From assembly GCA_902795045.1 (NCBI GenBank), contig CADBJU010000008.1, forward strand, positions 1 through 47,110: a DNA stretch of 47,110 nt, written 5' to 3'. A program made the position numbers and the translations under genes. A model generated the notes under the pieces. The model was given only the letters and a program-made list of their open reading frames with translations, did not search any database and was not told where the DNA came from. Every line of letters begins with the position of its first letter. Position 1 is the stretch's first letter. This DNA comes from Oscillospiraceae bacterium (GTDB taxonomy: Bacteria; Bacillota; Clostridia; Oscillospirales; Oscillospiraceae). Shown piece by piece: positions 1 through 47,110 of this stretch.

Positions 1-142
1 CTGGGACAAGTTCATCGCCGAAGCGAACGAGGGCAAGGGCCTCAAGGTCCAGCCCTGGATGCAGCCCATCTTCAAGTACTTTGTCCCCATCTGCGTCGGG
101 GCCCTGTACATCTACGGCCTTGCCACCTTCGGCTGGAAATAA
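1..142 (+). CDS. C-terminal tail of NSS-type sodium-dependent transporter (partial)
   Basis: This is the last 46 codons of a gene that begins before the window; the reading frame starts at base 2 and ends with TAA at 140-142. The peptide has a charged stretch followed by a hydrophobic segment (VPICVGALYIYGLATFGW), as in the last membrane helix of neurotransmitter:sodium symporter family proteins, and the preceding WDKFI..EAN.G.GLKV.PW pattern is typical of bacterial members. These carry amino acids or similar small solutes into the cell with sodium. The assignment rests on a short tail, so the substrate cannot be told. A terminator follows directly. Confidence 0.6.
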   Translation, partial: WDKFIAEANEGKGLKVQPWMQPIFKYFVPICVGALYIYGLATFGWK

Positions 143-154
143 GCAAAGCGTAAA

Positions 155-196
155 AAAGATGATCTGTACCGTTTGGTGCAGGTCATCTTTTTTTGC
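155..196 (+). terminator. Rho-independent terminator after the transporter
   Basis: A stem of about 15 bp with G-U pairs (arms 156-170 and 175-189) and a GTTT loop is followed by a run of seven T. It lies 13 bases after the transporter stop codon. Confidence 0.85.
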
Positions 197-205
197 ATAA
201 AACGC

Positions 206-234
206 TTTCAATATTGGAACTTTTGTAGTATAGT
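206..234 (+). promoter_or_regulatory. Candidate sigma-A promoter for the VTT-domain gene
   Basis: TTTCAA at 206-211 and TATAGT at 229-234 are 17 bases apart. The -35 box is poor (3 of 6) while the -10 box is good. A small hairpin (GCCCAA, loop, TTGGGC) lies between it and the ribosome binding site. Confidence 0.4.
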
Positions 235-279
235 GATTTTGTATCGCCCAATATCATTTGGGCGCGCAACGGAGGCTGT

Positions 280-978
280 ATGAAACCTTATCAGTTCGGA
301 AAAAAGCAAAAGCTCCTGTGGGGGCTGTTTCTGCTGTGCGCGTGGGGAACGGTGATCCTTCTTTTCTCCCGGCACCACGGCGGCTTTACGGCAAAGGAGC
401 TTGCAAACTACAAGCCGGATAATCCCTTGCTGTCCTGTCTTGTGATGCTGGGGCTGTTCGCGCTCAAGAGCGTGGATTTTCTCATGCACTCCGGCGTCCT
501 CTACGCCGCCTCCGGAATCATGTTCCCCCTGCCGGCGGCGCTGCTTCTCAATACCGTGGGCATCATGATCACCGTGACGCCGACTTATTTTCTCGGCAAG
601 GCCTGGGGCCCGCCCGTTATTGAGACGCTGTGCCGCAAATACCCCAGGCTGCGCGTCTTTGCGGACGATCAGAAGGGCGGCAGCCTCGCGGTGGCGATCC
701 TGCTGCGCACGGTGGGACTTCCTATTCAGGTCGGCAGCGTGTACATGGGGGCCGCGAACTACCGCTTCGGGCGTTTTCTTTTGGGCTCGGTGCTCGGTCT
801 GCTGCCGGTGATGATTCCTTACACGATCATGGGCAACAACGCGTGCAAGCCCGGCTCTCCCGCCTTCGTCATCGCACTTGCGACCGAAATCATTCTGCAC
901 TTCGGGTCGGTCCTGATTTTTGCCGTTATCGCAAAGCGGCGCTTGTCAGACAGTACCGCAGCGGTAAATGAAACATAA
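280..978 (+). CDS. TVP38/TMEM64 (VTT-domain) family membrane protein
   Basis: The protein has 232 aa with an N-terminal membrane anchor (about residues 12-32) and further hydrophobic segments typical of the SNARE-associated/VTT (DedA-like) family. The central part (HSGVLYAASGIMFP, then TPTYFLGKAWG) and the late ILLRTVGLPIQVGSVYMGA segment fit the conserved re-entrant loops of that family. Bacterial members are thought to move or flip lipids or support membrane homeostasis; the exact substrate is not predictable. The start is set by a GGAGG site eight bases upstream of the ATG. It stands alone, converging on the degenerate P-type ATPase across a shared terminator. Confidence 0.75.
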   Translation: MKPYQFGKKQKLLWGLFLLCAWGTVILLFSRHHGGFTAKELANYKPDNPLLSCLVMLGLFALKSVDFLMHSGVLYAASGIMFPLPAALLLNTVGIMITVTPTYFLGKAWGPPVIETLCRKYPRLRVFADDQKGGSLAVAILLRTVGLPIQVGSVYMGAANYRFGRFLLGSVLGLLPVMIPYTIMGNNACKPGSPAFVIALATEIILHFGSVLIFAVIAKRRLSDSTAAVNET

Positions 979-981
979 CAA

Positions 982-1020
982 AAGAAAAAAGATGGCCGCC
1001 TTTCGGCGGCCATCTCGAAT
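982..1020 (-). terminator. Terminator between converging genes
   Basis: A perfect 10-bp stem (991-1000 with 1005-1014) has a TTTC loop. On the minus strand it is followed by a T-rich run (complement of the A-run at 982-990), so it mainly ends the aldolase/ATPase transcript; on the plus strand a looser T-rich tract follows. Confidence 0.85.
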
Positions 1021-1021
1021 T

Positions 1022-2671
1022 TTATTTGCCCATCTTGTAGCGCAGACTGCTGCGCAGGGACTCGCTCGTGATGCGGATGGTATTGAGCACCGACGCGATG
1101 GCGGCGGCAAAGTCGATAACCACCGCAAGCCAGAGATTGCAGTACCCAATGATGCTGAGGAAAATCAGGAACGCCTTGATGATGAAGACGAACAGCGCGT
1201 TTTCCACACAGATCTCCCGCATGCGTGCGGAGATGCCCTTGGCCATCGGCAGATTGCCGACCGCGTCGGGGTGGGAGATCGCGTCGGCATACTTGGCGCG
1301 GCTGTTGACGCGGATGTCGATGGCCGCGTCGCTGTGCGCCTCGATGCCGTTTGCGTAGACAAAGAGCACCGCGCCTTTGGTCTTGCGGGCAATGTCGCTG
1401 ATGATGCGCAGCTTCTTCTCCGTGTCGCACTGGGCGTACATCTCCGAGAAGTTCAGCATTTCGGCAAGCTCCTGGCCGGCCTCCTTACTGTCGTCGCTGA
1501 GCAGGACGCAGCGGGACACTTGGACCTTTTTCAGATCAGGCACCAGTCCCTCAAGATCCTGGTTCACATCGGAGGAGATGACCACCTTGCCCATCGTCCT
1601 TCCGGCCACGACCATGTAATAGGCGGTGCCGGTCTCCGTGGGGGGATCGTCGACCTGGATGCCGCGCTCTTCCAGCAGCGGTCTTGTGGCAAAGGTGACG
1701 TCGATGCCGTCGATGGAAAGCTCCATCCCGTAGCCCGGAATCTCACGAAAGTCCTTAATCACGTCCAGCTTGTAGTCGTGGTCATAGACGGCGGAAATGG
1801 CTTTGGCGACGGGCTGCTCGGAGTAGTACACGGCGTGGGCCACGAAGTTGAGGAAGGTGTCGTAATCCAGCACGTCGGAGTGCATGGCGATGATGCGGGG
1901 GCATTCCTCGGCGAAGATGCCGTTTTTATCAAACACCGCAGCGGACACATCGGCCATGGCCTCAAGAGGGGCGGCGCTGCCGAACACGATGCCGTGCCTT
2001 GCGCTCTGGCACAAGCCAACGGCCGCGGCCAGCGGGAAGGACACCACGACGGAAGCGGGCGTCGCCGCAAGCATCATGACAAGCGCGCGGTGGATGGAGA
2101 TTGAAAAGCTCATGCTGGTGACGACAGGCATGGCGATCGCGTAGATCACGGCCAGCAGCATCGCGATTTTCAGGATCAGCCCTGCGCTGCTGCTCATCAC
2201 CTGCTGAATGGACATGGCAGTCTTCTCGTCGTCGTTGATGAGCTCACGCATATGTGCGATAACCCCTGCGTCCTGATCCTGGACAAGATCCAGCGCTGCC
2301 TTCCGGGTATGTTCCCGTGCGTATTTGAGCAGCAGCATGCCGATCTGATACAGCAGGACGAGTGCAGCGCCTTCAACGCCGAAACCGACGAAGAAGGCCA
2401 GCACCGCCGTTATGCCCACGATCAGGGGCGTTGCCGTATAGTCGCCGCTCTCGACCGCCTCGACTGCATTCATGAGGATGTCATATCCGGCGAGCACCGA
2501 GGCCAGCACCAGAAGCAGGATATGAGCGAAGTCCGGCATGTCGATGATCAGTGACAGGGCGAAGATCACGCAGGCGATGACGAGTCTGATAACCAGAGAA
2601 TTGTTCAGTGTGGCGGAAAGCTTTGCCGTATCTATCTTTGGCGGCGTCTGTTTTACATGTTTCTGGGGCAT
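1022..2671 (-). CDS. Degenerate P1B-like P-type ATPase (probable pseudoenzyme)
   Basis: The protein has 549 aa and the overall plan of a heavy-metal P-type ATPase: paired membrane helices, a core helix pair, a P/N-domain block, and a final helix pair. The N-domain still has SEQPVAKAI, close to the usual SEHPLAKAI, and the GxG turn. Key catalytic signatures are changed. The phosphorylation loop reads DKNGI (Asp248) instead of DKTGT. The membrane CPC/CPx motif reads TPA (204-206). The hinge GDGxND has become YANGIEAHSD. The actuator domain with its TGE motif is almost entirely missing between about residues 118 and 160. Family knowledge says these residues drive the transport cycle, so ion pumping is doubtful; a sensor or scaffold role is only a guess. 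A GGGAGG site precedes the ATG. It begins 29 bases after the aldolase gene and is likely co-transcribed with it. Confidence 0.75.
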   Translation of the reverse strand: MPQKHVKQTPPKIDTAKLSATLNNSLVIRLVIACVIFALSLIIDMPDFAHILLLVLASVLAGYDILMNAVEAVESGDYTATPLIVGITAVLAFFVGFGVEGAALVLLYQIGMLLLKYAREHTRKAALDLVQDQDAGVIAHMRELINDDEKTAMSIQQVMSSSAGLILKIAMLLAVIYAIAMPVVTSMSFSISIHRALVMMLAATPASVVVSFPLAAAVGLCQSARHGIVFGSAAPLEAMADVSAAVFDKNGIFAEECPRIIAMHSDVLDYDTFLNFVAHAVYYSEQPVAKAISAVYDHDYKLDVIKDFREIPGYGMELSIDGIDVTFATRPLLEERGIQVDDPPTETGTAYYMVVAGRTMGKVVISSDVNQDLEGLVPDLKKVQVSRCVLLSDDSKEAGQELAEMLNFSEMYAQCDTEKKLRIISDIARKTKGAVLFVYANGIEAHSDAAIDIRVNSRAKYADAISHPDAVGNLPMAKGISARMREICVENALFVFIIKAFLIFLSIIGYCNLWLAVVIDFAAAIASVLNTIRITSESLRSSLRYKMGK

Positions 2672-2700
2672 TCTGCCACCTCCCTGATGATCTCAGATGA

Positions 2701-3669
2701 TCAGGCCTTGCCGTCGGAGCCCAGAACGTGGACGATCTTGTGGGCGACCATATCCTTCACTGCCTGACGCGCGGGCTTGAGGTACTGGCGGGGATCGAAG
2801 TGATCGGGATGCTCGGCAAAGTACTTGCGGATGTTGCCGGTCATGGCCAGACGGATATCGGAGTCGATGTTGATCTTGCAGACTGCCAGTTTTGCGGCCT
2901 CGCGCAGCTGATCCTCGGGGATGCCGATGGCGTCGGGCATGTTGCCGCCGTACTGGTTGACCATCTTGACAAACTCCTGGGGAACGGAGGAGGAGCCGTG
3001 CAGAACGATGGGGAAGCCGGGCAGGCGCTTGATGCACTCATGCAGCACGTCGAAGCGGAGGGGAGGCGGGACCAGGACGCCGTCGGCATTGCGGGTGCAC
3101 TGGGAAGCCTTGAACTTGTATGCGCCGTGGGAGGTGCCGATGGCGATAGCCAGGGAGTCGCAGCCGGTGCGGGAGACGAACTCCTCAACCTCTTCGGGGC
3201 GGGTGTAGCTCTCGTGGCCGTGCTCGACGGAGACCTCATCCTCAACGCCGGCGAGGGTGCCGAGCTCGGCCTCGACCACGACACCGTGATCGTGAGCGTA
3301 CTCGACGACCTGGCGGGTCAGGGCGATGTTCTCGTCAAAGGGCTTGGAGGAGGCGTCGATCATGACGGAGGTGAAGCCGCCGTCGATGCAGGACTTGCAC
3401 AGCTCGAAGGTGTCGCCGTGGTCCAGATGCAGGGCGATGGGGATCTCGGGATTCTCGATGATGGCAGCCTCGACCAGCTTCACGAGGTAGGTGTGGTTCG
3501 CGTAGGCACGGGCGCCCTTGGACACCTGGAGGATGACGGGGCTCTTGAGTTCGCCGGCAGCTTCGGTGATGCCCTGGACGATTTCCATGTTGTTGACGTT
3601 GAAGGCGCCGACGGCATAACCGCCGTTGTAGGCTTTCGCAAACATTTCCTTGGTTGTTACGAGAGGCAT
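2701..3669 (-). CDS. fba: Class II fructose-1,6-bisphosphate aldolase
   Basis: The protein has 322 aa and cleaves fructose-1,6-bisphosphate to dihydroxyacetone phosphate and glyceraldehyde-3-phosphate in the cytoplasm, using zinc. Visible signatures are the HLDHGD segment with the catalytic Asp and a zinc His, the GTSHGAYKF segment, the LHGSS phosphate-binding loop and the later NIDSD motif. An in-frame upstream Met at 3717 exists, but the ATG at 3669 is preceded by AAGGAGA at the right distance and starts the usual MPLVTTKEMF sequence. It is divergent from the PPi-type phosphofructokinase, pairing two neighbouring steps of glycolysis, and is followed by the degenerate P-type ATPase. Confidence 0.95.
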   Translation of the reverse strand: MPLVTTKEMFAKAYNGGYAVGAFNVNNMEIVQGITEAAGELKSPVILQVSKGARAYANHTYLVKLVEAAIIENPEIPIALHLDHGDTFELCKSCIDGGFTSVMIDASSKPFDENIALTRQVVEYAHDHGVVVEAELGTLAGVEDEVSVEHGHESYTRPEEVEEFVSRTGCDSLAIAIGTSHGAYKFKASQCTRNADGVLVPPPLRFDVLHECIKRLPGFPIVLHGSSSVPQEFVKMVNQYGGNMPDAIGIPEDQLREAAKLAVCKINIDSDIRLAMTGNIRKYFAEHPDHFDPRQYLKPARQAVKDMVAHKIVHVLGSDGKA

Positions 3670-3716
3670 AATACAAAATCTCCTTTGTTTTTCTAAAAAT
3701 TTGTACAAAAAGCACA

Positions 3717-3745
3717 TTTACAAATTTTCGTTAATATTATATCCT
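3717..3745 (+). promoter_or_regulatory. Candidate promoter for the phosphofructokinase gene
   Basis: TTTACA (3717-3722) and TATCCT (3740-3745) are 17 bases apart. It overlaps the aldolase -10 box on the other strand, so the two genes may compete for polymerase. An alternative start site closer to the gene, in the AT-rich stretch at 3775-3800, cannot be excluded. Confidence 0.4.
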
Positions 3746-3764
3746 CAATCCAGCGCATAATCAA
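3736..3764 (-). promoter_or_regulatory. Strong sigma-A promoter for the aldolase operon
   Basis: On the minus strand TTGATT (3759-3764) and TATAAT (3736-3741) are separated by exactly 17 bases. It lies about 70 bases upstream of the aldolase start. Confidence 0.8.
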
Positions 3765-3816
3765 TATGGACTTTCTACAAAAACAAAATATTTTTTAAGT
3801 AACTGGAGGAATAAAA

Positions 3817-5058
3817 ATGTCAGAGAAGTTAATCGGCTCCTGCATCTTCGGTCAGTCCGGCGGTCCCACCGCGGTCATCAACGCCAGCGCCTACGGCGTC
3901 ATCCGCGCCGCGCTCGACGCAGAGGAGATCACCAAGGTCTACGGTGCCAACCACGGCATCAAGGGCGTTCTGGACGACAAGCTCTTCGTCATGGACGAGG
4001 AGGACCCCGAAGAGCTCAAGCTCCTGCTGCACACTCCCTCTTCCGAGCTCGGCTCCTGCCGCTACAAAATCGCCGACCCCGAGGTTGACGACACCGACTA
4101 CAAGCGCATCCTCGAGATTTTCAAGAAGTACAATGTCCGCTACTTCTTCTATAACGGCGGCAACGATTCCATGGACACCTGCAACAAGATCAGCCGCTAT
4201 ATGGAGTCCGTCGGCTACGCCTGCCACGTGATGGGCGTTCCCAAGACCATCGACAACGACCTCTTCGGCACCGACCACTGCCCCGGCTTTGCCAGTGCCG
4301 CCAAGTACATCGCCACCTCCTGCATGGAGATCAACAAGGACGCCCGCGTCTATGACAGCGGCATGATCACCGTCGTGGAGATCATGGGCCGTCACGCAGG
4401 CTGGCTCGCCGCCAGCGCCGCCCTCGCCACCGCCTACGGCTCCGGCCCCGACCTCGTGTACCTGCCCGAGCTCGACTTCGACATGGACAAGTTTCTGGCC
4501 GACGTGGTGCGCATCTACAAAGAAAACGGCAAGTGCTTCATCGCCGTGTCCGAGGGCATACACTATGCCGACGGCAGCTTCGTGTCCGAAGCCAAGACCT
4601 CCGCGACCGACGGCTTCGGCCATGCCCAGCTCGGCGGCCTTGCCACTATGCTTGCCGAGATCATCAAGGCCCACACCGGCGCCAAGGTCCGCGGCATCGA
4701 GCTGAGCCTGCTGCAGCGCTGCGGCGCGCACCTTGCCTCCGCCACCGACATTGAGGAAGCCTGCACCGCCGGCATGGAAGCCGTCAGGAATGCGGTCAAC
4801 GGTGTTTCCGGCAAGATGGTCGCCTTCGAGCGCGAGATGATCGACGGCAAGTACCACTGCAAGTACGTGCTGCTGCCTCTGTCCTCCGTTGCAAACTACG
4901 AGAAGAAGGTCCCGCTGGAATGGATCAACGAGAACGGCAACGGCCTCAAGCAGGAGTTCATCGACTACGTGCTGCCCCTCATCCAGGGCGAGCCCGAACT
5001 TCCGCGCGTCGATTCCCTGCCCCGCTACGCCAAGCTCAAGAAGGTCCTGGCAAAGTAA
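3817..5058 (+). CDS. pfp: 6-phosphofructokinase, probably pyrophosphate-dependent
   Basis: The protein has 413 aa and phosphorylates fructose-6-phosphate to fructose-1,6-bisphosphate. The N-terminus has the GQSGGPTAVINAS phosphate loop. Two features point to pyrophosphate rather than ATP as donor: the GGNDS motif where ATP enzymes have GGDGS, and the VPKTIDND motif with Lys where ATP enzymes have Gly. The EIMGRHAGWLA substrate-binding segment and a late SLLQRCGAHLAS segment follow. The length also fits the long PPi clade rather than the roughly 320-aa ATP enzymes. A TGGAGG site lies seven bases before the ATG. It stands opposite fba and ends at its own terminator. Confidence 0.9.
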   Translation: MSEKLIGSCIFGQSGGPTAVINASAYGVIRAALDAEEITKVYGANHGIKGVLDDKLFVMDEEDPEELKLLLHTPSSELGSCRYKIADPEVDDTDYKRILEIFKKYNVRYFFYNGGNDSMDTCNKISRYMESVGYACHVMGVPKTIDNDLFGTDHCPGFASAAKYIATSCMEINKDARVYDSGMITVVEIMGRHAGWLAASAALATAYGSGPDLVYLPELDFDMDKFLADVVRIYKENGKCFIAVSEGIHYADGSFVSEAKTSATDGFGHAQLGGLATMLAEIIKAHTGAKVRGIELSLLQRCGAHLASATDIEEACTAGMEAVRNAVNGVSGKMVAFEREMIDGKYHCKYVLLPLSSVANYEKKVPLEWINENGNGLKQEFIDYVLPLIQGEPELPRVDSLPRYAKLKKVLAK

Positions 5059-5071
5059 TCATACAATTCTT

Positions 5072-5100
5072 AAAGGGTGCCGCATCGGCACCCTTTTTTA
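5072..5100 (+). terminator. Terminator of the phosphofructokinase gene
   Basis: A 10-bp stem AAAGGGTGCC with GGCACCCTTT and a five-base loop is followed by a T run, 14 bases after the stop codon. Confidence 0.9.
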
Positions 5101-5123
5101 TTCATTATTAACCTTCCTGTCCT

Positions 5124-5251
5124 GTCATTCTGAGCGAAGCGAAGAATCTCATATTCCCGCCTGTAATATGGAAAGATCCTTCGCTTGCGCGAACATTAGA
5201 GATTCTTAGCGGCTTGCCGCTTAGAATCTCTTTGCCCTTTAGGAGGATGAC
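5124..5251 (+). repeat. MITE-like dispersed repeat, copy 1
   Basis: This 128-bp element is bounded by imperfect inverted ends (GTCATTCT and AGGATGAC). Inside, 5198-5231 folds into a nearly perfect hairpin. A 44-bp stretch, 5188-5231, is identical to 34122-34165 in the second copy. It has no coding capacity. The GTCATTCTGAGCGAAGCGAA start is a type of dispersed repeat seen in many anaerobes (general knowledge). Confidence 0.75.
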
Positions 5252-5271
5252 AAAGGCTGCGCTTCTTTCGG

Positions 5272-5300
5272 TTGAAGTGCCGGGCCGGTTCGAGTATAAT
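5272..5300 (+). promoter_or_regulatory. Sigma-A promoter for the C39-like gene
   Basis: TTGAAG (5272-5277) and TATAAT (5295-5300) are 17 bases apart. The expected transcription start (about 5307) leaves almost no leader before the coding start. Confidence 0.65.
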
Positions 5301-5317
5301 CATAAGCGGTGATCGAC

Positions 5318-5995
5318 ATGCTCTCTTTACAGCATCCTTATATCAGTATCGCCCTGCCTCACGGCAAAAGCTATGGCGGCGGGCAGCAGCATTCCCGCGA
5401 CGCCATGCTCCGCCGCTGCGGCTGCGGAGTCGTCGCGGCGGCGGATCTGCTGCTGTATCTCACACGCTGGCACAGTCACGGGGCGGTGGACTACTTTGCG
5501 GGCCTGCTCACCGACGAGCCGGTCCCCCTTTCGGTTTACGACACCCTGCTGCGAGACCTGAACCGTCGGGAGTTTCCCATGATCCCCTACGCGGGCATCA
5601 ACGGCGTCATGCTCATGGCAGGCATGCAGCTCTTTTTCCACCGTCACGGCATGCCATACACCGCCCGCTGGTGCATGGCGCCGGACAGGCTCTGGGAGCG
5701 GATCGAAGAGATGCTTCGCGAGGACATCCCGGTCATCATGTCGGTAGGGCCGAATTTTCCGCTCATCTGGCGCAACAAACGCGTGCGCTTTTACGCGCAG
5801 ACTCCGGCGGGCGGATATGTCCCGGCTTCCCAGGCGAAGGCCCACTACTTCACGGTGACGGGTCTTGACGGCGAGTGGCTGCGCATCTCCTCCTGGGGCC
5901 GCTGCTACTATCTGAACCGTCGGGAGTTTGAGGAATACGCAGCGCACTCCAGCACTACGATCACGAGCAATGTGCTGCTGGTAGAAAGGAAATGA
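5318..5995 (+). CDS. C39-like papain-fold family protein
   Basis: The protein has about 225 aa with no signal peptide. The N-terminal CGCGVVAAADLLLYL stretch resembles the catalytic Cys helix of C39-like peptidases (NCGPTAAANLL pattern). A distal HYFTVTGLDGEWLRISSWG segment provides the matching His in the usual beta-strand context, so the papain-like Cys-His order is kept. The function could be a cytoplasmic peptidase or a non-peptidase relative; no substrate is evident. The start is uncertain. An in-frame GTG at 5309 has no ribosome binding site at all, while the ATG at 5318 has a weak GGTGAT five bases upstream. Either start lies within about ten bases of the predicted transcription start. 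It is monocistronic, with a terminator downstream. Confidence 0.65.
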   Translation: MLSLQHPYISIALPHGKSYGGGQQHSRDAMLRRCGCGVVAAADLLLYLTRWHSHGAVDYFAGLLTDEPVPLSVYDTLLRDLNRREFPMIPYAGINGVMLMAGMQLFFHRHGMPYTARWCMAPDRLWERIEEMLREDIPVIMSVGPNFPLIWRNKRVRFYAQTPAGGYVPASQAKAHYFTVTGLDGEWLRISSWGRCYYLNRREFEEYAAHSSTTITSNVLLVERK

Positions 5996-5997
5996 TT

Positions 5998-6036
5998 GAA
6001 AGCCTTCGGCGAAGACTGCCGAGGGCTTTCAGTTTG
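5998..6036 (+). terminator. Hairpin terminator after the C39-like gene
   Basis: A stem GAAAGCCTTCGGC with GCCGAGGGCTTTC and a seven-base loop sits just past the stop codon; the T-tract is weak. A short CACTTTCCACTTTTCAC-type simple repeat follows at about 6059-6086. Confidence 0.65.
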
Positions 6037-6090
6037 TATCTATATTCTACAGTGGGCTTCACTTTCCACTTTCCACTTTTCACTTTTTGA

Positions 6091-6786
6091 TTAAAGTTTT
6101 TCCACCGCGAGCACGCCGTCGGTCTGTTCAAACTTCTGGATGATTTTCTGCTCTAAGTCCTGTCGGGTGAGCAGGATGGTCAGGATCGCGCTGTAGCGGT
6201 AGCTTCCGTTTGCCTCCGACATGCGGTTGACCTCCATGTCGTTCATGGGGATGTTTTCCGTGCGCAGCACGCGCACGAGGCGCTGCACGGTGGAGGGCAG
6301 GCTGTACTCCACATAGAGATTGATTTCTCTGCTGCGTTTGACAAAGCGGTACTCAATTCGGATAAGCACCAACTCCGCCAGCATCACCATCAGCGTTGAG
6401 AAGATCGCGCACTCGGCGTAGCCCGCGCCGCAGGCAAGACCGATGATCGACGCCGTCCAGAGCCCCGCCGCCGTGGTCAGGCCCTTTACGCGGTTGCTGC
6501 GAGTGACAATGATCGTGCCCGCGCCGACAAAGCTCACGCCCGCGATGACCTGGGCCCCCATACGGGAGATGTCCGTGTACAGGTGCATGACCTGGTAGAG
6601 ATAGAGGTTTGTGAGGATCGTGATGGCCGAGCCCATGCAGATGAGGATGTGCGTGCGAAAGCCGGCGGAGCGGCGGCGCACCTCACGCTCAAGGCCGATG
6701 ACCCCGCCGCACAGCACCGCCAGCACCAGCCGCGCGGTGATCGCCAGCATGTTCATTTCCCGGATAAAATCAAAGCAATGCAGCAT
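6091..6786 (-). CDS. MgtC/SapB family membrane protein (second of tandem pair)
   Basis: The protein has 231 aa. Residues up to about 140 carry the MgtC core: the first helix with LCGGVIGLEREV, the RSAGFRTHILICMGSA loop, the VSFVGAGTII helix and the GLTTAAGLWTAS motif. The C-terminal third is a soluble ACT-like regulatory region. Family knowledge links MgtC proteins to survival at low magnesium and to control of membrane energetics rather than transport itself. The ATG at 6786 is preferred over an in-frame GTG two codons upstream because the GAGGAGG site would nearly touch the GTG. It follows its paralogue by 12 bases, so the two form one operon. Confidence 0.88.
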   Translation of the reverse strand: MLHCFDFIREMNMLAITARLVLAVLCGGVIGLEREVRRRSAGFRTHILICMGSAITILTNLYLYQVMHLYTDISRMGAQVIAGVSFVGAGTIIVTRSNRVKGLTTAAGLWTASIIGLACGAGYAECAIFSTLMVMLAELVLIRIEYRFVKRSREINLYVEYSLPSTVQRLVRVLRTENIPMNDMEVNRMSEANGSYRYSAILTILLTRQDLEQKIIQKFEQTDGVLAVEKL

Positions 6787-6798
6787 CGTCACACCTCC

Positions 6799-7524
6799 TC
6801 AGACCTCGTCGATGCTCACCACACCGTTCAGGGTGGACAAGGCCGCCACAAGCTCGGCGTGGTAGAGGTGGATGGGCAGGCGCATATCCAGCACCGCCGA
6901 CACGCCCTCAAAGGAGTTGGGCTTGTCGCGGTTGATCTCCAGAGAGAAGATGCGGATATCCTCGCGTTTGATGTAGTTGATGATCGCGGACAGCTGCAGG
7001 ATGTTCTCCGTCTCTACATACAGCATCATGTTGCGGGAGCGGTTGAGGATCAGGGTCTCGATGGCAGGCAGGACGCTGATGCTCAGCACGATGAGCAGAA
7101 AGCTCACCAGTACGCACTCGATAAAGCCCGCGCCCACCGCAAGCCCCATGCAGGCCGAGGCCCAAAGTCCCGCCGCCGTAGTCAGGCCCGTGACCTCCTG
7201 CTTGCCGGTGACGATGATGGTTCCGGCGGCGAGAAAGCCCACGCCGCTGATAACGCGCGTGCCAAGGCGCACCACGTCCGTCCGGCGCTTGACTACGTCG
7301 TAGGCATCCTTCATGAAGGAGTTGAGCATCTGATCGAGATACTGGCTCAAAATCACCGTCACCGCAGCGCCGAGCGCCACCAGCATATAGGTGCGAAAGC
7401 CTGCGGCCCGGCCCTTGCGCTCGCGCTCCAGCCCGATCACGCCGCCCATCATCATCGCCAGCACGATACGCAGCATCATCGACCAAAGATTCAATTCCCG
7501 GAAGAAATGAAAGCTCTGTCCCAT
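6799..7524 (-). CDS. MgtC/SapB family membrane protein (first of tandem pair)
   Basis: The protein has 241 aa and the same plan as its downstream neighbour: MMGGVIGLERERKG, RAAGFRTYMLVALGAA, GVGFLAAGTIIVTG and GLTTAAGLWASA in four membrane helices, then a soluble C-terminal domain. It carries an insert of about 15 residues (ending near KRRTDVVRLGTRV) that the second copy lacks. The start at 7524 is chosen because TTGGAGG lies eight bases before it; an upstream in-frame TTG lacks a site. The two paralogues have diverged clearly, so the duplication is not recent. It is transcribed from the promoter at 7607-7634 through a leader hairpin that may act as an attenuator. Confidence 0.88.
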   Translation of the reverse strand: MGQSFHFFRELNLWSMMLRIVLAMMMGGVIGLERERKGRAAGFRTYMLVALGAAVTVILSQYLDQMLNSFMKDAYDVVKRRTDVVRLGTRVISGVGFLAAGTIIVTGKQEVTGLTTAAGLWASACMGLAVGAGFIECVLVSFLLIVLSISVLPAIETLILNRSRNMMLYVETENILQLSAIINYIKREDIRIFSLEINRDKPNSFEGVSAVLDMRLPIHLYHAELVAALSTLNGVVSIDEV

Positions 7525-7540
7525 CTTGGCCTCCAAATGC

Positions 7541-7571
7541 AAAACGGAGCGTCGAGCAGCTCAACGCTCCG
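7541..7571 (-). promoter_or_regulatory. Leader hairpin, candidate transcription attenuator of the mgtC operon
   Basis: A 12-bp stem (7545-7556 with 7560-7571) with a three-base loop is followed on the minus strand by TTTT. It lies between the promoter and the first mgtC ribosome binding site, where a terminator would switch expression. A smaller stem TCTATC/GATAGA precedes it in the leader. Confidence 0.5.
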
Positions 7572-7606
7572 CAGACACGAACGCTGTTATCTATCTGATG
7601 GATAGA

Positions 7607-7634
7607 ATTATAGCATCTGACCGGTGAAAAACAA
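7607..7634 (-). promoter_or_regulatory. Promoter of the mgtC operon
   Basis: On the minus strand TTGTTT (7629-7634) and TATAAT (7607-7612) are separated by 16 bases, giving a leader of roughly 75 bases. Confidence 0.65.
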
Positions 7635-7675
7635 GGGAACAAATTGACGAAAAGGCTGGTTGGTTTTTGTAAGTT

Positions 7676-8389
7676 TTATGCAAATATTTGTTCCAACAGG
7701 CTTTGAAATTCGTTTAGCTTGCCGATTTCATAGTCCGGTTGAATATTGCTCCGGTTCTCCTTCCCCGTCGGATTGAACCAGCAGGTCATGATCCCGGCAT
7801 TGATCCCGCCCCGGATGTCGGAGCTGAGGCTGTCGCCGAGGATGATTGCCCTTTCCCGTGCAAAATTCGGGATCTCCCGAAAGCACTGGTCAAAGAAGCG
7901 CGCGTCCGGCTTGTTGGCCTCCATGTGCTCGGAAATGAAGATCTTTTCAAAATACGGCGCAATACCCGCGCTGGCAATGCGTCCGTCCTGGACTCTCTGG
8001 ACGCCGTTGGAGGCGATGAAGAGACGGTATTCTCCGTGCAGCGCCTCCAGCAGCTTCTCGGCCCCGGGCATGAACCAGTGCCCCTCGGCAAGGAAGCTCT
8101 CATACAGGGCCTGGGTCCGCTCGGCGTCACCCTCCACACCGAGCTCGCGGTACAGTGTTTCGTAGCGCTGCACCAGCACCTGCGCTCGGGTGAGGATGCC
8201 GTCCTCCAGCATCTCCCAATGTCGTATGTTGATTTGGTGATAACGGGCGGCAATGTCGTCGTCCATCTCAAGGCCGAGCTCCGCGAAGGCGCGGCCGAGG
8301 GCGACGCGCTCGGCATGATTGAAGTCCAGGATCGTGTTGTCGAGATCCAGCAGCACGATCGGCCGACTGTCCATAACGTCGTCCCTCAT
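7676..8389 (-). CDS. YjjG-type HAD family hydrolase (noncanonical pyrimidine nucleotidase)
   Basis: The protein has 237 aa with all HAD motifs in order: DLDNTILDF (nucleophile Asp and second Asp), IASNG (motif II Ser), the Lys of NKPDARFF, and ILGDSLSSDI (motif IV). An alpha-helical cap lies between motifs I and II, as in subfamily IA. The closest known group removes phosphate from noncanonical pyrimidine nucleotides (YjjG/YfnB); the true substrate could be another small phosphate ester. The ATG at 8389 overlaps the murF stop in an ATGA arrangement, suggesting translational coupling; an alternative ATG lies at 8374. It is the second gene of the murF operon. Confidence 0.8.
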   Translation of the reverse strand: MRDDVMDSRPIVLLDLDNTILDFNHAERVALGRAFAELGLEMDDDIAARYHQINIRHWEMLEDGILTRAQVLVQRYETLYRELGVEGDAERTQALYESFLAEGHWFMPGAEKLLEALHGEYRLFIASNGVQRVQDGRIASAGIAPYFEKIFISEHMEANKPDARFFDQCFREIPNFARERAIILGDSLSSDIRGGINAGIMTCWFNPTGKENRSNIQPDYEIGKLNEFQSLLEQIFA

Positions 8390-9741
8390 ACAGCGTTCAG
8401 CGCCTTGACGGCCTCGGCTACATGCTCCATGTGCATGCCGAGGGACGCCTTGACGAGCACGCGGTCGCCCTTTTTGAGCAGTCCCGGCAGAGCCTCGATC
8501 ATGGCGTCGCGGGAGGCAAACCACCGTCCCCTCTCCCCTGCGCCCTCGGCGATGTTCTGACCCAACTCCCCGCAGGCGGCCACGAGGTCAATGCCCTTTT
8601 CGGCGGCGTATCGGCCGAGCTCCAGGTGCAGCTTCGGGGAGTCCTCCCCCAGCTCCAGCATGTCGGCAAGCAGGCAGACGCGCCGACCGGTGCAGGCGGC
8701 GAGGGAGTCCACCGCACAGCGCATGGACTCGGGGTTTGCGTTGTAGCAGTCGTCTACCAGCGTGACAAAACCGGTGTCGATGACGGCGTTGCGGCGGCCC
8801 ACGGTCCGGTAGGAGGCGATGCCTGCCTCGATCTCCCGATCGCTGAGGCCCAGCACGATGCCGACCGCCGCGCCCTCCAGGGCTGCGTAGACCATCTGCC
8901 TTCCGAAGGCCGGGACATCGGCATGGATCACGCGATCTGCATACCGGATACGGCAGCGGGTGCGGCCCTCGGGCAGAAGCTCGATCTCATCGGCGCGCAC
9001 GTCGCAGTTGTCGCCGGTACCGTAGAGCAGCACACGCTGGGGACAGGTGATTTTGCTGAGCCAGGCGTCGTCGCCGTTGGCAACGACCGTGCCGTCCGGC
9101 GGCAGGAAGGCCAGCATCTCGGTCTTGGCGCGAAAAACGCCCTCGAGGTCATGGAGAAATTCCAGGTGCGCCCGGCCGATCACCGTGAACACCGCCACCG
9201 TGGGCCTTGCCACGGCGGCAAGCCCGGTCATCTCCCCGAAGCCGGAGATGCCCATTTCCACCACGGCGGCCTCGTGCTCGGTCTCGATGCGGGAGACGGT
9301 CATGGGCACGCCGATCTGATTGTTGTGGTTGCCCTCGGTCCTGAGGGTATTATAGCGCTGGGACAGTACCGCGGCGATCATCTCCTTGGCGGTGGTCTTG
9401 CCCACGCTGCCGGTGACGCCTATGACGGGGATGTGCAGGCTCTCGCGGTAGGCGGTGCAGATCGCCTCCAGGGCCTTCTGCACATTGTCCGTCAGCAGGA
9501 CAGGCTCCTCCACCCCTTCGGGCAGGTACTCCGCCAGGGCGCAGACCGCGCCCTTTTCCAGCGCGCTTTCAATATAGCGGTGTCCGTCCGTCTTCTCGCC
9601 GCGGTAGGCCACGAACAGGTCGCCCGGCTCAACGGCGCGGCTGTCGATCACGGCGCGGCTGATGCCAAGGCTTGCATCCTTGCAGTTTTTCAGTGTCCCG
9701 CCGCAGCACTCCGCCGCTTTTTTGAGTGTCATCGTCTTCAA
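8386..9741 (-). CDS. murF: UDP-N-acetylmuramoyl-tripeptide--D-alanyl-D-alanine ligase
   Basis: The protein has about 451 aa and adds D-Ala-D-Ala to the UDP-MurNAc tripeptide in the cytoplasm, the last soluble step of peptidoglycan precursor synthesis. Signatures are the N-terminal substrate domain with VIDSRAVEPGDLFVAYRG, the ATP loop GVTGSVGKTTAKE, the EGNHNNQIGVP motif, VVEMGISGFGEM, and DDCYNANPESM in the C-terminal domain. The start is uncertain. The ATG at 9732 has no close ribosome binding site, while the in-frame TTG at 9741 sits 11 bases from AGGAG and is preferred here. Its 3' end overlaps the HAD gene. Confidence 0.93.
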   Translation of the reverse strand: MKTMTLKKAAECCGGTLKNCKDASLGISRAVIDSRAVEPGDLFVAYRGEKTDGHRYIESALEKGAVCALAEYLPEGVEEPVLLTDNVQKALEAICTAYRESLHIPVIGVTGSVGKTTAKEMIAAVLSQRYNTLRTEGNHNNQIGVPMTVSRIETEHEAAVVEMGISGFGEMTGLAAVARPTVAVFTVIGRAHLEFLHDLEGVFRAKTEMLAFLPPDGTVVANGDDAWLSKITCPQRVLLYGTGDNCDVRADEIELLPEGRTRCRIRYADRVIHADVPAFGRQMVYAALEGAAVGIVLGLSDREIEAGIASYRTVGRRNAVIDTGFVTLVDDCYNANPESMRCAVDSLAACTGRRVCLLADMLELGEDSPKLHLELGRYAAEKGIDLVAACGELGQNIAEGAGERGRWFASRDAMIEALPGLLKKGDRVLVKASLGMHMEHVAEAVKALNAV

Positions 9742-9769
9742 GATCCGCTCATCTCCTCTCAATTTATAC

Positions 9770-9798
9770 AGTATAGCATAGTCGTCCCGGCATGGCAA
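9770..9798 (-). promoter_or_regulatory. Sigma-A promoter of murF
   Basis: On the minus strand TTGCCA (9793-9798) and TATACT (9770-9775) are separated by 17 bases. Confidence 0.8.
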
Positions 9799-9840
9799 AA
9801 GAATTTGTTTTAAAAAAGTAGTGCACAGCGGACAAAGATA

Positions 9841-9849
9841 TGTTATAAT
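9841..9849 (+). promoter_or_regulatory. Extended -10 promoter of the exonuclease gene
   Basis: TGTTATAAT gives a consensus -10 box (9844-9849) with an upstream TGn element; no good -35 box is seen at the right distance, which is normal for extended -10 promoters. Confidence 0.6.
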
Positions 9850-9893
9850 AATTGAGCTTGTTTAAAAACTATTACAGTCAAAGGATAATTGCT

Positions 9894-10883
9894 ATGAATT
9901 ACGTGGTGGTGGATCTGGAATGGAATCAGGCGATGAGTTCCAAATCCTCCGTATTTAATAAGCTGCCGATCCATCTCGGCGGCGAGATCATTGAAATCGG
10001 CGCGGTCAAGCTCACCGAGGACATGAAGCCCGGCGAGGAATTTACCATTGACGTAAAGCCTGTGTATTTCCGCCGCATGCACTACAAGGTCAAAAAAATC
10101 ACCGGCTTTGACAAAGAGCGCCTGAGCCACGGCCACTCCTTCCCCGACGCGATGGAGCAGTTTCGCGCCTGGTGCGGGGACGATGTGACCTTTATCACCT
10201 GGGGCTGCGACGATCAGCGCATCATGGAGCAGAACATCATCATCCATGATCTGGACTGGGACTGGATCGCGGGCTGGATCAACCTCCAGCTCATCTACAA
10301 TCTGCAGACGGGCGGGGACAAGAACCAGAAGTCCCTCGCCAGCGCCATGGAGCATTTTGAGATCGAACAGACCAGAGTCGCCCACGACGCCCTGGGCGAC
10401 GCGTACAATACCGCTGTCGTCGCCTCCCGCCTCGACATGGCGGAGGGTCTTCGCATGTATGACGAGGCTGCCCACATCCTCGCCATGCGCATGCCGAACT
10501 ACAAGCCCCCCATGGAAAACGACGGGCCTGACACCATCAGCCACGACGTGTTCGACGGCTTCAAAACCAAGGCCGAGGCCTTCGCCGACGAACGACTTTC
10601 CGCGCTCCCCTGTCCCGTCTGCGGTCAGGAGACGAATGCGCTCAAGTGGATCAATCAGGGCGATCAGCGCTATATGAACATCTACTCCTGCGCCGAGCAC
10701 GGCAGCTTTCTCGTGCGCGCCAAGTTCCGCAAGAGCAAGGAGGACAGCTCCTGGCTTGCAAACCGCCTGGTCTACGAGGCGGACGAGGACATGGTCAGCT
10801 TCTACAAGACCAAGGCCTCCCAGTCACGCCGCCGCAGCCGCGGCCACAGCAATCGAAAACGCTCCGGCAGCAAACAGTCCTGA
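9894..10883 (+). CDS. DEDDh-family 3'-5' exonuclease with C-terminal zinc ribbon
   Basis: The protein has 329 aa. The N-terminal exonuclease domain starts with VVVDLEWN (the paired acidic residues of ExoI), contains the ITGFDKERL segment and ends with HDALGDAYNTA, which supplies the catalytic His and last Asp of the DEDDh set. Such domains remove nucleotides from 3' ends of RNA or DNA; the KapD/ERI-1-like look suggests small RNA or tRNA processing but this is unproven. Residues after about 240 hold a CPVCGQ...C..H zinc-ribbon-like element followed by a strongly basic, Ser/Arg-rich tail, which looks like a nucleic-acid binding appendage. AAAGGAT before the ATG at 9894 sets the start; an upstream in-frame ATG at 9852 is less likely. 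It is divergent from murF. Confidence 0.82.
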   Translation: MNYVVVDLEWNQAMSSKSSVFNKLPIHLGGEIIEIGAVKLTEDMKPGEEFTIDVKPVYFRRMHYKVKKITGFDKERLSHGHSFPDAMEQFRAWCGDDVTFITWGCDDQRIMEQNIIIHDLDWDWIAGWINLQLIYNLQTGGDKNQKSLASAMEHFEIEQTRVAHDALGDAYNTAVVASRLDMAEGLRMYDEAAHILAMRMPNYKPPMENDGPDTISHDVFDGFKTKAEAFADERLSALPCPVCGQETNALKWINQGDQRYMNIYSCAEHGSFLVRAKFRKSKEDSSWLANRLVYEADEDMVSFYKTKASQSRRRSRGHSNRKRSGSKQS

Positions 10884-10902
10884 CGTTGTATGAAACGCAG
10901 AC

Positions 10903-10945
10903 AGAGCAAGCAGCGGCGCCATGTCGCTGCCTGCTCTTTTCTTAT
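10903..10945 (+). terminator. Terminator after the exonuclease gene
   Basis: A 13-bp stem (10903-10915 with 10925-10937, one mismatch) is followed by a T-rich tract, 20 bases after the stop codon. Confidence 0.8.
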
Positions 10946-10985
10946 ATTTGTTCTGTATCATGTTATGTATAGGGAGGATCACCAA

Positions 10986-13112
10986 ATGCTCACAAAACAG
11001 CTTCGGAACCCCCTGCTTGTTCTGGTCCTTGCGTTGGTGATGCTATTGCAGCCTGCCGCACCCGCTTTGGCGGAGGACGGCGTGCTCGTTGTGGAGGATG
11101 GCATGATGCAGCCCATTTTGCAGTACTCCGATCCCCGCGCCGCCGACTATTCAAACGCCGAAAGCGAGATCCTGCGCTACTGCGTCTATGTGGAGACGGA
11201 CCACGACACCGACAACGACGGGCTGGCAGACCTTGTGAAGGTCATGGTGCAGGTCCCGCGCATGGCCGCCGAGGGCAGATACAAGGCCGCGACGATCTAT
11301 GACCCCACTCCTTACAGTGCCGGGATGTGCGAGGAGTACGCCGATGGCGCCTATGCCATGTACGTGGATACCGGCTTTGACTACGAGCGCCTCTATCAGC
11401 CCGGCGAGAAGCGCACAGCCGCCGGAACATGCTCCGCCATGGAGGCCGCCCTTGCCGCCAAGCCCCGGAAGGACTGGAACTATACCGTTCCCTACAGTGG
11501 GGACAGCGGCTATTTCAATCTCGCGGATTATGACTATTATCTCGTGCGCGGTTTTGCGGTGGTGCTCGCCTGCGGGATCGGCACCTACGGCTCGGAGGGC
11601 TATGAGCTTTGCGGCACGGACCTGGAGTGCGACAGCCACAAATGTGTGGTGGAATGGCTGACGGGCGACCGCGTCGCCTACACCGACAAGACCCACTGCA
11701 TCGAGATCAAGGCCGACTGGTCCAACGGCAATGTGGCCATGACGGGCTGCTCCTATGGTGGGACGCTGCCCTATGAGGTCGCCACCACCGGCGTCAAGGG
11801 CCTGAAAACCATCATCCCCTTCGCAGGCATTGCCAGCTGGTACGACTACACCAACTCTCAGGGCGTACCCATCCGCTTTGATGTCAACTTCGCCGACATG
11901 CTCTCCGCCTACAACTGCGGCGGTACCTTCCTGGACAACGACTGGACCGTCCCCAATGAGGACTACGGCTCCTGGCTGTGGCAGATCGCCCAGGACCAGG
12001 ACGCCACCAACGGCGACTATGCCCCCATCTGGGCCTCGTCCGACTACTCAGGCGATTATGAGAAGATCAACTGCTCGGCACTGGTTGTCCAGGGACTCAA
12101 CGACTTCAACGTCACTGCCAAGCAGGCCGATCTCATGATGCAGGCCTTCGCGAAGGCGGGCATGCCCGCAAAGCTCGTTCTGCACCTGGACGGGCACAAC
12201 ACCCTCGACGGCAAAATGGTCAACGGCGAGCTCTGGCAGGAGCTTATGAACAAGTGGCTGTCCCACTGGCTCTATGGCGTGGATAACGGGATTGAGAACA
12301 TGCCCGCCGTCTCGGTGCAGTCGAATCTCGACGGCAGCTATGCAAGCTACGACGCCTGGCGCGGCTTTGCTTCCCGGGAAATGCCCTCCCTCGCCGCGAC
12401 ACTGACCACCGCTGTCAATACCGAGGGGCTGGCTGCCTATGCCACAGACTTTCTCAACGGCGAGAGCCCGGAGCTTGCGGGTCTCAAGGGTCAGGAGCTG
12501 TATTACGCCACGCTTGAGGAGCCCTATGCCGGTGTCTACCAGCTCGATATCCCCGCGGGAACCACCATCATCGGCGTTCCTGAGGTGCATGTAAAGATGT
12601 CCACCCCCGTGACCGACAAGGACGGTCTCATGGTGACGGCGGTACTGGTGGACTACAAAGAGGACGGCACACCCTTCAAGGCCTACATGACCAAGGACCG
12701 GCTATCGAAAAAGCTGCCGGTCAGGACCGTGGACAGCTTTGAGCCCGGCGGCGGCCTGGAGGAATCGGATATCCTGGAATTTGTCCAGAGCAGCACACCC
12801 AGCAAATGCGTCACCTTCGGCTGGACCGATCTTTGCAACCCGGGCGGCGGCTATGATTCCAGTGATTATGATAACTCCACCGATCTGGAAGCCGGAAGGT
12901 TCTACGACTACACCTTCTACATGCTGCCCACGGCCTACACTGTAGCGCCGGACCACAGACTCCAGCTGGTCATTACCGCCTGGGACCCCTACCGCGCCTT
13001 CCTGGACGAGGACTACGAGCTTGATCCCACCCTGCCCTCAGCGTTCTCTAACTTCAACTACAGCTTTGTCATCGACAACGCGTCCCTACACTTCACGGTC
13101 CCCGTGGCGTGA
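10986..13112 (+). CDS. Secreted S15 family peptidase (X-Pro dipeptidyl-peptidase type)
   Basis: The protein has 708 aa. It starts with a clear signal peptide: basic MLTKQLR, a long leucine/valine core, and an ALA cleavage site before EDGV, so it is exported. The alpha/beta-hydrolase domain has the nucleophile in GCSYGGT, the Asp in QGLNDFNV and the His in LDGHNTLD; the last 200 residues form the C-terminal beta (jelly-roll) domain of PepX/cocaine-esterase type enzymes. An Asp-rich DTDNDGLADL loop near residue 70 looks like a calcium site. It probably cleaves X-Pro dipeptides from proline-rich peptides outside the cell. TAGGGAGG precedes the ATG at 10986; the longer in-frame reading back to 10890 runs through a terminator and is rejected. 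Confidence 0.88.
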   Translation: MLTKQLRNPLLVLVLALVMLLQPAAPALAEDGVLVVEDGMMQPILQYSDPRAADYSNAESEILRYCVYVETDHDTDNDGLADLVKVMVQVPRMAAEGRYKAATIYDPTPYSAGMCEEYADGAYAMYVDTGFDYERLYQPGEKRTAAGTCSAMEAALAAKPRKDWNYTVPYSGDSGYFNLADYDYYLVRGFAVVLACGIGTYGSEGYELCGTDLECDSHKCVVEWLTGDRVAYTDKTHCIEIKADWSNGNVAMTGCSYGGTLPYEVATTGVKGLKTIIPFAGIASWYDYTNSQGVPIRFDVNFADMLSAYNCGGTFLDNDWTVPNEDYGSWLWQIAQDQDATNGDYAPIWASSDYSGDYEKINCSALVVQGLNDFNVTAKQADLMMQAFAKAGMPAKLVLHLDGHNTLDGKMVNGELWQELMNKWLSHWLYGVDNGIENMPAVSVQSNLDGSYASYDAWRGFASREMPSLAATLTTAVNTEGLAAYATDFLNGESPELAGLKGQELYYATLEEPYAGVYQLDIPAGTTIIGVPEVHVKMSTPVTDKDGLMVTAVLVDYKEDGTPFKAYMTKDRLSKKLPVRTVDSFEPGGGLEESDILEFVQSSTPSKCVTFGWTDLCNPGGGYDSSDYDNSTDLEAGRFYDYTFYMLPTAYTVAPDHRLQLVITAWDPYRAFLDEDYELDPTLPSAFSNFNYSFVIDNASLHFTVPVA

Positions 13113-13128
13113 TCCTTTAAAACAAACA

Positions 13129-13160
13129 GCTGCTGCCGGTTTCCGGCAGCAGCCTATTTT
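13129..13160 (+). terminator. Terminator after the S15 peptidase (bidirectional)
   Basis: An 11-bp stem GCTGCTGCCGG with CCGGCAGCAGC and a TTTC-type loop is followed by a T-rich tract; it also lies just past the end of the AbrB gene on the other strand. Confidence 0.8.
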
Positions 13161-13163
13161 GCT

Positions 13164-13409
13164 TCACAGATTGGACTTGATGTCTTTGAGACAGTCGGCA
13201 CAGATATTCTTGCCCTCAAAGCTCAGCACGTTTTTCGCGGAATTGCAGAAAACACATGCCGCCTGATACTTGCGCAGAATGATGCTGTCCGCCTCTGTGC
13301 AGATCTCAACAGGGTCCCTCTCACTGATACCGAGCGTCCTGCGCATCTCAATTGGCAGAACGATGCGCCCGAGTTCATCGACTTTTCTGACCATACCGGT
13401 AGATTTCAT
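13164..13409 (-). CDS. AbrB family transcriptional regulator with C-terminal zinc finger
   Basis: The protein has 81 aa. Residues 1-48 are a typical swapped-hairpin AbrB/SpoVT DNA-binding domain (GMVRKVDELGRIVLPIEMRR, then LGISERDPVEI). Residues 52-75 add two CxxC pairs (CVFC and CADC), a zinc-ribbon tail common in clostridial AbrB homologues. Such proteins are global transition-state regulators that bind AT-rich DNA as tetramers. GGCGGAGGG precedes the ATG. Its apparent promoter lies upstream of a yebC-like pseudogene fragment, so that fragment forms most of its leader. Confidence 0.88.
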   Translation of the reverse strand: MKSTGMVRKVDELGRIVLPIEMRRTLGISERDPVEICTEADSIILRKYQAACVFCNSAKNVLSFEGKNICADCLKDIKSNL

Positions 13410-13453
13410 ATCTATCCCTCCGCCTTATCTACTGCCGGCAATTACGAGTCGGA

Positions 13454-13573
13454 TTACTCCGCATCCTCCCAGTTGTGCCAGACGTTCTGCATGTCGTCGT
13501 TATCCTCGAACATGTCGAGCTTTATCCGCATGTTCTTGATACCGTCCTTGCTAACGAGCTTGATGCATCCGTT
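13454..13573 (-). pseudogene. Truncated duplicate of the yebC 3' end
   Basis: The minus strand can be read as [16 protein letters not shown], continuing to [10 protein letters not shown] and a stop, matching the last 39 residues or so of the YebC protein encoded at 15025-15140. By eye about 85% of bases match over 120 bp, and the match stops abruptly near 13573 with no start codon upstream. It lies between the abrB promoter and the abrB gene, on the far side of the adenosine deaminase gene from the intact copy. Confidence 0.85.
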
Positions 13574-13585
13574 TCGCTTGGATTC

Positions 13586-13614
13586 ATTATAGTTCAGCCC
13601 TGACGAAATAGCAA
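13586..13614 (-). promoter_or_regulatory. Candidate promoter for abrB, upstream of the yebC fragment
   Basis: On the minus strand TTGCTA (13609-13614) and TATAAT (13586-13591) are separated by 17 bases. The transcript would pass through the yebC remnant before reaching the AbrB gene. Confidence 0.65.
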
Positions 13615-13639
13615 CTCTTTTTTGTTTCTATAAACATCT

Positions 13640-13675
13640 CTAAAAAACCGCCGACATCCACGGATGCTGTGTCTC
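13640..13675 (-). terminator. Weak terminator after the adenosine deaminase gene
   Basis: An imperfect CATCC/GGATG hairpin is followed by six T on the minus strand, immediately past the stop codon. Confidence 0.5.
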
Positions 13676-14855
13676 AGGACGCCTCCGGCAGGGTATCTTC
13701 CAAAAGCTCAATGACCGTGCCCTTCGGGAGCCCAAGCTGCTCTCTCAACCGGTCCTTGGTCTCATCCGTGGTAAAAGCAGCGTCGACCGCGTTAGCCAGC
13801 ACGATCCGTTCCTGCTCCGGGCTGAGGCCGAAGTTCTCTTCCATATAACGGAACTCCTTCGCCAGCGTGGTCCCTTCAATGCCCATGTCGTCTGTATTGA
13901 GCGTAACTTTAACACCGTCCTCCAGATACTGCATAAACGGGTACTCAGCCATATCCGCGATCGCGTGCGTCTGCCGGTTGCTCGTCGGGCACATCTCCAG
14001 CGCAATCCCCTTCTCTCTCACCATGGCAACGAGCTCCGGGTCTTCAAAAATGCGAACGCCGTGGCCGATCCTGCTCGCGCCGTATTCGATGGCGAGCCTT
14101 ACGCTCTCAGGGCCGGACGCTTCACCGGCGTGCATAGTGAAGGGGACGCCGAGTTCCTTTGCCTTTGCAAACAGCTCACGATAGTTCTCCGTGGGATAGA
14201 GCGCCTCGGCACCGGCCAGATCCGCCGCTACGACGCCGCCGTCTTCAACCATGTATTTCTTTGCCAGGGCAAGCGTCTCCTCATTCTGCACCTCGTTTCC
14301 CTCACCGCGCATGCAGCAGAGGATCAGATTGGCTTTCAGTTCCGTTTCCTTCAGTCCCTCAAGCGCAGCTTGTACAGCCTCCTCCTGGGTCATGCCGCTT
14401 TTTGTGTGAAACTGGGGCGCAAAGCGGATTTCCGCATAAATGACCCCCTGGCTACTGATACTGTCCGCAACAAGGTGCACTGCCTCGCGCAGGCCCTCCG
14501 GCGTCTGCAGCAGGTAGCCCGGCAGTTCGAAGCATTTCAGAAAATCATTCAGACTTTCGCAGTCCTCGGGTACTGTCAGATACTTTTCCAGCTCTTCATC
14601 GCGATCTTCGGGCAGCGGGTAACCCTGAAGCACGGCGAGCTGCTTTGCAACATCCAGCGTGATCGCACCGTCCAGATGCAGGTGCAGATCAATATACCGG
14701 TCGGTATAGGGCAAGTCCTGTCCGTCCGCCGCCGCCCTGCCTGCGGCAAAGCCAGCGAGCAGCACAGTGAGCGCCAGTGTGAACACGATCACGGGCAGGA
14801 TCGTTTTTCCGATCTGTCGGCCTTGTCCTGGCAGAAAATGATGAGACATACGCAT
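13674..14855 (-). CDS. Exported adenosine deaminase family protein
   Basis: The protein has 393 aa. The N-terminus has a basic stretch then a hydrophobic core of about 20 residues (17-38, VIVFTLALTVLLAGFA) followed by small residues, so it is either secreted or anchored by an uncleaved helix. The rest is a complete metal-dependent adenosine/AMP deaminase barrel: HLHLDGA (metal-binding His pair), HAGEASGPES (catalytic Glu neighbourhood), GHGVRI (His) and LNTDDMG (metal Asp). It would convert adenosine or deoxyadenosine to inosine and ammonia outside the cytoplasm. GGAG lies seven bases before the ATG at 14855; a longer in-frame start at 14894 is rejected for lack of a site. It sits between a yebC fragment and intact yebC, which suggests arrival by insertion. 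Confidence 0.88.
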   Translation of the reverse strand: MRMSHHFLPGQGRQIGKTILPVIVFTLALTVLLAGFAAGRAAADGQDLPYTDRYIDLHLHLDGAITLDVAKQLAVLQGYPLPEDRDEELEKYLTVPEDCESLNDFLKCFELPGYLLQTPEGLREAVHLVADSISSQGVIYAEIRFAPQFHTKSGMTQEEAVQAALEGLKETELKANLILCCMRGEGNEVQNEETLALAKKYMVEDGGVVAADLAGAEALYPTENYRELFAKAKELGVPFTMHAGEASGPESVRLAIEYGASRIGHGVRIFEDPELVAMVREKGIALEMCPTSNRQTHAIADMAEYPFMQYLEDGVKVTLNTDDMGIEGTTLAKEFRYMEENFGLSPEQERIVLANAVDAAFTTDETKDRLREQLGLPKGTVIELLEDTLPEAS

Positions 14856-14956
14856 ATGTTTGCTCCTTTTCTTTTTTGGGTCCTGTGCGGTCACCGCGAG
14901 ACAAACGGAGCACAGTCCGGGCTCACCACGGCATTTCCGGCGATCCCTCCCACAGC

Positions 14957-14993
14957 AAAAAACCTCCCGGCGCGAAAGGCAGCAGGAGGTTTC
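14957..14993 (-). terminator. Terminator of yebC
   Basis: On the minus strand an AAACCTCC/GGAGGTTT stem (14985-14992 with 14960-14967), with partial inner pairing, is followed by a T run. It lies 30 bases after the yebC stop codon. Confidence 0.75.
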
Positions 14994-15022
14994 AAGCTGT
15001 TTACCTTCTTCGTGATGCGAGC

Positions 15023-15766
15023 TTACTCCGCATCCTCCCAGTTATGCCAGACGTTCTGCACATCGTCGTTATCCTCGAACATGTCGAGCATCTTCTGCAT
15101 GTTCTTGATATCGTCCTCATTGGTGAGCTTGATGTAGCCGTTCTGGGGCAGCATCTCCACCTGGGCGCTCAGCAGCTTGTAGCCCTTGGCGGTCAGGGCG
15201 TCGGCCACGGTCGCCACATCGTCCTCGGCGGTATAGACGGTCATGGTCTCGTCGCCTTCGTTTTCAAAGTCGGCGGCGCCCGCGTCCAGCGCGTCCATCA
15301 TGACGGTATCCTCGTCCAGCTCCTCGTCCTCGTTGTCGATGACGATGACGCCCTTGCGGTCGAAGGACCAGGACACGCAGTTGGCAGCGCCCATGTTTCC
15401 GCCGTACTTGTCGAAGTAGTGGCGCATCTCACCGGCGGTGCGGTTGCGGTTGTCGGTCATGGTCTCGACGATGACCGCGACGCCCTGGGGGCCGTAGCCT
15501 TCGTAGGTGATCTTCTCGTAGTTTTCGGTATTGCCCGCGCCGAGGGCCTTGTCGATGGTGCGCTTGATATTGTCATTGGGCATGTTGGCAGCCTTGGCCT
15601 TGGCAATGACGGTGGCGAGCTTGGAGTTCGAGCGCGGATCACCGCCGCCGCCCTCCTTAACCGCAACGATCATTTCACGGGCGATCTTGGTGAAGGCCTG
15701 TGCGCGCTTGGCGTCGGCCGCGCCCTTGGTTTTCTGTATATTATGCCATTTGGAATGTCCGGACAT
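15023..15766 (-). CDS. yebC: YebC/PmpR family protein
   Basis: The protein has 247 aa and starts with the family hallmark SGHSKWHNIQ followed by KAANMPNDNIKRTIDKA and later GPQGVAVIVE. Family members were annotated as transcription regulators; more recent work ties the group to translation, helping ribosomes through proline stretches. The ATG at 15766 has AAGGAGAG upstream; the longer reading back to 16063 covers the promoter and overlaps a divergent gene, so it is rejected. It is monocistronic with its own promoter and terminator. A degraded copy of its last third lies at 13454-13573. Confidence 0.92.
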   Translation of the reverse strand: MSGHSKWHNIQKTKGAADAKRAQAFTKIAREMIVAVKEGGGGDPRSNSKLATVIAKAKAANMPNDNIKRTIDKALGAGNTENYEKITYEGYGPQGVAVIVETMTDNRNRTAGEMRHYFDKYGGNMGAANCVSWSFDRKGVIVIDNEDEELDEDTVMMDALDAGAADFENEGDETMTVYTAEDDVATVADALTAKGYKLLSAQVEMLPQNGYIKLTNEDDIKNMQKMLDMFEDNDDVQNVWHNWEDAE

Positions 15767-15807
15767 GTTGTGTTCTCTCCTTATACGATGAATGATTCTG
15801 CTGAAAT

Positions 15808-15836
15808 ATTTTAACACATCCGCATAGGGATGACAA
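15808..15836 (-). promoter_or_regulatory. Sigma-A promoter of yebC
   Basis: On the minus strand TTGTCA (15831-15836) and TAAAAT (15808-15813) are 17 bases apart, and a TGn extension precedes the -10 box. Confidence 0.8.
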
Positions 15837-15881
15837 GAGTCTCTTTTGTAATTCCGTCCCCGGATTGCCAAAAACTGTGCC

Positions 15882-15909
15882 TTGAAAAAGTGCGTACGGC
15901 GGCTACAAT
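15882..15909 (+). promoter_or_regulatory. Promoter of the small membrane protein gene
   Basis: TTGAAA (15882-15887) and TACAAT (15904-15909) are 16 bases apart, 17 bases before the start codon. Confidence 0.65.
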
Positions 15910-15926
15910 GGCGGTGAGGTGATCGC

Positions 15927-16184
15927 ATGAAGCTGAGAAAAACCGTCCAAAGAATGCTCTCCATGTGTCCGGATGCCTGGTACATATTCATTACATCCGT
16001 CAAGCTCACGGCCTTTGTTCTCGTCTGCGCGTTCGTGCTGCTGCTCAGCTGGGGCGGGAGCATGATGGATGGCTACCGGGAGTACATGACCGCCATGAGC
16101 CTGTATGAGATCGGCGAGGCCCTGCTTCTCGTCGGTGTACTTTTCTCGGTCCTGATCGAGGACGTTCAGACCTCCAGGCGGTAA
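15927..16184 (+). CDS. Small two-helix membrane protein, unknown function
   Basis: The protein has 85 aa with two hydrophobic segments, about residues 19-44 (FITSVKLTAFVLVCAFVLLL) and 60-76, joined by a polar loop containing a short DGYREYM stretch. I do not recognise the family. A GAGGTGAT site precedes the ATG and a good promoter lies just upstream, so it is very likely expressed. Its last 19 bases overlap the 3' end of the RNase M5 gene on the opposite strand, so the two genes converge without any terminator between them. Confidence 0.7.
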   Translation: MKLRKTVQRMLSMCPDAWYIFITSVKLTAFVLVCAFVLLLSWGGSMMDGYREYMTAMSLYEIGEALLLVGVLFSVLIEDVQTSRR

Positions 16185-16747
16185 AACGACTCCCGGTCCA
16201 TGAGGGCGTTGAGCACATCCAGCATGGCGTCCGCGCTCATGCGCTCGGGCAGGTCCAGGCGCTTTAACAATTGCCGCCGCTTCTCCGCGCTGCCTTCTCC
16301 CCCGCTGAGGCCGCGGGCATAGAGATCGGCCTTCGTAATCCGTTCAGGTCGCGCATCAACAGGGCTGTCGTCAAAGGTGGCCCCGGCGCGCTCGAGCGCG
16401 TCCAGCAGCACCTCGGGCCGCATGCCCTCCACGCCGAGCTTCCCTTCCTTGGAGGTTTTCGCCTTGCGGCGCTCCTTGCCGTAGATGTCGGGGATGTAGG
16501 CGTGTTTGACGAGTTTGGGGTCGACGCAGCCGCGGATGTGGTTTCGGATCAGAAAGCCCGCGCCGTCGGAATCCGTGAGCACGATCAGGCCGCGCTGCTC
16601 CGCCATGGTTTTCAAAAGGCGGCGTTTGGCCGCGTCGTTGAAGATGCCAAAGCCCGCGGTCTCCAGAATGACCGCGTCCACGACCTGGCTGAGAGTGTTT
16701 TTGTCATAGCGGCCTTCGACCACAATGACCTCTTTAACCTTCCGCAT
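16166..16747 (-). CDS. rnmV: Ribonuclease M5
   Basis: The protein has 193 aa and matures 5S rRNA precursors by cutting both strands of the terminal helix in the cytoplasm. The N-terminal Toprim domain is clear, with VVEGRYDKN (catalytic Glu) and LTDSDGAGF (DxD metal site), followed by the IPDIYGKERRKA region and the GVEGM segment typical of RNase M5. It overlaps the end of holA by 14 bases and closes the comEC-holA-rnmV operon. The usual partner rsmA is not next to it here. Confidence 0.9.
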   Translation of the reverse strand: MRKVKEVIVVEGRYDKNTLSQVVDAVILETAGFGIFNDAAKRRLLKTMAEQRGLIVLTDSDGAGFLIRNHIRGCVDPKLVKHAYIPDIYGKERRKAKTSKEGKLGVEGMRPEVLLDALERAGATFDDSPVDARPERITKADLYARGLSGGEGSAEKRRQLLKRLDLPERMSADAMLDVLNALMDRESFYRLEV

Positions 16748-17786
16748 GGGTCTCCCCCGCCGCGATGCGCAGCACCGCTTCCTTCAAAAGCTCCCGCGGG
16801 TCGGCCCCGCTGCTTTTCATGCGATAGTCCATATCACAGCAAAGCTCCACCGCGCGCTTTAACTGCGGCAGCGTAAAGCCCCGGGCGGCGCTTATGAGCT
16901 TGGAGGCGATGTAGTCATATTTCATGGCGCAGACCTCCATCACATACTTGGTGCCGAGGTTTTTGTCCAGCGCGAGGCGCGCGGCGTAGAGCTGACGCAT
17001 TTGCCGTCCCAAGACCGCCAGCATCATGATAGGCTCGTTGTTCTTATCCGCCAGCAGCTCCGACAGGACGCTGAGGGCGGAGTTGATTTTTTTCTGTGAA
17101 ATGAGCTCCGTCATCTCGAAGACCACCGCCTCCGGGATGTGGTTGGCCACGGCCTCCACGTCCGCCTGGGTGACCGCGTCGCCTTTTGCGTAGGCAGCGA
17201 TTTTTTCGATCTCGGGGATGAGCCTGCTCATGAGGTCGCCGCTGATGAAGATGAGGCGCTGGGCAGCAGAAAGCTCGACCTTCTTTCCCGCGGCGGCAAA
17301 GCGGCGGGCGATCCAGTCCGTCAGCATGCCCTGAGACTGCTGGGTGAACTTGAGTTCCCGGCCTTCTGAGCGCAGAGTCTTGACAAATCGCAGGCGCCCG
17401 TCCGGATCAAACTGTGCGTTCTGGACGAAGGCCACGGTGCAGTAGTCGGGAATGTCGGAGATGAGCTTTGCGCAGGCCTCCGCGTCGGAGAGCTTGTTGA
17501 TGTCCACGTCCCGCAGCTCGACAAAGGTGCGCTCGGTCATGAAAGGCATGGCGTCCAGCGCCTGCTGGAGTCTGAGCGGGTCCAAGGCCGGGCCGTCCAG
17601 GCGCTTGTAGCTGAAATCATCCTCCCCCTCGGGGAGGCATTTCTTTTTGAGCTGGGTCAGATACTGCTCGCGCAGATAGTCCTCCGGCCCCCAGAGAAGA
17701 TACAGCCGCTCCGGCCCGCGCTCTTTGAGCGCGCGCAGTTCGGCGGCGTAATTGAATTGCTCGTCCTTTGCCGATTTCTTAGCCAT
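16734..17786 (-). CDS. holA: DNA polymerase III subunit delta
   Basis: The protein has 350 aa and opens the sliding clamp as part of the clamp loader. The N-terminal AAA+ part has LYLLWGPEDYLREQYL and the DAMPFMTERTFVELRDVD strand-helix unit typical of bacterial delta; the C-terminal collar domain has ADKNNEPIMMLAVLGRQMRQLYAARL. No Walker A motif is present, as expected for delta. The ATG overlaps the comEC stop by eight bases (ATGGCTAA), implying coupled translation. The comEC-holA arrangement is common across Bacillota. Confidence 0.92.
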   Translation of the reverse strand: MAKKSAKDEQFNYAAELRALKERGPERLYLLWGPEDYLREQYLTQLKKKCLPEGEDDFSYKRLDGPALDPLRLQQALDAMPFMTERTFVELRDVDINKLSDAEACAKLISDIPDYCTVAFVQNAQFDPDGRLRFVKTLRSEGRELKFTQQSQGMLTDWIARRFAAAGKKVELSAAQRLIFISGDLMSRLIPEIEKIAAYAKGDAVTQADVEAVANHIPEAVVFEMTELISQKKINSALSVLSELLADKNNEPIMMLAVLGRQMRQLYAARLALDKNLGTKYVMEVCAMKYDYIASKLISAARGFTLPQLKRAVELCCDMDYRMKSSGADPRELLKEAVLRIAAGETHAEG

Positions 17787-20046
17787 GTTCCCTCTCCCAA
17801 ACGATTTCCACCGTGCCGTCCCGGTCTGTGCGCCGTACCTGATAGCCGTACTTGCCGAGCGCCGCGAGCGTCTCGGGCGCGGGCTGACCGTAGTTGTTCC
17901 AGCCCACGCTGATGACCGCGACGCCCCCGCCGACCTCGCTTAAAAGCTCTTCGGAACTTGCGTATTTCGAGCCGTGGTGCCCGACGATGAGGATGTCCGT
18001 ATCTTCCAGCGCCGCCTGCTCCGCAAGCCTTCGCTCCTGCTCCTTCGGCGAATCCGCCGTTACGAGCAGATGTCTGTCCCCGACCGCGAGATCGACTATG
18101 AGGCAGCGCTCATTCAAGTCGCCCGCGTCGTTCAGTTTGTATATCTGCGCGTCCAGCCTGCCGCAGCTTACACGCGCATTGCCGTCAAGCTTCTCCACTC
18201 TTGTCCCGTGTCTTTCGGCGCAGGCGAGGATTTGGTCGTGCAGGACGCAGTCCTCCTCGTCGGCCGGGAGAATCAGCGTGTTCACCGGCAGCATCTCCAT
18301 GAGCCGTACCGCGCCGTCGGCGTGATCGGTGTGCAGATGGGTGAGGATCAGGAAATCCACATTGCGCCGCCCGCAGCTCAACAGGTACTCCCCTGCCACG
18401 GCCCCGGCTTCGTCGATGGTGCCGGTATTGCCGCAGTCGATGACGGCGGTCGCGTCTCCTGTAAAGGCGGTGACGCACTGACCCTGCCCCACGTCCAGGA
18501 CCGTGACGCAGTCGTTTTCGCGGTAATAGTGCTCGGTGCGCAGGATAATCCCCGCGAGCAGCGAAACCGACAGCCCCAGCGGCAGCAGCACCCGCAGCAC
18601 GCGTTTTCCGCGCAGCAGGAAGCCCAGCAGCAGCATCGCGTAGCCGAAGAGCATCCAGAAGAAGGTCCCGCGATTGCGCAGATACAGCACCGCATAGGGC
18701 ATACGCGCAACAGCACCCGCCACAAAGAGGATATACCGCACGACCCAGGCACACAGCCACGCCGCCCCCGTTCCCAGCGCCGGGACCACCGACAGGGCGC
18801 AGGCGGTCCAGGCAAGGCAGAAGCAGAGACTCACCGCCCAAAGGCAGGCGATGTTGCTCATGATACTCAGAAGCGGCACATAGGAAAAGTGCAGCGCCGT
18901 GAGAGGCACGGTGAAGACCATGACGCTCATGGTGCTTGCCATGACGCCCAGTACATAGCGCACGACCTTGCAGTTGAGCCGATCCGGGACAGTGCGGAGA
19001 AGGTGCGAATAGAGCCTTTCCCCGAAGCACAGGATGCCCGCCATGGCGGCAAAGCTCATCTGCAGGCTCACACTTTTCGCCGCCAGCGGAGAAGCCGTGA
19101 GCAGCAGCGCAAGCACGGTTGAGAGCGAGGTGACCGGATCGTTCTCCCGCCGCAAAACCGGTGCGAGCAGCAGGAGCGTCTGCATGAAAGCCGCGCGCAC
19201 GGCGGAGGCGCTGCCGCCCGTGACGAGGACAAAGCACCAAATCAGCACGATACTCCCGATGGCGCTGCGCCTGCCGCTACCCAGCAGGAAGGCGAGCAAG
19301 CCCACGAGGAAGGAGACATGCAGGCCCGACACCGCTACAACATGCATAAGCCCCGAGCGGCTCATGGCGACATAGAGGGCGTCGTCGTTGTAGAAATCCT
19401 GCTTGTCACCCAACATCAGGGCCTTGACGAAAGCGCGGGTGTCCGCGGGAAAGATACTGTCCACGCGCTTACAGAGGAAGCGATGCAGGCGTACCGGCAG
19501 CGTGCGCAGGGTAAAGCCGCCCTTTTGAAGCTGCTCGCCGCTTTTGATGCTCATGCGCAGGTAGAAGCCGTTTACGTTGTAATTATCGTAGGGCTTGCCG
19601 TAGAGCGTGTCGGCGGTACTGAGCTTTGCCGTAAAGGAGACAGTGTCGCCGGGCTCGGCGTCGGTGAGCTTCAGCTTGTTGTCGTAGACGATGGCCTTGA
19701 AGTGCGGCAGATCATCCGAGCTTATGCGGATGCGGAGCCTCGCGTAATCGCCGTAATCGTCCGGGTAGTCGAGCACCGTCCCGCGCACTTCACGCGTCTG
19801 CCCCGCGTATTCCCGCGCGCGGTCAACGGTCAGACGGGTGAAGGCGCTGTATTCCAGCAGGCCAAGTGAGAAAAACAGCAGCGCGATCATCGCCGGGCGG
19901 AGCCATTTTCGGCGCGCAAGCCCCAGCGCGGCAGACACCAGCGCGCACATAAGCGCCGCCGCTGTGACAAGCCGCGCGGGCAGGATATAGTTTGCCAGGA
20001 AAACCGCGGCGGAAAAGGACAGCGCTGCCGTCGCCAGCTTTCGCAT
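17779..20046 (-). CDS. comEC: ComEC/Rec2 family DNA-uptake channel
   Basis: The protein has about 755 aa. It starts with membrane helices and the OB-like DUF4131 domain (about 30-180), then the competence domain with GLMHVVAVSGLHVSFLVGLL and many helices to about residue 510. It ends with a metallo-beta-lactamase-like domain carrying TVLDVGQGQC, LTHLHTDHADG and VGHHGSKYAS. It forms the inner-membrane channel that brings in single-stranded DNA, the C-terminal domain probably degrading the other strand. The start at 20046 has GGGGTGA upstream; an in-frame TTG at 20064 lies in a terminator. It leads the operon with holA and rnmV, probably fed by read-through from alaS-HIT. Confidence 0.92.
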   Translation of the reverse strand: MRKLATAALSFSAAVFLANYILPARLVTAAALMCALVSAALGLARRKWLRPAMIALLFFSLGLLEYSAFTRLTVDRAREYAGQTREVRGTVLDYPDDYGDYARLRIRISSDDLPHFKAIVYDNKLKLTDAEPGDTVSFTAKLSTADTLYGKPYDNYNVNGFYLRMSIKSGEQLQKGGFTLRTLPVRLHRFLCKRVDSIFPADTRAFVKALMLGDKQDFYNDDALYVAMSRSGLMHVVAVSGLHVSFLVGLLAFLLGSGRRSAIGSIVLIWCFVLVTGGSASAVRAAFMQTLLLLAPVLRRENDPVTSLSTVLALLLTASPLAAKSVSLQMSFAAMAGILCFGERLYSHLLRTVPDRLNCKVVRYVLGVMASTMSVMVFTVPLTALHFSYVPLLSIMSNIACLWAVSLCFCLAWTACALSVVPALGTGAAWLCAWVVRYILFVAGAVARMPYAVLYLRNRGTFFWMLFGYAMLLLGFLLRGKRVLRVLLPLGLSVSLLAGIILRTEHYYRENDCVTVLDVGQGQCVTAFTGDATAVIDCGNTGTIDEAGAVAGEYLLSCGRRNVDFLILTHLHTDHADGAVRLMEMLPVNTLILPADEEDCVLHDQILACAERHGTRVEKLDGNARVSCGRLDAQIYKLNDAGDLNERCLIVDLAVGDRHLLVTADSPKEQERRLAEQAALEDTDILIVGHHGSKYASSEELLSEVGGGVAVISVGWNNYGQPAPETLAALGKYGYQVRRTDRDGTVEIVWEREHG

Positions 20047-20060
20047 AGGCTTCACCCCAT

Positions 20061-20102
20061 ACAAAACAGGGCCGGTATGCTGTACCGGCCCTATCGTTTT
20101 TG
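20061..20102. terminator. Bidirectional hairpin between HIT gene and comEC
   Basis: A 10-bp stem AGGGCCGGTA with TACCGGCCCT and a five-base loop (20068-20092) has T-runs on both strands. It ends the alaS-HIT transcript at least partly. Confidence 0.8.
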
Positions 20103-20107
20103 TCTGT

Positions 20108-20449
20108 TCAGATAATATTCATGCCGAGCCAGGTGCCGCCGAGAAGGTGGAAATGCAGGTGCATGACGGTCTGGCCGCCGTCCTCGCCGCAGTTGTTGAT
20201 GACGCGGTAGCCGTTTACAAGGCCCTCGGCCTTGGCGATCTTTGCGATGGCCTCGTAGCATCTGGCGACCCAGATGCTGTTGCTCTCGTTGATCTCGTCG
20301 GCGCAGGCGATGTGCTCCTTGGGCACCACCAGGACGTGAACCGGGGCCTGGGGATTGATGTCCCGGAAGGCATAGACGTATTCGTCCTCATACACCTTGG
20401 TGCTGGGGATGTCCCCGGCGATGATTTTGCAGAACAGGCAGTCGTCCAT
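20108..20449 (-). CDS. HIT family nucleotide-binding protein
   Basis: The protein has 113 aa with the N-terminal CLFCKIIAGDIPS signature and the C-terminal histidine triad in MHLHFHLLGG, including the catalytic middle His. HIT proteins of this size are purine nucleoside phosphoramidases (Hint/YcfF-like) or related hydrolases acting on adenylated species. The ATG at 20449 is preceded by AGGAGG; a longer in-frame start at 20485 lies inside alaS. It follows alaS by only 16 bases, so it is in the T-box operon and would rise when alanyl-tRNA is uncharged. Confidence 0.92.
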   Translation of the reverse strand: MDDCLFCKIIAGDIPSTKVYEDEYVYAFRDINPQAPVHVLVVPKEHIACADEINESNSIWVARCYEAIAKIAKAEGLVNGYRVINNCGEDGGQTVMHLHFHLLGGTWLGMNII

Positions 20450-20465
20450 TTTTTCTTTCCTCCTG

Positions 20466-23102
<2,637 letters not shown>

Positions 23103-23124
23103 GCTGTATATCCTCCAAAAATGT

Positions 23125-23356
23125 GTTTACAAAATAAAGCCTCCGCCCCAAATACAGGGGCGAAGGCAAATTCGCGGTACCACCCTGATTACCGCATGCG
23201 CGGTATCTCAAGCGCTCTTAACGTGAGCAGACGTTCCGGTTATCCCGGAAAGGCTCGGGAGTGGCTGTCGGGTTTGGATACAGGGCCTTTCAGCATGCGG
23301 CCCCTCTCTGTGGAATCCTGCGCCGACTCGTTCCGTCACAGCCAGTAACAATATCG
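23125..23356 (-). promoter_or_regulatory. T-box riboswitch upstream of alaS
   Basis: On the minus strand the antiterminator signature AGGGTGGTACCGCG is present (23173-23186). It is followed by a terminator stem (23157-23167 with 23139-23149) and a T-rich tract. The 5' part folds as stem I, with a K-turn-like GACGGAACGAGT stretch. A candidate specifier codon is GCC (Ala), complement of 23263-23265, followed by A. Uncharged tRNA-Ala would pair with it and let transcription continue. The specifier position is inferred by eye. Confidence 0.93.
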
Positions 23357-23362
23357 AGTTGC

Positions 23363-23390
23363 ATTGTATCAGAAATACGAAAATTGTCAA
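23363..23390 (-). promoter_or_regulatory. Sigma-A promoter of the T-box-alaS-HIT operon
   Basis: On the minus strand a consensus TTGACA (23385-23390) and TACAAT (23363-23368) are 16 bases apart. Confidence 0.85.
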
Positions 23391-23419
23391 GTAGCGATCA
23401 CCGGTTTTTTCCGCACCGG

Positions 23420-23854
23420 TCAATATCCCCAATCCATAAGCTTCCAGTTCCCGCCGTCAGGCCGGGCAAGCCACCACTGCCAGTCGGTATATTCAAAATC
23501 CTCATTCCACGCCGTCATCTCGGTATTCTTTTTGGGAGAATGGAAATCACTGACGAAGGAAATGACCTGTGAAAAATTCTCCTTTGCGTCGCGCGCCTCC
23601 TCCAGTCTGTTCACCCATGCCAGGTTTTCGGCATTGCACTGCTCATCGGAGGCATAGCGGATACTGTGCAGTTCACAGCCCTTCCAAGTGTTGAATTCCT
23701 TCATGATCAGGGAAATCGCCGCGTCCATGTCTTCCTTCGTATAGAGAGAAGAACTGCCGTAATCAATCGCGATCTTATTCTCTGATTTCGCTCCGCAGCC
23801 TGGCAGGTGAAAGAGCGCCGCCAGCAGCAGAAAAGCAACAATTCTTTTTTTCAC
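23420..23854 (-). CDS. Small lipoprotein of unknown function
   Basis: The protein has 144 aa with a lipoprotein signal: KKR, a hydrophobic core, then LPGC with the lipidated Cys at residue 20. The mature part has paired Cys residues (KGCELHSIRY and DEQCNAENL) that could form a disulfide, then FVSDFHSPKK and a tryptophan-rich DWQWWLARPDGGNWKLMDWGY end. I have the impression that similar domains recur as repeated lipoprotein genes in Oscillospiraceae, but I cannot name the family. The start is GTG, three bases after the U32 gene stop, so it is the third gene of the mltG operon. Its base composition is more AT-rich than its neighbours. Confidence 0.7.
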   Translation of the reverse strand: MKKRIVAFLLLAALFHLPGCGAKSENKIAIDYGSSSLYTKEDMDAAISLIMKEFNTWKGCELHSIRYASDEQCNAENLAWVNRLEEARDAKENFSQVISFVSDFHSPKKNTEMTAWNEDFEYTDWQWWLARPDGGNWKLMDWGY

Positions 23855-23857
23855 AAC

Positions 23858-25066
23858 TTATTCACTTCTTCGTTTTCTCAAAATCGAAAACTTCGGCGCC
23901 GCCTTGGGCAGCTTCAGATGTACCTCCATCATCGGGTGGCGGGCGTCGGGGATGGACTCCCCTTCCGCGTCTTTTATCTCCGAAACGGTAAAGCTTATGG
24001 GCTCGTCCGTGGGGGTGAGAAGCTCCAGCTCGTCGCCCGTGAAGAACTTGTTTCGCTGGGTCAGGACAGCGTTTCCGTCCCCGTCACAGCTTTCTACCAC
24101 GGCGACGATGTCAGCGCCTGATTCGTATGTTCCGTCATAGCACTGCCCCGGCTCGCCGCCGAGATAGAAGCCCGTGCAGTAGGGGCGGTGGCTGACCATC
24201 CCGGTCTCTTTTACCCAGACCTCCGGCACCGGATCGCCGCAGGCCACGGCGTCGAGCGCGTGGCGGTAGGCGTTGGTGACGACGGCGGCGTAGTAGGCGG
24301 ACTTCATGCGCCCTTCGATCTTGAAGCTGGAAACCCCCGCCTCCATGAGATCCTGCAGATGCTCGATCATGCACAGATCGTTGGAGTTGAGGATGTAGGT
24401 CCCGCCGTCTTCCTCGATCTCAAAGTACTGGCCTGGGCGCTTTTCCTCCATGAGGCTGTACTTCCAGCGGCAGGGCTGGGCACACTCGCCCCGGTTGCCG
24501 TCGCGCCCGGTCATATAATTGGACAGGAGGCACCGCCCCGAGAAGGAGACACACATCGCCCCGTGCACAAAAGCCTCGAGACGAAGCTCTGACGGGGTGT
24601 TTGCGCGGATGCGGCGGATCTCGTCCAGCGGCAGCTCTCGCGCCAGCACCACCGTGTCAGCGCCCATGGCGTGCAGGACGTTGGCGGTGGCGCTGTTGAC
24701 CACGCCGAGCTGGGTGCTGACATGCAGGGCAATTTTGGGCGCAAAGCGCCTGGCCAGGGCCAGCACGCCGAGATCGGCGATGATGAGCGCGTCCGGCCCC
24801 GCCTCGTTCAGGAAGGCGAGATAGCCCGGCAGGCGGTTGAGCTCTTCCTCTCGCGGCAGAGTGTTGCAGGTCACATAGACCTTTTTCCCCATGCCGTGGG
24901 CAAGCTCGATGGCCTTGACCAGTTCCTCGTTATCGAAATTTCCGGCGGCGGCCCTGAGGCCGAATTCCTTGCCCGCCAGGTACACGGCGTCCGCGCCGTA
25001 GCGCAGCGCCATCTCAAGCCGCTCGGAGTCCCCGGCAGGGGCGAGCAGCTCAAGATCATTGCGCAT
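23858..25066 (-). CDS. U32 peptidase-like tRNA hydroxylation protein (TrhP type)
   Basis: The protein has about 402 aa. It starts MRNDLELLAPAGDSERLEMAL with the YGADAVYLAG motif that opens all U32 family proteins. It contains the cysteine set in VHGAMCVSFSGRCLLSNY and GECAQPCRW, then SSFKIEGRMKS. Family knowledge: these are no longer seen as peptidases. TrhP members use prephenate and an iron-sulfur centre to hydroxylate U34 of certain tRNAs. The neighbourhood supports this, since in Bacillus subtilis mltG (yrrL) precedes yrrMNO. The ATG overlaps the mltG end by 11 bases, indicating coupled translation; there is no separate strong ribosome binding site. Confidence 0.85.
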   Translation of the reverse strand: MRNDLELLAPAGDSERLEMALRYGADAVYLAGKEFGLRAAAGNFDNEELVKAIELAHGMGKKVYVTCNTLPREEELNRLPGYLAFLNEAGPDALIIADLGVLALARRFAPKIALHVSTQLGVVNSATANVLHAMGADTVVLARELPLDEIRRIRANTPSELRLEAFVHGAMCVSFSGRCLLSNYMTGRDGNRGECAQPCRWKYSLMEEKRPGQYFEIEEDGGTYILNSNDLCMIEHLQDLMEAGVSSFKIEGRMKSAYYAAVVTNAYRHALDAVACGDPVPEVWVKETGMVSHRPYCTGFYLGGEPGQCYDGTYESGADIVAVVESCDGDGNAVLTQRNKFFTGDELELLTPTDEPISFTVSEIKDAEGESIPDARHPMMEVHLKLPKAAPKFSILRKRRSE

Positions 25067-26390
25067 AATTTTGTGAAGCAACAAAGTTATTAAACTCCGT
25101 ATCGTTTGTAAAGAATCGGTGCACGCCGGCCTCGGCGTCCAAGGCGTAGAAGTAGTAGCTGGTGCTCTCGGGATAGAGGGCCGCGTAGATGGAGTTAAGG
25201 CCCGGGCTGCAGATGGGCGTGGGCGGCAGGCCGTCGTGAACACGGGTGTTGTAGGGGTCGTCCTTCTCGAGCATCTGCATGGTGGGCGCGCCCTCGTGAT
25301 CGTTGTAAGGGTAAAGGACCGAGGCGTCGATGCCGAGCACGATGCCCGCGTTGAGGCGGTTATAGATGACGGAGGCGATATAGGGCCGCTCGTCGTCGTT
25401 GCCGGCCTCCTTTTCGATCAGGGAGGCGACCTTGAGCACGTCGTACATATTCATGCCGATTTCCTCGGCACGCTGGTACATCTCGTCTGTGATGCGGCGG
25501 TGGAAGTTGTCGAGCAGCTTGTTGATGGCGCTCGAGCCCTGCATGCCAACGTAGAACTCGTAGGTGTCCGGGAACAGGAAGCCCTCGAGGCGGTAGGCGC
25601 CCTCCCCTTCCGTCTGCTCCAGGAAATCGTAATTATACTCGGTGGAAGCGGCGTCCTCCATGAGGTCGTTGTAGCTGCAGACGCCGTTTTCCTCCAGGCG
25701 CATGAAGATCTGGTGCATCTTGAAGCCCTCGGGGATCGTCACCATCACCGTAACCGTGGAGGAGGAACCTGCGCGCATGTTCTGGATCAGGGCGCGGTAG
25801 TCGAAGGTGGAGCGCAGCTCGTACTCGCCGGGGCTCACCTTGGTGTCGGCGGTGGAAATTTTGCAGAAGAGATTGAAAAGCCACTTGTATTCGATGAGTC
25901 CCGCGTCCTTAAGCACATCCGCCACATAGTCCATGTCCGCGTGAGTGACGCGCTTGGTGCCGACCTTGACGCCGTTTTCGTCGATCTTGTCCACGGTCTC
26001 CGACTGGAAGATGTTGCTCGGCAGCGTGACGACGGCGGTAAAGTCGTCCTTGTTGAGAGCGAGCATATCGCTCGTCGCCATCCAGGCAAGGCAGGCCAGA
26101 ACCACGCTTACGCAGACGATGAACGTAAAGTACATCAGTCCCCCGAGGCAGCCGGAGTGGTATTCGTGGCTCTGGCGCACGGGGCGGTAGTCGCGCTCGG
26201 ACTCTGCGTCGCCGGTGTAGTTTCTGGTCTCGCGGCCCGAGGAGTCGATCAGCAGCTCGTCCATGGCCTTGATGGGGTTTCGCCGGGCGTTTGTCTGCCG
26301 GGTCTTCTTCCGCTCGCTTTGGTCCTCCGGGCGCTTCTTCTCGTCGTGGATGCGGAATATTTCGTTGATCTTATCCAGTTCGTCTGGCAT
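25056..26390 (-). CDS. mltG: Endolytic transglycosylase MltG
   Basis: The protein has about 444 aa. It has a cytoplasmic, charged N-terminus of about 85 residues, one membrane helix (MYFTFIVCVSVVLACLAWMA), and an outside YceG domain. The LysM-like part leads to VASLIEKEAGNDDERPYIASV with the catalytic Glu, and later PYNTRVHDGLPPTPICSPGL. It cuts nascent glycan strands and sets glycan length at the membrane. AAGGAG precedes the ATG at 26390. It leads the operon mltG, U32, lipoprotein. Confidence 0.92.
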   Translation of the reverse strand: MPDELDKINEIFRIHDEKKRPEDQSERKKTRQTNARRNPIKAMDELLIDSSGRETRNYTGDAESERDYRPVRQSHEYHSGCLGGLMYFTFIVCVSVVLACLAWMATSDMLALNKDDFTAVVTLPSNIFQSETVDKIDENGVKVGTKRVTHADMDYVADVLKDAGLIEYKWLFNLFCKISTADTKVSPGEYELRSTFDYRALIQNMRAGSSSTVTVMVTIPEGFKMHQIFMRLEENGVCSYNDLMEDAASTEYNYDFLEQTEGEGAYRLEGFLFPDTYEFYVGMQGSSAINKLLDNFHRRITDEMYQRAEEIGMNMYDVLKVASLIEKEAGNDDERPYIASVIYNRLNAGIVLGIDASVLYPYNDHEGAPTMQMLEKDDPYNTRVHDGLPPTPICSPGLNSIYAALYPESTSYYFYALDAEAGVHRFFTNDTEFNNFVASQNYAQ

Positions 26391-26391
26391 G

Positions 26392-26544
26392 GTATACTCC
26401 TTGTAGCACAAAGCCGCCGGGCGTCATAGGATGGCATGAGCCGGACGCCCGAAACGTCTGGCCCAACATAGGGAGAAAGCCCTGCCGTCCACCGCACGGC
26501 GGGAGGGTGCGTCGACTGCTTTGGTGCGGAGAAAGGGAATCACT
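26392..26544 (+). promoter_or_regulatory. Extended -10 promoter and structured leader of the Cys-rich protein gene
   Basis: A TGGTATACT extended -10 box (TATACT at 26393-26398) overlaps the mltG start. The following leader of about 140 bases has at least three hairpins: an 8-bp stem (26418-26425 with 26444-26451), AGGG/CCCT (26470-26483) and CCGT/ACGG (26485-26499). I cannot match it to a known riboswitch by eye. The same stretch is the upstream region of mltG on the other strand. Confidence 0.4.
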
Positions 26545-26739
26545 ATGTTCTGTAATTCTTGCAACAACGGCAATAATAACCTCTGGCTCATCATCCTGAT
26601 CATCATCCTCTTCGGCGGCTGCAACGGCGGTTACAACGGCGGCTGCTGCGGCAACAACTGCGGCTGCAACAACTGTGGCTGCAACAACTGTGGCTGCAAT
26701 AATAACTGCGGCTGCGGCAACGACTGCGGCTGCTGCTGA
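26545..26739 (+). CDS. Tiny cysteine/asparagine/glycine-rich membrane protein
   Basis: The protein has 64 aa. Residues 1-12 are MFCNSCNNGNNN, followed by one hydrophobic helix (LWLIILIIILF). A tail rich in Cys, Gly and Asn is built of repeated CGCNN units, with 16 Cys in the whole protein. I do not know a characterised family; small high-cysteine proteins of similar look in Bacillota are often spore-related, which is only an analogy. It may bind metal or form a disulfide/thiol mesh at the membrane. AAAGGG lies upstream of the ATG and a strong terminator follows, so it is a self-contained unit. It is not a frame shadow: the opposite strand has no gene here. Confidence 0.75.
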   Translation: MFCNSCNNGNNNLWLIILIIILFGGCNGGYNGGCCGNNCGCNNCGCNNCGCNNNCGCGNDCGCC

Positions 26740-26746
26740 GTCAAAC

Positions 26747-26776
26747 GGAGGGGCCCCTTACGGGGCCTCTTTTTTG
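26747..26776 (+). terminator. Terminator of the Cys-rich protein gene
   Basis: A GC-rich stem GAGGGGCCCC with GGGGCCTC and a TTAC loop is followed by six T. Confidence 0.9.
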
Positions 26777-26874
26777 ACGTTCGGAGAATGGATTTTGTTT
26801 CCGAAGCATGCAGGAACACAAGTGATTATACGCAGGATGGTCGATTTACATACATCGGCGATGTGCGCGATGGT

Positions 26875-27585
26875 TCAAACCTGCGAAAAGACCTCTCCGA
26901 TTTTGCCGTGGATGACAAGGTCAGCCTCGGCGGGGGTGCTGGAGCGCGTAATAAGCACCAGCTTGTCGCCGCGGTAGTAGTTGATGAGTCCCGCCGCGGG
27001 ATAGACCTTGAGGGAGGTGCCGCCCACGATGAGCACATCGGCGTTGCGGATGTACTGTATGGCGGTGCGCATCACGTCCTGGTCCAGCGCCTCCTCGTAT
27101 AAAACGATGTCCGGGCGGATGACCCCGCCGCAGCCGCAGCGCGGCACGCCCGTGCCGTGGTTCATGAGATCGGCGTCAAAGCTTTTGCGGCAGCGGGAGC
27201 AGTAGGCTCTGAGGATGCTGCCGTGCAGCTCGAGGACGTTTTTGCTCCCCGCCGCCTGGTGCAGGCCGTCGATGTTCTGGGTGACAACGGCGCGAAGCTT
27301 TCCCTCCCGCTCAAGCTCGGCAAGGCGGAGGTGGCAGCGGTTGGGCTTCACCCCGTCGATGACCAGCTTTTCCCGGTGGAAACGGTAGTACTCCTCGGGA
27401 TAGCGTTCAAAAAAGGTATGGCTCAGGATCGTCTCGGGCGGGTATTTCCACTTTTGGTTGTACAGGCCGTCCACACTGCGAAAGTCGGGGATGCCGCTCT
27501 CGGTGCTGACGCCCGCGCCGCCGAAGAAGACAATGTTGTCGCTTCCGTCTATCCACTCTTTCAGTTTGGCAATGTTGGCTTCCAT
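26875..27585 (-). CDS. Sir2 family NAD-dependent protein deacylase
   Basis: The protein has 236 aa with the full sirtuin set: [14 protein letters not shown] (NAD loop), TQNIDGLH, the LELHGS catalytic His, a zinc finger (CSRC and CGCG), and the [14 protein letters not shown] cofactor loop. It removes acetyl groups from protein lysines using NAD and makes nicotinamide and O-acetyl-ADP-ribose; bacterial members often control acetyl-CoA synthetase. AAAGGAGG precedes the ATG at 27585. It follows the cyclodeaminase-like gene by 14 bases, and both are likely on one transcript. Confidence 0.92.
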
Positions 27586-27599
27586 GCTCTGTGCCTCCT

Positions 27600-28211
27600 T
27601 TATACGGCCGCTTCCGCCGCCGCGATCACTCTGGCCGCACTTTCCTCGCAGGCCTTGAGTGTGATCTCGTTTTCCCGGCGGACGATGTAGCGGTAAGTGT
27701 CGTCCGAGCACTTGTCGGACATGTCCAGGATAAACAGGCGGGCAGCGCGGATGGCAGAGAGGGAAAGCTCCGCGCTCTCGCCGAGGTAATGCAGGGCGTC
27801 CTTGGGACAGAACCCGGCAAGCTCCGCGCCCAGCTCCAGCGCCTGGTTCATCATGTTGATGACCTCGCCGGGGATGGCGACGGCGGGCTGGCGCGTGGCC
27901 TCGATCTTGCGCTCGTCCCCTTCCTTGAGGGCCTTGCGCAGCGGTCCGCGGGATTTCACGTCCTCGTCGATGAGGTGGACCATGTAGGTCCTGAGGATCT
28001 CTGCGTTGCGGAAAATGTAGTCCGCGCGCTCATTTTCGGGCAGGGCCTTCACGGTGTGCCCCGCCGCCCGCTCCAACAGCGCCATGGCAAGGGCCGCGTT
28101 CATGGCGGCGGCGCTGCCGGTGTCGATGCGCGTTTCCGGGTCAGCGAGGGCTTTGGTCAGCTCGTCGGCATTTTTCAGCTTGAAGATCTCGATCTTGATT
28201 CCTTCCGCCAT
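27600..28211 (-). CDS. Cyclodeaminase/cyclohydrolase (FTCD-C domain) family protein
   Basis: The protein has 203 aa, all alpha-helical in appearance. It matches the formimidoyltetrahydrofolate cyclodeaminase domain: TGSAAAMNAALAMALLERAAGHT near the N-terminus, then the NEITLKACEESAARVI end. In this family the enzyme converts 5-formimino-tetrahydrofolate to methenyl-tetrahydrofolate, or acts as a methenyl-THF cyclohydrolase. The stand-alone form is frequent in anaerobes that break down histidine or purines. No other folate gene is nearby. GGGAG lies upstream of the ATG at 28211; the in-frame start at 28247 is rejected. It is the first gene of a pair with the sirtuin. Confidence 0.82.
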   Translation of the reverse strand: MAEGIKIEIFKLKNADELTKALADPETRIDTGSAAAMNAALAMALLERAAGHTVKALPENERADYIFRNAEILRTYMVHLIDEDVKSRGPLRKALKEGDERKIEATRQPAVAIPGEVINMMNQALELGAELAGFCPKDALHYLGESAELSLSAIRAARLFILDMSDKCSDDTYRYIVRRENEITLKACEESAARVIAAAEAAV

Positions 28212-28249
28212 ATATATGCTCCCTTCCTGATAATATAAAAATGTCATTC

Positions 28250-28436
28250 AAATCGTTTTTGAGGCAGCTTTGCCGCCTTAAAAACACCTTAAGGCGAGCA
28301 TGGCGACGCGCGGGAAGCGCGCGACGATCCAAGCTTGCTATGCGAGCCCTCGCGCCGATCAAGCGCGCCGTCTCACGCAAGGCGTGCGCGATAAGCGCGA
28401 GTCCTCAATTGCGAATCGTATTCGCAATTGATCATT
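28250..28436. other. Structured, gene-free intergenic block
   Basis: No credible ORF is seen. The stretch is packed with small inverted repeats: GTTTTTGAGGC with GCCTTAAAAAC at its left, several CGCGC-type hairpins in the middle, and an 11-bp perfect hairpin (28406-28416 with 28420-28430, three-base loop) right after the prfC stop. The last may end prfC transcription, though it has no T-run on that strand. Confidence 0.4.
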
Positions 28437-30029
<1,593 letters not shown>

Positions 30030-30068
30030 AACAAACTTCCTTAATTTCCATATAATTCTTGACGCTAT

Positions 30069-30097
30069 ATTATATCCGCTGAACGGGAAAAAGTAAA
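30069..30097 (-). promoter_or_regulatory. Sigma-A promoter of prfC
   Basis: On the minus strand TTTACT (30092-30097) and TATAAT (30069-30074) are separated by 17 bases. Confidence 0.75.
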
Positions 30098-30126
30098 GGT
30101 TTTAAAATGCGGCGAAAGCATCTTTG

Positions 30127-30158
30127 AAAAAAGGCTCCCGGTCAGAGGCCGGGAGTCC
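30127..30158 (-). terminator. Terminator of the ABC transporter gene
   Basis: A CTCCCGG/CCGGGAG stem with a seven-base loop is followed on the minus strand by a T-run. Confidence 0.85.
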
Positions 30159-30163
30159 TTGCC

Positions 30164-33094
30164 TTATTCGTTTCGCAGGGCCTCCACCGGGTCCTTCTTG
30201 GCGGCAATGCCCGAGGGGATCAGGCCCGCGATAAAGGTCAGCGTCACGCTCACCAGCACGAGCCCGACTCCGCCGACGAGCGGCAACGTGGAGCGCAGGC
30301 CTGCGAGGGATGGGTGCTCGGCGATGATGATATTGACCGGGATATTGATCAGCAGCGTGATGCCGATGCCGATAAGTCCCGCAAAAAGACCGATAATGAA
30401 GGCCTCGGCATTGAACACGCGCGAGACATCGCGCTTTGAAGCGCCGATGGCGCGCAGGATGCCGATCTCCTTGGTGCGCTCGAGTACGCTGATATAGGTG
30501 ATGATGCCGATCATGATGGAGGAGACCACCAGGGAGATGGCCACAAAGGCGATGAGCACGTAGCTTATGACGTTGATGATCTTCGTAATGGAGCTCATGA
30601 GCATGGCTACGATGTCCGTATACTCGATCTGATCCTCCTCGGGCACGGTGTCGTTATAATTCGTGATGGCCTTGGCAACCGCGTCCTTGTTCTCGAAGCT
30701 GGATGCGTAGATATTGATGATGCTGGGGTTTTCGAGGTCCACATAGCCGAGCGCCTTGAGGTTCTTGCGCAGGGTGCTCTCGGAGTAGGTGGGCGGCATG
30801 GCGTTGTCGTAGAGCCAGAGATAGTCGTCGTCCTCCAGGGAGAGGAGCTCAAAGTCACGGGCAAGCTCGCTGTCGGAGAGGTAGGCGTACATGTTGCGCA
30901 TCTGGATGGCGTACTGCTCCTTGACCTGCTGGGAGATCATGCCGCGCATGTATTCAAAGAGCGTGTCATCGTCCATCTCCTTGAGGAAAGAGGCGTAGCC
31001 CGGATAGTACTGCAGCACCATGTCCTCGACATCCTTGCGGGTGGTGTCCTTGAGCTGTTCGTCAAGCTGTTCGTCGATGTAGCTGTCCTCCGGGACGCTC
31101 ATGAACTCCACATACAGTTCACCGAGCTTTTTCTCGTCGGCATCGCGGATATAGTCCTTCGCCGCCTCGATCTTGCGGGACTTGCTCATGGCCTCGTCGT
31201 TTTCGTCGAGGAAGGGCAGGCCGGTCAGCACATCGGTTTCGGGGTCTGAAAGCTGTCGTCTGACGAGGTCCTTCTTCTCCGCCTCGCCCACCACGTACTC
31301 CACCAGCTTGTGGGTATAGCCCACCGAGCCGGTGCTCATCATGGTGGACATAGCTTCCCCGCTCGGGCGGATAATGCCGACGATGCGGATAGGAAGGCCG
31401 TTTGCAAACAGAGTCGGCAGGCCGATGTCTCCGTCGGCGACGTTGATGTACTTTTCATCCTCCTCGCTGTACTGGAACTCGTCGGCCGGGTAGATGTAGC
31501 GGAAGACCATGTCGCAGACCTGCTCATAGCTCCAGCTCTCCTTCTCGGTGTTCAGGTTCTCCTGGTTGATGAAGGTCTCCATATCCTCCGAGAGGTTGCT
31601 GCTGGACTTGAGGCCGAGGGCGTAGAGCACAAGGTCCGAGACCTCGTTGTTCTTATCCACCACCAGCACGACCTCGTCATACCGCTCCGGCCATCTGCCG
31701 TAGATCAGTTCATTCTGCTCTTTTATAAGCGGGTTGACGGTCTCGCCGTTGTCTCCGGGCAGCATCTCCTGCCAGGCGTTCATGGTGTTGTAGGCCGCGC
31801 CGAAGGTGGAGAAATAGGTGCTGTAGTCGCCGCCGAAGGTGGCGCTCATGGCCCGCTGCATCAGCTCTGTCACATCAGTCTTGACAATGTTGCCGTCGCT
31901 GTCCTCGGCGTAGATGTTCATGTCCATGTCGTAGGAGTACTGGATGGAGCTGATGTACGTGTTGATATCCGTCTTGCCGCTTTCGATAAACTGCTTGAAG
32001 GCCTTAAGGTTGTTGGTCTGCTTTTCCGCCGAGACCATGGAGTTCATCATGTCATAGAGGATGGTGCTGGAATAGACCGCGTCCCGCTCGTGCTGGTTCT
32101 CCTCCGCCTCGGCCTGCACGCCCATGAGCGAGGCCATCATGCTCGTCATGTCCACGGTCTCGGCCTGGATGGTGATAGGGTAGCTTGAGAGCGTATCCTT
32201 CTGCATCTTGTCGATATAGTTCTGGATGCCGTTGGATAGCGACATGATGAGGGCGATGCCGATGATGCCGATGCTGCCGGCAAAGGCTGTGAGGATGGTG
32301 CGCGCCTTTTTGGTCATGAGATTGTTGGTGGACAGGGCCAGGGCCGTAAAGAAGCTCATGGAGGTCTTGTCCTTGCGGGCGGTCTTCACAGACTCGGCCG
32401 TGTCGCCGGTGCCGGAGTCGTATGGGTCACTGTCGTCCACGATCACGCCGTCCTTGAGGCGGATGATGCGGCTTGCGTAGTCCATGGCAAGCTCGGGGTT
32501 GTGGGTGACCATGATGATGAGCTTGTCCTTGGAGATCTCCTTGAGAAGATCCATGATCTGTACGGAGGTTTCGGTGTCCAGTGCGCCGGTGGGCTCGTCG
32601 GCCAGGAGGATGTCAGGGTTGTTGACCAGGGCGCGGGCGATGGCCACGCGCTGCATCTGGCCGCCGGACATTTGGCTGGGCTTCTTGTGGATCTGGTCCC
32701 CCAGGCCCACCTTCTGCAGCGCCTCCGTCGCGCGCTGCCGCCGCTCGCCCGCGCCGACGCCCGACAGTGTCAGGGCAAGCTCCACATTCGACAGCACCGT
32801 CTGGTGCGGGATGAGATTATAGGACTGGAAGACAAAGCCGATGGAGTGATTGCGGTAGGAGTCCCAGTCGGCATCGGTGAAGCGCTTGGTGGATTTGTTG
32901 TTGATGATGAGGTCCCCGGAGGTATAGTGGTCAAGGCCGCCGATAATGTTCAGAAGCGTGGTCTTGCCGCAGCCGGAATGGCCGAGGATGGCGACAAATT
33001 CATTCTCCCGAAACTCCAGGTCCACGCCCTTGAGCGCATGGACGACGGAATCGCCGGCTTCATAGTCTTTTCGGATCTGGCAGAGTTTGAGCAT
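30164..33094 (-). CDS. MacB-like ABC transporter, fused ATPase and FtsX permease
   Basis: The protein has 976 aa. Residues 1-230 are a LolD/MacB-type ATPase: GHSGCGKTT (Walker A), VFQSYNLIPH (Q-loop), QMSGGQMQRVAIARAL (signature), ILLADEPTGALD (Walker B). A membrane helix near residue 270 begins the permease. A very large extracytoplasmic region of about 550 residues follows, rich in acidic residues. The C-terminus has three helices in FtsX layout with LERTKEIGILRAIGASKRDV and ends KKDPVEALRNE. Such transporters work mechanically across the membrane, in antimicrobial peptide resistance or lipoprotein/peptide export, rather than as classical importers. GAAGGGAT precedes the ATG. No partner periplasmic protein gene is adjacent, so it may form a homodimer by itself. 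Confidence 0.9.
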   Translation of the reverse strand: MLKLCQIRKDYEAGDSVVHALKGVDLEFRENEFVAILGHSGCGKTTLLNIIGGLDHYTSGDLIINNKSTKRFTDADWDSYRNHSIGFVFQSYNLIPHQTVLSNVELALTLSGVGAGERRQRATEALQKVGLGDQIHKKPSQMSGGQMQRVAIARALVNNPDILLADEPTGALDTETSVQIMDLLKEISKDKLIIMVTHNPELAMDYASRIIRLKDGVIVDDSDPYDSGTGDTAESVKTARKDKTSMSFFTALALSTNNLMTKKARTILTAFAGSIGIIGIALIMSLSNGIQNYIDKMQKDTLSSYPITIQAETVDMTSMMASLMGVQAEAEENQHERDAVYSSTILYDMMNSMVSAEKQTNNLKAFKQFIESGKTDINTYISSIQYSYDMDMNIYAEDSDGNIVKTDVTELMQRAMSATFGGDYSTYFSTFGAAYNTMNAWQEMLPGDNGETVNPLIKEQNELIYGRWPERYDEVVLVVDKNNEVSDLVLYALGLKSSSNLSEDMETFINQENLNTEKESWSYEQVCDMVFRYIYPADEFQYSEEDEKYINVADGDIGLPTLFANGLPIRIVGIIRPSGEAMSTMMSTGSVGYTHKLVEYVVGEAEKKDLVRRQLSDPETDVLTGLPFLDENDEAMSKSRKIEAAKDYIRDADEKKLGELYVEFMSVPEDSYIDEQLDEQLKDTTRKDVEDMVLQYYPGYASFLKEMDDDTLFEYMRGMISQQVKEQYAIQMRNMYAYLSDSELARDFELLSLEDDDYLWLYDNAMPPTYSESTLRKNLKALGYVDLENPSIINIYASSFENKDAVAKAITNYNDTVPEEDQIEYTDIVAMLMSSITKIINVISYVLIAFVAISLVVSSIMIGIITYISVLERTKEIGILRAIGASKRDVSRVFNAEAFIIGLFAGLIGIGITLLINIPVNIIIAEHPSLAGLRSTLPLVGGVGLVLVSVTLTFIAGLIPSGIAAKKDPVEALRNE

Positions 33095-33121
33095 GGATAT
33101 CCCTTCTATACAAAACGGCAG

Positions 33122-33150
33122 TTGACAACAGTTCCATTCTGCTGTATAAT
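33122..33150 (+). promoter_or_regulatory. Consensus promoter of tRNA-Arg
   Basis: TTGACA (33122-33127) and TATAAT (33145-33150) are separated by 17 bases, a perfect match to consensus, 19 bases before the tRNA. Confidence 0.92.
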
Positions 33151-33168
33151 TTCACAGCTTAAAAACAA

Positions 33169-33245
33169 GCCCACGTAGCTCAGCAGGATAGAGCACTCGC
33201 CTCCTAAGCGAGGGGTCGGAGGTTCGAATCCTCTCGTGGGTGCCA
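33169..33245 (+). tRNA. tRNA-Arg (anticodon CCT)
   Basis: A full cloverleaf is visible: acceptor GCCCACG pairs with CGTGGGT (one G-U), the anticodon stem CTCGC/GCGAG encloses the loop CTCCTAA (anticodon CCT, reading AGG), and the T-loop is TTCGAAT. CCA is encoded. Its last 21 bases (33225-33245) are repeated exactly at 33395-33415. Confidence 0.96.
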
Positions 33246-33248
33246 TGG

Positions 33249-33278
33249 AAAAAGCCATCCCATCCGGGATGGCTTTTT
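33249..33278 (+). terminator. Terminator of tRNA-Arg
   Basis: A 13-bp stem AAAAAGCCATCCC with GGGATGGCTTTTT encloses a four-base loop. Confidence 0.9.
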
Positions 33279-33583
33279 CCATCCCGTGAGAGGATTCGAA
33301 TAATCATCGCGCAGGCCGGGGGCCTGTGCATGAGCCGGTGCGCACACCGGCGAATACCTTTATCGTTCGCCGCCTCAGCGGTGAACGATGCATGCGAATC
33401 CTCTCGTGGGTGCCAACGTCAGAAGAAGCCTGCTCCATTCCGTTTCCGCGGTTACCGTAAGTGCCGCGAAAACTCCATATCCGCAGTCTCCTTCTTCCTT
33501 TCAAAATCGGACCCGCTTTGCTGGGCTCCGATTTTGTTTTTTCCCTCGGGATGGCTTTTTCATCCCGAAGAGAGGAGTCGAGT
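33266..33583 (+). repeat. Repeat-rich tRNA-Arg downstream scar
   Basis: It contains an inverted copy of part of the tRNA T-arm (33288-33300) and three successive hairpins (33312-33326, 33335-33350, 33362-33389). It also has an exact 21-bp direct repeat of the tRNA 3' end (33395-33415), a second terminator (33503-33541), and a repeat of the block after the first terminator (33266-33301 resembling 33548-33582). No gene is seen. The direct repeat of a tRNA 3' end is the usual footprint of tyrosine-recombinase integration or of partial tRNA duplication. Confidence 0.7.
33503..33541 (+). terminator. Second terminator in the tRNA-Arg scar
   Basis: A stem AAAATCGGA with TCCGATTTT (inner CCCG..TGGG pairing) is followed by G and six T. 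Confidence 0.85.
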
Positions 33584-33713
33584 GAATTGCAATACATAGT
33601 AATCATAGCACAACTTTCTCCCGTTTGGTAGAGGCCGGGCGCTGAGTTTGCAAATTATTCACGTGTATCGTCTTTTCTTCCTGCATGTTTTTGTGGAATC
33701 GTTCAGAATGGGA

Positions 33714-33743
33714 TTGCAGTTTTGCCCTCCCCTATGGTAAAAT
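33714..33743 (+). promoter_or_regulatory. Candidate promoter of the 63-aa protein gene
   Basis: TTGCAG (33714-33719) and TAAAAT (33738-33743) are separated by 18 bases. The stretch 33584-33713 upstream of it holds nothing else I can identify. Confidence 0.5.
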
Positions 33744-33810
33744 GTTTCCCGTCAAAGCACGGGGCCATTAGCGTCCCGGATCAGACTATACTGTTTAGGA
33801 GATGATCGCC

Positions 33811-34002
33811 GTGAAAACGCTGCGGGAAATGAACAACCGTGAGCTGTTCTGCCTTCTGACCGGTGAAGGAGAGATCGTACAGCAGACCATGCTGCGCAAT
33901 ATTATTCTTGCTTATAAGAAAAAATATCCGGAAAAGGTCGGCCATTTCGGTGAGATGGACCTTGCCGCGATCGTGGCCGAGATGACCGAAGAGGAAAACT
34001 GA
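33811..34002 (+). CDS. Small acidic hypothetical protein
   Basis: The protein has 63 aa (MKTLREMNNRELFCLLTGEG...), predicted helical, with no membrane segment or motif I can name. The GTG at 33811 is the better start because AGGAG lies nine bases upstream; the ATG at 33802 directly abuts that site. A promoter lies upstream and the composite terminator/repeat at 34018-34213 lies downstream, so it looks like a real single-gene unit. The function is unknown. Confidence 0.6.
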   Translation: MKTLREMNNRELFCLLTGEGEIVQQTMLRNIILAYKKKYPEKVGHFGEMDLAAIVAEMTEEEN

Positions 34003-34017
34003 ATAACAGTTTATAAA

Positions 34018-34213
34018 GGGGCTGTCTCAAAACGTTACCGTTTTGTCATCCTGAGAAACGAAGTGACGAAGGATCCTTCTTTTGAAGGTTTTCACAAACT
34101 TTGAGGAAAGATTCTTCACTTCGCGAACATTAGAGATTCTTAGCGGCTTGCCGCTTAGAATCTCTATGCACTTTAGGAGAATGACACGGAGTTTTGAGAC
34201 AGTCCCTTTTTTT
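34018..34213. terminator. Terminator-like inverted repeat split by a MITE-like element
   Basis: Two 16-base arms (34018-34033 GGGGCTGTCTCAAAAC and 34191-34206 GTTTTGAGACAGTCCC) pair almost perfectly. The right arm is followed by seven T, as in a terminator, but they enclose the 141-bp repeat copy 2 where a short loop would be expected. It lies between converging genes. Confidence 0.7.
34045..34185 (+). repeat. MITE-like dispersed repeat, copy 2
   Basis: It is bounded by GTCATCCT and AGAATGAC (inverted ends). It shares an exact 44-bp core (34122-34165) with copy 1 at 5188-5231, including the internal hairpin AGAGATTCTTAGCGGC with its complement. The left half is longer and diverged between copies. 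Confidence 0.75.
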
Positions 34214-35963
34214 AATACCCGTAGTCGCCGAAGACGCGCATGGCGTGGCAGCGGTCACAGTAGTTGTATACCGCGCCGATGGGCAGCTCCTTCCCGCAGG
34301 AGCGGCAGCGGCGGATATATTCGTCCTTGCTGACCTTCATCAGCTCCGCGATCCGGTCGCAGATGGCCTTGCGCTCGGCGGTGCAGTCGTCCTCCTGGCC
34401 GATCCTTCTCAAAAGCTGGTGGCGGATGTCGTAGGCCTTGTACTGCAGCTCACAGTCCTGGAGCGTCTCGTCGCCGAAGTACGGCGCTGGCACACGCCGG
34501 TTTTTCAAGATCGCCTCGGCGCAGCGGGCCCAGTAGATGACCAGCTCCTCCGAGCGGGTGTCCACCGGGCAGGTGATGAGGTCATAGACCAGCTCCCGGT
34601 TTTCCGGGGTGATCTTTTTTCGCAGGTGCTTGAGCAGGATGCGCGCGTCCTGCATGCTCTCGCGCACGAACTCCGATTCCCTGGGCATCTTGTCCCAGGC
34701 CAGAAGCAGCAGGTCCATGGGATAATCGGAGGCAAGCACCTCGCGCGGAAAGCCGATGCAGGCCTGCTTGATGGCCCGGACGCGCTGTCCGAGCCGCTCG
34801 CCGATGAGAGTATCCCCGCCGATTGCCAATACTTCACCGTATTCGTGCAGGCCGTAGCGCCCCGCCCGTCCGCCGATCTGGTTGATCTCCGCCGTAGTGA
34901 GGGGCCGAAACTCCCGGCCGTCAAACTTCTGGGTCTCGGCAAAGATCACGCGCTTGATGGGCAGCGAGATACCGAGGCCGATGGCGTCGGTGGCGACAAC
35001 GATGTTGTTTTCGCCCGAGACGTATTTTCTGACCTCGTTGCGCCTTGCCTCCGGCGGCAGCGCGCCGTAGATGACGCTCGCGTGAAAACCCTGCTTTTCC
35101 AGAATCGCGGCGGTGGACAGGACATTCTTTCTTGAGAAACAGATAATGGCGTCGTCGGGCCGGAAGTCGCTGTAGCCCCGGCATTGTCCCGCATAGCGCA
35201 GCGGCGCGAGGCGCTGGTGCTGCACCACATTGTAGGGGTCGCCGAAGCTGGTAATGAGCCGCTCGATATAGGGCAGGGCCTCGGGCGCCATACAGATATG
35301 CACCGCCTCGGCGTCCACAAGGCAGATCGCTTTGAGCCAGGCCGAGCCCCGGTCACGGTCTGCGATGAGCTGCGCCTCGTCGATGACGGCGGTCTTGTAG
35401 TGGGCATTGAAGTTGCAAAGCTCGATCGTGGAGGAGATAACCTTCGCCCCCTCGACCGGGATGGACTCCTCCCCCGTCAGCATGCTGCACGGGATGCCCG
35501 CGTCGTTGAGCTTGTCGAACATCTCCAGCGCCAGCAGGCGCAGCGGCCCGAGATAGGCCCCCGGCGTGTGCTTTTTCAGATCCTCGATGGCGTCGTAGGT
35601 CTTGCCGCTGTTTGTCGGGCCGACATGGAGGATGAAAATGCGCTTGAGCTTGCGCGCCCGCTCGATATACGATTCGGGCGAAAAGGACTCGTAGAGCTCC
35701 GTGATCTCACGAAACTGCCGCTCGCGAAGCTCCTTTTCCTCCCGCTCCCGGATGAGCCGCCGGATCTCCGGGTGCTGTACGGCCTGTGCCGCCGCCTCCT
35801 CGGTCCAGCCCTCCATCGTCCACCAGGAGCCGCCCCGCCCGCGTACCTTGATGATCTCCGGCTTCGGAAAGCAGTCCTGTATGAGCTTTTTTGTGATATG
35901 ATATTTTTTGATGATCTGCTGCCGGGTGAGAAGCTTCACCCTTTCCTTTTTGTGTTTTCCCAT
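34212..35963 (-). CDS. Suv3-like DExH RNA helicase with C-terminal zinc ribbon
   Basis: The protein has 583 aa. After an N-terminal charged region of about 100 residues comes the helicase core: GPTNSGKTYDAIEDL (Walker A, 115-122), YLGPLRLLALE, VIDEAQLIADRDRGSAW (DEAQ at 195-198), ATDAIGLGISLPIKRVIF and QIGGRAGRYG (motif VI). The PLRLLA and GLGISL wording is that of the SUPV3L1/Suv3 group, which unwinds RNA in mitochondria as part of the RNA degradosome; bacterial homologues are poorly studied. The C-terminal 30 residues hold CRSCGKELP and CDRCHA, a zinc ribbon. Upstream only a weak AAGAG is seen. It is 21 bases from the end of the MFS gene, probably on the same transcript. Confidence 0.85.
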   Translation of the reverse strand: MGKHKKERVKLLTRQQIIKKYHITKKLIQDCFPKPEIIKVRGRGGSWWTMEGWTEEAAAQAVQHPEIRRLIREREEKELRERQFREITELYESFSPESYIERARKLKRIFILHVGPTNSGKTYDAIEDLKKHTPGAYLGPLRLLALEMFDKLNDAGIPCSMLTGEESIPVEGAKVISSTIELCNFNAHYKTAVIDEAQLIADRDRGSAWLKAICLVDAEAVHICMAPEALPYIERLITSFGDPYNVVQHQRLAPLRYAGQCRGYSDFRPDDAIICFSRKNVLSTAAILEKQGFHASVIYGALPPEARRNEVRKYVSGENNIVVATDAIGLGISLPIKRVIFAETQKFDGREFRPLTTAEINQIGGRAGRYGLHEYGEVLAIGGDTLIGERLGQRVRAIKQACIGFPREVLASDYPMDLLLLAWDKMPRESEFVRESMQDARILLKHLRKKITPENRELVYDLITCPVDTRSEELVIYWARCAEAILKNRRVPAPYFGDETLQDCELQYKAYDIRHQLLRRIGQEDDCTAERKAICDRIAELMKVSKDEYIRRCRSCGKELPIGAVYNYCDRCHAMRVFGDYGY

Positions 35964-35984
35964 GTCTCTTTCGTTTTCGATCCT

Positions 35985-37139
35985 TTAATGTGCGCTTCGG
36001 CACAGTCTTTCATGTGATACGAACATGAAGACCAGCAGCACGGTCAGATAGACCGGGAACAGGCGAAGCGTGGTATGGGCGGCGATCCAGCCGAACAGCG
36101 GCGGCATCAGCGATGTGCCCACATAGGCGCTGGCCATCTGCACGCCGATGATGGCCTGGGAGCGCCCGGCCCCGAAGTGTGCAGGGGTGGCATGGATCAG
36201 GCTCGGATAGACCGGGGCGCAGCCGAGCCCGATGATAATGAGGCCCGCCAGAGCAAAGCTGTTTGCAAGCGGCAGGAACACCAGCACAAGGCCCAGTACC
36301 AGAATCCCCTGTCCCAGCCGCACCATCTGTGAGTCGTTCAGACGCATGGTGATAAAGCCGCTCACGGCCCGTCCGACGGTAATGCCGAGATAGAAAAGGC
36401 TGCCGTAGTGGGCGGCAGTCACCGCGTCAATGCCCCTCACTGTAACCAGATAGCTGCTGGCCCAGAGGCCCACGGTCTGCTCGAGGGCACAGTAGCAGAA
36501 AAAGCAGAGCATGACCGCCTTCGCCCCCGGCAGGGCCACGACCTCGGGCAGGGACAGTGCCCGCGTGCGCTCCGCTCCTCCCCCGCTGCCGCCGGGAGAT
36601 TTCCACAGCGGCAGGCTCAGCACCAGCGCCGCGGTGAGCGCAAGCTGCAAAAAGCCGATGACGCGGTAACCCATGCTCCAGCCGCGGCCGCCGGAGAGCG
36701 CCGCGCCCATGATGTACGGCCCCAGCGTCGTGCCGATCCCCCACATGCAGTGCAGCCAGCTCATATGGCGGCTGGCATAGTGCAGGGCCACGTAGTTATT
36801 GAGCGCCGCGTCCACACCGCCCGCCCCGAGACCGTAGGGTACGGCCCAGAGGCACAGAGCAAGATAGGAACGGCTACAGGAAAAGCCGAAGAGCGCCGCG
36901 CATGTCATCGCCACGCTGATGGCTGTCACCTTTCCCGCGCCAAGGCGGCGGGTCAGACGGTCGCTGAGAAGGCTTGAGATGATGGTGCCGACGGAGATGA
37001 TCATGAACACGCCGCCCGACCATGAAAGCGGGACTTCGAGCTCCTGATGCATGACCGGCCAGGCGGAGCCGAGAAGGGCGTCCGGCAGGCCGAGACCGAT
37101 AAAGGCCAGATAGATGATGGGCAGCAGCAGAGAAACCAT
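35985..37139 (-). CDS. Major facilitator superfamily transporter
   Basis: The protein has 384 aa with about 12 hydrophobic segments in two halves. Family signs are SDRLTRRLGAGKV after helix 2, the WAVPYGLGAGGVDAALNNYVA helix 4 region, and GLGCAPVYPSLIHATP in the second half. The helix 4 and PS(L)IH patterns resemble the sugar/fucose-type MFS group, but the substrate is not predictable. AGAGGT lies seven bases before the ATG at 37139; an in-frame TTG at 37145 is less likely. It lies between the radical SAM gene and the helicase, all on the minus strand with short gaps, so these three may form an operon. Confidence 0.85.
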   Translation of the reverse strand: MVSLLLPIIYLAFIGLGLPDALLGSAWPVMHQELEVPLSWSGGVFMIISVGTIISSLLSDRLTRRLGAGKVTAISVAMTCAALFGFSCSRSYLALCLWAVPYGLGAGGVDAALNNYVALHYASRHMSWLHCMWGIGTTLGPYIMGAALSGGRGWSMGYRVIGFLQLALTAALVLSLPLWKSPGGSGGGAERTRALSLPEVVALPGAKAVMLCFFCYCALEQTVGLWASSYLVTVRGIDAVTAAHYGSLFYLGITVGRAVSGFITMRLNDSQMVRLGQGILVLGLVLVFLPLANSFALAGLIIIGLGCAPVYPSLIHATPAHFGAGRSQAIIGVQMASAYVGTSLMPPLFGWIAAHTTLRLFPVYLTVLLVFMFVSHERLCRSAH

Positions 37140-37157
37140 ATCCAATACCTCTGATTT

Positions 37158-38027
37158 TTATAATTCGAACAGAGAAAGCTGTTCCTTTTTATCGGGCAGC
37201 TCCGCAATATAACGGAAGCATTTCTCCGGATCGTGGAGCACGCCGCGCTTCTCACATTCGTTATGGAACAGGCGCATGAGGGCCGCGCCGTGCGGACTGT
37301 TGACCTCATAGGCGTTTCTGTAGCGGCGGCGGTATTCGTCGCTCAGGCCCGGGAAATGCCGGTCGAGGGCGCGGTAGTAATACTCCCGGTCCCCTTCCCG
37401 GAGCGTGACTCCGGCGCCATAGCAGATGATGCCCTTTACATCCGCGTCAAAGCAGTAATCCAGGATGCGGCGGATGTTCTCCTCCGTGTCCGTCAGAAAA
37501 GGCAGGATCGGCGTCATCCAAACGACAGCGGGAATCCCCTGCCGCTGAAATGCCTTCAAGACCTCATACCGCCTGGCAGTCGTGCAGACGTTCGGCTCCA
37601 GAAGCTCGCTGAGAGCATCGTCGGCCACCGTGAGCGTCATCTGCAGGACGCTCTTTGCCTTGCGGTTGATGCTGTCAAAAAGGTCAATGTCACGCAGAAC
37701 AAGGTCTGACTTCGTGATGACCGAAGCCCCGAAGCCGAGTCGTTCGATGATCTCCAGGCAGCGGCGTGTGAGCATCAGCTCCTTTTCGCAGGGCTGATAG
37801 GGATCGCTCATGGAGCCGGTGGAGATCACCGCACGCTTGCGCCGCCTTTTCAAGGTATCCTCCAGCAGTTCCGGCGCGTTGCGCTTGACCTCGATATCCT
37901 CAAAGGGGTGGGTAAACTGATAGCAGGTACTTCGGCTGTCGCAGTAGACGCAGCCGTGTGTGCAGCCGCGGTACAGGTTCATTCCGTTCCGGCTCGACAG
38001 GAGCGTTTTTGCCTCCACAAAATGCAT
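37158..38027 (-). CDS. SPL-family radical SAM protein with C-terminal clamp-like motif
   Basis: The protein has 289 aa. The cluster-binding motif is GCTHGCVYCDSRS (Cys 22, 26, 29), directly after NLYR as in the spore photoproduct lyase-related group (Rv2578c-like). SMSDPYQPCEK and VVWMTPILPFLTDT follow. The last residues are KKEQLSLFEL, in which QLSLF matches the general sliding-clamp binding pentapeptide. This suggests recruitment to DNA polymerase clamps and a DNA repair role, but that is an inference. No experimental function is known to me for this subgroup. The ATG follows GAGGGGG; the upstream region to 38228 holds no gene. Confidence 0.82.
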   Translation of the reverse strand: MHFVEAKTLLSSRNGMNLYRGCTHGCVYCDSRSTCYQFTHPFEDIEVKRNAPELLEDTLKRRRKRAVISTGSMSDPYQPCEKELMLTRRCLEIIERLGFGASVITKSDLVLRDIDLFDSINRKAKSVLQMTLTVADDALSELLEPNVCTTARRYEVLKAFQRQGIPAVVWMTPILPFLTDTEENIRRILDYCFDADVKGIICYGAGVTLREGDREYYYRALDRHFPGLSDEYRRRYRNAYEVNSPHGAALMRLFHNECEKRGVLHDPEKCFRYIAELPDKKEQLSLFEL

Positions 38028-38227
38028 GCGGCCCCCTCATCTCCTTTTCGGCAGGATGCCAATACTATACAGGATTCGGCGGCGGGCGTCAAATGAAAAC
38101 GCAAAACGCCTCCATCATTCCGATTCATGCCGCACAAAAGTTGGGGTTTCCTGAGACAAGAACCGGACACCGCCGGACCTTACTGGTAAATATTTCTTGA
38201 AATCTAAAAAATTTTGAAAAAAAGAGC

Positions 38228-38256
38228 TTGACATTTTGTTCTCTTTCTGGTAATAT
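38228..38256 (+). promoter_or_regulatory. Consensus promoter of tRNA-Ala
   Basis: TTGACA (38228-38233) and TAATAT (38251-38256) are separated by 17 bases. Confidence 0.88.
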
Positions 38257-38269
38257 CCATCTTGCTCAC

Positions 38270-38345
<76 letters not shown>

Positions 38346-38358
38346 GGTACATTGAGGG

Positions 38359-38398
38359 AAAAAGTTCTGAATCGTAAAGATTCGGGACTTTTTTCTTG
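38359..38398 (+). terminator. Terminator of tRNA-Ala
   Basis: A 15-bp stem (38359-38373 with 38379-38393, one G-U rich region) with a GTAAA loop is followed by T-rich sequence. Confidence 0.85.
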
Positions 38399-38686
38399 TT
38401 TTTACGATGTTTTTGTTTCTGTCGTGTTGCGCTCTTATTTACTATGATTCCACGGCGTGTGGAATTCGTGTGGAATTGAGAAAACCGACAGCGCCGAAAG
38501 CCAGTCAGCGCGCGCTGTTTGACATGTCCCCCTGCGTTTTCGCAAATGCCAAAATAGAAAAACGCTGTTCTTTCGCAAAAGCCACAAAAGCAGAAAACTG
38601 TGTTTTTTGCTTTGCGAGAATGGAAAGATTCCGGGAAACCGCAAATCCGAGTGTTGGCAGAAAGCTGTTTTTTTGCGTGCGTACGC

Positions 38687-38821
38687 TTTCGTGTTCTTCC
38701 GGAAGATCAGGAGATGATTATTGCACATGCAAAAGCGATGGGCGACAAAAGTACCTCAGCCTTCTTAATCAGAGCCGTGAAAGAGACGATTGAGCGGGAT
38801 CTTTCAAAGCGGGATAGTTGA
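38687..38821 (+). pseudogene. Remnant of an RHH (Arc/CopG-type) DNA-binding protein
   Basis: The frame from about 38687 reads FRVLPEDQEMIIAHAK, then TSAFLIRAVKETIERDL, which has the strand-helix-helix pattern of ribbon-helix-helix proteins (compare FRVTPEEHE..AFILRAI.ETMERD). The open frame upstream (from 38600) does not look like protein of this family and there is no ribosome binding site, so the gene seems truncated at its 5' end. A terminator follows at 38864. It lies just past a tRNA, where mobile elements commonly insert. The stretch 38400-38680 holds no other gene I can support. Confidence 0.5.
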
Positions 38822-38863
38822 AAGCGTCTGGTGAGTTCGTTTCCGCTCATTTCGGCCACGTCA

Positions 38864-38908
38864 GAAACGCCGATTGATACAATGTGTCAATTCGGTGTTT
38901 CGTTTTTT
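38864..38908 (+). terminator. Terminator after the RHH remnant
   Basis: A long stem (GAAACGCCGA..TTGATAC with GTGTCAA..TTCGGTGTTTC) is followed by six T. Confidence 0.8.
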
Positions 38909-39223
38909 ATGCCCTGAAAGCCTTGCGGCGCAACGCCTCCAGTTTCTTGCCATTGCAGTATGTTTTATAGATTGAAAAAGAGAGGGTTTGAATCCCCTCT
39001 AAGGGCGGAAAGAAGATAACGTTAGCAGGGGCAAATAGTTTGGTTATAGGGGTTTCGTTTGGTAGTTAAAATTATTGAAGTTTTATCCTTTCGTGTTATT
39101 AAAGTAATCTTCCATTATGTTAAAAACAGTTAATTGACAACGTTTACCGCGAGGCGATTTTTTTCATGTTCAGGCCACCGAGAATTCCCATGTCAGTGTA
39201 AAACTGCCGGGCGCATAAAACTG
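38909..39223. other. AT-rich gene-free stretch
   Basis: No ORF with a plausible start was found. It is clearly more AT-rich than the core chromosome and leads into the promoter of the STAS gene. A TTGAC motif at 39134 and scattered -10-like hexamers are not at useful spacings. Confidence 0.4.
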
Positions 39224-39252
39224 TTGCAATTTTCATGTGAATTGTATATAAT
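39224..39252 (+). promoter_or_regulatory. Sigma-A promoter of the STAS-GT2/GH3 unit
   Basis: TTGCAA (39224-39229) and TATAAT (39247-39252) are separated by 17 bases, about 65 bases before the STAS start codon. Confidence 0.75.
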
Positions 39253-39318
39253 CCACGGCACCACGGCACGAACAGAATCTCAGATTAACTGATGACATCA
39301 CTTTAGGAGGCGACAAAT

Positions 39319-39619
39319 ATGCTGATGAATTTCAAAAGCCAGGGAAAACACTGCCCTGACCGTCACGCTTGAGGGACGACTGGACACCACCACCGCGCCG
39401 CTGCTGGAGGCGGAGATAAAGGACACATCGCCTGGCGTAGGAGCGCTGACCATTGATATTCACAGGCTGGAATATATCTCCTCCGCGGGACTGAGCGTGC
39501 TGCTCAGCGCGCAGAAGGTCATGTACAAGCAGGGCGAAATGAAGATTACGGGCGTCAATGATGCCATTATGGAGATCTTAGAGGTGACCGGCTTCAGCGA
39601 TATTCTGAATATTGTCTGA
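39319..39619 (+). pseudogene. STAS-domain (anti-sigma factor antagonist-like) gene with a one-base frameshift
   Basis: TTTAGGAGG precedes the ATG at 39319, but this frame stops after 17 codons. Skipping one base in the AAAA run at 39334-39337 joins it to an open frame running to 39619. That frame reads ALTVTLEGRLDTTTAPLLEA, then DIHRLEYISSAGLSVLLSAQ and GFSDILNIV, a complete STAS domain of about 100 aa with the SSAGL phosphorylation-site motif. STAS proteins bind anti-sigma/kinase partners in signalling cascades. As written the gene is broken. It could be a real pseudogene, an assembly error, or a +1 frameshift site. It precedes the GT2-GH3 gene by 37 bases. Confidence 0.8.
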
Positions 39620-39656
39620 CGGACGGCCATTTTTCACACAAGAAAGGAAGAAAAGT

Positions 39657-42239
39657 ATGTCAAACACCAAGTATCCGGTTTCTGTCGCCACGCCCTTCCA
39701 CAACACGAACCTGAAATTCTTTGCCAAATGCATGGAGTCTCTCAAAGGGCAGACCATCGGTTTTGAAAACATACAGTGGGTCATCACGGTACACAACTCC
39801 GAAAAGCAGTATCTGGACGCCGTAAAGGAGATGGCGGCCCCCTACCCCAATATGGAGGTCTACGAGCTCTATAACGAGTTCCGGACGGCATCCACACCGA
39901 GAAACGAGTGCATGAAGCATATCAAGAGCGATTACGTCTTTTTCCTGGATTCTGACGATTTTCTCTATCCGGAGGCGCTGGAGAAGCTTCATACGGCGAT
40001 GGAGGAGAACGGCGCAGAGGTAGGTTCCTTCCGCGAGGAATCCATCGAGGGAACAACAGGTCTTCAGGGCGTGGAGAATCTTCGTCTCAAGTTCCTGCTG
40101 GATCAGACGAAGCCCCTGATCGTCCTGCACCGGAACGATCCGGAAATGGAGCATTATCTGGACCCGCGCAATCTGACGGTGCATAAGATGTACCGTCTCA
40201 GCCTGCTGACCGATAATAATATCCGCTTCCGTGACAGAACCGCCATGGGCGAGGATGTGGTGTTTAATCTCAACTGTGCAAAGTTCTATAAGACCATTGT
40301 CGTTCTGCCGCAGTATATCGGCTACGGCTATTTCCTGAACGCCGGTTCCCTTGCCCAGACCAATCTGGCGGTGACCCCGGAAAAGCTGAACACCTTCCTG
40401 AGTGACCGCCTGGACTGGATTGAGATGGCAGTGCAGACCGGCCTGAACACGGCAAACATCGGTTGGCTGGGTCTTGCCAGCGCCGCTAAGCTCCTGTCGG
40501 CTCCCGGCCTCCCGGAGCAGTTCCGCCAGAGCTGGAAGGAGCGCTACATCCCCTACGCGCATATGTTCCCGCCCATGAAGCCCTCCAAGTTTTATAATGA
40601 AGCGACAACACAGGGAATCACGGCTCTTGTCCGCAGCTTCTTTGCCAAAGGCGGTGATTCAACAGGAGCGCGCAAAAATATTGATTATCTGTGGCCCGTA
40701 CTGGAGAAAAACATCGGGACGGACGTCGGCAGAAACTGGAATTTCGGCGCGATCCATACCTATGAAGCATACAAGAGCAATGTTCCGCTGACGACGTATG
40801 ATTTTTACGCGCCCCTCGTGGAGCTGACCACCCGCATCGGCGAGGTCAATATCTTCTGCGCTGACCCGCTGACAGGCTACTCCCTGAGCTCCGGCACCAC
40901 CGGGCCGCAGAAGCGCATCCCCTATACTGCCGAGCACCTGATCTCCTACGCCGCCAGTATGCGCGACATCCTTCTGGACGGGGAGCCCACCTTCGCCCTG
41001 CTGGAGAGCCTGCCGAAGGAGATGGAATATGTCGATCACACCCGTCTGGACTCCATCCTCGGCGCGGCGCTGAGCGTCATCCGCAATGAGCTTTCCGAAT
41101 GCTCCTATTCACGCTCTTTCAAGCAGGGCACCGTGACCGGCCCCGAAGAGCTTTTCTTCCCGGCGGAGACGATAGATCCCCGTTATGCGCGGCTGCTGTT
41201 CGCGCTGCTCGACCCGGATGTGTCCCAGATCGTCGCGCCCTTCACTTGGACGGTGCTGGATACCATACAGTACCTGGAGAAAAATTACGGGAGCATCCTG
41301 CACGATATGGAGACGGGCACCATTTCTGTTGATGCCGGTCTGCCCGAAGGAATGCGCAAGGCCATGGAGGACAAGCTGACTGCCTGCCCCGAGCGTGCCG
41401 CTGCGCTGCGTGCCGAATTTGAAAAGGGCTTTGAGAATATCATTCCCCGTATCTGGCCCAATTGCGGCCGCATCGTCGCCGCCGGCACGGGCGCGTTTTC
41501 CATTTACACCCGCAAGCTCCGCTTCTACAGCGGCGCGATCCCCATGAACAACGGCTTCTACGCCGCCTCTGAGGCGGTAATCGGCCGCAGCCTCCGGGAT
41601 GACAGCGACGAATATGTTCTTTTGACCGACAATGCCTTCTTTGAATTTCTCAGGCCCTCCGACAAGGAGCCGGTGGAGGCGGAGGCGCTGCGGGACGGTG
41701 AGGAGTATGAGCTTATCCTCACCAATGCCGCCGGGCTCTACCGCTACCGTCTGGGCGATGTGATCCGCGTCCTGCGGCGCGAGGGCGACGCTGTCATCTT
41801 CAGCTTTGAGTACCGCATGGATAGCCGCCTCCTGATCGGCGATGCCGTGGTGACGGAAAAGATGCTGGAGAAGGCCGTCGAAGCCTTTGAAAAACAGACG
41901 GGCACCGACCTTCGCGACTTCTGCGCCATGGTCGATGAGGACGGCGCCCTGACCGTTCTGGTCGAGCCCTTCGGCGCGGCAAAGACTCTCCCGGCTGCGG
42001 AAGAGAGGAGCAGTCGCATGGAGGAGGCGCTCTTCTCGCTCTGTCCGGCCTACAGGGCGGTGCGCGAGAACGACGGTGTCTCCGCCTGCAGGGTGCGTAT
42101 TCTGGAGCCGGAGACCCACCTTCTTTACCGTGACCGAAGAATGTACCGGGAAAAGATGGCGCCGGATCAGGTCAAGCCGATCCGCATCCTGAACACCCCG
42201 GAAACGCAGAAATTCTTTATGGCCCTTTCTGAGGGCTGA
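39657..42239 (+). CDS. GT2 glycosyltransferase - GH3 acyl-adenylate synthetase fusion
   Basis: The protein has 860 aa. Residues 5-240 are a family 2 glycosyltransferase: SVATPFHNTNLKFF.CMESL, VITVHNSEKQYLDAV and the metal-binding FLDSDDF (DSDD at 98-101). Residues about 345-860 match GH3 acyl-acid amido synthetases (plant auxin-responsive GH3 fold). They carry the ATP/AMP motif SLSSGTTGPQKR (411-420), FYAASEAV (motif II) and NAAGLYRYRLGDVIRV (motif III). The GH3 half should adenylate a carboxylic acid and join it to an amine or thiol. The GT half should use a nucleotide sugar. Together they could make an acylated or amidated glyco-product, but this is inference. AAAGGAAG sits before the ATG. 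It is co-directional with the STAS gene and ends at a strong hairpin. No membrane helix is evident, so it is cytoplasmic. Confidence 0.85.
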   Translation: MSNTKYPVSVATPFHNTNLKFFAKCMESLKGQTIGFENIQWVITVHNSEKQYLDAVKEMAAPYPNMEVYELYNEFRTASTPRNECMKHIKSDYVFFLDSDDFLYPEALEKLHTAMEENGAEVGSFREESIEGTTGLQGVENLRLKFLLDQTKPLIVLHRNDPEMEHYLDPRNLTVHKMYRLSLLTDNNIRFRDRTAMGEDVVFNLNCAKFYKTIVVLPQYIGYGYFLNAGSLAQTNLAVTPEKLNTFLSDRLDWIEMAVQTGLNTANIGWLGLASAAKLLSAPGLPEQFRQSWKERYIPYAHMFPPMKPSKFYNEATTQGITALVRSFFAKGGDSTGARKNIDYLWPVLEKNIGTDVGRNWNFGAIHTYEAYKSNVPLTTYDFYAPLVELTTRIGEVNIFCADPLTGYSLSSGTTGPQKRIPYTAEHLISYAASMRDILLDGEPTFALLESLPKEMEYVDHTRLDSILGAALSVIRNELSECSYSRSFKQGTVTGPEELFFPAETIDPRYARLLFALLDPDVSQIVAPFTWTVLDTIQYLEKNYGSILHDMETGTISVDAGLPEGMRKAMEDKLTACPERAAALRAEFEKGFENIIPRIWPNCGRIVAAGTGAFSIYTRKLRFYSGAIPMNNGFYAASEAVIGRSLRDDSDEYVLLTDNAFFEFLRPSDKEPVEAEALRDGEEYELILTNAAGLYRYRLGDVIRVLRREGDAVIFSFEYRMDSRLLIGDAVVTEKMLEKAVEAFEKQTGTDLRDFCAMVDEDGALTVLVEPFGAAKTLPAAEERSSRMEEALFSLCPAYRAVRENDGVSACRVRILEPETHLLYRDRRMYREKMAPDQVKPIRILNTPETQKFFMALSEG

Positions 42240-42263
42240 TACTAAGCCATTATATGAAAGCAT

Positions 42264-42322
42264 AAAACATGTGGCATCGGGCGATGCTTCGCATCCATAA
42301 TCGTCCGATGCCACATGTTTTA
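42264..42322. terminator. Bidirectional terminator between GT2-GH3 and ubiX-like genes
   Basis: A 16-bp stem (AAACATGTGGCATCGG with CCGATGCCACATGTTT) with a 24-base loop that itself holds a GCGATGC/GCATC mini-hairpin. T-runs or A-runs flank both sides. Confidence 0.85.
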
Positions 42323-42889
42323 TTCAGTTTCTTGCCATGGTCTGAACGAGTTGCTTTCTATTCCAAACTGAAGCAGTACCTTTCCAACCACATGCGCGAT
42401 CTGGTCCTCCATGGTATTCGCTCCGTTATAGAAAGTTAGCACCGGCGGCACTATGCTGCAGCCATACTCTGCCGCCTGAGACATGTTTCTAAGGTGGATC
42501 CTTCCAAGCGGCATCTCCCGAGGCACCAATACCACTTTACGGTTCTCCTTGAGGCATACATCCGCCGCTCTCAGGAGAAGGTTCTCCGCATAGCCGCTCA
42601 CTATTCCAGCCAGGCTTTTCATGCTGCAAGGAATGATTATCATTCCTTCCGTAACATAGGAGCCGCTTGCAATTACGGCCGCGTAGTCCTGCTCTGAATA
42701 CACATGGTCTGCAAGTGCATACAGTTCTTCGATTGGCTCATCGCACTCAAGCCCCCATGTCAGCTTAGCACCTTCAGTAACTATGAGATAGCTCTCACAG
42801 CCAGCCATATTCAGTTCTTTCAGCAGACTAAGGCTCATCCTTACTCCGGACGCCCCGCTTACGCCTACTATGATCCTTTTTTTATTCAT
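42320..42889 (-). CDS. UbiX/Pad1 family flavin prenyltransferase
   Basis: The protein has 189 aa with the family hallmarks VGVSGASGVRMSLSLL (FMN-binding loop), IIIPCSMKSLAGI, and VPREMPLGRIHLRNM. It prenylates reduced FMN with dimethylallyl phosphate, making the cofactor for UbiD-type decarboxylases. GGGGAGA lies upstream of the ATG at 42889; the longer frame to 43102 runs through non-homologous sequence and is rejected. No UbiD decarboxylase gene is present in the window, so it is an orphan here. It lies in an accessory, pseudogene-rich region and is more AT-rich than the core. Confidence 0.88.
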   Translation of the reverse strand: MNKKRIIVGVSGASGVRMSLSLLKELNMAGCESYLIVTEGAKLTWGLECDEPIEELYALADHVYSEQDYAAVIASGSYVTEGMIIIPCSMKSLAGIVSGYAENLLLRAADVCLKENRKVVLVPREMPLGRIHLRNMSQAAEYGCSIVPPVLTFYNGANTMEDQIAHVVGKVLLQFGIESNSFRPWQETE

Positions 42890-43139
42890 TTGAATCTCCC
42901 CAAATCTTTTTGGTAGTTTTGACCAGAATTGGCAACTACTGCCATAATCCGGAAACTTTTCAACATGCTTTTTCAAGAACAATTGAAGTGTGTGAAGGTC
43001 TTTACACATCAAATCAAGCAGATTTGTGCAGACTCCGGGTGGAATTGGGCGCAGAAATATTGACGTCTTGTGCTCTGTGTGACAGCCAATCTGGTTCCCC
43101 ACTCATCCCGCGGCAGCAAACCTCCCATGTCCAACAGGA

Positions 43140-43307
43140 TCATCCACAATCGGCGGCGTCCTCAATTCCTTCGTTCTGCCTGTCCACAGATGGGTGCCGT
43201 TCATGCTCCGTTGCGGGGTCATGCCCCATGGATCGACTCTTAGCGGCTTCCCATAAGGTCTGCTCGATCGGTTTCTGCTCTTTCGGTTTTGCTGCTCCTC
43301 TCGCCAT
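43140..43307 (-). pseudogene. Truncated start of a type I restriction methyltransferase (HsdM)
   Basis: A 55-codon frame starts MARGAAKPKEQKPIEQTLWE and AAK, closely resembling the N-terminus of HsdM proteins (MARG..KK..K.IEQTLWEAADKLR). It then departs from the family and stops. A GGAGG site and a good promoter lie upstream, so the 5' end of an hsdM gene with its regulation is preserved while the rest is lost or rearranged. The 200 bases between it and ubiX hold no recognisable gene. Confidence 0.65.
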
Positions 43308-43342
43308 GACACAGTCCCTCCTGCTTATAATAAACCTCTTTT

Positions 43343-43371
43343 ATCATACCACAAAAGCACGCTGAGAACAA
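43343..43371 (-). promoter_or_regulatory. Promoter of the truncated hsdM
   Basis: On the minus strand TTGTTC (43366-43371) and TATGAT (43343-43348) are separated by 17 bases. Confidence 0.65.
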
Positions 43372-43372
43372 C

Positions 43373-43426
43373 AAAAAAGCGGCAGACCCGACAGGCTTTT
43401 TAAGCTGATCCGATCTGCCGCTCTTA
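43373..43426. terminator. Terminator between hsdM remnant and FkbM remnant
   Basis: AGCGGCAGA (43378-43386) pairs with TCTGCCGCT (43414-43422); the A-run on its left becomes a T-run on the minus strand. Confidence 0.65.
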
Positions 43427-43491
43427 TCAGGAAATGAATTAATAATCCGTGTCAGCAGTGCCGGGGGTTATTTTTCCTCGTTGCTGTTCGA

Positions 43492-43842
43492 TTACGGCTT
43501 GCATCGCCCACAAGGAGAATACCCCGCGCTGATTATTTCATCCTGCGACCAATCCATGTCCTCACGGTTTTTGGGTTTGATAGCACCGCAGAGCATCCGG
43601 TATTCAAAGCTTTCAATATCCGCTTTCAGGAATGTGCAGCCTTCCGGTAGCAGATCGTCCAATGCCCAGAAAGATACCTCACCAGTTGCTCCGTCTGCTT
43701 CCGAGGCTATCGAGCCAAGTCCACCGACTCTGCTGTTCATACCCATGTGCTTCGTGGCAGAATCAACACCGCCATGTATTGCAATAAGCTTATCCCCCGG
43801 CAGATTCCACTCTTCCCTCAGTCTTGCGAAGCGTTTTTTCAT
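43492..43842 (-). pseudogene. Chimeric remnant: FkbM methyltransferase piece joined to an Ada-like zinc motif
   Basis: The 116-aa frame has FLKADIESFEYRMLCGA, the motif-4-like block of FkbM family SAM methyltransferases (IKMDIEG.E...L.GA). It then switches to NREDMDWSQDEIISAGYSPCGRCKP, which is the C-terminal half of Ada/endonuclease-type metal-binding finger domains. No ribosome binding site precedes the first ATG and both parts are incomplete. It is best read as fused fragments, though an expressed chimera cannot be excluded. Confidence 0.5.
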
Positions 43843-43997
43843 GGCATGATAGCCAAATCGTTCTCACAGAGGGGTATCGTTCAATTTGAGGCGGGGTCCA
43901 ACGTTACGGGAATGTATGCCCTATTTCATACAGCGCTTCTTGAGAAAACAACGTGCGCGGGAGATAAATGTAGATTTTTCAACGCTCAAGCAGTATA

Positions 43998-44084
43998 ATG
44001 TTCCTGTCAACAAATGAGAGCGGTGAGAAGAAGGCTGTGGTGGAGCAGCTCCATGACCGTTCCGAGAAGGACGGTGAGGCGTGA
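43998..44084 (+). pseudogene. Possible end of a phage holin-like gene
   Basis: A 28-codon frame (MFLSTNESGEKKAVVEQLHD, then RSEKDGEA) overlaps the amidase start in a TGATG arrangement. That coupling and the charged tail are what one expects of the holin gene that normally precedes a phage amidase. Homology cannot be shown from so few residues. The stretch 43850-43997 upstream holds nothing recognisable. Confidence 0.3.
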
Positions 44085-44734
44085 TGGCATATACAAACAG
44101 CGGTATGGTCGATTACACACGCCTGAGTCCCAACCGCTCTGGCCAGCGTACTCACACCATCGACCGTATTTCCCCGCATTGTGTTGTGGGCCACTGTACT
44201 GCGGAGGGGCTTGGTGACTGGTTTGCTAGGTCCTCCACGCAGGCATCCTCTAACTACGGCATCGACCGCAATGGTCGTGTCGGCCTTTATGTGGAGGAGA
44301 AAAACCGTTCGTGGTGTACGTCCTCCAATGCCAACGATCAGAGAGCGGTCACCATCGAGTGCGCCAGCGATGCCAAAGAGCCGTACACGATGAAAAGCTC
44401 CGTTTATGCAACCCTTGTCAAGCTCTGCACAGACATCTGCCGCCGCAACGGAAAATCCAAGCTCCTGTGGCTGGGCGACAAGGACAAGGCCCTTGCTTAC
44501 AACCCCGCCGCCGATGAGATGGTCCTCACAGTCCATCGCTGGTTTGCAGACAAATCCTGTCCCGGCGAATGGCTCTATAGCAGGCTGGGCGATCTGGCCA
44601 GCAGGGTCACCGCTGCTTTGGGCGGGACCACGGAGCAGCCCACCCAGCCCGTGGAGCCGGAGCAGCCAAAAACGCAGATCTACCGGGTCAGCAAAACAAC
44701 GGTCCTTGGACTCCAACGAGAAAAGGGCTGCTGA
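44084..44734 (+). CDS. Phage-type N-acetylmuramoyl-L-alanine amidase, C-terminally truncated
   Basis: The 216-aa frame holds an amidase_2 domain. HTIDRISPHCVVGHCTAEGL gives the first zinc His and its surroundings. YGIDRNGRVGLYVEEKNRSWC follows, and VLTVHRWFADKSCPGEWLYSRL gives the second His and the Cys ligand. It cuts the MurNAc-L-Ala bond of peptidoglycan, as in siphophage endolysins of gut Bacillota. After a Pro/Glu-rich linker the expected cell-wall binding repeat begins (IYRVSKTTV) but ends after a few residues, so the targeting domain is lost. A palindrome begins 17 bases after the stop. No other intact phage genes are near, so this is a prophage remnant. Confidence 0.82.
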   Translation: MAYTNSGMVDYTRLSPNRSGQRTHTIDRISPHCVVGHCTAEGLGDWFARSSTQASSNYGIDRNGRVGLYVEEKNRSWCTSSNANDQRAVTIECASDAKEPYTMKSSVYATLVKLCTDICRRNGKSKLLWLGDKDKALAYNPAADEMVLTVHRWFADKSCPGEWLYSRLGDLASRVTAALGGTTEQPTQPVEPEQPKTQIYRVSKTTVLGLQREKGC

Positions 44735-44750
44735 GACGCGGGTAACAATT

Positions 44751-44889
44751 TCCGTGTCCGGACGTTTCCCTCACGGATAACGCACATAGTGCATGTCTGG
44801 TACAAGTGGTATACGTTTCTCAGCAGTTTGAGGTTTGTACCAGATTTCAGAAATGCGCGTTATCCGCGAACGATCGGTTCGGACACGGA
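44751..44889. repeat. 139-bp centred palindrome with three matching stem blocks
   Basis: Three pairs of inverted blocks share one exact centre at 44820. They are 44751-44760 with 44880-44889 (10 of 10 bp), 44772-44785 with 44855-44868 (12 of 14 bp) and 44796-44805 with 44835-44844 (10 of 10 bp). The intervening spacers are equal in length on both sides (11/11 and 10/10) but do not pair. The centre is a 29-base loop. It lies between the truncated amidase and the kinase-like gene. Confidence 0.85.
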
Positions 44890-44918
44890 TGGCGTTATTG
44901 TGACTGGAGTAATAATGG

Positions 44919-45500
44919 ATGGAATCAATTATTGCATGCGGAAAGAAATACCGTATCATAAAACTTCTTGGCCGTGGTAAGGGCGGCTATGCCTATCTTG
45001 CGGAAATTGAAGGCAGGCAGGCAGTAGTCAAAATAATCCATCATGAACCGTGCAAATTCTATTCTTTCGGCAATAAAATTGAAGCAGAAAAACGGGATTA
45101 TGAGCGGCTGCGGAAACTGGGAATCAGAGTTGCGGCGTTGATTGATATTGATGAAGATGCAGAAATCGTAGTGAAAGAATATATTGCCGGAAAGACGATC
45201 ATTGAATTGGTGCGGGATGGCGGTTCGACTGATATGTACTTGGATCAGGTACGGGAGATGGCAGCGAGGGCGAAAAAAGCCGGCCTGAATATTGATTACT
45301 TTCCAACCAATTATGTGATCCAGGACGGCCTGATCTGGTATGTAGATTACGAATGTAATGAATATACGGAAGAATGGAACTTTGAAAACTGGGGAATTCG
45401 ATACTGGTCCCGCACGCCTGAGTTCCTGGAACACTTGGAGTATCTGAAACGGCATCCGGAAAGAGCGATCGGCGTGAATGGAATTCAAAGCGAAAGCTGA
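44919..45500 (+). CDS. Small protein-kinase-fold protein (RIO/APH-like)
   Basis: The protein has 193 aa with a minimal kinase fold. LLGRGKGGYAYLAEI is the glycine loop, QAVVKI carries the ATP-anchoring Lys38, and KIEAEKRDYERL the helix C Glu. VVKEYIAGKTI is the hinge, GLNIDYFPTNYVIQDG the catalytic loop with Asp and Asn, and VDYECNEY the metal-binding stretch replacing DFG. It may phosphorylate a small molecule or protein; similar small proteins are sometimes annotated as serine/threonine or lipopolysaccharide core kinases. GGAG lies nine bases before the ATG at 44919. It starts 30 bases after the centred palindrome, which may therefore influence its expression. Confidence 0.75.
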   Translation: MESIIACGKKYRIIKLLGRGKGGYAYLAEIEGRQAVVKIIHHEPCKFYSFGNKIEAEKRDYERLRKLGIRVAALIDIDEDAEIVVKEYIAGKTIIELVRDGGSTDMYLDQVREMAARAKKAGLNIDYFPTNYVIQDGLIWYVDYECNEYTEEWNFENWGIRYWSRTPEFLEHLEYLKRHPERAIGVNGIQSES

Positions 45501-45577
45501 CAACGGAGATCGCAAATCAGCTATCATGGGGAGGCGACATAGAGCAACGACCACAATCGAACAGGAATAAAAAAGTG

Positions 45578-45640
45578 AACCCCGGCTGCATCGCAGTGAA
45601 GTTGTTACACTTCGCCGCTTTGTAGCCGGGGTTTCTTTCA
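45578..45640 (+). terminator. Hairpin terminator downstream of the kinase-like gene
   Basis: AACCCCGGCTGC (45578-45589) pairs with GTAGCCGGGGTT (45622-45633), with a 32-base loop, then a short T-rich tract. Confidence 0.7.
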
Positions 45641-45642
45641 TA

Positions 45643-45787
45643 CGATGAACACTTGAAGGCCTGGGAGACTATCAAGCAGAAGGAAAAGGCAGGGCGGGAG
45701 TGGCAAACAGGCTTTCTGAAATCTGCATTTGAGGAATCTTCCGCGCTGATAGAAAAGGCAAAAGAACGGAAGGGTTTCACAGACTGA
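45643..45787 (+). pseudogene. Remnant ORF of unknown origin
   Basis: An open frame without a start reads DEHLKAWETIKQKEKAGREW, continuing as a charged helix to KERKGFTD and a stop. It looks like the C-terminal helix of a larger protein, perhaps from the lost mobile element. I cannot name the family. Confidence 0.35.
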
Positions 45788-45853
45788 TCCATTCAAGTCG
45801 GCGAAGGATGTCTGACGTGATGAACTGTCGCCGCCAAGCTATCTTGTCGGGAA

Positions 45854-45912
45854 ATACACAGGGCTCCTGAGCGGAGTACTTTTGGGGGTCGGAGCGAAGG
45901 AGCCCTGTGTAT
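45854..45912. repeat. Perfect 15-bp inverted repeat with 29-base loop
   Basis: ATACACAGGGCTCCT (45854-45868) and AGGAGCCCTGTGTAT (45898-45912) are exact inverted repeats; no T-run follows. The loop is G-rich (ACTTTTGGGGGTCGGAG). No gene is seen in 45790-46105. It could be part of a transfer origin or recombination site of a lost element. Confidence 0.6.
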
Positions 45913-46105
45913 GCAGAGAGGCTGGCCGGGGAGTGACTTGTAACACTGATCCTTCTCTACTGGGTTCCTCTTATTCACGGTCAAACCGGATATGCTTGAT
46001 GACGCGTCGTGCCTGCACGTAAAGAAAAAGAGCTGGCCGTTTTCTTATTAAGTTCTCAATATGATATGTTCAGATGAGACAGTGCCTTACCAAAGCCTGC
46101 CTGTA

Positions 46106-47110
46106 TCAGAGGTTCTGCTCGCGCGCGGCAATGATATCCATAAGATATTCGGGGGTAAAGAACTTGTCCATGAATTGGTAGTAGCCAACCAAGGGGAGCA
46201 CGGCCTTGTACTGGTCGATCAGATGGTCCTGTTCGATATGAATGTCATCAGGCCCGGCGATGACCAGAACGTTCTGGTCGCCGGCCGAGTACGCCTTCCA
46301 TTCGATCTGGTCTGTCGACGGATCGCCGCAGCGCGCGAAATTGGCCCACATCTGCTGAACGGCCGTGAAAATCTCATCAGGGACGTTCGTGCCATTGAAT
46401 GGGCTGGCCGTCCCCACGCCGCGAAGGTTGAACTCAAAGATGAGCTCTACGGAATGTGCTGCCCCTAATTCCGCATTACTGCCCGGGTACGACCAGTAAT
46501 AGAAGAACGTTTTGTTGAACGCGCTCTGCACATCGAGCTGCTGAAGCAGAGCAACCCTGAATATGACCTCACTTAAGAACTCCGTCTCGATCAGTCCCGG
46601 CTCCTGAAGCCTGCAGACCCTCTGGAACTCCTCATAAGATTTCTTATCTTCTTCCTTCAGGTAGCGGAGTGCCTCACCCACGCTGTGCTGGGCGTGTATC
46701 TTCTGCTCTTCCAGACTCAGATTCGCGCCCTCGCCCATGAACAGTCTGGACTCATCGGCCGTGCTGCCTGCCATGATGGATATGTGCTTTGCGTAGCCTT
46801 TCTTGTACAGCTCGATGGGTGCCTCGGGGAGAACCTCATTTCCGTAGTAGGGGCTGCTCATGAACTTGTTGACCGCATTGACATACGCCTCATGGAGTTC
46901 CTCTTCGGTCAGAGCCATGATGTCGTCCATGGTCTTGCAGCCGGTGTACTCGAGCAGTGCCTTCGTCCTGCTCTGCGCAGTTTCACAGCCGACCGGCATG
47001 GCCGCGTAGACCGAGCCGCTCTGGGCGATGATCTTCTGGAAATACTGGTTTGCCTCCTTCATGACCGACAGAATGGAGACCGAACCGCCGCCGGCGCTTT
47101 GCCCGAAAAC
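46106..47110 (-). CDS. Type-B carboxylesterase (partial, C-terminal part)
   Basis: The gene enters from the right edge of the window, so its N-terminal part is missing; 334 residues are visible. They begin VFGQSAGGGSVSI, the nucleophile elbow of carboxylesterase/lipase family B (usual GESAGG, here with Gln). AGSTADESRLF gives the acidic residue region, and ELGAAHSVELIFEF supplies the catalytic His. The YYWSYPG and WANFARCGDPS segments are also typical. It hydrolyses carboxylic esters of unknown nature. Whether it has a signal peptide cannot be seen. Confidence 0.9.
   Translation of the reverse strand, partial: VFGQSAGGGSVSILSVMKEANQYFQKIIAQSGSVYAAMPVGCETAQSRTKALLEYTGCKTMDDIMALTEEELHEAYVNAVNKFMSSPYYGNEVLPEAPIELYKKGYAKHISIMAGSTADESRLFMGEGANLSLEEQKIHAQHSVGEALRYLKEEDKKSYEEFQRVCRLQEPGLIETEFLSEVIFRVALLQQLDVQSAFNKTFFYYWSYPGSNAELGAAHSVELIFEFNLRGVGTASPFNGTNVPDEIFTAVQQMWANFARCGDPSTDQIEWKAYSAGDQNVLVIAGPDDIHIEQDHLIDQYKAVLPLVGYYQFMDKFFTPEYLMDIIAAREQNL

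Follow-up and report, generated by a model that had tools for sequence, protein, structure and literature searches.

Does the long open reading frame of this locus encode a genuine enzyme in which a family 2 glycosyltransferase (GT2) is joined to a GH3-type amide synthetase, and if so, what might it make and how might it be controlled? GH3 homologues occur across bacterial phyla with functions yet to be found, and among these little characterised enzymes OlsH of Singulisphaera acidiphila, a GH3-like lyso-ornithine lipid synthetase that joins an acid and an amine with ATP, represents one pathway that has been worked out (PMC12493201). The locus lies in a 47,110-nucleotide stretch from an Oscillospiraceae bacterium, hereafter the window, and was annotated as follows.

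39224..39252, + strand: promoter-like site TTGCAA-N17-TATAAT, 10 of 12 consensus positions
39305..39321, + strand: AGGAGG ribosome-binding-like site and ATG (39319) of the STAS gene, from sequence and translation; this frame stops after 17 codons
39329..39619, + strand: frame coding for the STAS domain, 96 aa and a stop codon (Pfam, TIGR00377), which differs from the frame of the ATG at 39319
39657..42239, + strand: GT2-GH3 fusion protein, 860 aa (ORF translation, Pfam, alignments with fused relatives)
39657..40601, + strand: GT2 glycosyltransferase half, residues ~1-315 (Pfam; DSD at 98-100, ED at 199-200)
40602..40691, + strand: linker, residues ~316-345 (alignment with the fused relative L261, 37% identity)
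40692..42236, + strand: GH3 half, predicted to be adenylate-forming, residues ~346-860 (Pfam; SSGTTGPQKR, YAASEA, GLYRYRLGD, C-terminal DQVKPIR)
42262..42323, + strand: 24-nt inverted repeat, likely a terminator, just 3' of the stop codon (96% complementary, 14-nt loop)

Two complete domains in one reading frame

The preliminary description of this DNA had proposed a single 860-aa protein joining a GT2 to a complete GH3 enzyme, and the Pfam search that it called for bore this out, with two complete domains and their catalytic motifs in one ORF. The GT2 half matched PF00535 at residues 9-138 (E 8e-16, 58.8 bits; cut-off 23.3), and contains a DxD motif (LDSDD) and an acidic pair (GED), which I take to be the GT2 catalytic residues. 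The N, M and C parts of GH3 all scored above their gathering cut-off of 23.6 bits: PF03321 at residues 348-630 (E 2e-51, 175.6 bits), PF23571 at 653-720 (55.8 bits) and PF23572 at 736-848 (39.1 bits). This match to all three parts speaks against a GH3 half that lacks the GH3 fold; AlphaFold2 with single-sequence input returned a pLDDT of 35.7 for the fusion protein. Against the reference motifs SSGTxxGxxK/R, YxSSE and GLYRYRLGD (taken from PMC12493201), all three nucleotide-binding motifs quoted earlier were found, except that motif 2 has A in place of its first S; the half ends in a C-terminal lysine motif.

A small family of fused relatives

Since the fusion came from one genome of 56 contigs, and since the first 1,186 PF03321 searches of genomes (which overlap) yielded no other, a joining of two separate genes by faulty assembly or cloning had to be considered. 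No second fusion was found in searches of the genus, order, class, phylum and own family, nor among plasmids, phages and viral contigs. Exact 8-residue patterns scanned across 84,980 species gave no second fusion either, the sole match being one cyanobacterial GH3, and these scans are insensitive because at least two of the patterns (NECMKHIK and NDPEMEHY) are altered even in a relative of 72% identity. A second fusion surfaced only when the family of genome G605 was searched, which disposed of the idea that the fusion is unique. Bacteroidota, into which most OlsH-like matches fall (PMC12493201), were covered for fusions by the 8-residue scan only.

In total, five further fusion ORFs were found in four genomes, along with one unfused GT2/GH3 gene pair (L272). 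The closest fused relative, L261, comes from another family of the same class, is likewise 860 aa long and aligns with the window's protein over 860 codons without gaps at 72% amino acid identity, while the remaining four (two in L262, and one each in L263 and L264) are distant and come from three genomes. The halves are thus not always separate elsewhere, and fused relatives rule out the assembly artefact, whose probability I put at practically nil. Identity between the window and L261 was 74% in the GT half, 73% in the GH3 half and 37% in the linker, with differences at codon positions 1, 2 and 3 of 20, 16 and 52%; the substitutions between the two genes show that each half has been under purifying selection. 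The GT2-GH3 fusions constitute a small, rare and conserved family, and from this conservation it follows that the amide and sugar steps probably work together, which makes the product something that can be searched for.

Trees placed the fusions together. A first GH3 tree had set the window's GH3 beside a clade of GH3s linked to STAS and PP2C genes (88/88) on a long branch of 1.66, and alternative placements remained acceptable (p-AU 0.075 and 0.123). A second tree, built by a quick method, included L261 and the other newly found loci and left out six outlying rows; in it the window's GH3 shifted to a clade in which all six fusions grouped with L272 and L277, an ORF truncated by a contig end (support 100). 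Membership in the STAS/PP2C-linked clade is therefore not demonstrated. In the GT2 tree, which contains weak and open branches, some within the fusion clade, the fused GTs and the L272 GT2 formed one clade (100/99) with GT2s of the NRPS clusters L066, L067 and L069, apart from the other GT2s included, among them one from an EPS-like cluster and two from the window's own genome.

Proposed function of the fusion enzyme

The reading that I favour, and to which I would give an even chance, is a bifunctional tailoring enzyme that carries out two steps, amide and glycoside formation, on an exported metabolite. The GH3 half would most likely activate a carboxylic acid with ATP to an acyl-AMP and pass it to an amine to form an amide, the GT2 half would transfer a sugar from a nucleotide-sugar to the same molecule, and the fusion would hold both successive steps together. 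Both reactions, their order, their substrates and their action on one molecule are predictions from domain content, and the same applies to the earlier suggestion that the locus could make and regulate an acylated or amidated sugar. The product would most likely be a small, exported, glycosylated acyl-amide or acyl-peptide, as the GT2 subfamily and the other fused members sit amid NRPS-like and exporter genes.

Plant GH3 acyl acid-amido synthetases (GH3-1, JAR1/GH3.11 and GH3.12) belong to the same family and share the three nucleotide-binding motifs (4b2g, E 7e-35; 5ech, E 9e-33), whereas the window's enzyme is fused to a GT2 and has no hormone context. OlsH is likewise a bacterial GH3-like enzyme, but is unfused and 526 aa long; the window's protein reached 32.2 bits against the NCBIfam OlsH model NF052613, far below its cut-off of 620, and the operon has no OlsI-like alpha/beta-hydrolase gene. 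A COesterase-family gene, cut by the contig end, lies 4 kb from the fusion. The OaaC pathway of gut bacteria, an NRPS-like route to fatty acid amides (PMC13142362), also forms acyl amides, and condensation-like and AMP-binding genes occur near the related fusions; near the window's gene, in contrast, no carrier protein or condensation gene was identified, and the amide step would be that of GH3.

The GH3 motifs, including the C-terminal lysine motif, are intact in two of the six fusions, the window and L261. In the other four, motif 1 is missing, motif 2 has lost its SE and GLYRY is no longer followed by RLGD; the motifs of the unfused GH3 of L272 have likewise diverged, while the DxD and acidic pair of the GT2 half are kept in all six. 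GH3 catalysis is consequently not the unifying feature of the family, and the GH3 half might be a non-catalytic scaffold for a working GT2, with adenylation motifs surviving by chance in two members. I regard this as quite unlikely, given the intact motifs in these two proteins and a GH3 half conserved as strongly as the GT half.

Another possibility is that the enzyme adds a sugar and an amide-linked group to a cell-surface polymer such as teichoic acid or an exopolysaccharide. Among GT2s of known structure, the GT half matched 6h1j (E 1e-9) and 5tze (E 1e-8), presumably TarP and TarS, which act on wall teichoic acid and with which it shares the GT2 catalytic domain and DxD; a phage tarP, found in the phage search, was ~26% identical, and an amidase-family gene lies 1.8 kb downstream of the fusion. 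This alternative appears unlikely, though less so than a scaffold role, since the GT half groups with the NRPS-cluster GT2s and away from the EPS-like one, and no wall-polymer genes were recognised by eye in the fusion loci. A scan of viral contigs with the GT2 alignment gave 40 GT2 loci.

Gene neighbourhoods bear on the tailoring role, as most members of the fusion family are surrounded by genes suggestive of small-molecule biosynthesis. The 19.5-kb stretch of L261 encodes an A-T-C NRPS, a COesterase and a MATE exporter (Pfam), L264 has a COesterase, one ABC exporter (Pfam) and an AMP-binding gene at the locus edge (own HMM), and condensation-like proteins and further ABC genes were noted by eye in L262-L264. 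L262 also has a COesterase gene, and extra GT genes occur in the loci of relatives. A, T or C domains were present near the enzyme in L261 and L272, whereas the ORFs scanned around it at 34-47 kb of the window had none. No NRPS, exporter or sugar-nucleotide genes were identified among the scanned ORFs of the window's last 9 kb, only the truncated COesterase gene.

The STAS gene and a possible partner switch

A STAS gene had been described ahead of the fusion. The domain is real (PF01740, E 1.7e-12, 47.5 bits, cut-off 22.6), and it exceeded the cut-off of the anti-sigma-factor antagonist model TIGR00377 (61.1 against 53.45 bits) while staying below that of the SpoIIAA model TIGR02886 (42.5 against 114.75); the ORF, however, is not intact, as the ATG behind the ribosome-binding-like site opens a different frame. 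The interruption near its start may be a mutation or a sequence error. This break, the location of possible partner kinase and phosphatase genes elsewhere in the genome, and the larger loci of related fusions together make the proposed self-contained cassette doubtful, even though a STAS frame does precede the fusion.

Partner-switching systems include SpoIIAA/AB/E, RsbV/W/U and Vibrio SypA/SypE. The corresponding genes, STAS, RsbW-like HATPase_c_2 and SpoIIE-type PP2C, were repeatedly found beside GH3 genes, as were MATE genes; the difference from the known systems is that no sigma factor was noticed alongside by eye, the neighbours being a biosynthetic enzyme and a MATE exporter. Of 47 loci, 6 have STAS immediately beside GH3 or joined to it (a GH3-STAS fusion included), against ~0.15 expected, and the linkage is beyond chance. 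Neither this linkage (to STAS, PP2C, RsbW-like or MATE genes) nor a GT2-GH3 fusion appeared among the papers listed by searches of the open-licence literature.

The STAS gene probably once coupled the enzyme to a partner switch comprising an RsbW-like kinase and a PP2C phosphatase, a control that may be lost in this genome copy because its frame is interrupted. Alternatively, it could be dead, or encode a conventional anti-sigma-factor antagonist, and in either case have no functional tie to the fusion. I consider this only slightly short of an even prospect, considering the broken frame, the lack of a detectable STAS gene in the L261 stretch, MATE/PP2C/HATPase modules that exist without GH3, some with STAS (L202-L205), and STAS genes in 2 of 40 control stretches. 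Against it stand the excess of STAS beside GH3, the STAS or STAS-kinase gene next to the fusions of L263 and L264, and the window's STAS, whose closest counterparts among 12 compared (56-57% identity) adjoin GH3 in L064 and L065. In L069 the order is STAS-kinase, GT2 and AMP-ligase, and in L055 the MATE exporter itself carries a HATPase_c_2 domain.

One could imagine that in this bacterial class a partner switch acts on metabolite factories in place of a sigma factor, with STAS on or beside GH3 or GT2-GH3 and the RsbW-like domain on MATE; phosphate added by the ATPase and removed by a PP2C sensor would dock the enzyme at the exporter or release it. This is a long shot; if true, synthesis and export of the glycosylated amide would be switched jointly by docking. 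With this recurrent linkage, the idea of a partner switch aimed at an enzyme and an exporter can be put to the test.

Flanking DNA

The single promoter described upstream corresponds to the promoter-like site at 39224-39252, yet the match alone is weak, as positions 38400-42600 hold four sites of this quality against 2.6 expected by chance. Of 28 direct-repeat families, the 20 listed included no att-like repeat of the tRNA-Ala end. That the locus lies in accessory DNA is plausible if unproven: GC content is ~0.62 at 35-37 kb but only 0.47 at 38-40 kb, and the fusion gene is the sole gene that the window and the L261 stretch have in common.

The fusion gene and its surroundings

The genome of the window (G000) comprises 2.75 Mb in 56 contigs, of which the window is the entire contig 8 (47,110 bases). 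Housekeeping genes (aldolase, phosphofructokinase, AlaRS and RF3, among ten ORFs scanned) lie in its first 38 kb. GC content is 0.47 at 38-40 kb, after the tRNA-Ala gene, versus 0.62 at 35-37 kb, and a promoter-like site, a STAS-coding stretch, the GT2-GH3 gene and an inverted repeat follow in this order.

Features of the window (positions in the window)
38270-38345: tRNA-Ala
39224-39252: promoter-like site
39329-39616: STAS frame
39657-42239: GT2-GH3 fusion gene
42262-42323: inverted repeat, 3' of the fusion gene
46106-47110: COesterase gene, at the cut contig end

The other genes near the fusion were assigned by Pfam and other family profiles as UbiX-like, amidase and small kinase-like. A 193-aa kinase-like protein is encoded at 44919-45500; its Bud32/PrkT-type matches were weak and below cut-offs, and it had no Pfam match.

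The fusion protein has 860 aa and scores above the Pfam cut-offs for GT2 and for each of the three GH3 parts. Residues 7-233 have GT2 enzymes as PDB relatives (8bz4, 6h1j, 5tze and others), and residues 345-820 plant GH3 enzymes (best 4b2g, E 7e-35). Since GT2 relatives from the same genus align as far as about residue 308 and alignments of GH3 relatives start at residues 318-343, the protein consists of two complete units with a short linker between them.

The STAS domain was matched by Pfam STAS (E 1.7e-12) and by TIGR00377 above its cut-off. It keeps the SSAGL stretch, whose serine is the phosphorylation site in STAS proteins of this kind. Its identity is 56-57% to the GH3-adjoining STAS proteins of loci L064 and L065 and no more than 45% to any of the ten others in the comparison. 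The ATG at 39319, with AGGAGG 8 bases upstream, starts a frame that stops after 17 codons; the STAS frame, itself open, is in another phase. Regulation by the STAS protein is the least secure part of the scheme for the window.

Distribution and relationships of the fusion

Genomes with GH3 genes (PF03321, E <= 0.001; the genome sets overlap)
Window's genus: 5 of 102
Order: 13 of 394
Class: 27 of 391 (25 over cut-off)
Phylum: 29 of 299 (20 over cut-off)
Family of genome G605: 39 of 299 (37 over cut-off)

Gene content suggests Clostridia as the class. Judged by open-frame length, and with ORFs cut by contig ends (e.g. in G846 and G1092) outside this judgement, the genus, order, class and phylum searches yielded no fusion-type ORF besides the window's own. 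In a sample of 250 genomes of the window's family, the fusion was found in the window's genome only, while six others carry GH3 alone at 28-34% identity (E <= 1e-10). In the G605 family, four genomes (G1287, G1206, G1337 and G1340) yielded five open frames (852-899 aa, two of them in G1206), each of which encodes GT2 and then GH3 according to reading and Pfam. Among the open-licence papers listed by literature searches, none concerned a GT2-GH3 fusion or GH3 with partner-switch genes, as judged by title or abstract start. Genome G024 has an NRPS-GH3 ORF (1444-aa open frame) as well as a GH3-STAS ORF (688).

The closest relative, in locus L261 of G1287, also has 860 aa and aligns to the window's protein free of gaps at 72% identity (74% in the GT half, 37% in the linker and 73% in the GH3 half). 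The two genes differ at 20, 16 and 52% of first, second and third codon positions, with a Nei-Gojobori dN of 0.20 and a saturated or nearly saturated dS of 1.9 (GT half, 4.6). In a blastn comparison with the 19.5-kb L261 stretch, the fusion gene alone matched (39643-42244 versus 7918-10521), which suggests that it moves independently.

The other four fusions are 27-31% identical to the window's. A GH3 tree of 69 rows, made by a quick method and without six outlying rows and two pieces of L091, joined all six fusions in a single group (support 100). This group includes L272, whose GT2 and GH3 genes are separate neighbours behind a MATE gene, and L277, which is truncated at its 5' end. In a GT2 tree with 31 rows, a single clade (100/99) contains the fused GTs, the GT2 of L272 and the GT2s of the NRPS clusters L066, L067 and L069; background GT2s and the remaining GT2s of L262-L264 fall outside it. 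The fused GT halves may have one origin, the branching order inside this clade being unsure. In L067 and L069, both from the window's genus, an FkbM-type methyltransferase gene (assigned by Pfam in L069 and by eye in L067) is followed by STAS-kinase, GT2 and AMP-ligase genes. L069 also has RmlD and, by eye, an RmlC-like gene, hinting at a rhamnosylated product. In the NRPS-like locus L066, a 404-aa protein (1919-3133) ends in a STAS domain and, by eye, begins like a methyltransferase.

Active sites and proposed activity

The DxD and ED motifs of GT2 are kept in all six fusions. Intact GH3 motifs occur in the window and L261 only; the other four have lost motif 1, SE of motif 2 and RLGD of motif 3, and keep GLYRY.

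Fusions with lost GH3 motifs and kept GT2 motifs
L262: 9868-12423
L262: 14445-17006
L263: 8544-11144
L264: 8068-10653

The fusions thus fall into one canonical group (window and L261) and one whose GH3 domain is altered or dead; the motifs of the unfused L272 GH3 have diverged too. This loss weakens adenylation as a putative family-wide function and leaves the candidate capability of the window's protein unaffected.

GH3 family chemistry forms acyl-AMP from an acid and ATP and then an amide with an amine (PMC12493201). The GH3 half would accordingly adenylate an acid and transfer the acyl group to an amine, and the GT2 half would form a glycoside from a nucleotide-sugar. Being fused and conserved together, the halves most likely work in succession on one metabolite, and the gene content of the relatives' loci suggests an exported NRPS-like or acyl-amide product. 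L261 has an AMP-binding-like gene, a GT8, a MATE with an HATPase_c_2 domain and an A-T-C NRPS gene. L262, with two fusions in one locus, has three GT2s, a condensation-like protein, a COesterase and two ABC-type exporter genes (by eye). In L263 a STAS gene lies directly 3' of the fusion, with a condensation-like protein, an acyltransferase, two ABC-type genes (by eye) and GT2s nearby; in L264 a STAS-kinase gene takes this place, with condensation-like proteins, a COesterase, two ABC-type genes (one by Pfam), GT2s and an AMP-binding-like gene. "Condensation-like" denotes an HGxxD motif and length only, and the three such proteins scanned had no Pfam matches. COesterase-family genes lie within 5 kb of fusions in four of five loci (L261:15287-16888, 5 kb downstream; L262:6978-8477; L264:12972-14474; and the window) and are possible counterparts of the alpha/beta-hydrolase acyltransferase OlsI. 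A STAS or HATPase_c_2 element is present in four of the five (window, L261, L263 and L264) and was not detected in the L262 stretch.

GH3 and partner-switch genes

I compared 47 GH3 loci (matches with E < 1e-11 from the genus, order, class and phylum searches, minus two G725 fragments) with 40 control stretches, drawn from those genomes or near ones.

Genes in 47 GH3 loci versus 40 controls
STAS: 6 versus 2
PP2C: 6 versus 0
HATPase: 5 versus 0
Kinase: 4 versus 0
AMP-ligase/NRPS: 8 versus 1
MATE: 8 versus 1 (7 without L065, an HATPase-domain cross-hit)
GT2 (with the seeds used): 0 versus 0
PP2C or HATPase: 7 versus 0 (Fisher one-sided p 0.011)
Any of STAS, PP2C and HATPase: 9 versus 2 (p 0.046)

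STAS, PP2C and HATPase genes were not seen in 38 of the 47. STAS genes are scarce (36 matches in 10 genomes), yet six GH3 genes have an adjoining or fused STAS where about 0.15 are expected if 2300 genes per genome are assumed (Poisson 1e-8, or 2e-5 with sister genera counted once), so this adjacency or fusion is far beyond chance.

Arrangements of GH3 with such genes
L064, L065: STAS-GH3-PP2C/HATPase
L094: STAS-GH3-MATE-PP2C-HATPase
L063: MATE-GH3-PP2C-HATPase
L076:7365-11072, L077:7674-11382: STAS-GH3-GH3, the tandem GH3 pair directly behind STAS
L055:349-2391 (window's genus): GH3 with C-terminal STAS fusion, beside MATE-HATPase, STAS, STAS-kinase and HATPase genes

In a second set of 18 loci, not a fair sample because it was picked for GH3 ORFs that are long, divergent or from the window's own family, STAS/PP2C/HATPase-type genes stood beside or in line with GH3 in eight (L263, L264, L265, L269, L270, L271, L273 and L276); in L266 and L278, outside this count, they lie some kilobases off. 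Modules of this kind without GH3, which count against a special tie of GH3 to partner-switch genes, were present among the stretches read in L202-L205, of which L203 and L204 also lack STAS.

MATE-HATPase exporters and possible partners

Several MATE proteins carry a C-terminal RsbW-like HATPase_c_2 domain, and their genes often adjoin PP2C, HATPase and STAS genes; such a MATE is possibly a phosphorylation-switched exporter.

MATE genes with RsbW-like HATPase_c_2
L055:2420-4198: Pfam, E 4e-12
L261:2580-4355: Pfam, E 4e-8
L197:1547-3298 (G000 contig 22): Pfam
L202:6477-8246: custom HMM
L203:9624-11417: custom HMM
L204:8599-10341: custom HMM
L205:8178-9953: custom HMM

The C-terminal extension also aligns in the MATEs of L062, L063, L085 and L094, where HATPase_c_2 had no Pfam match. 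Contig 2 of the window's genome (L199:8169-15140) has consecutive NRPS-like (AMP-binding), MATE, STAS, HATPase and PP2C genes, and two further PP2C genes were read on contigs 22 and 3. With the contig 22 MATE, these are possible partners elsewhere in the genome for the window's STAS protein, if it is made at all. In another genome of the genus, GH3 lies at the end of a fusion of AMP-binding (custom HMM) and condensation-like (by eye) parts (L056:1-4314).
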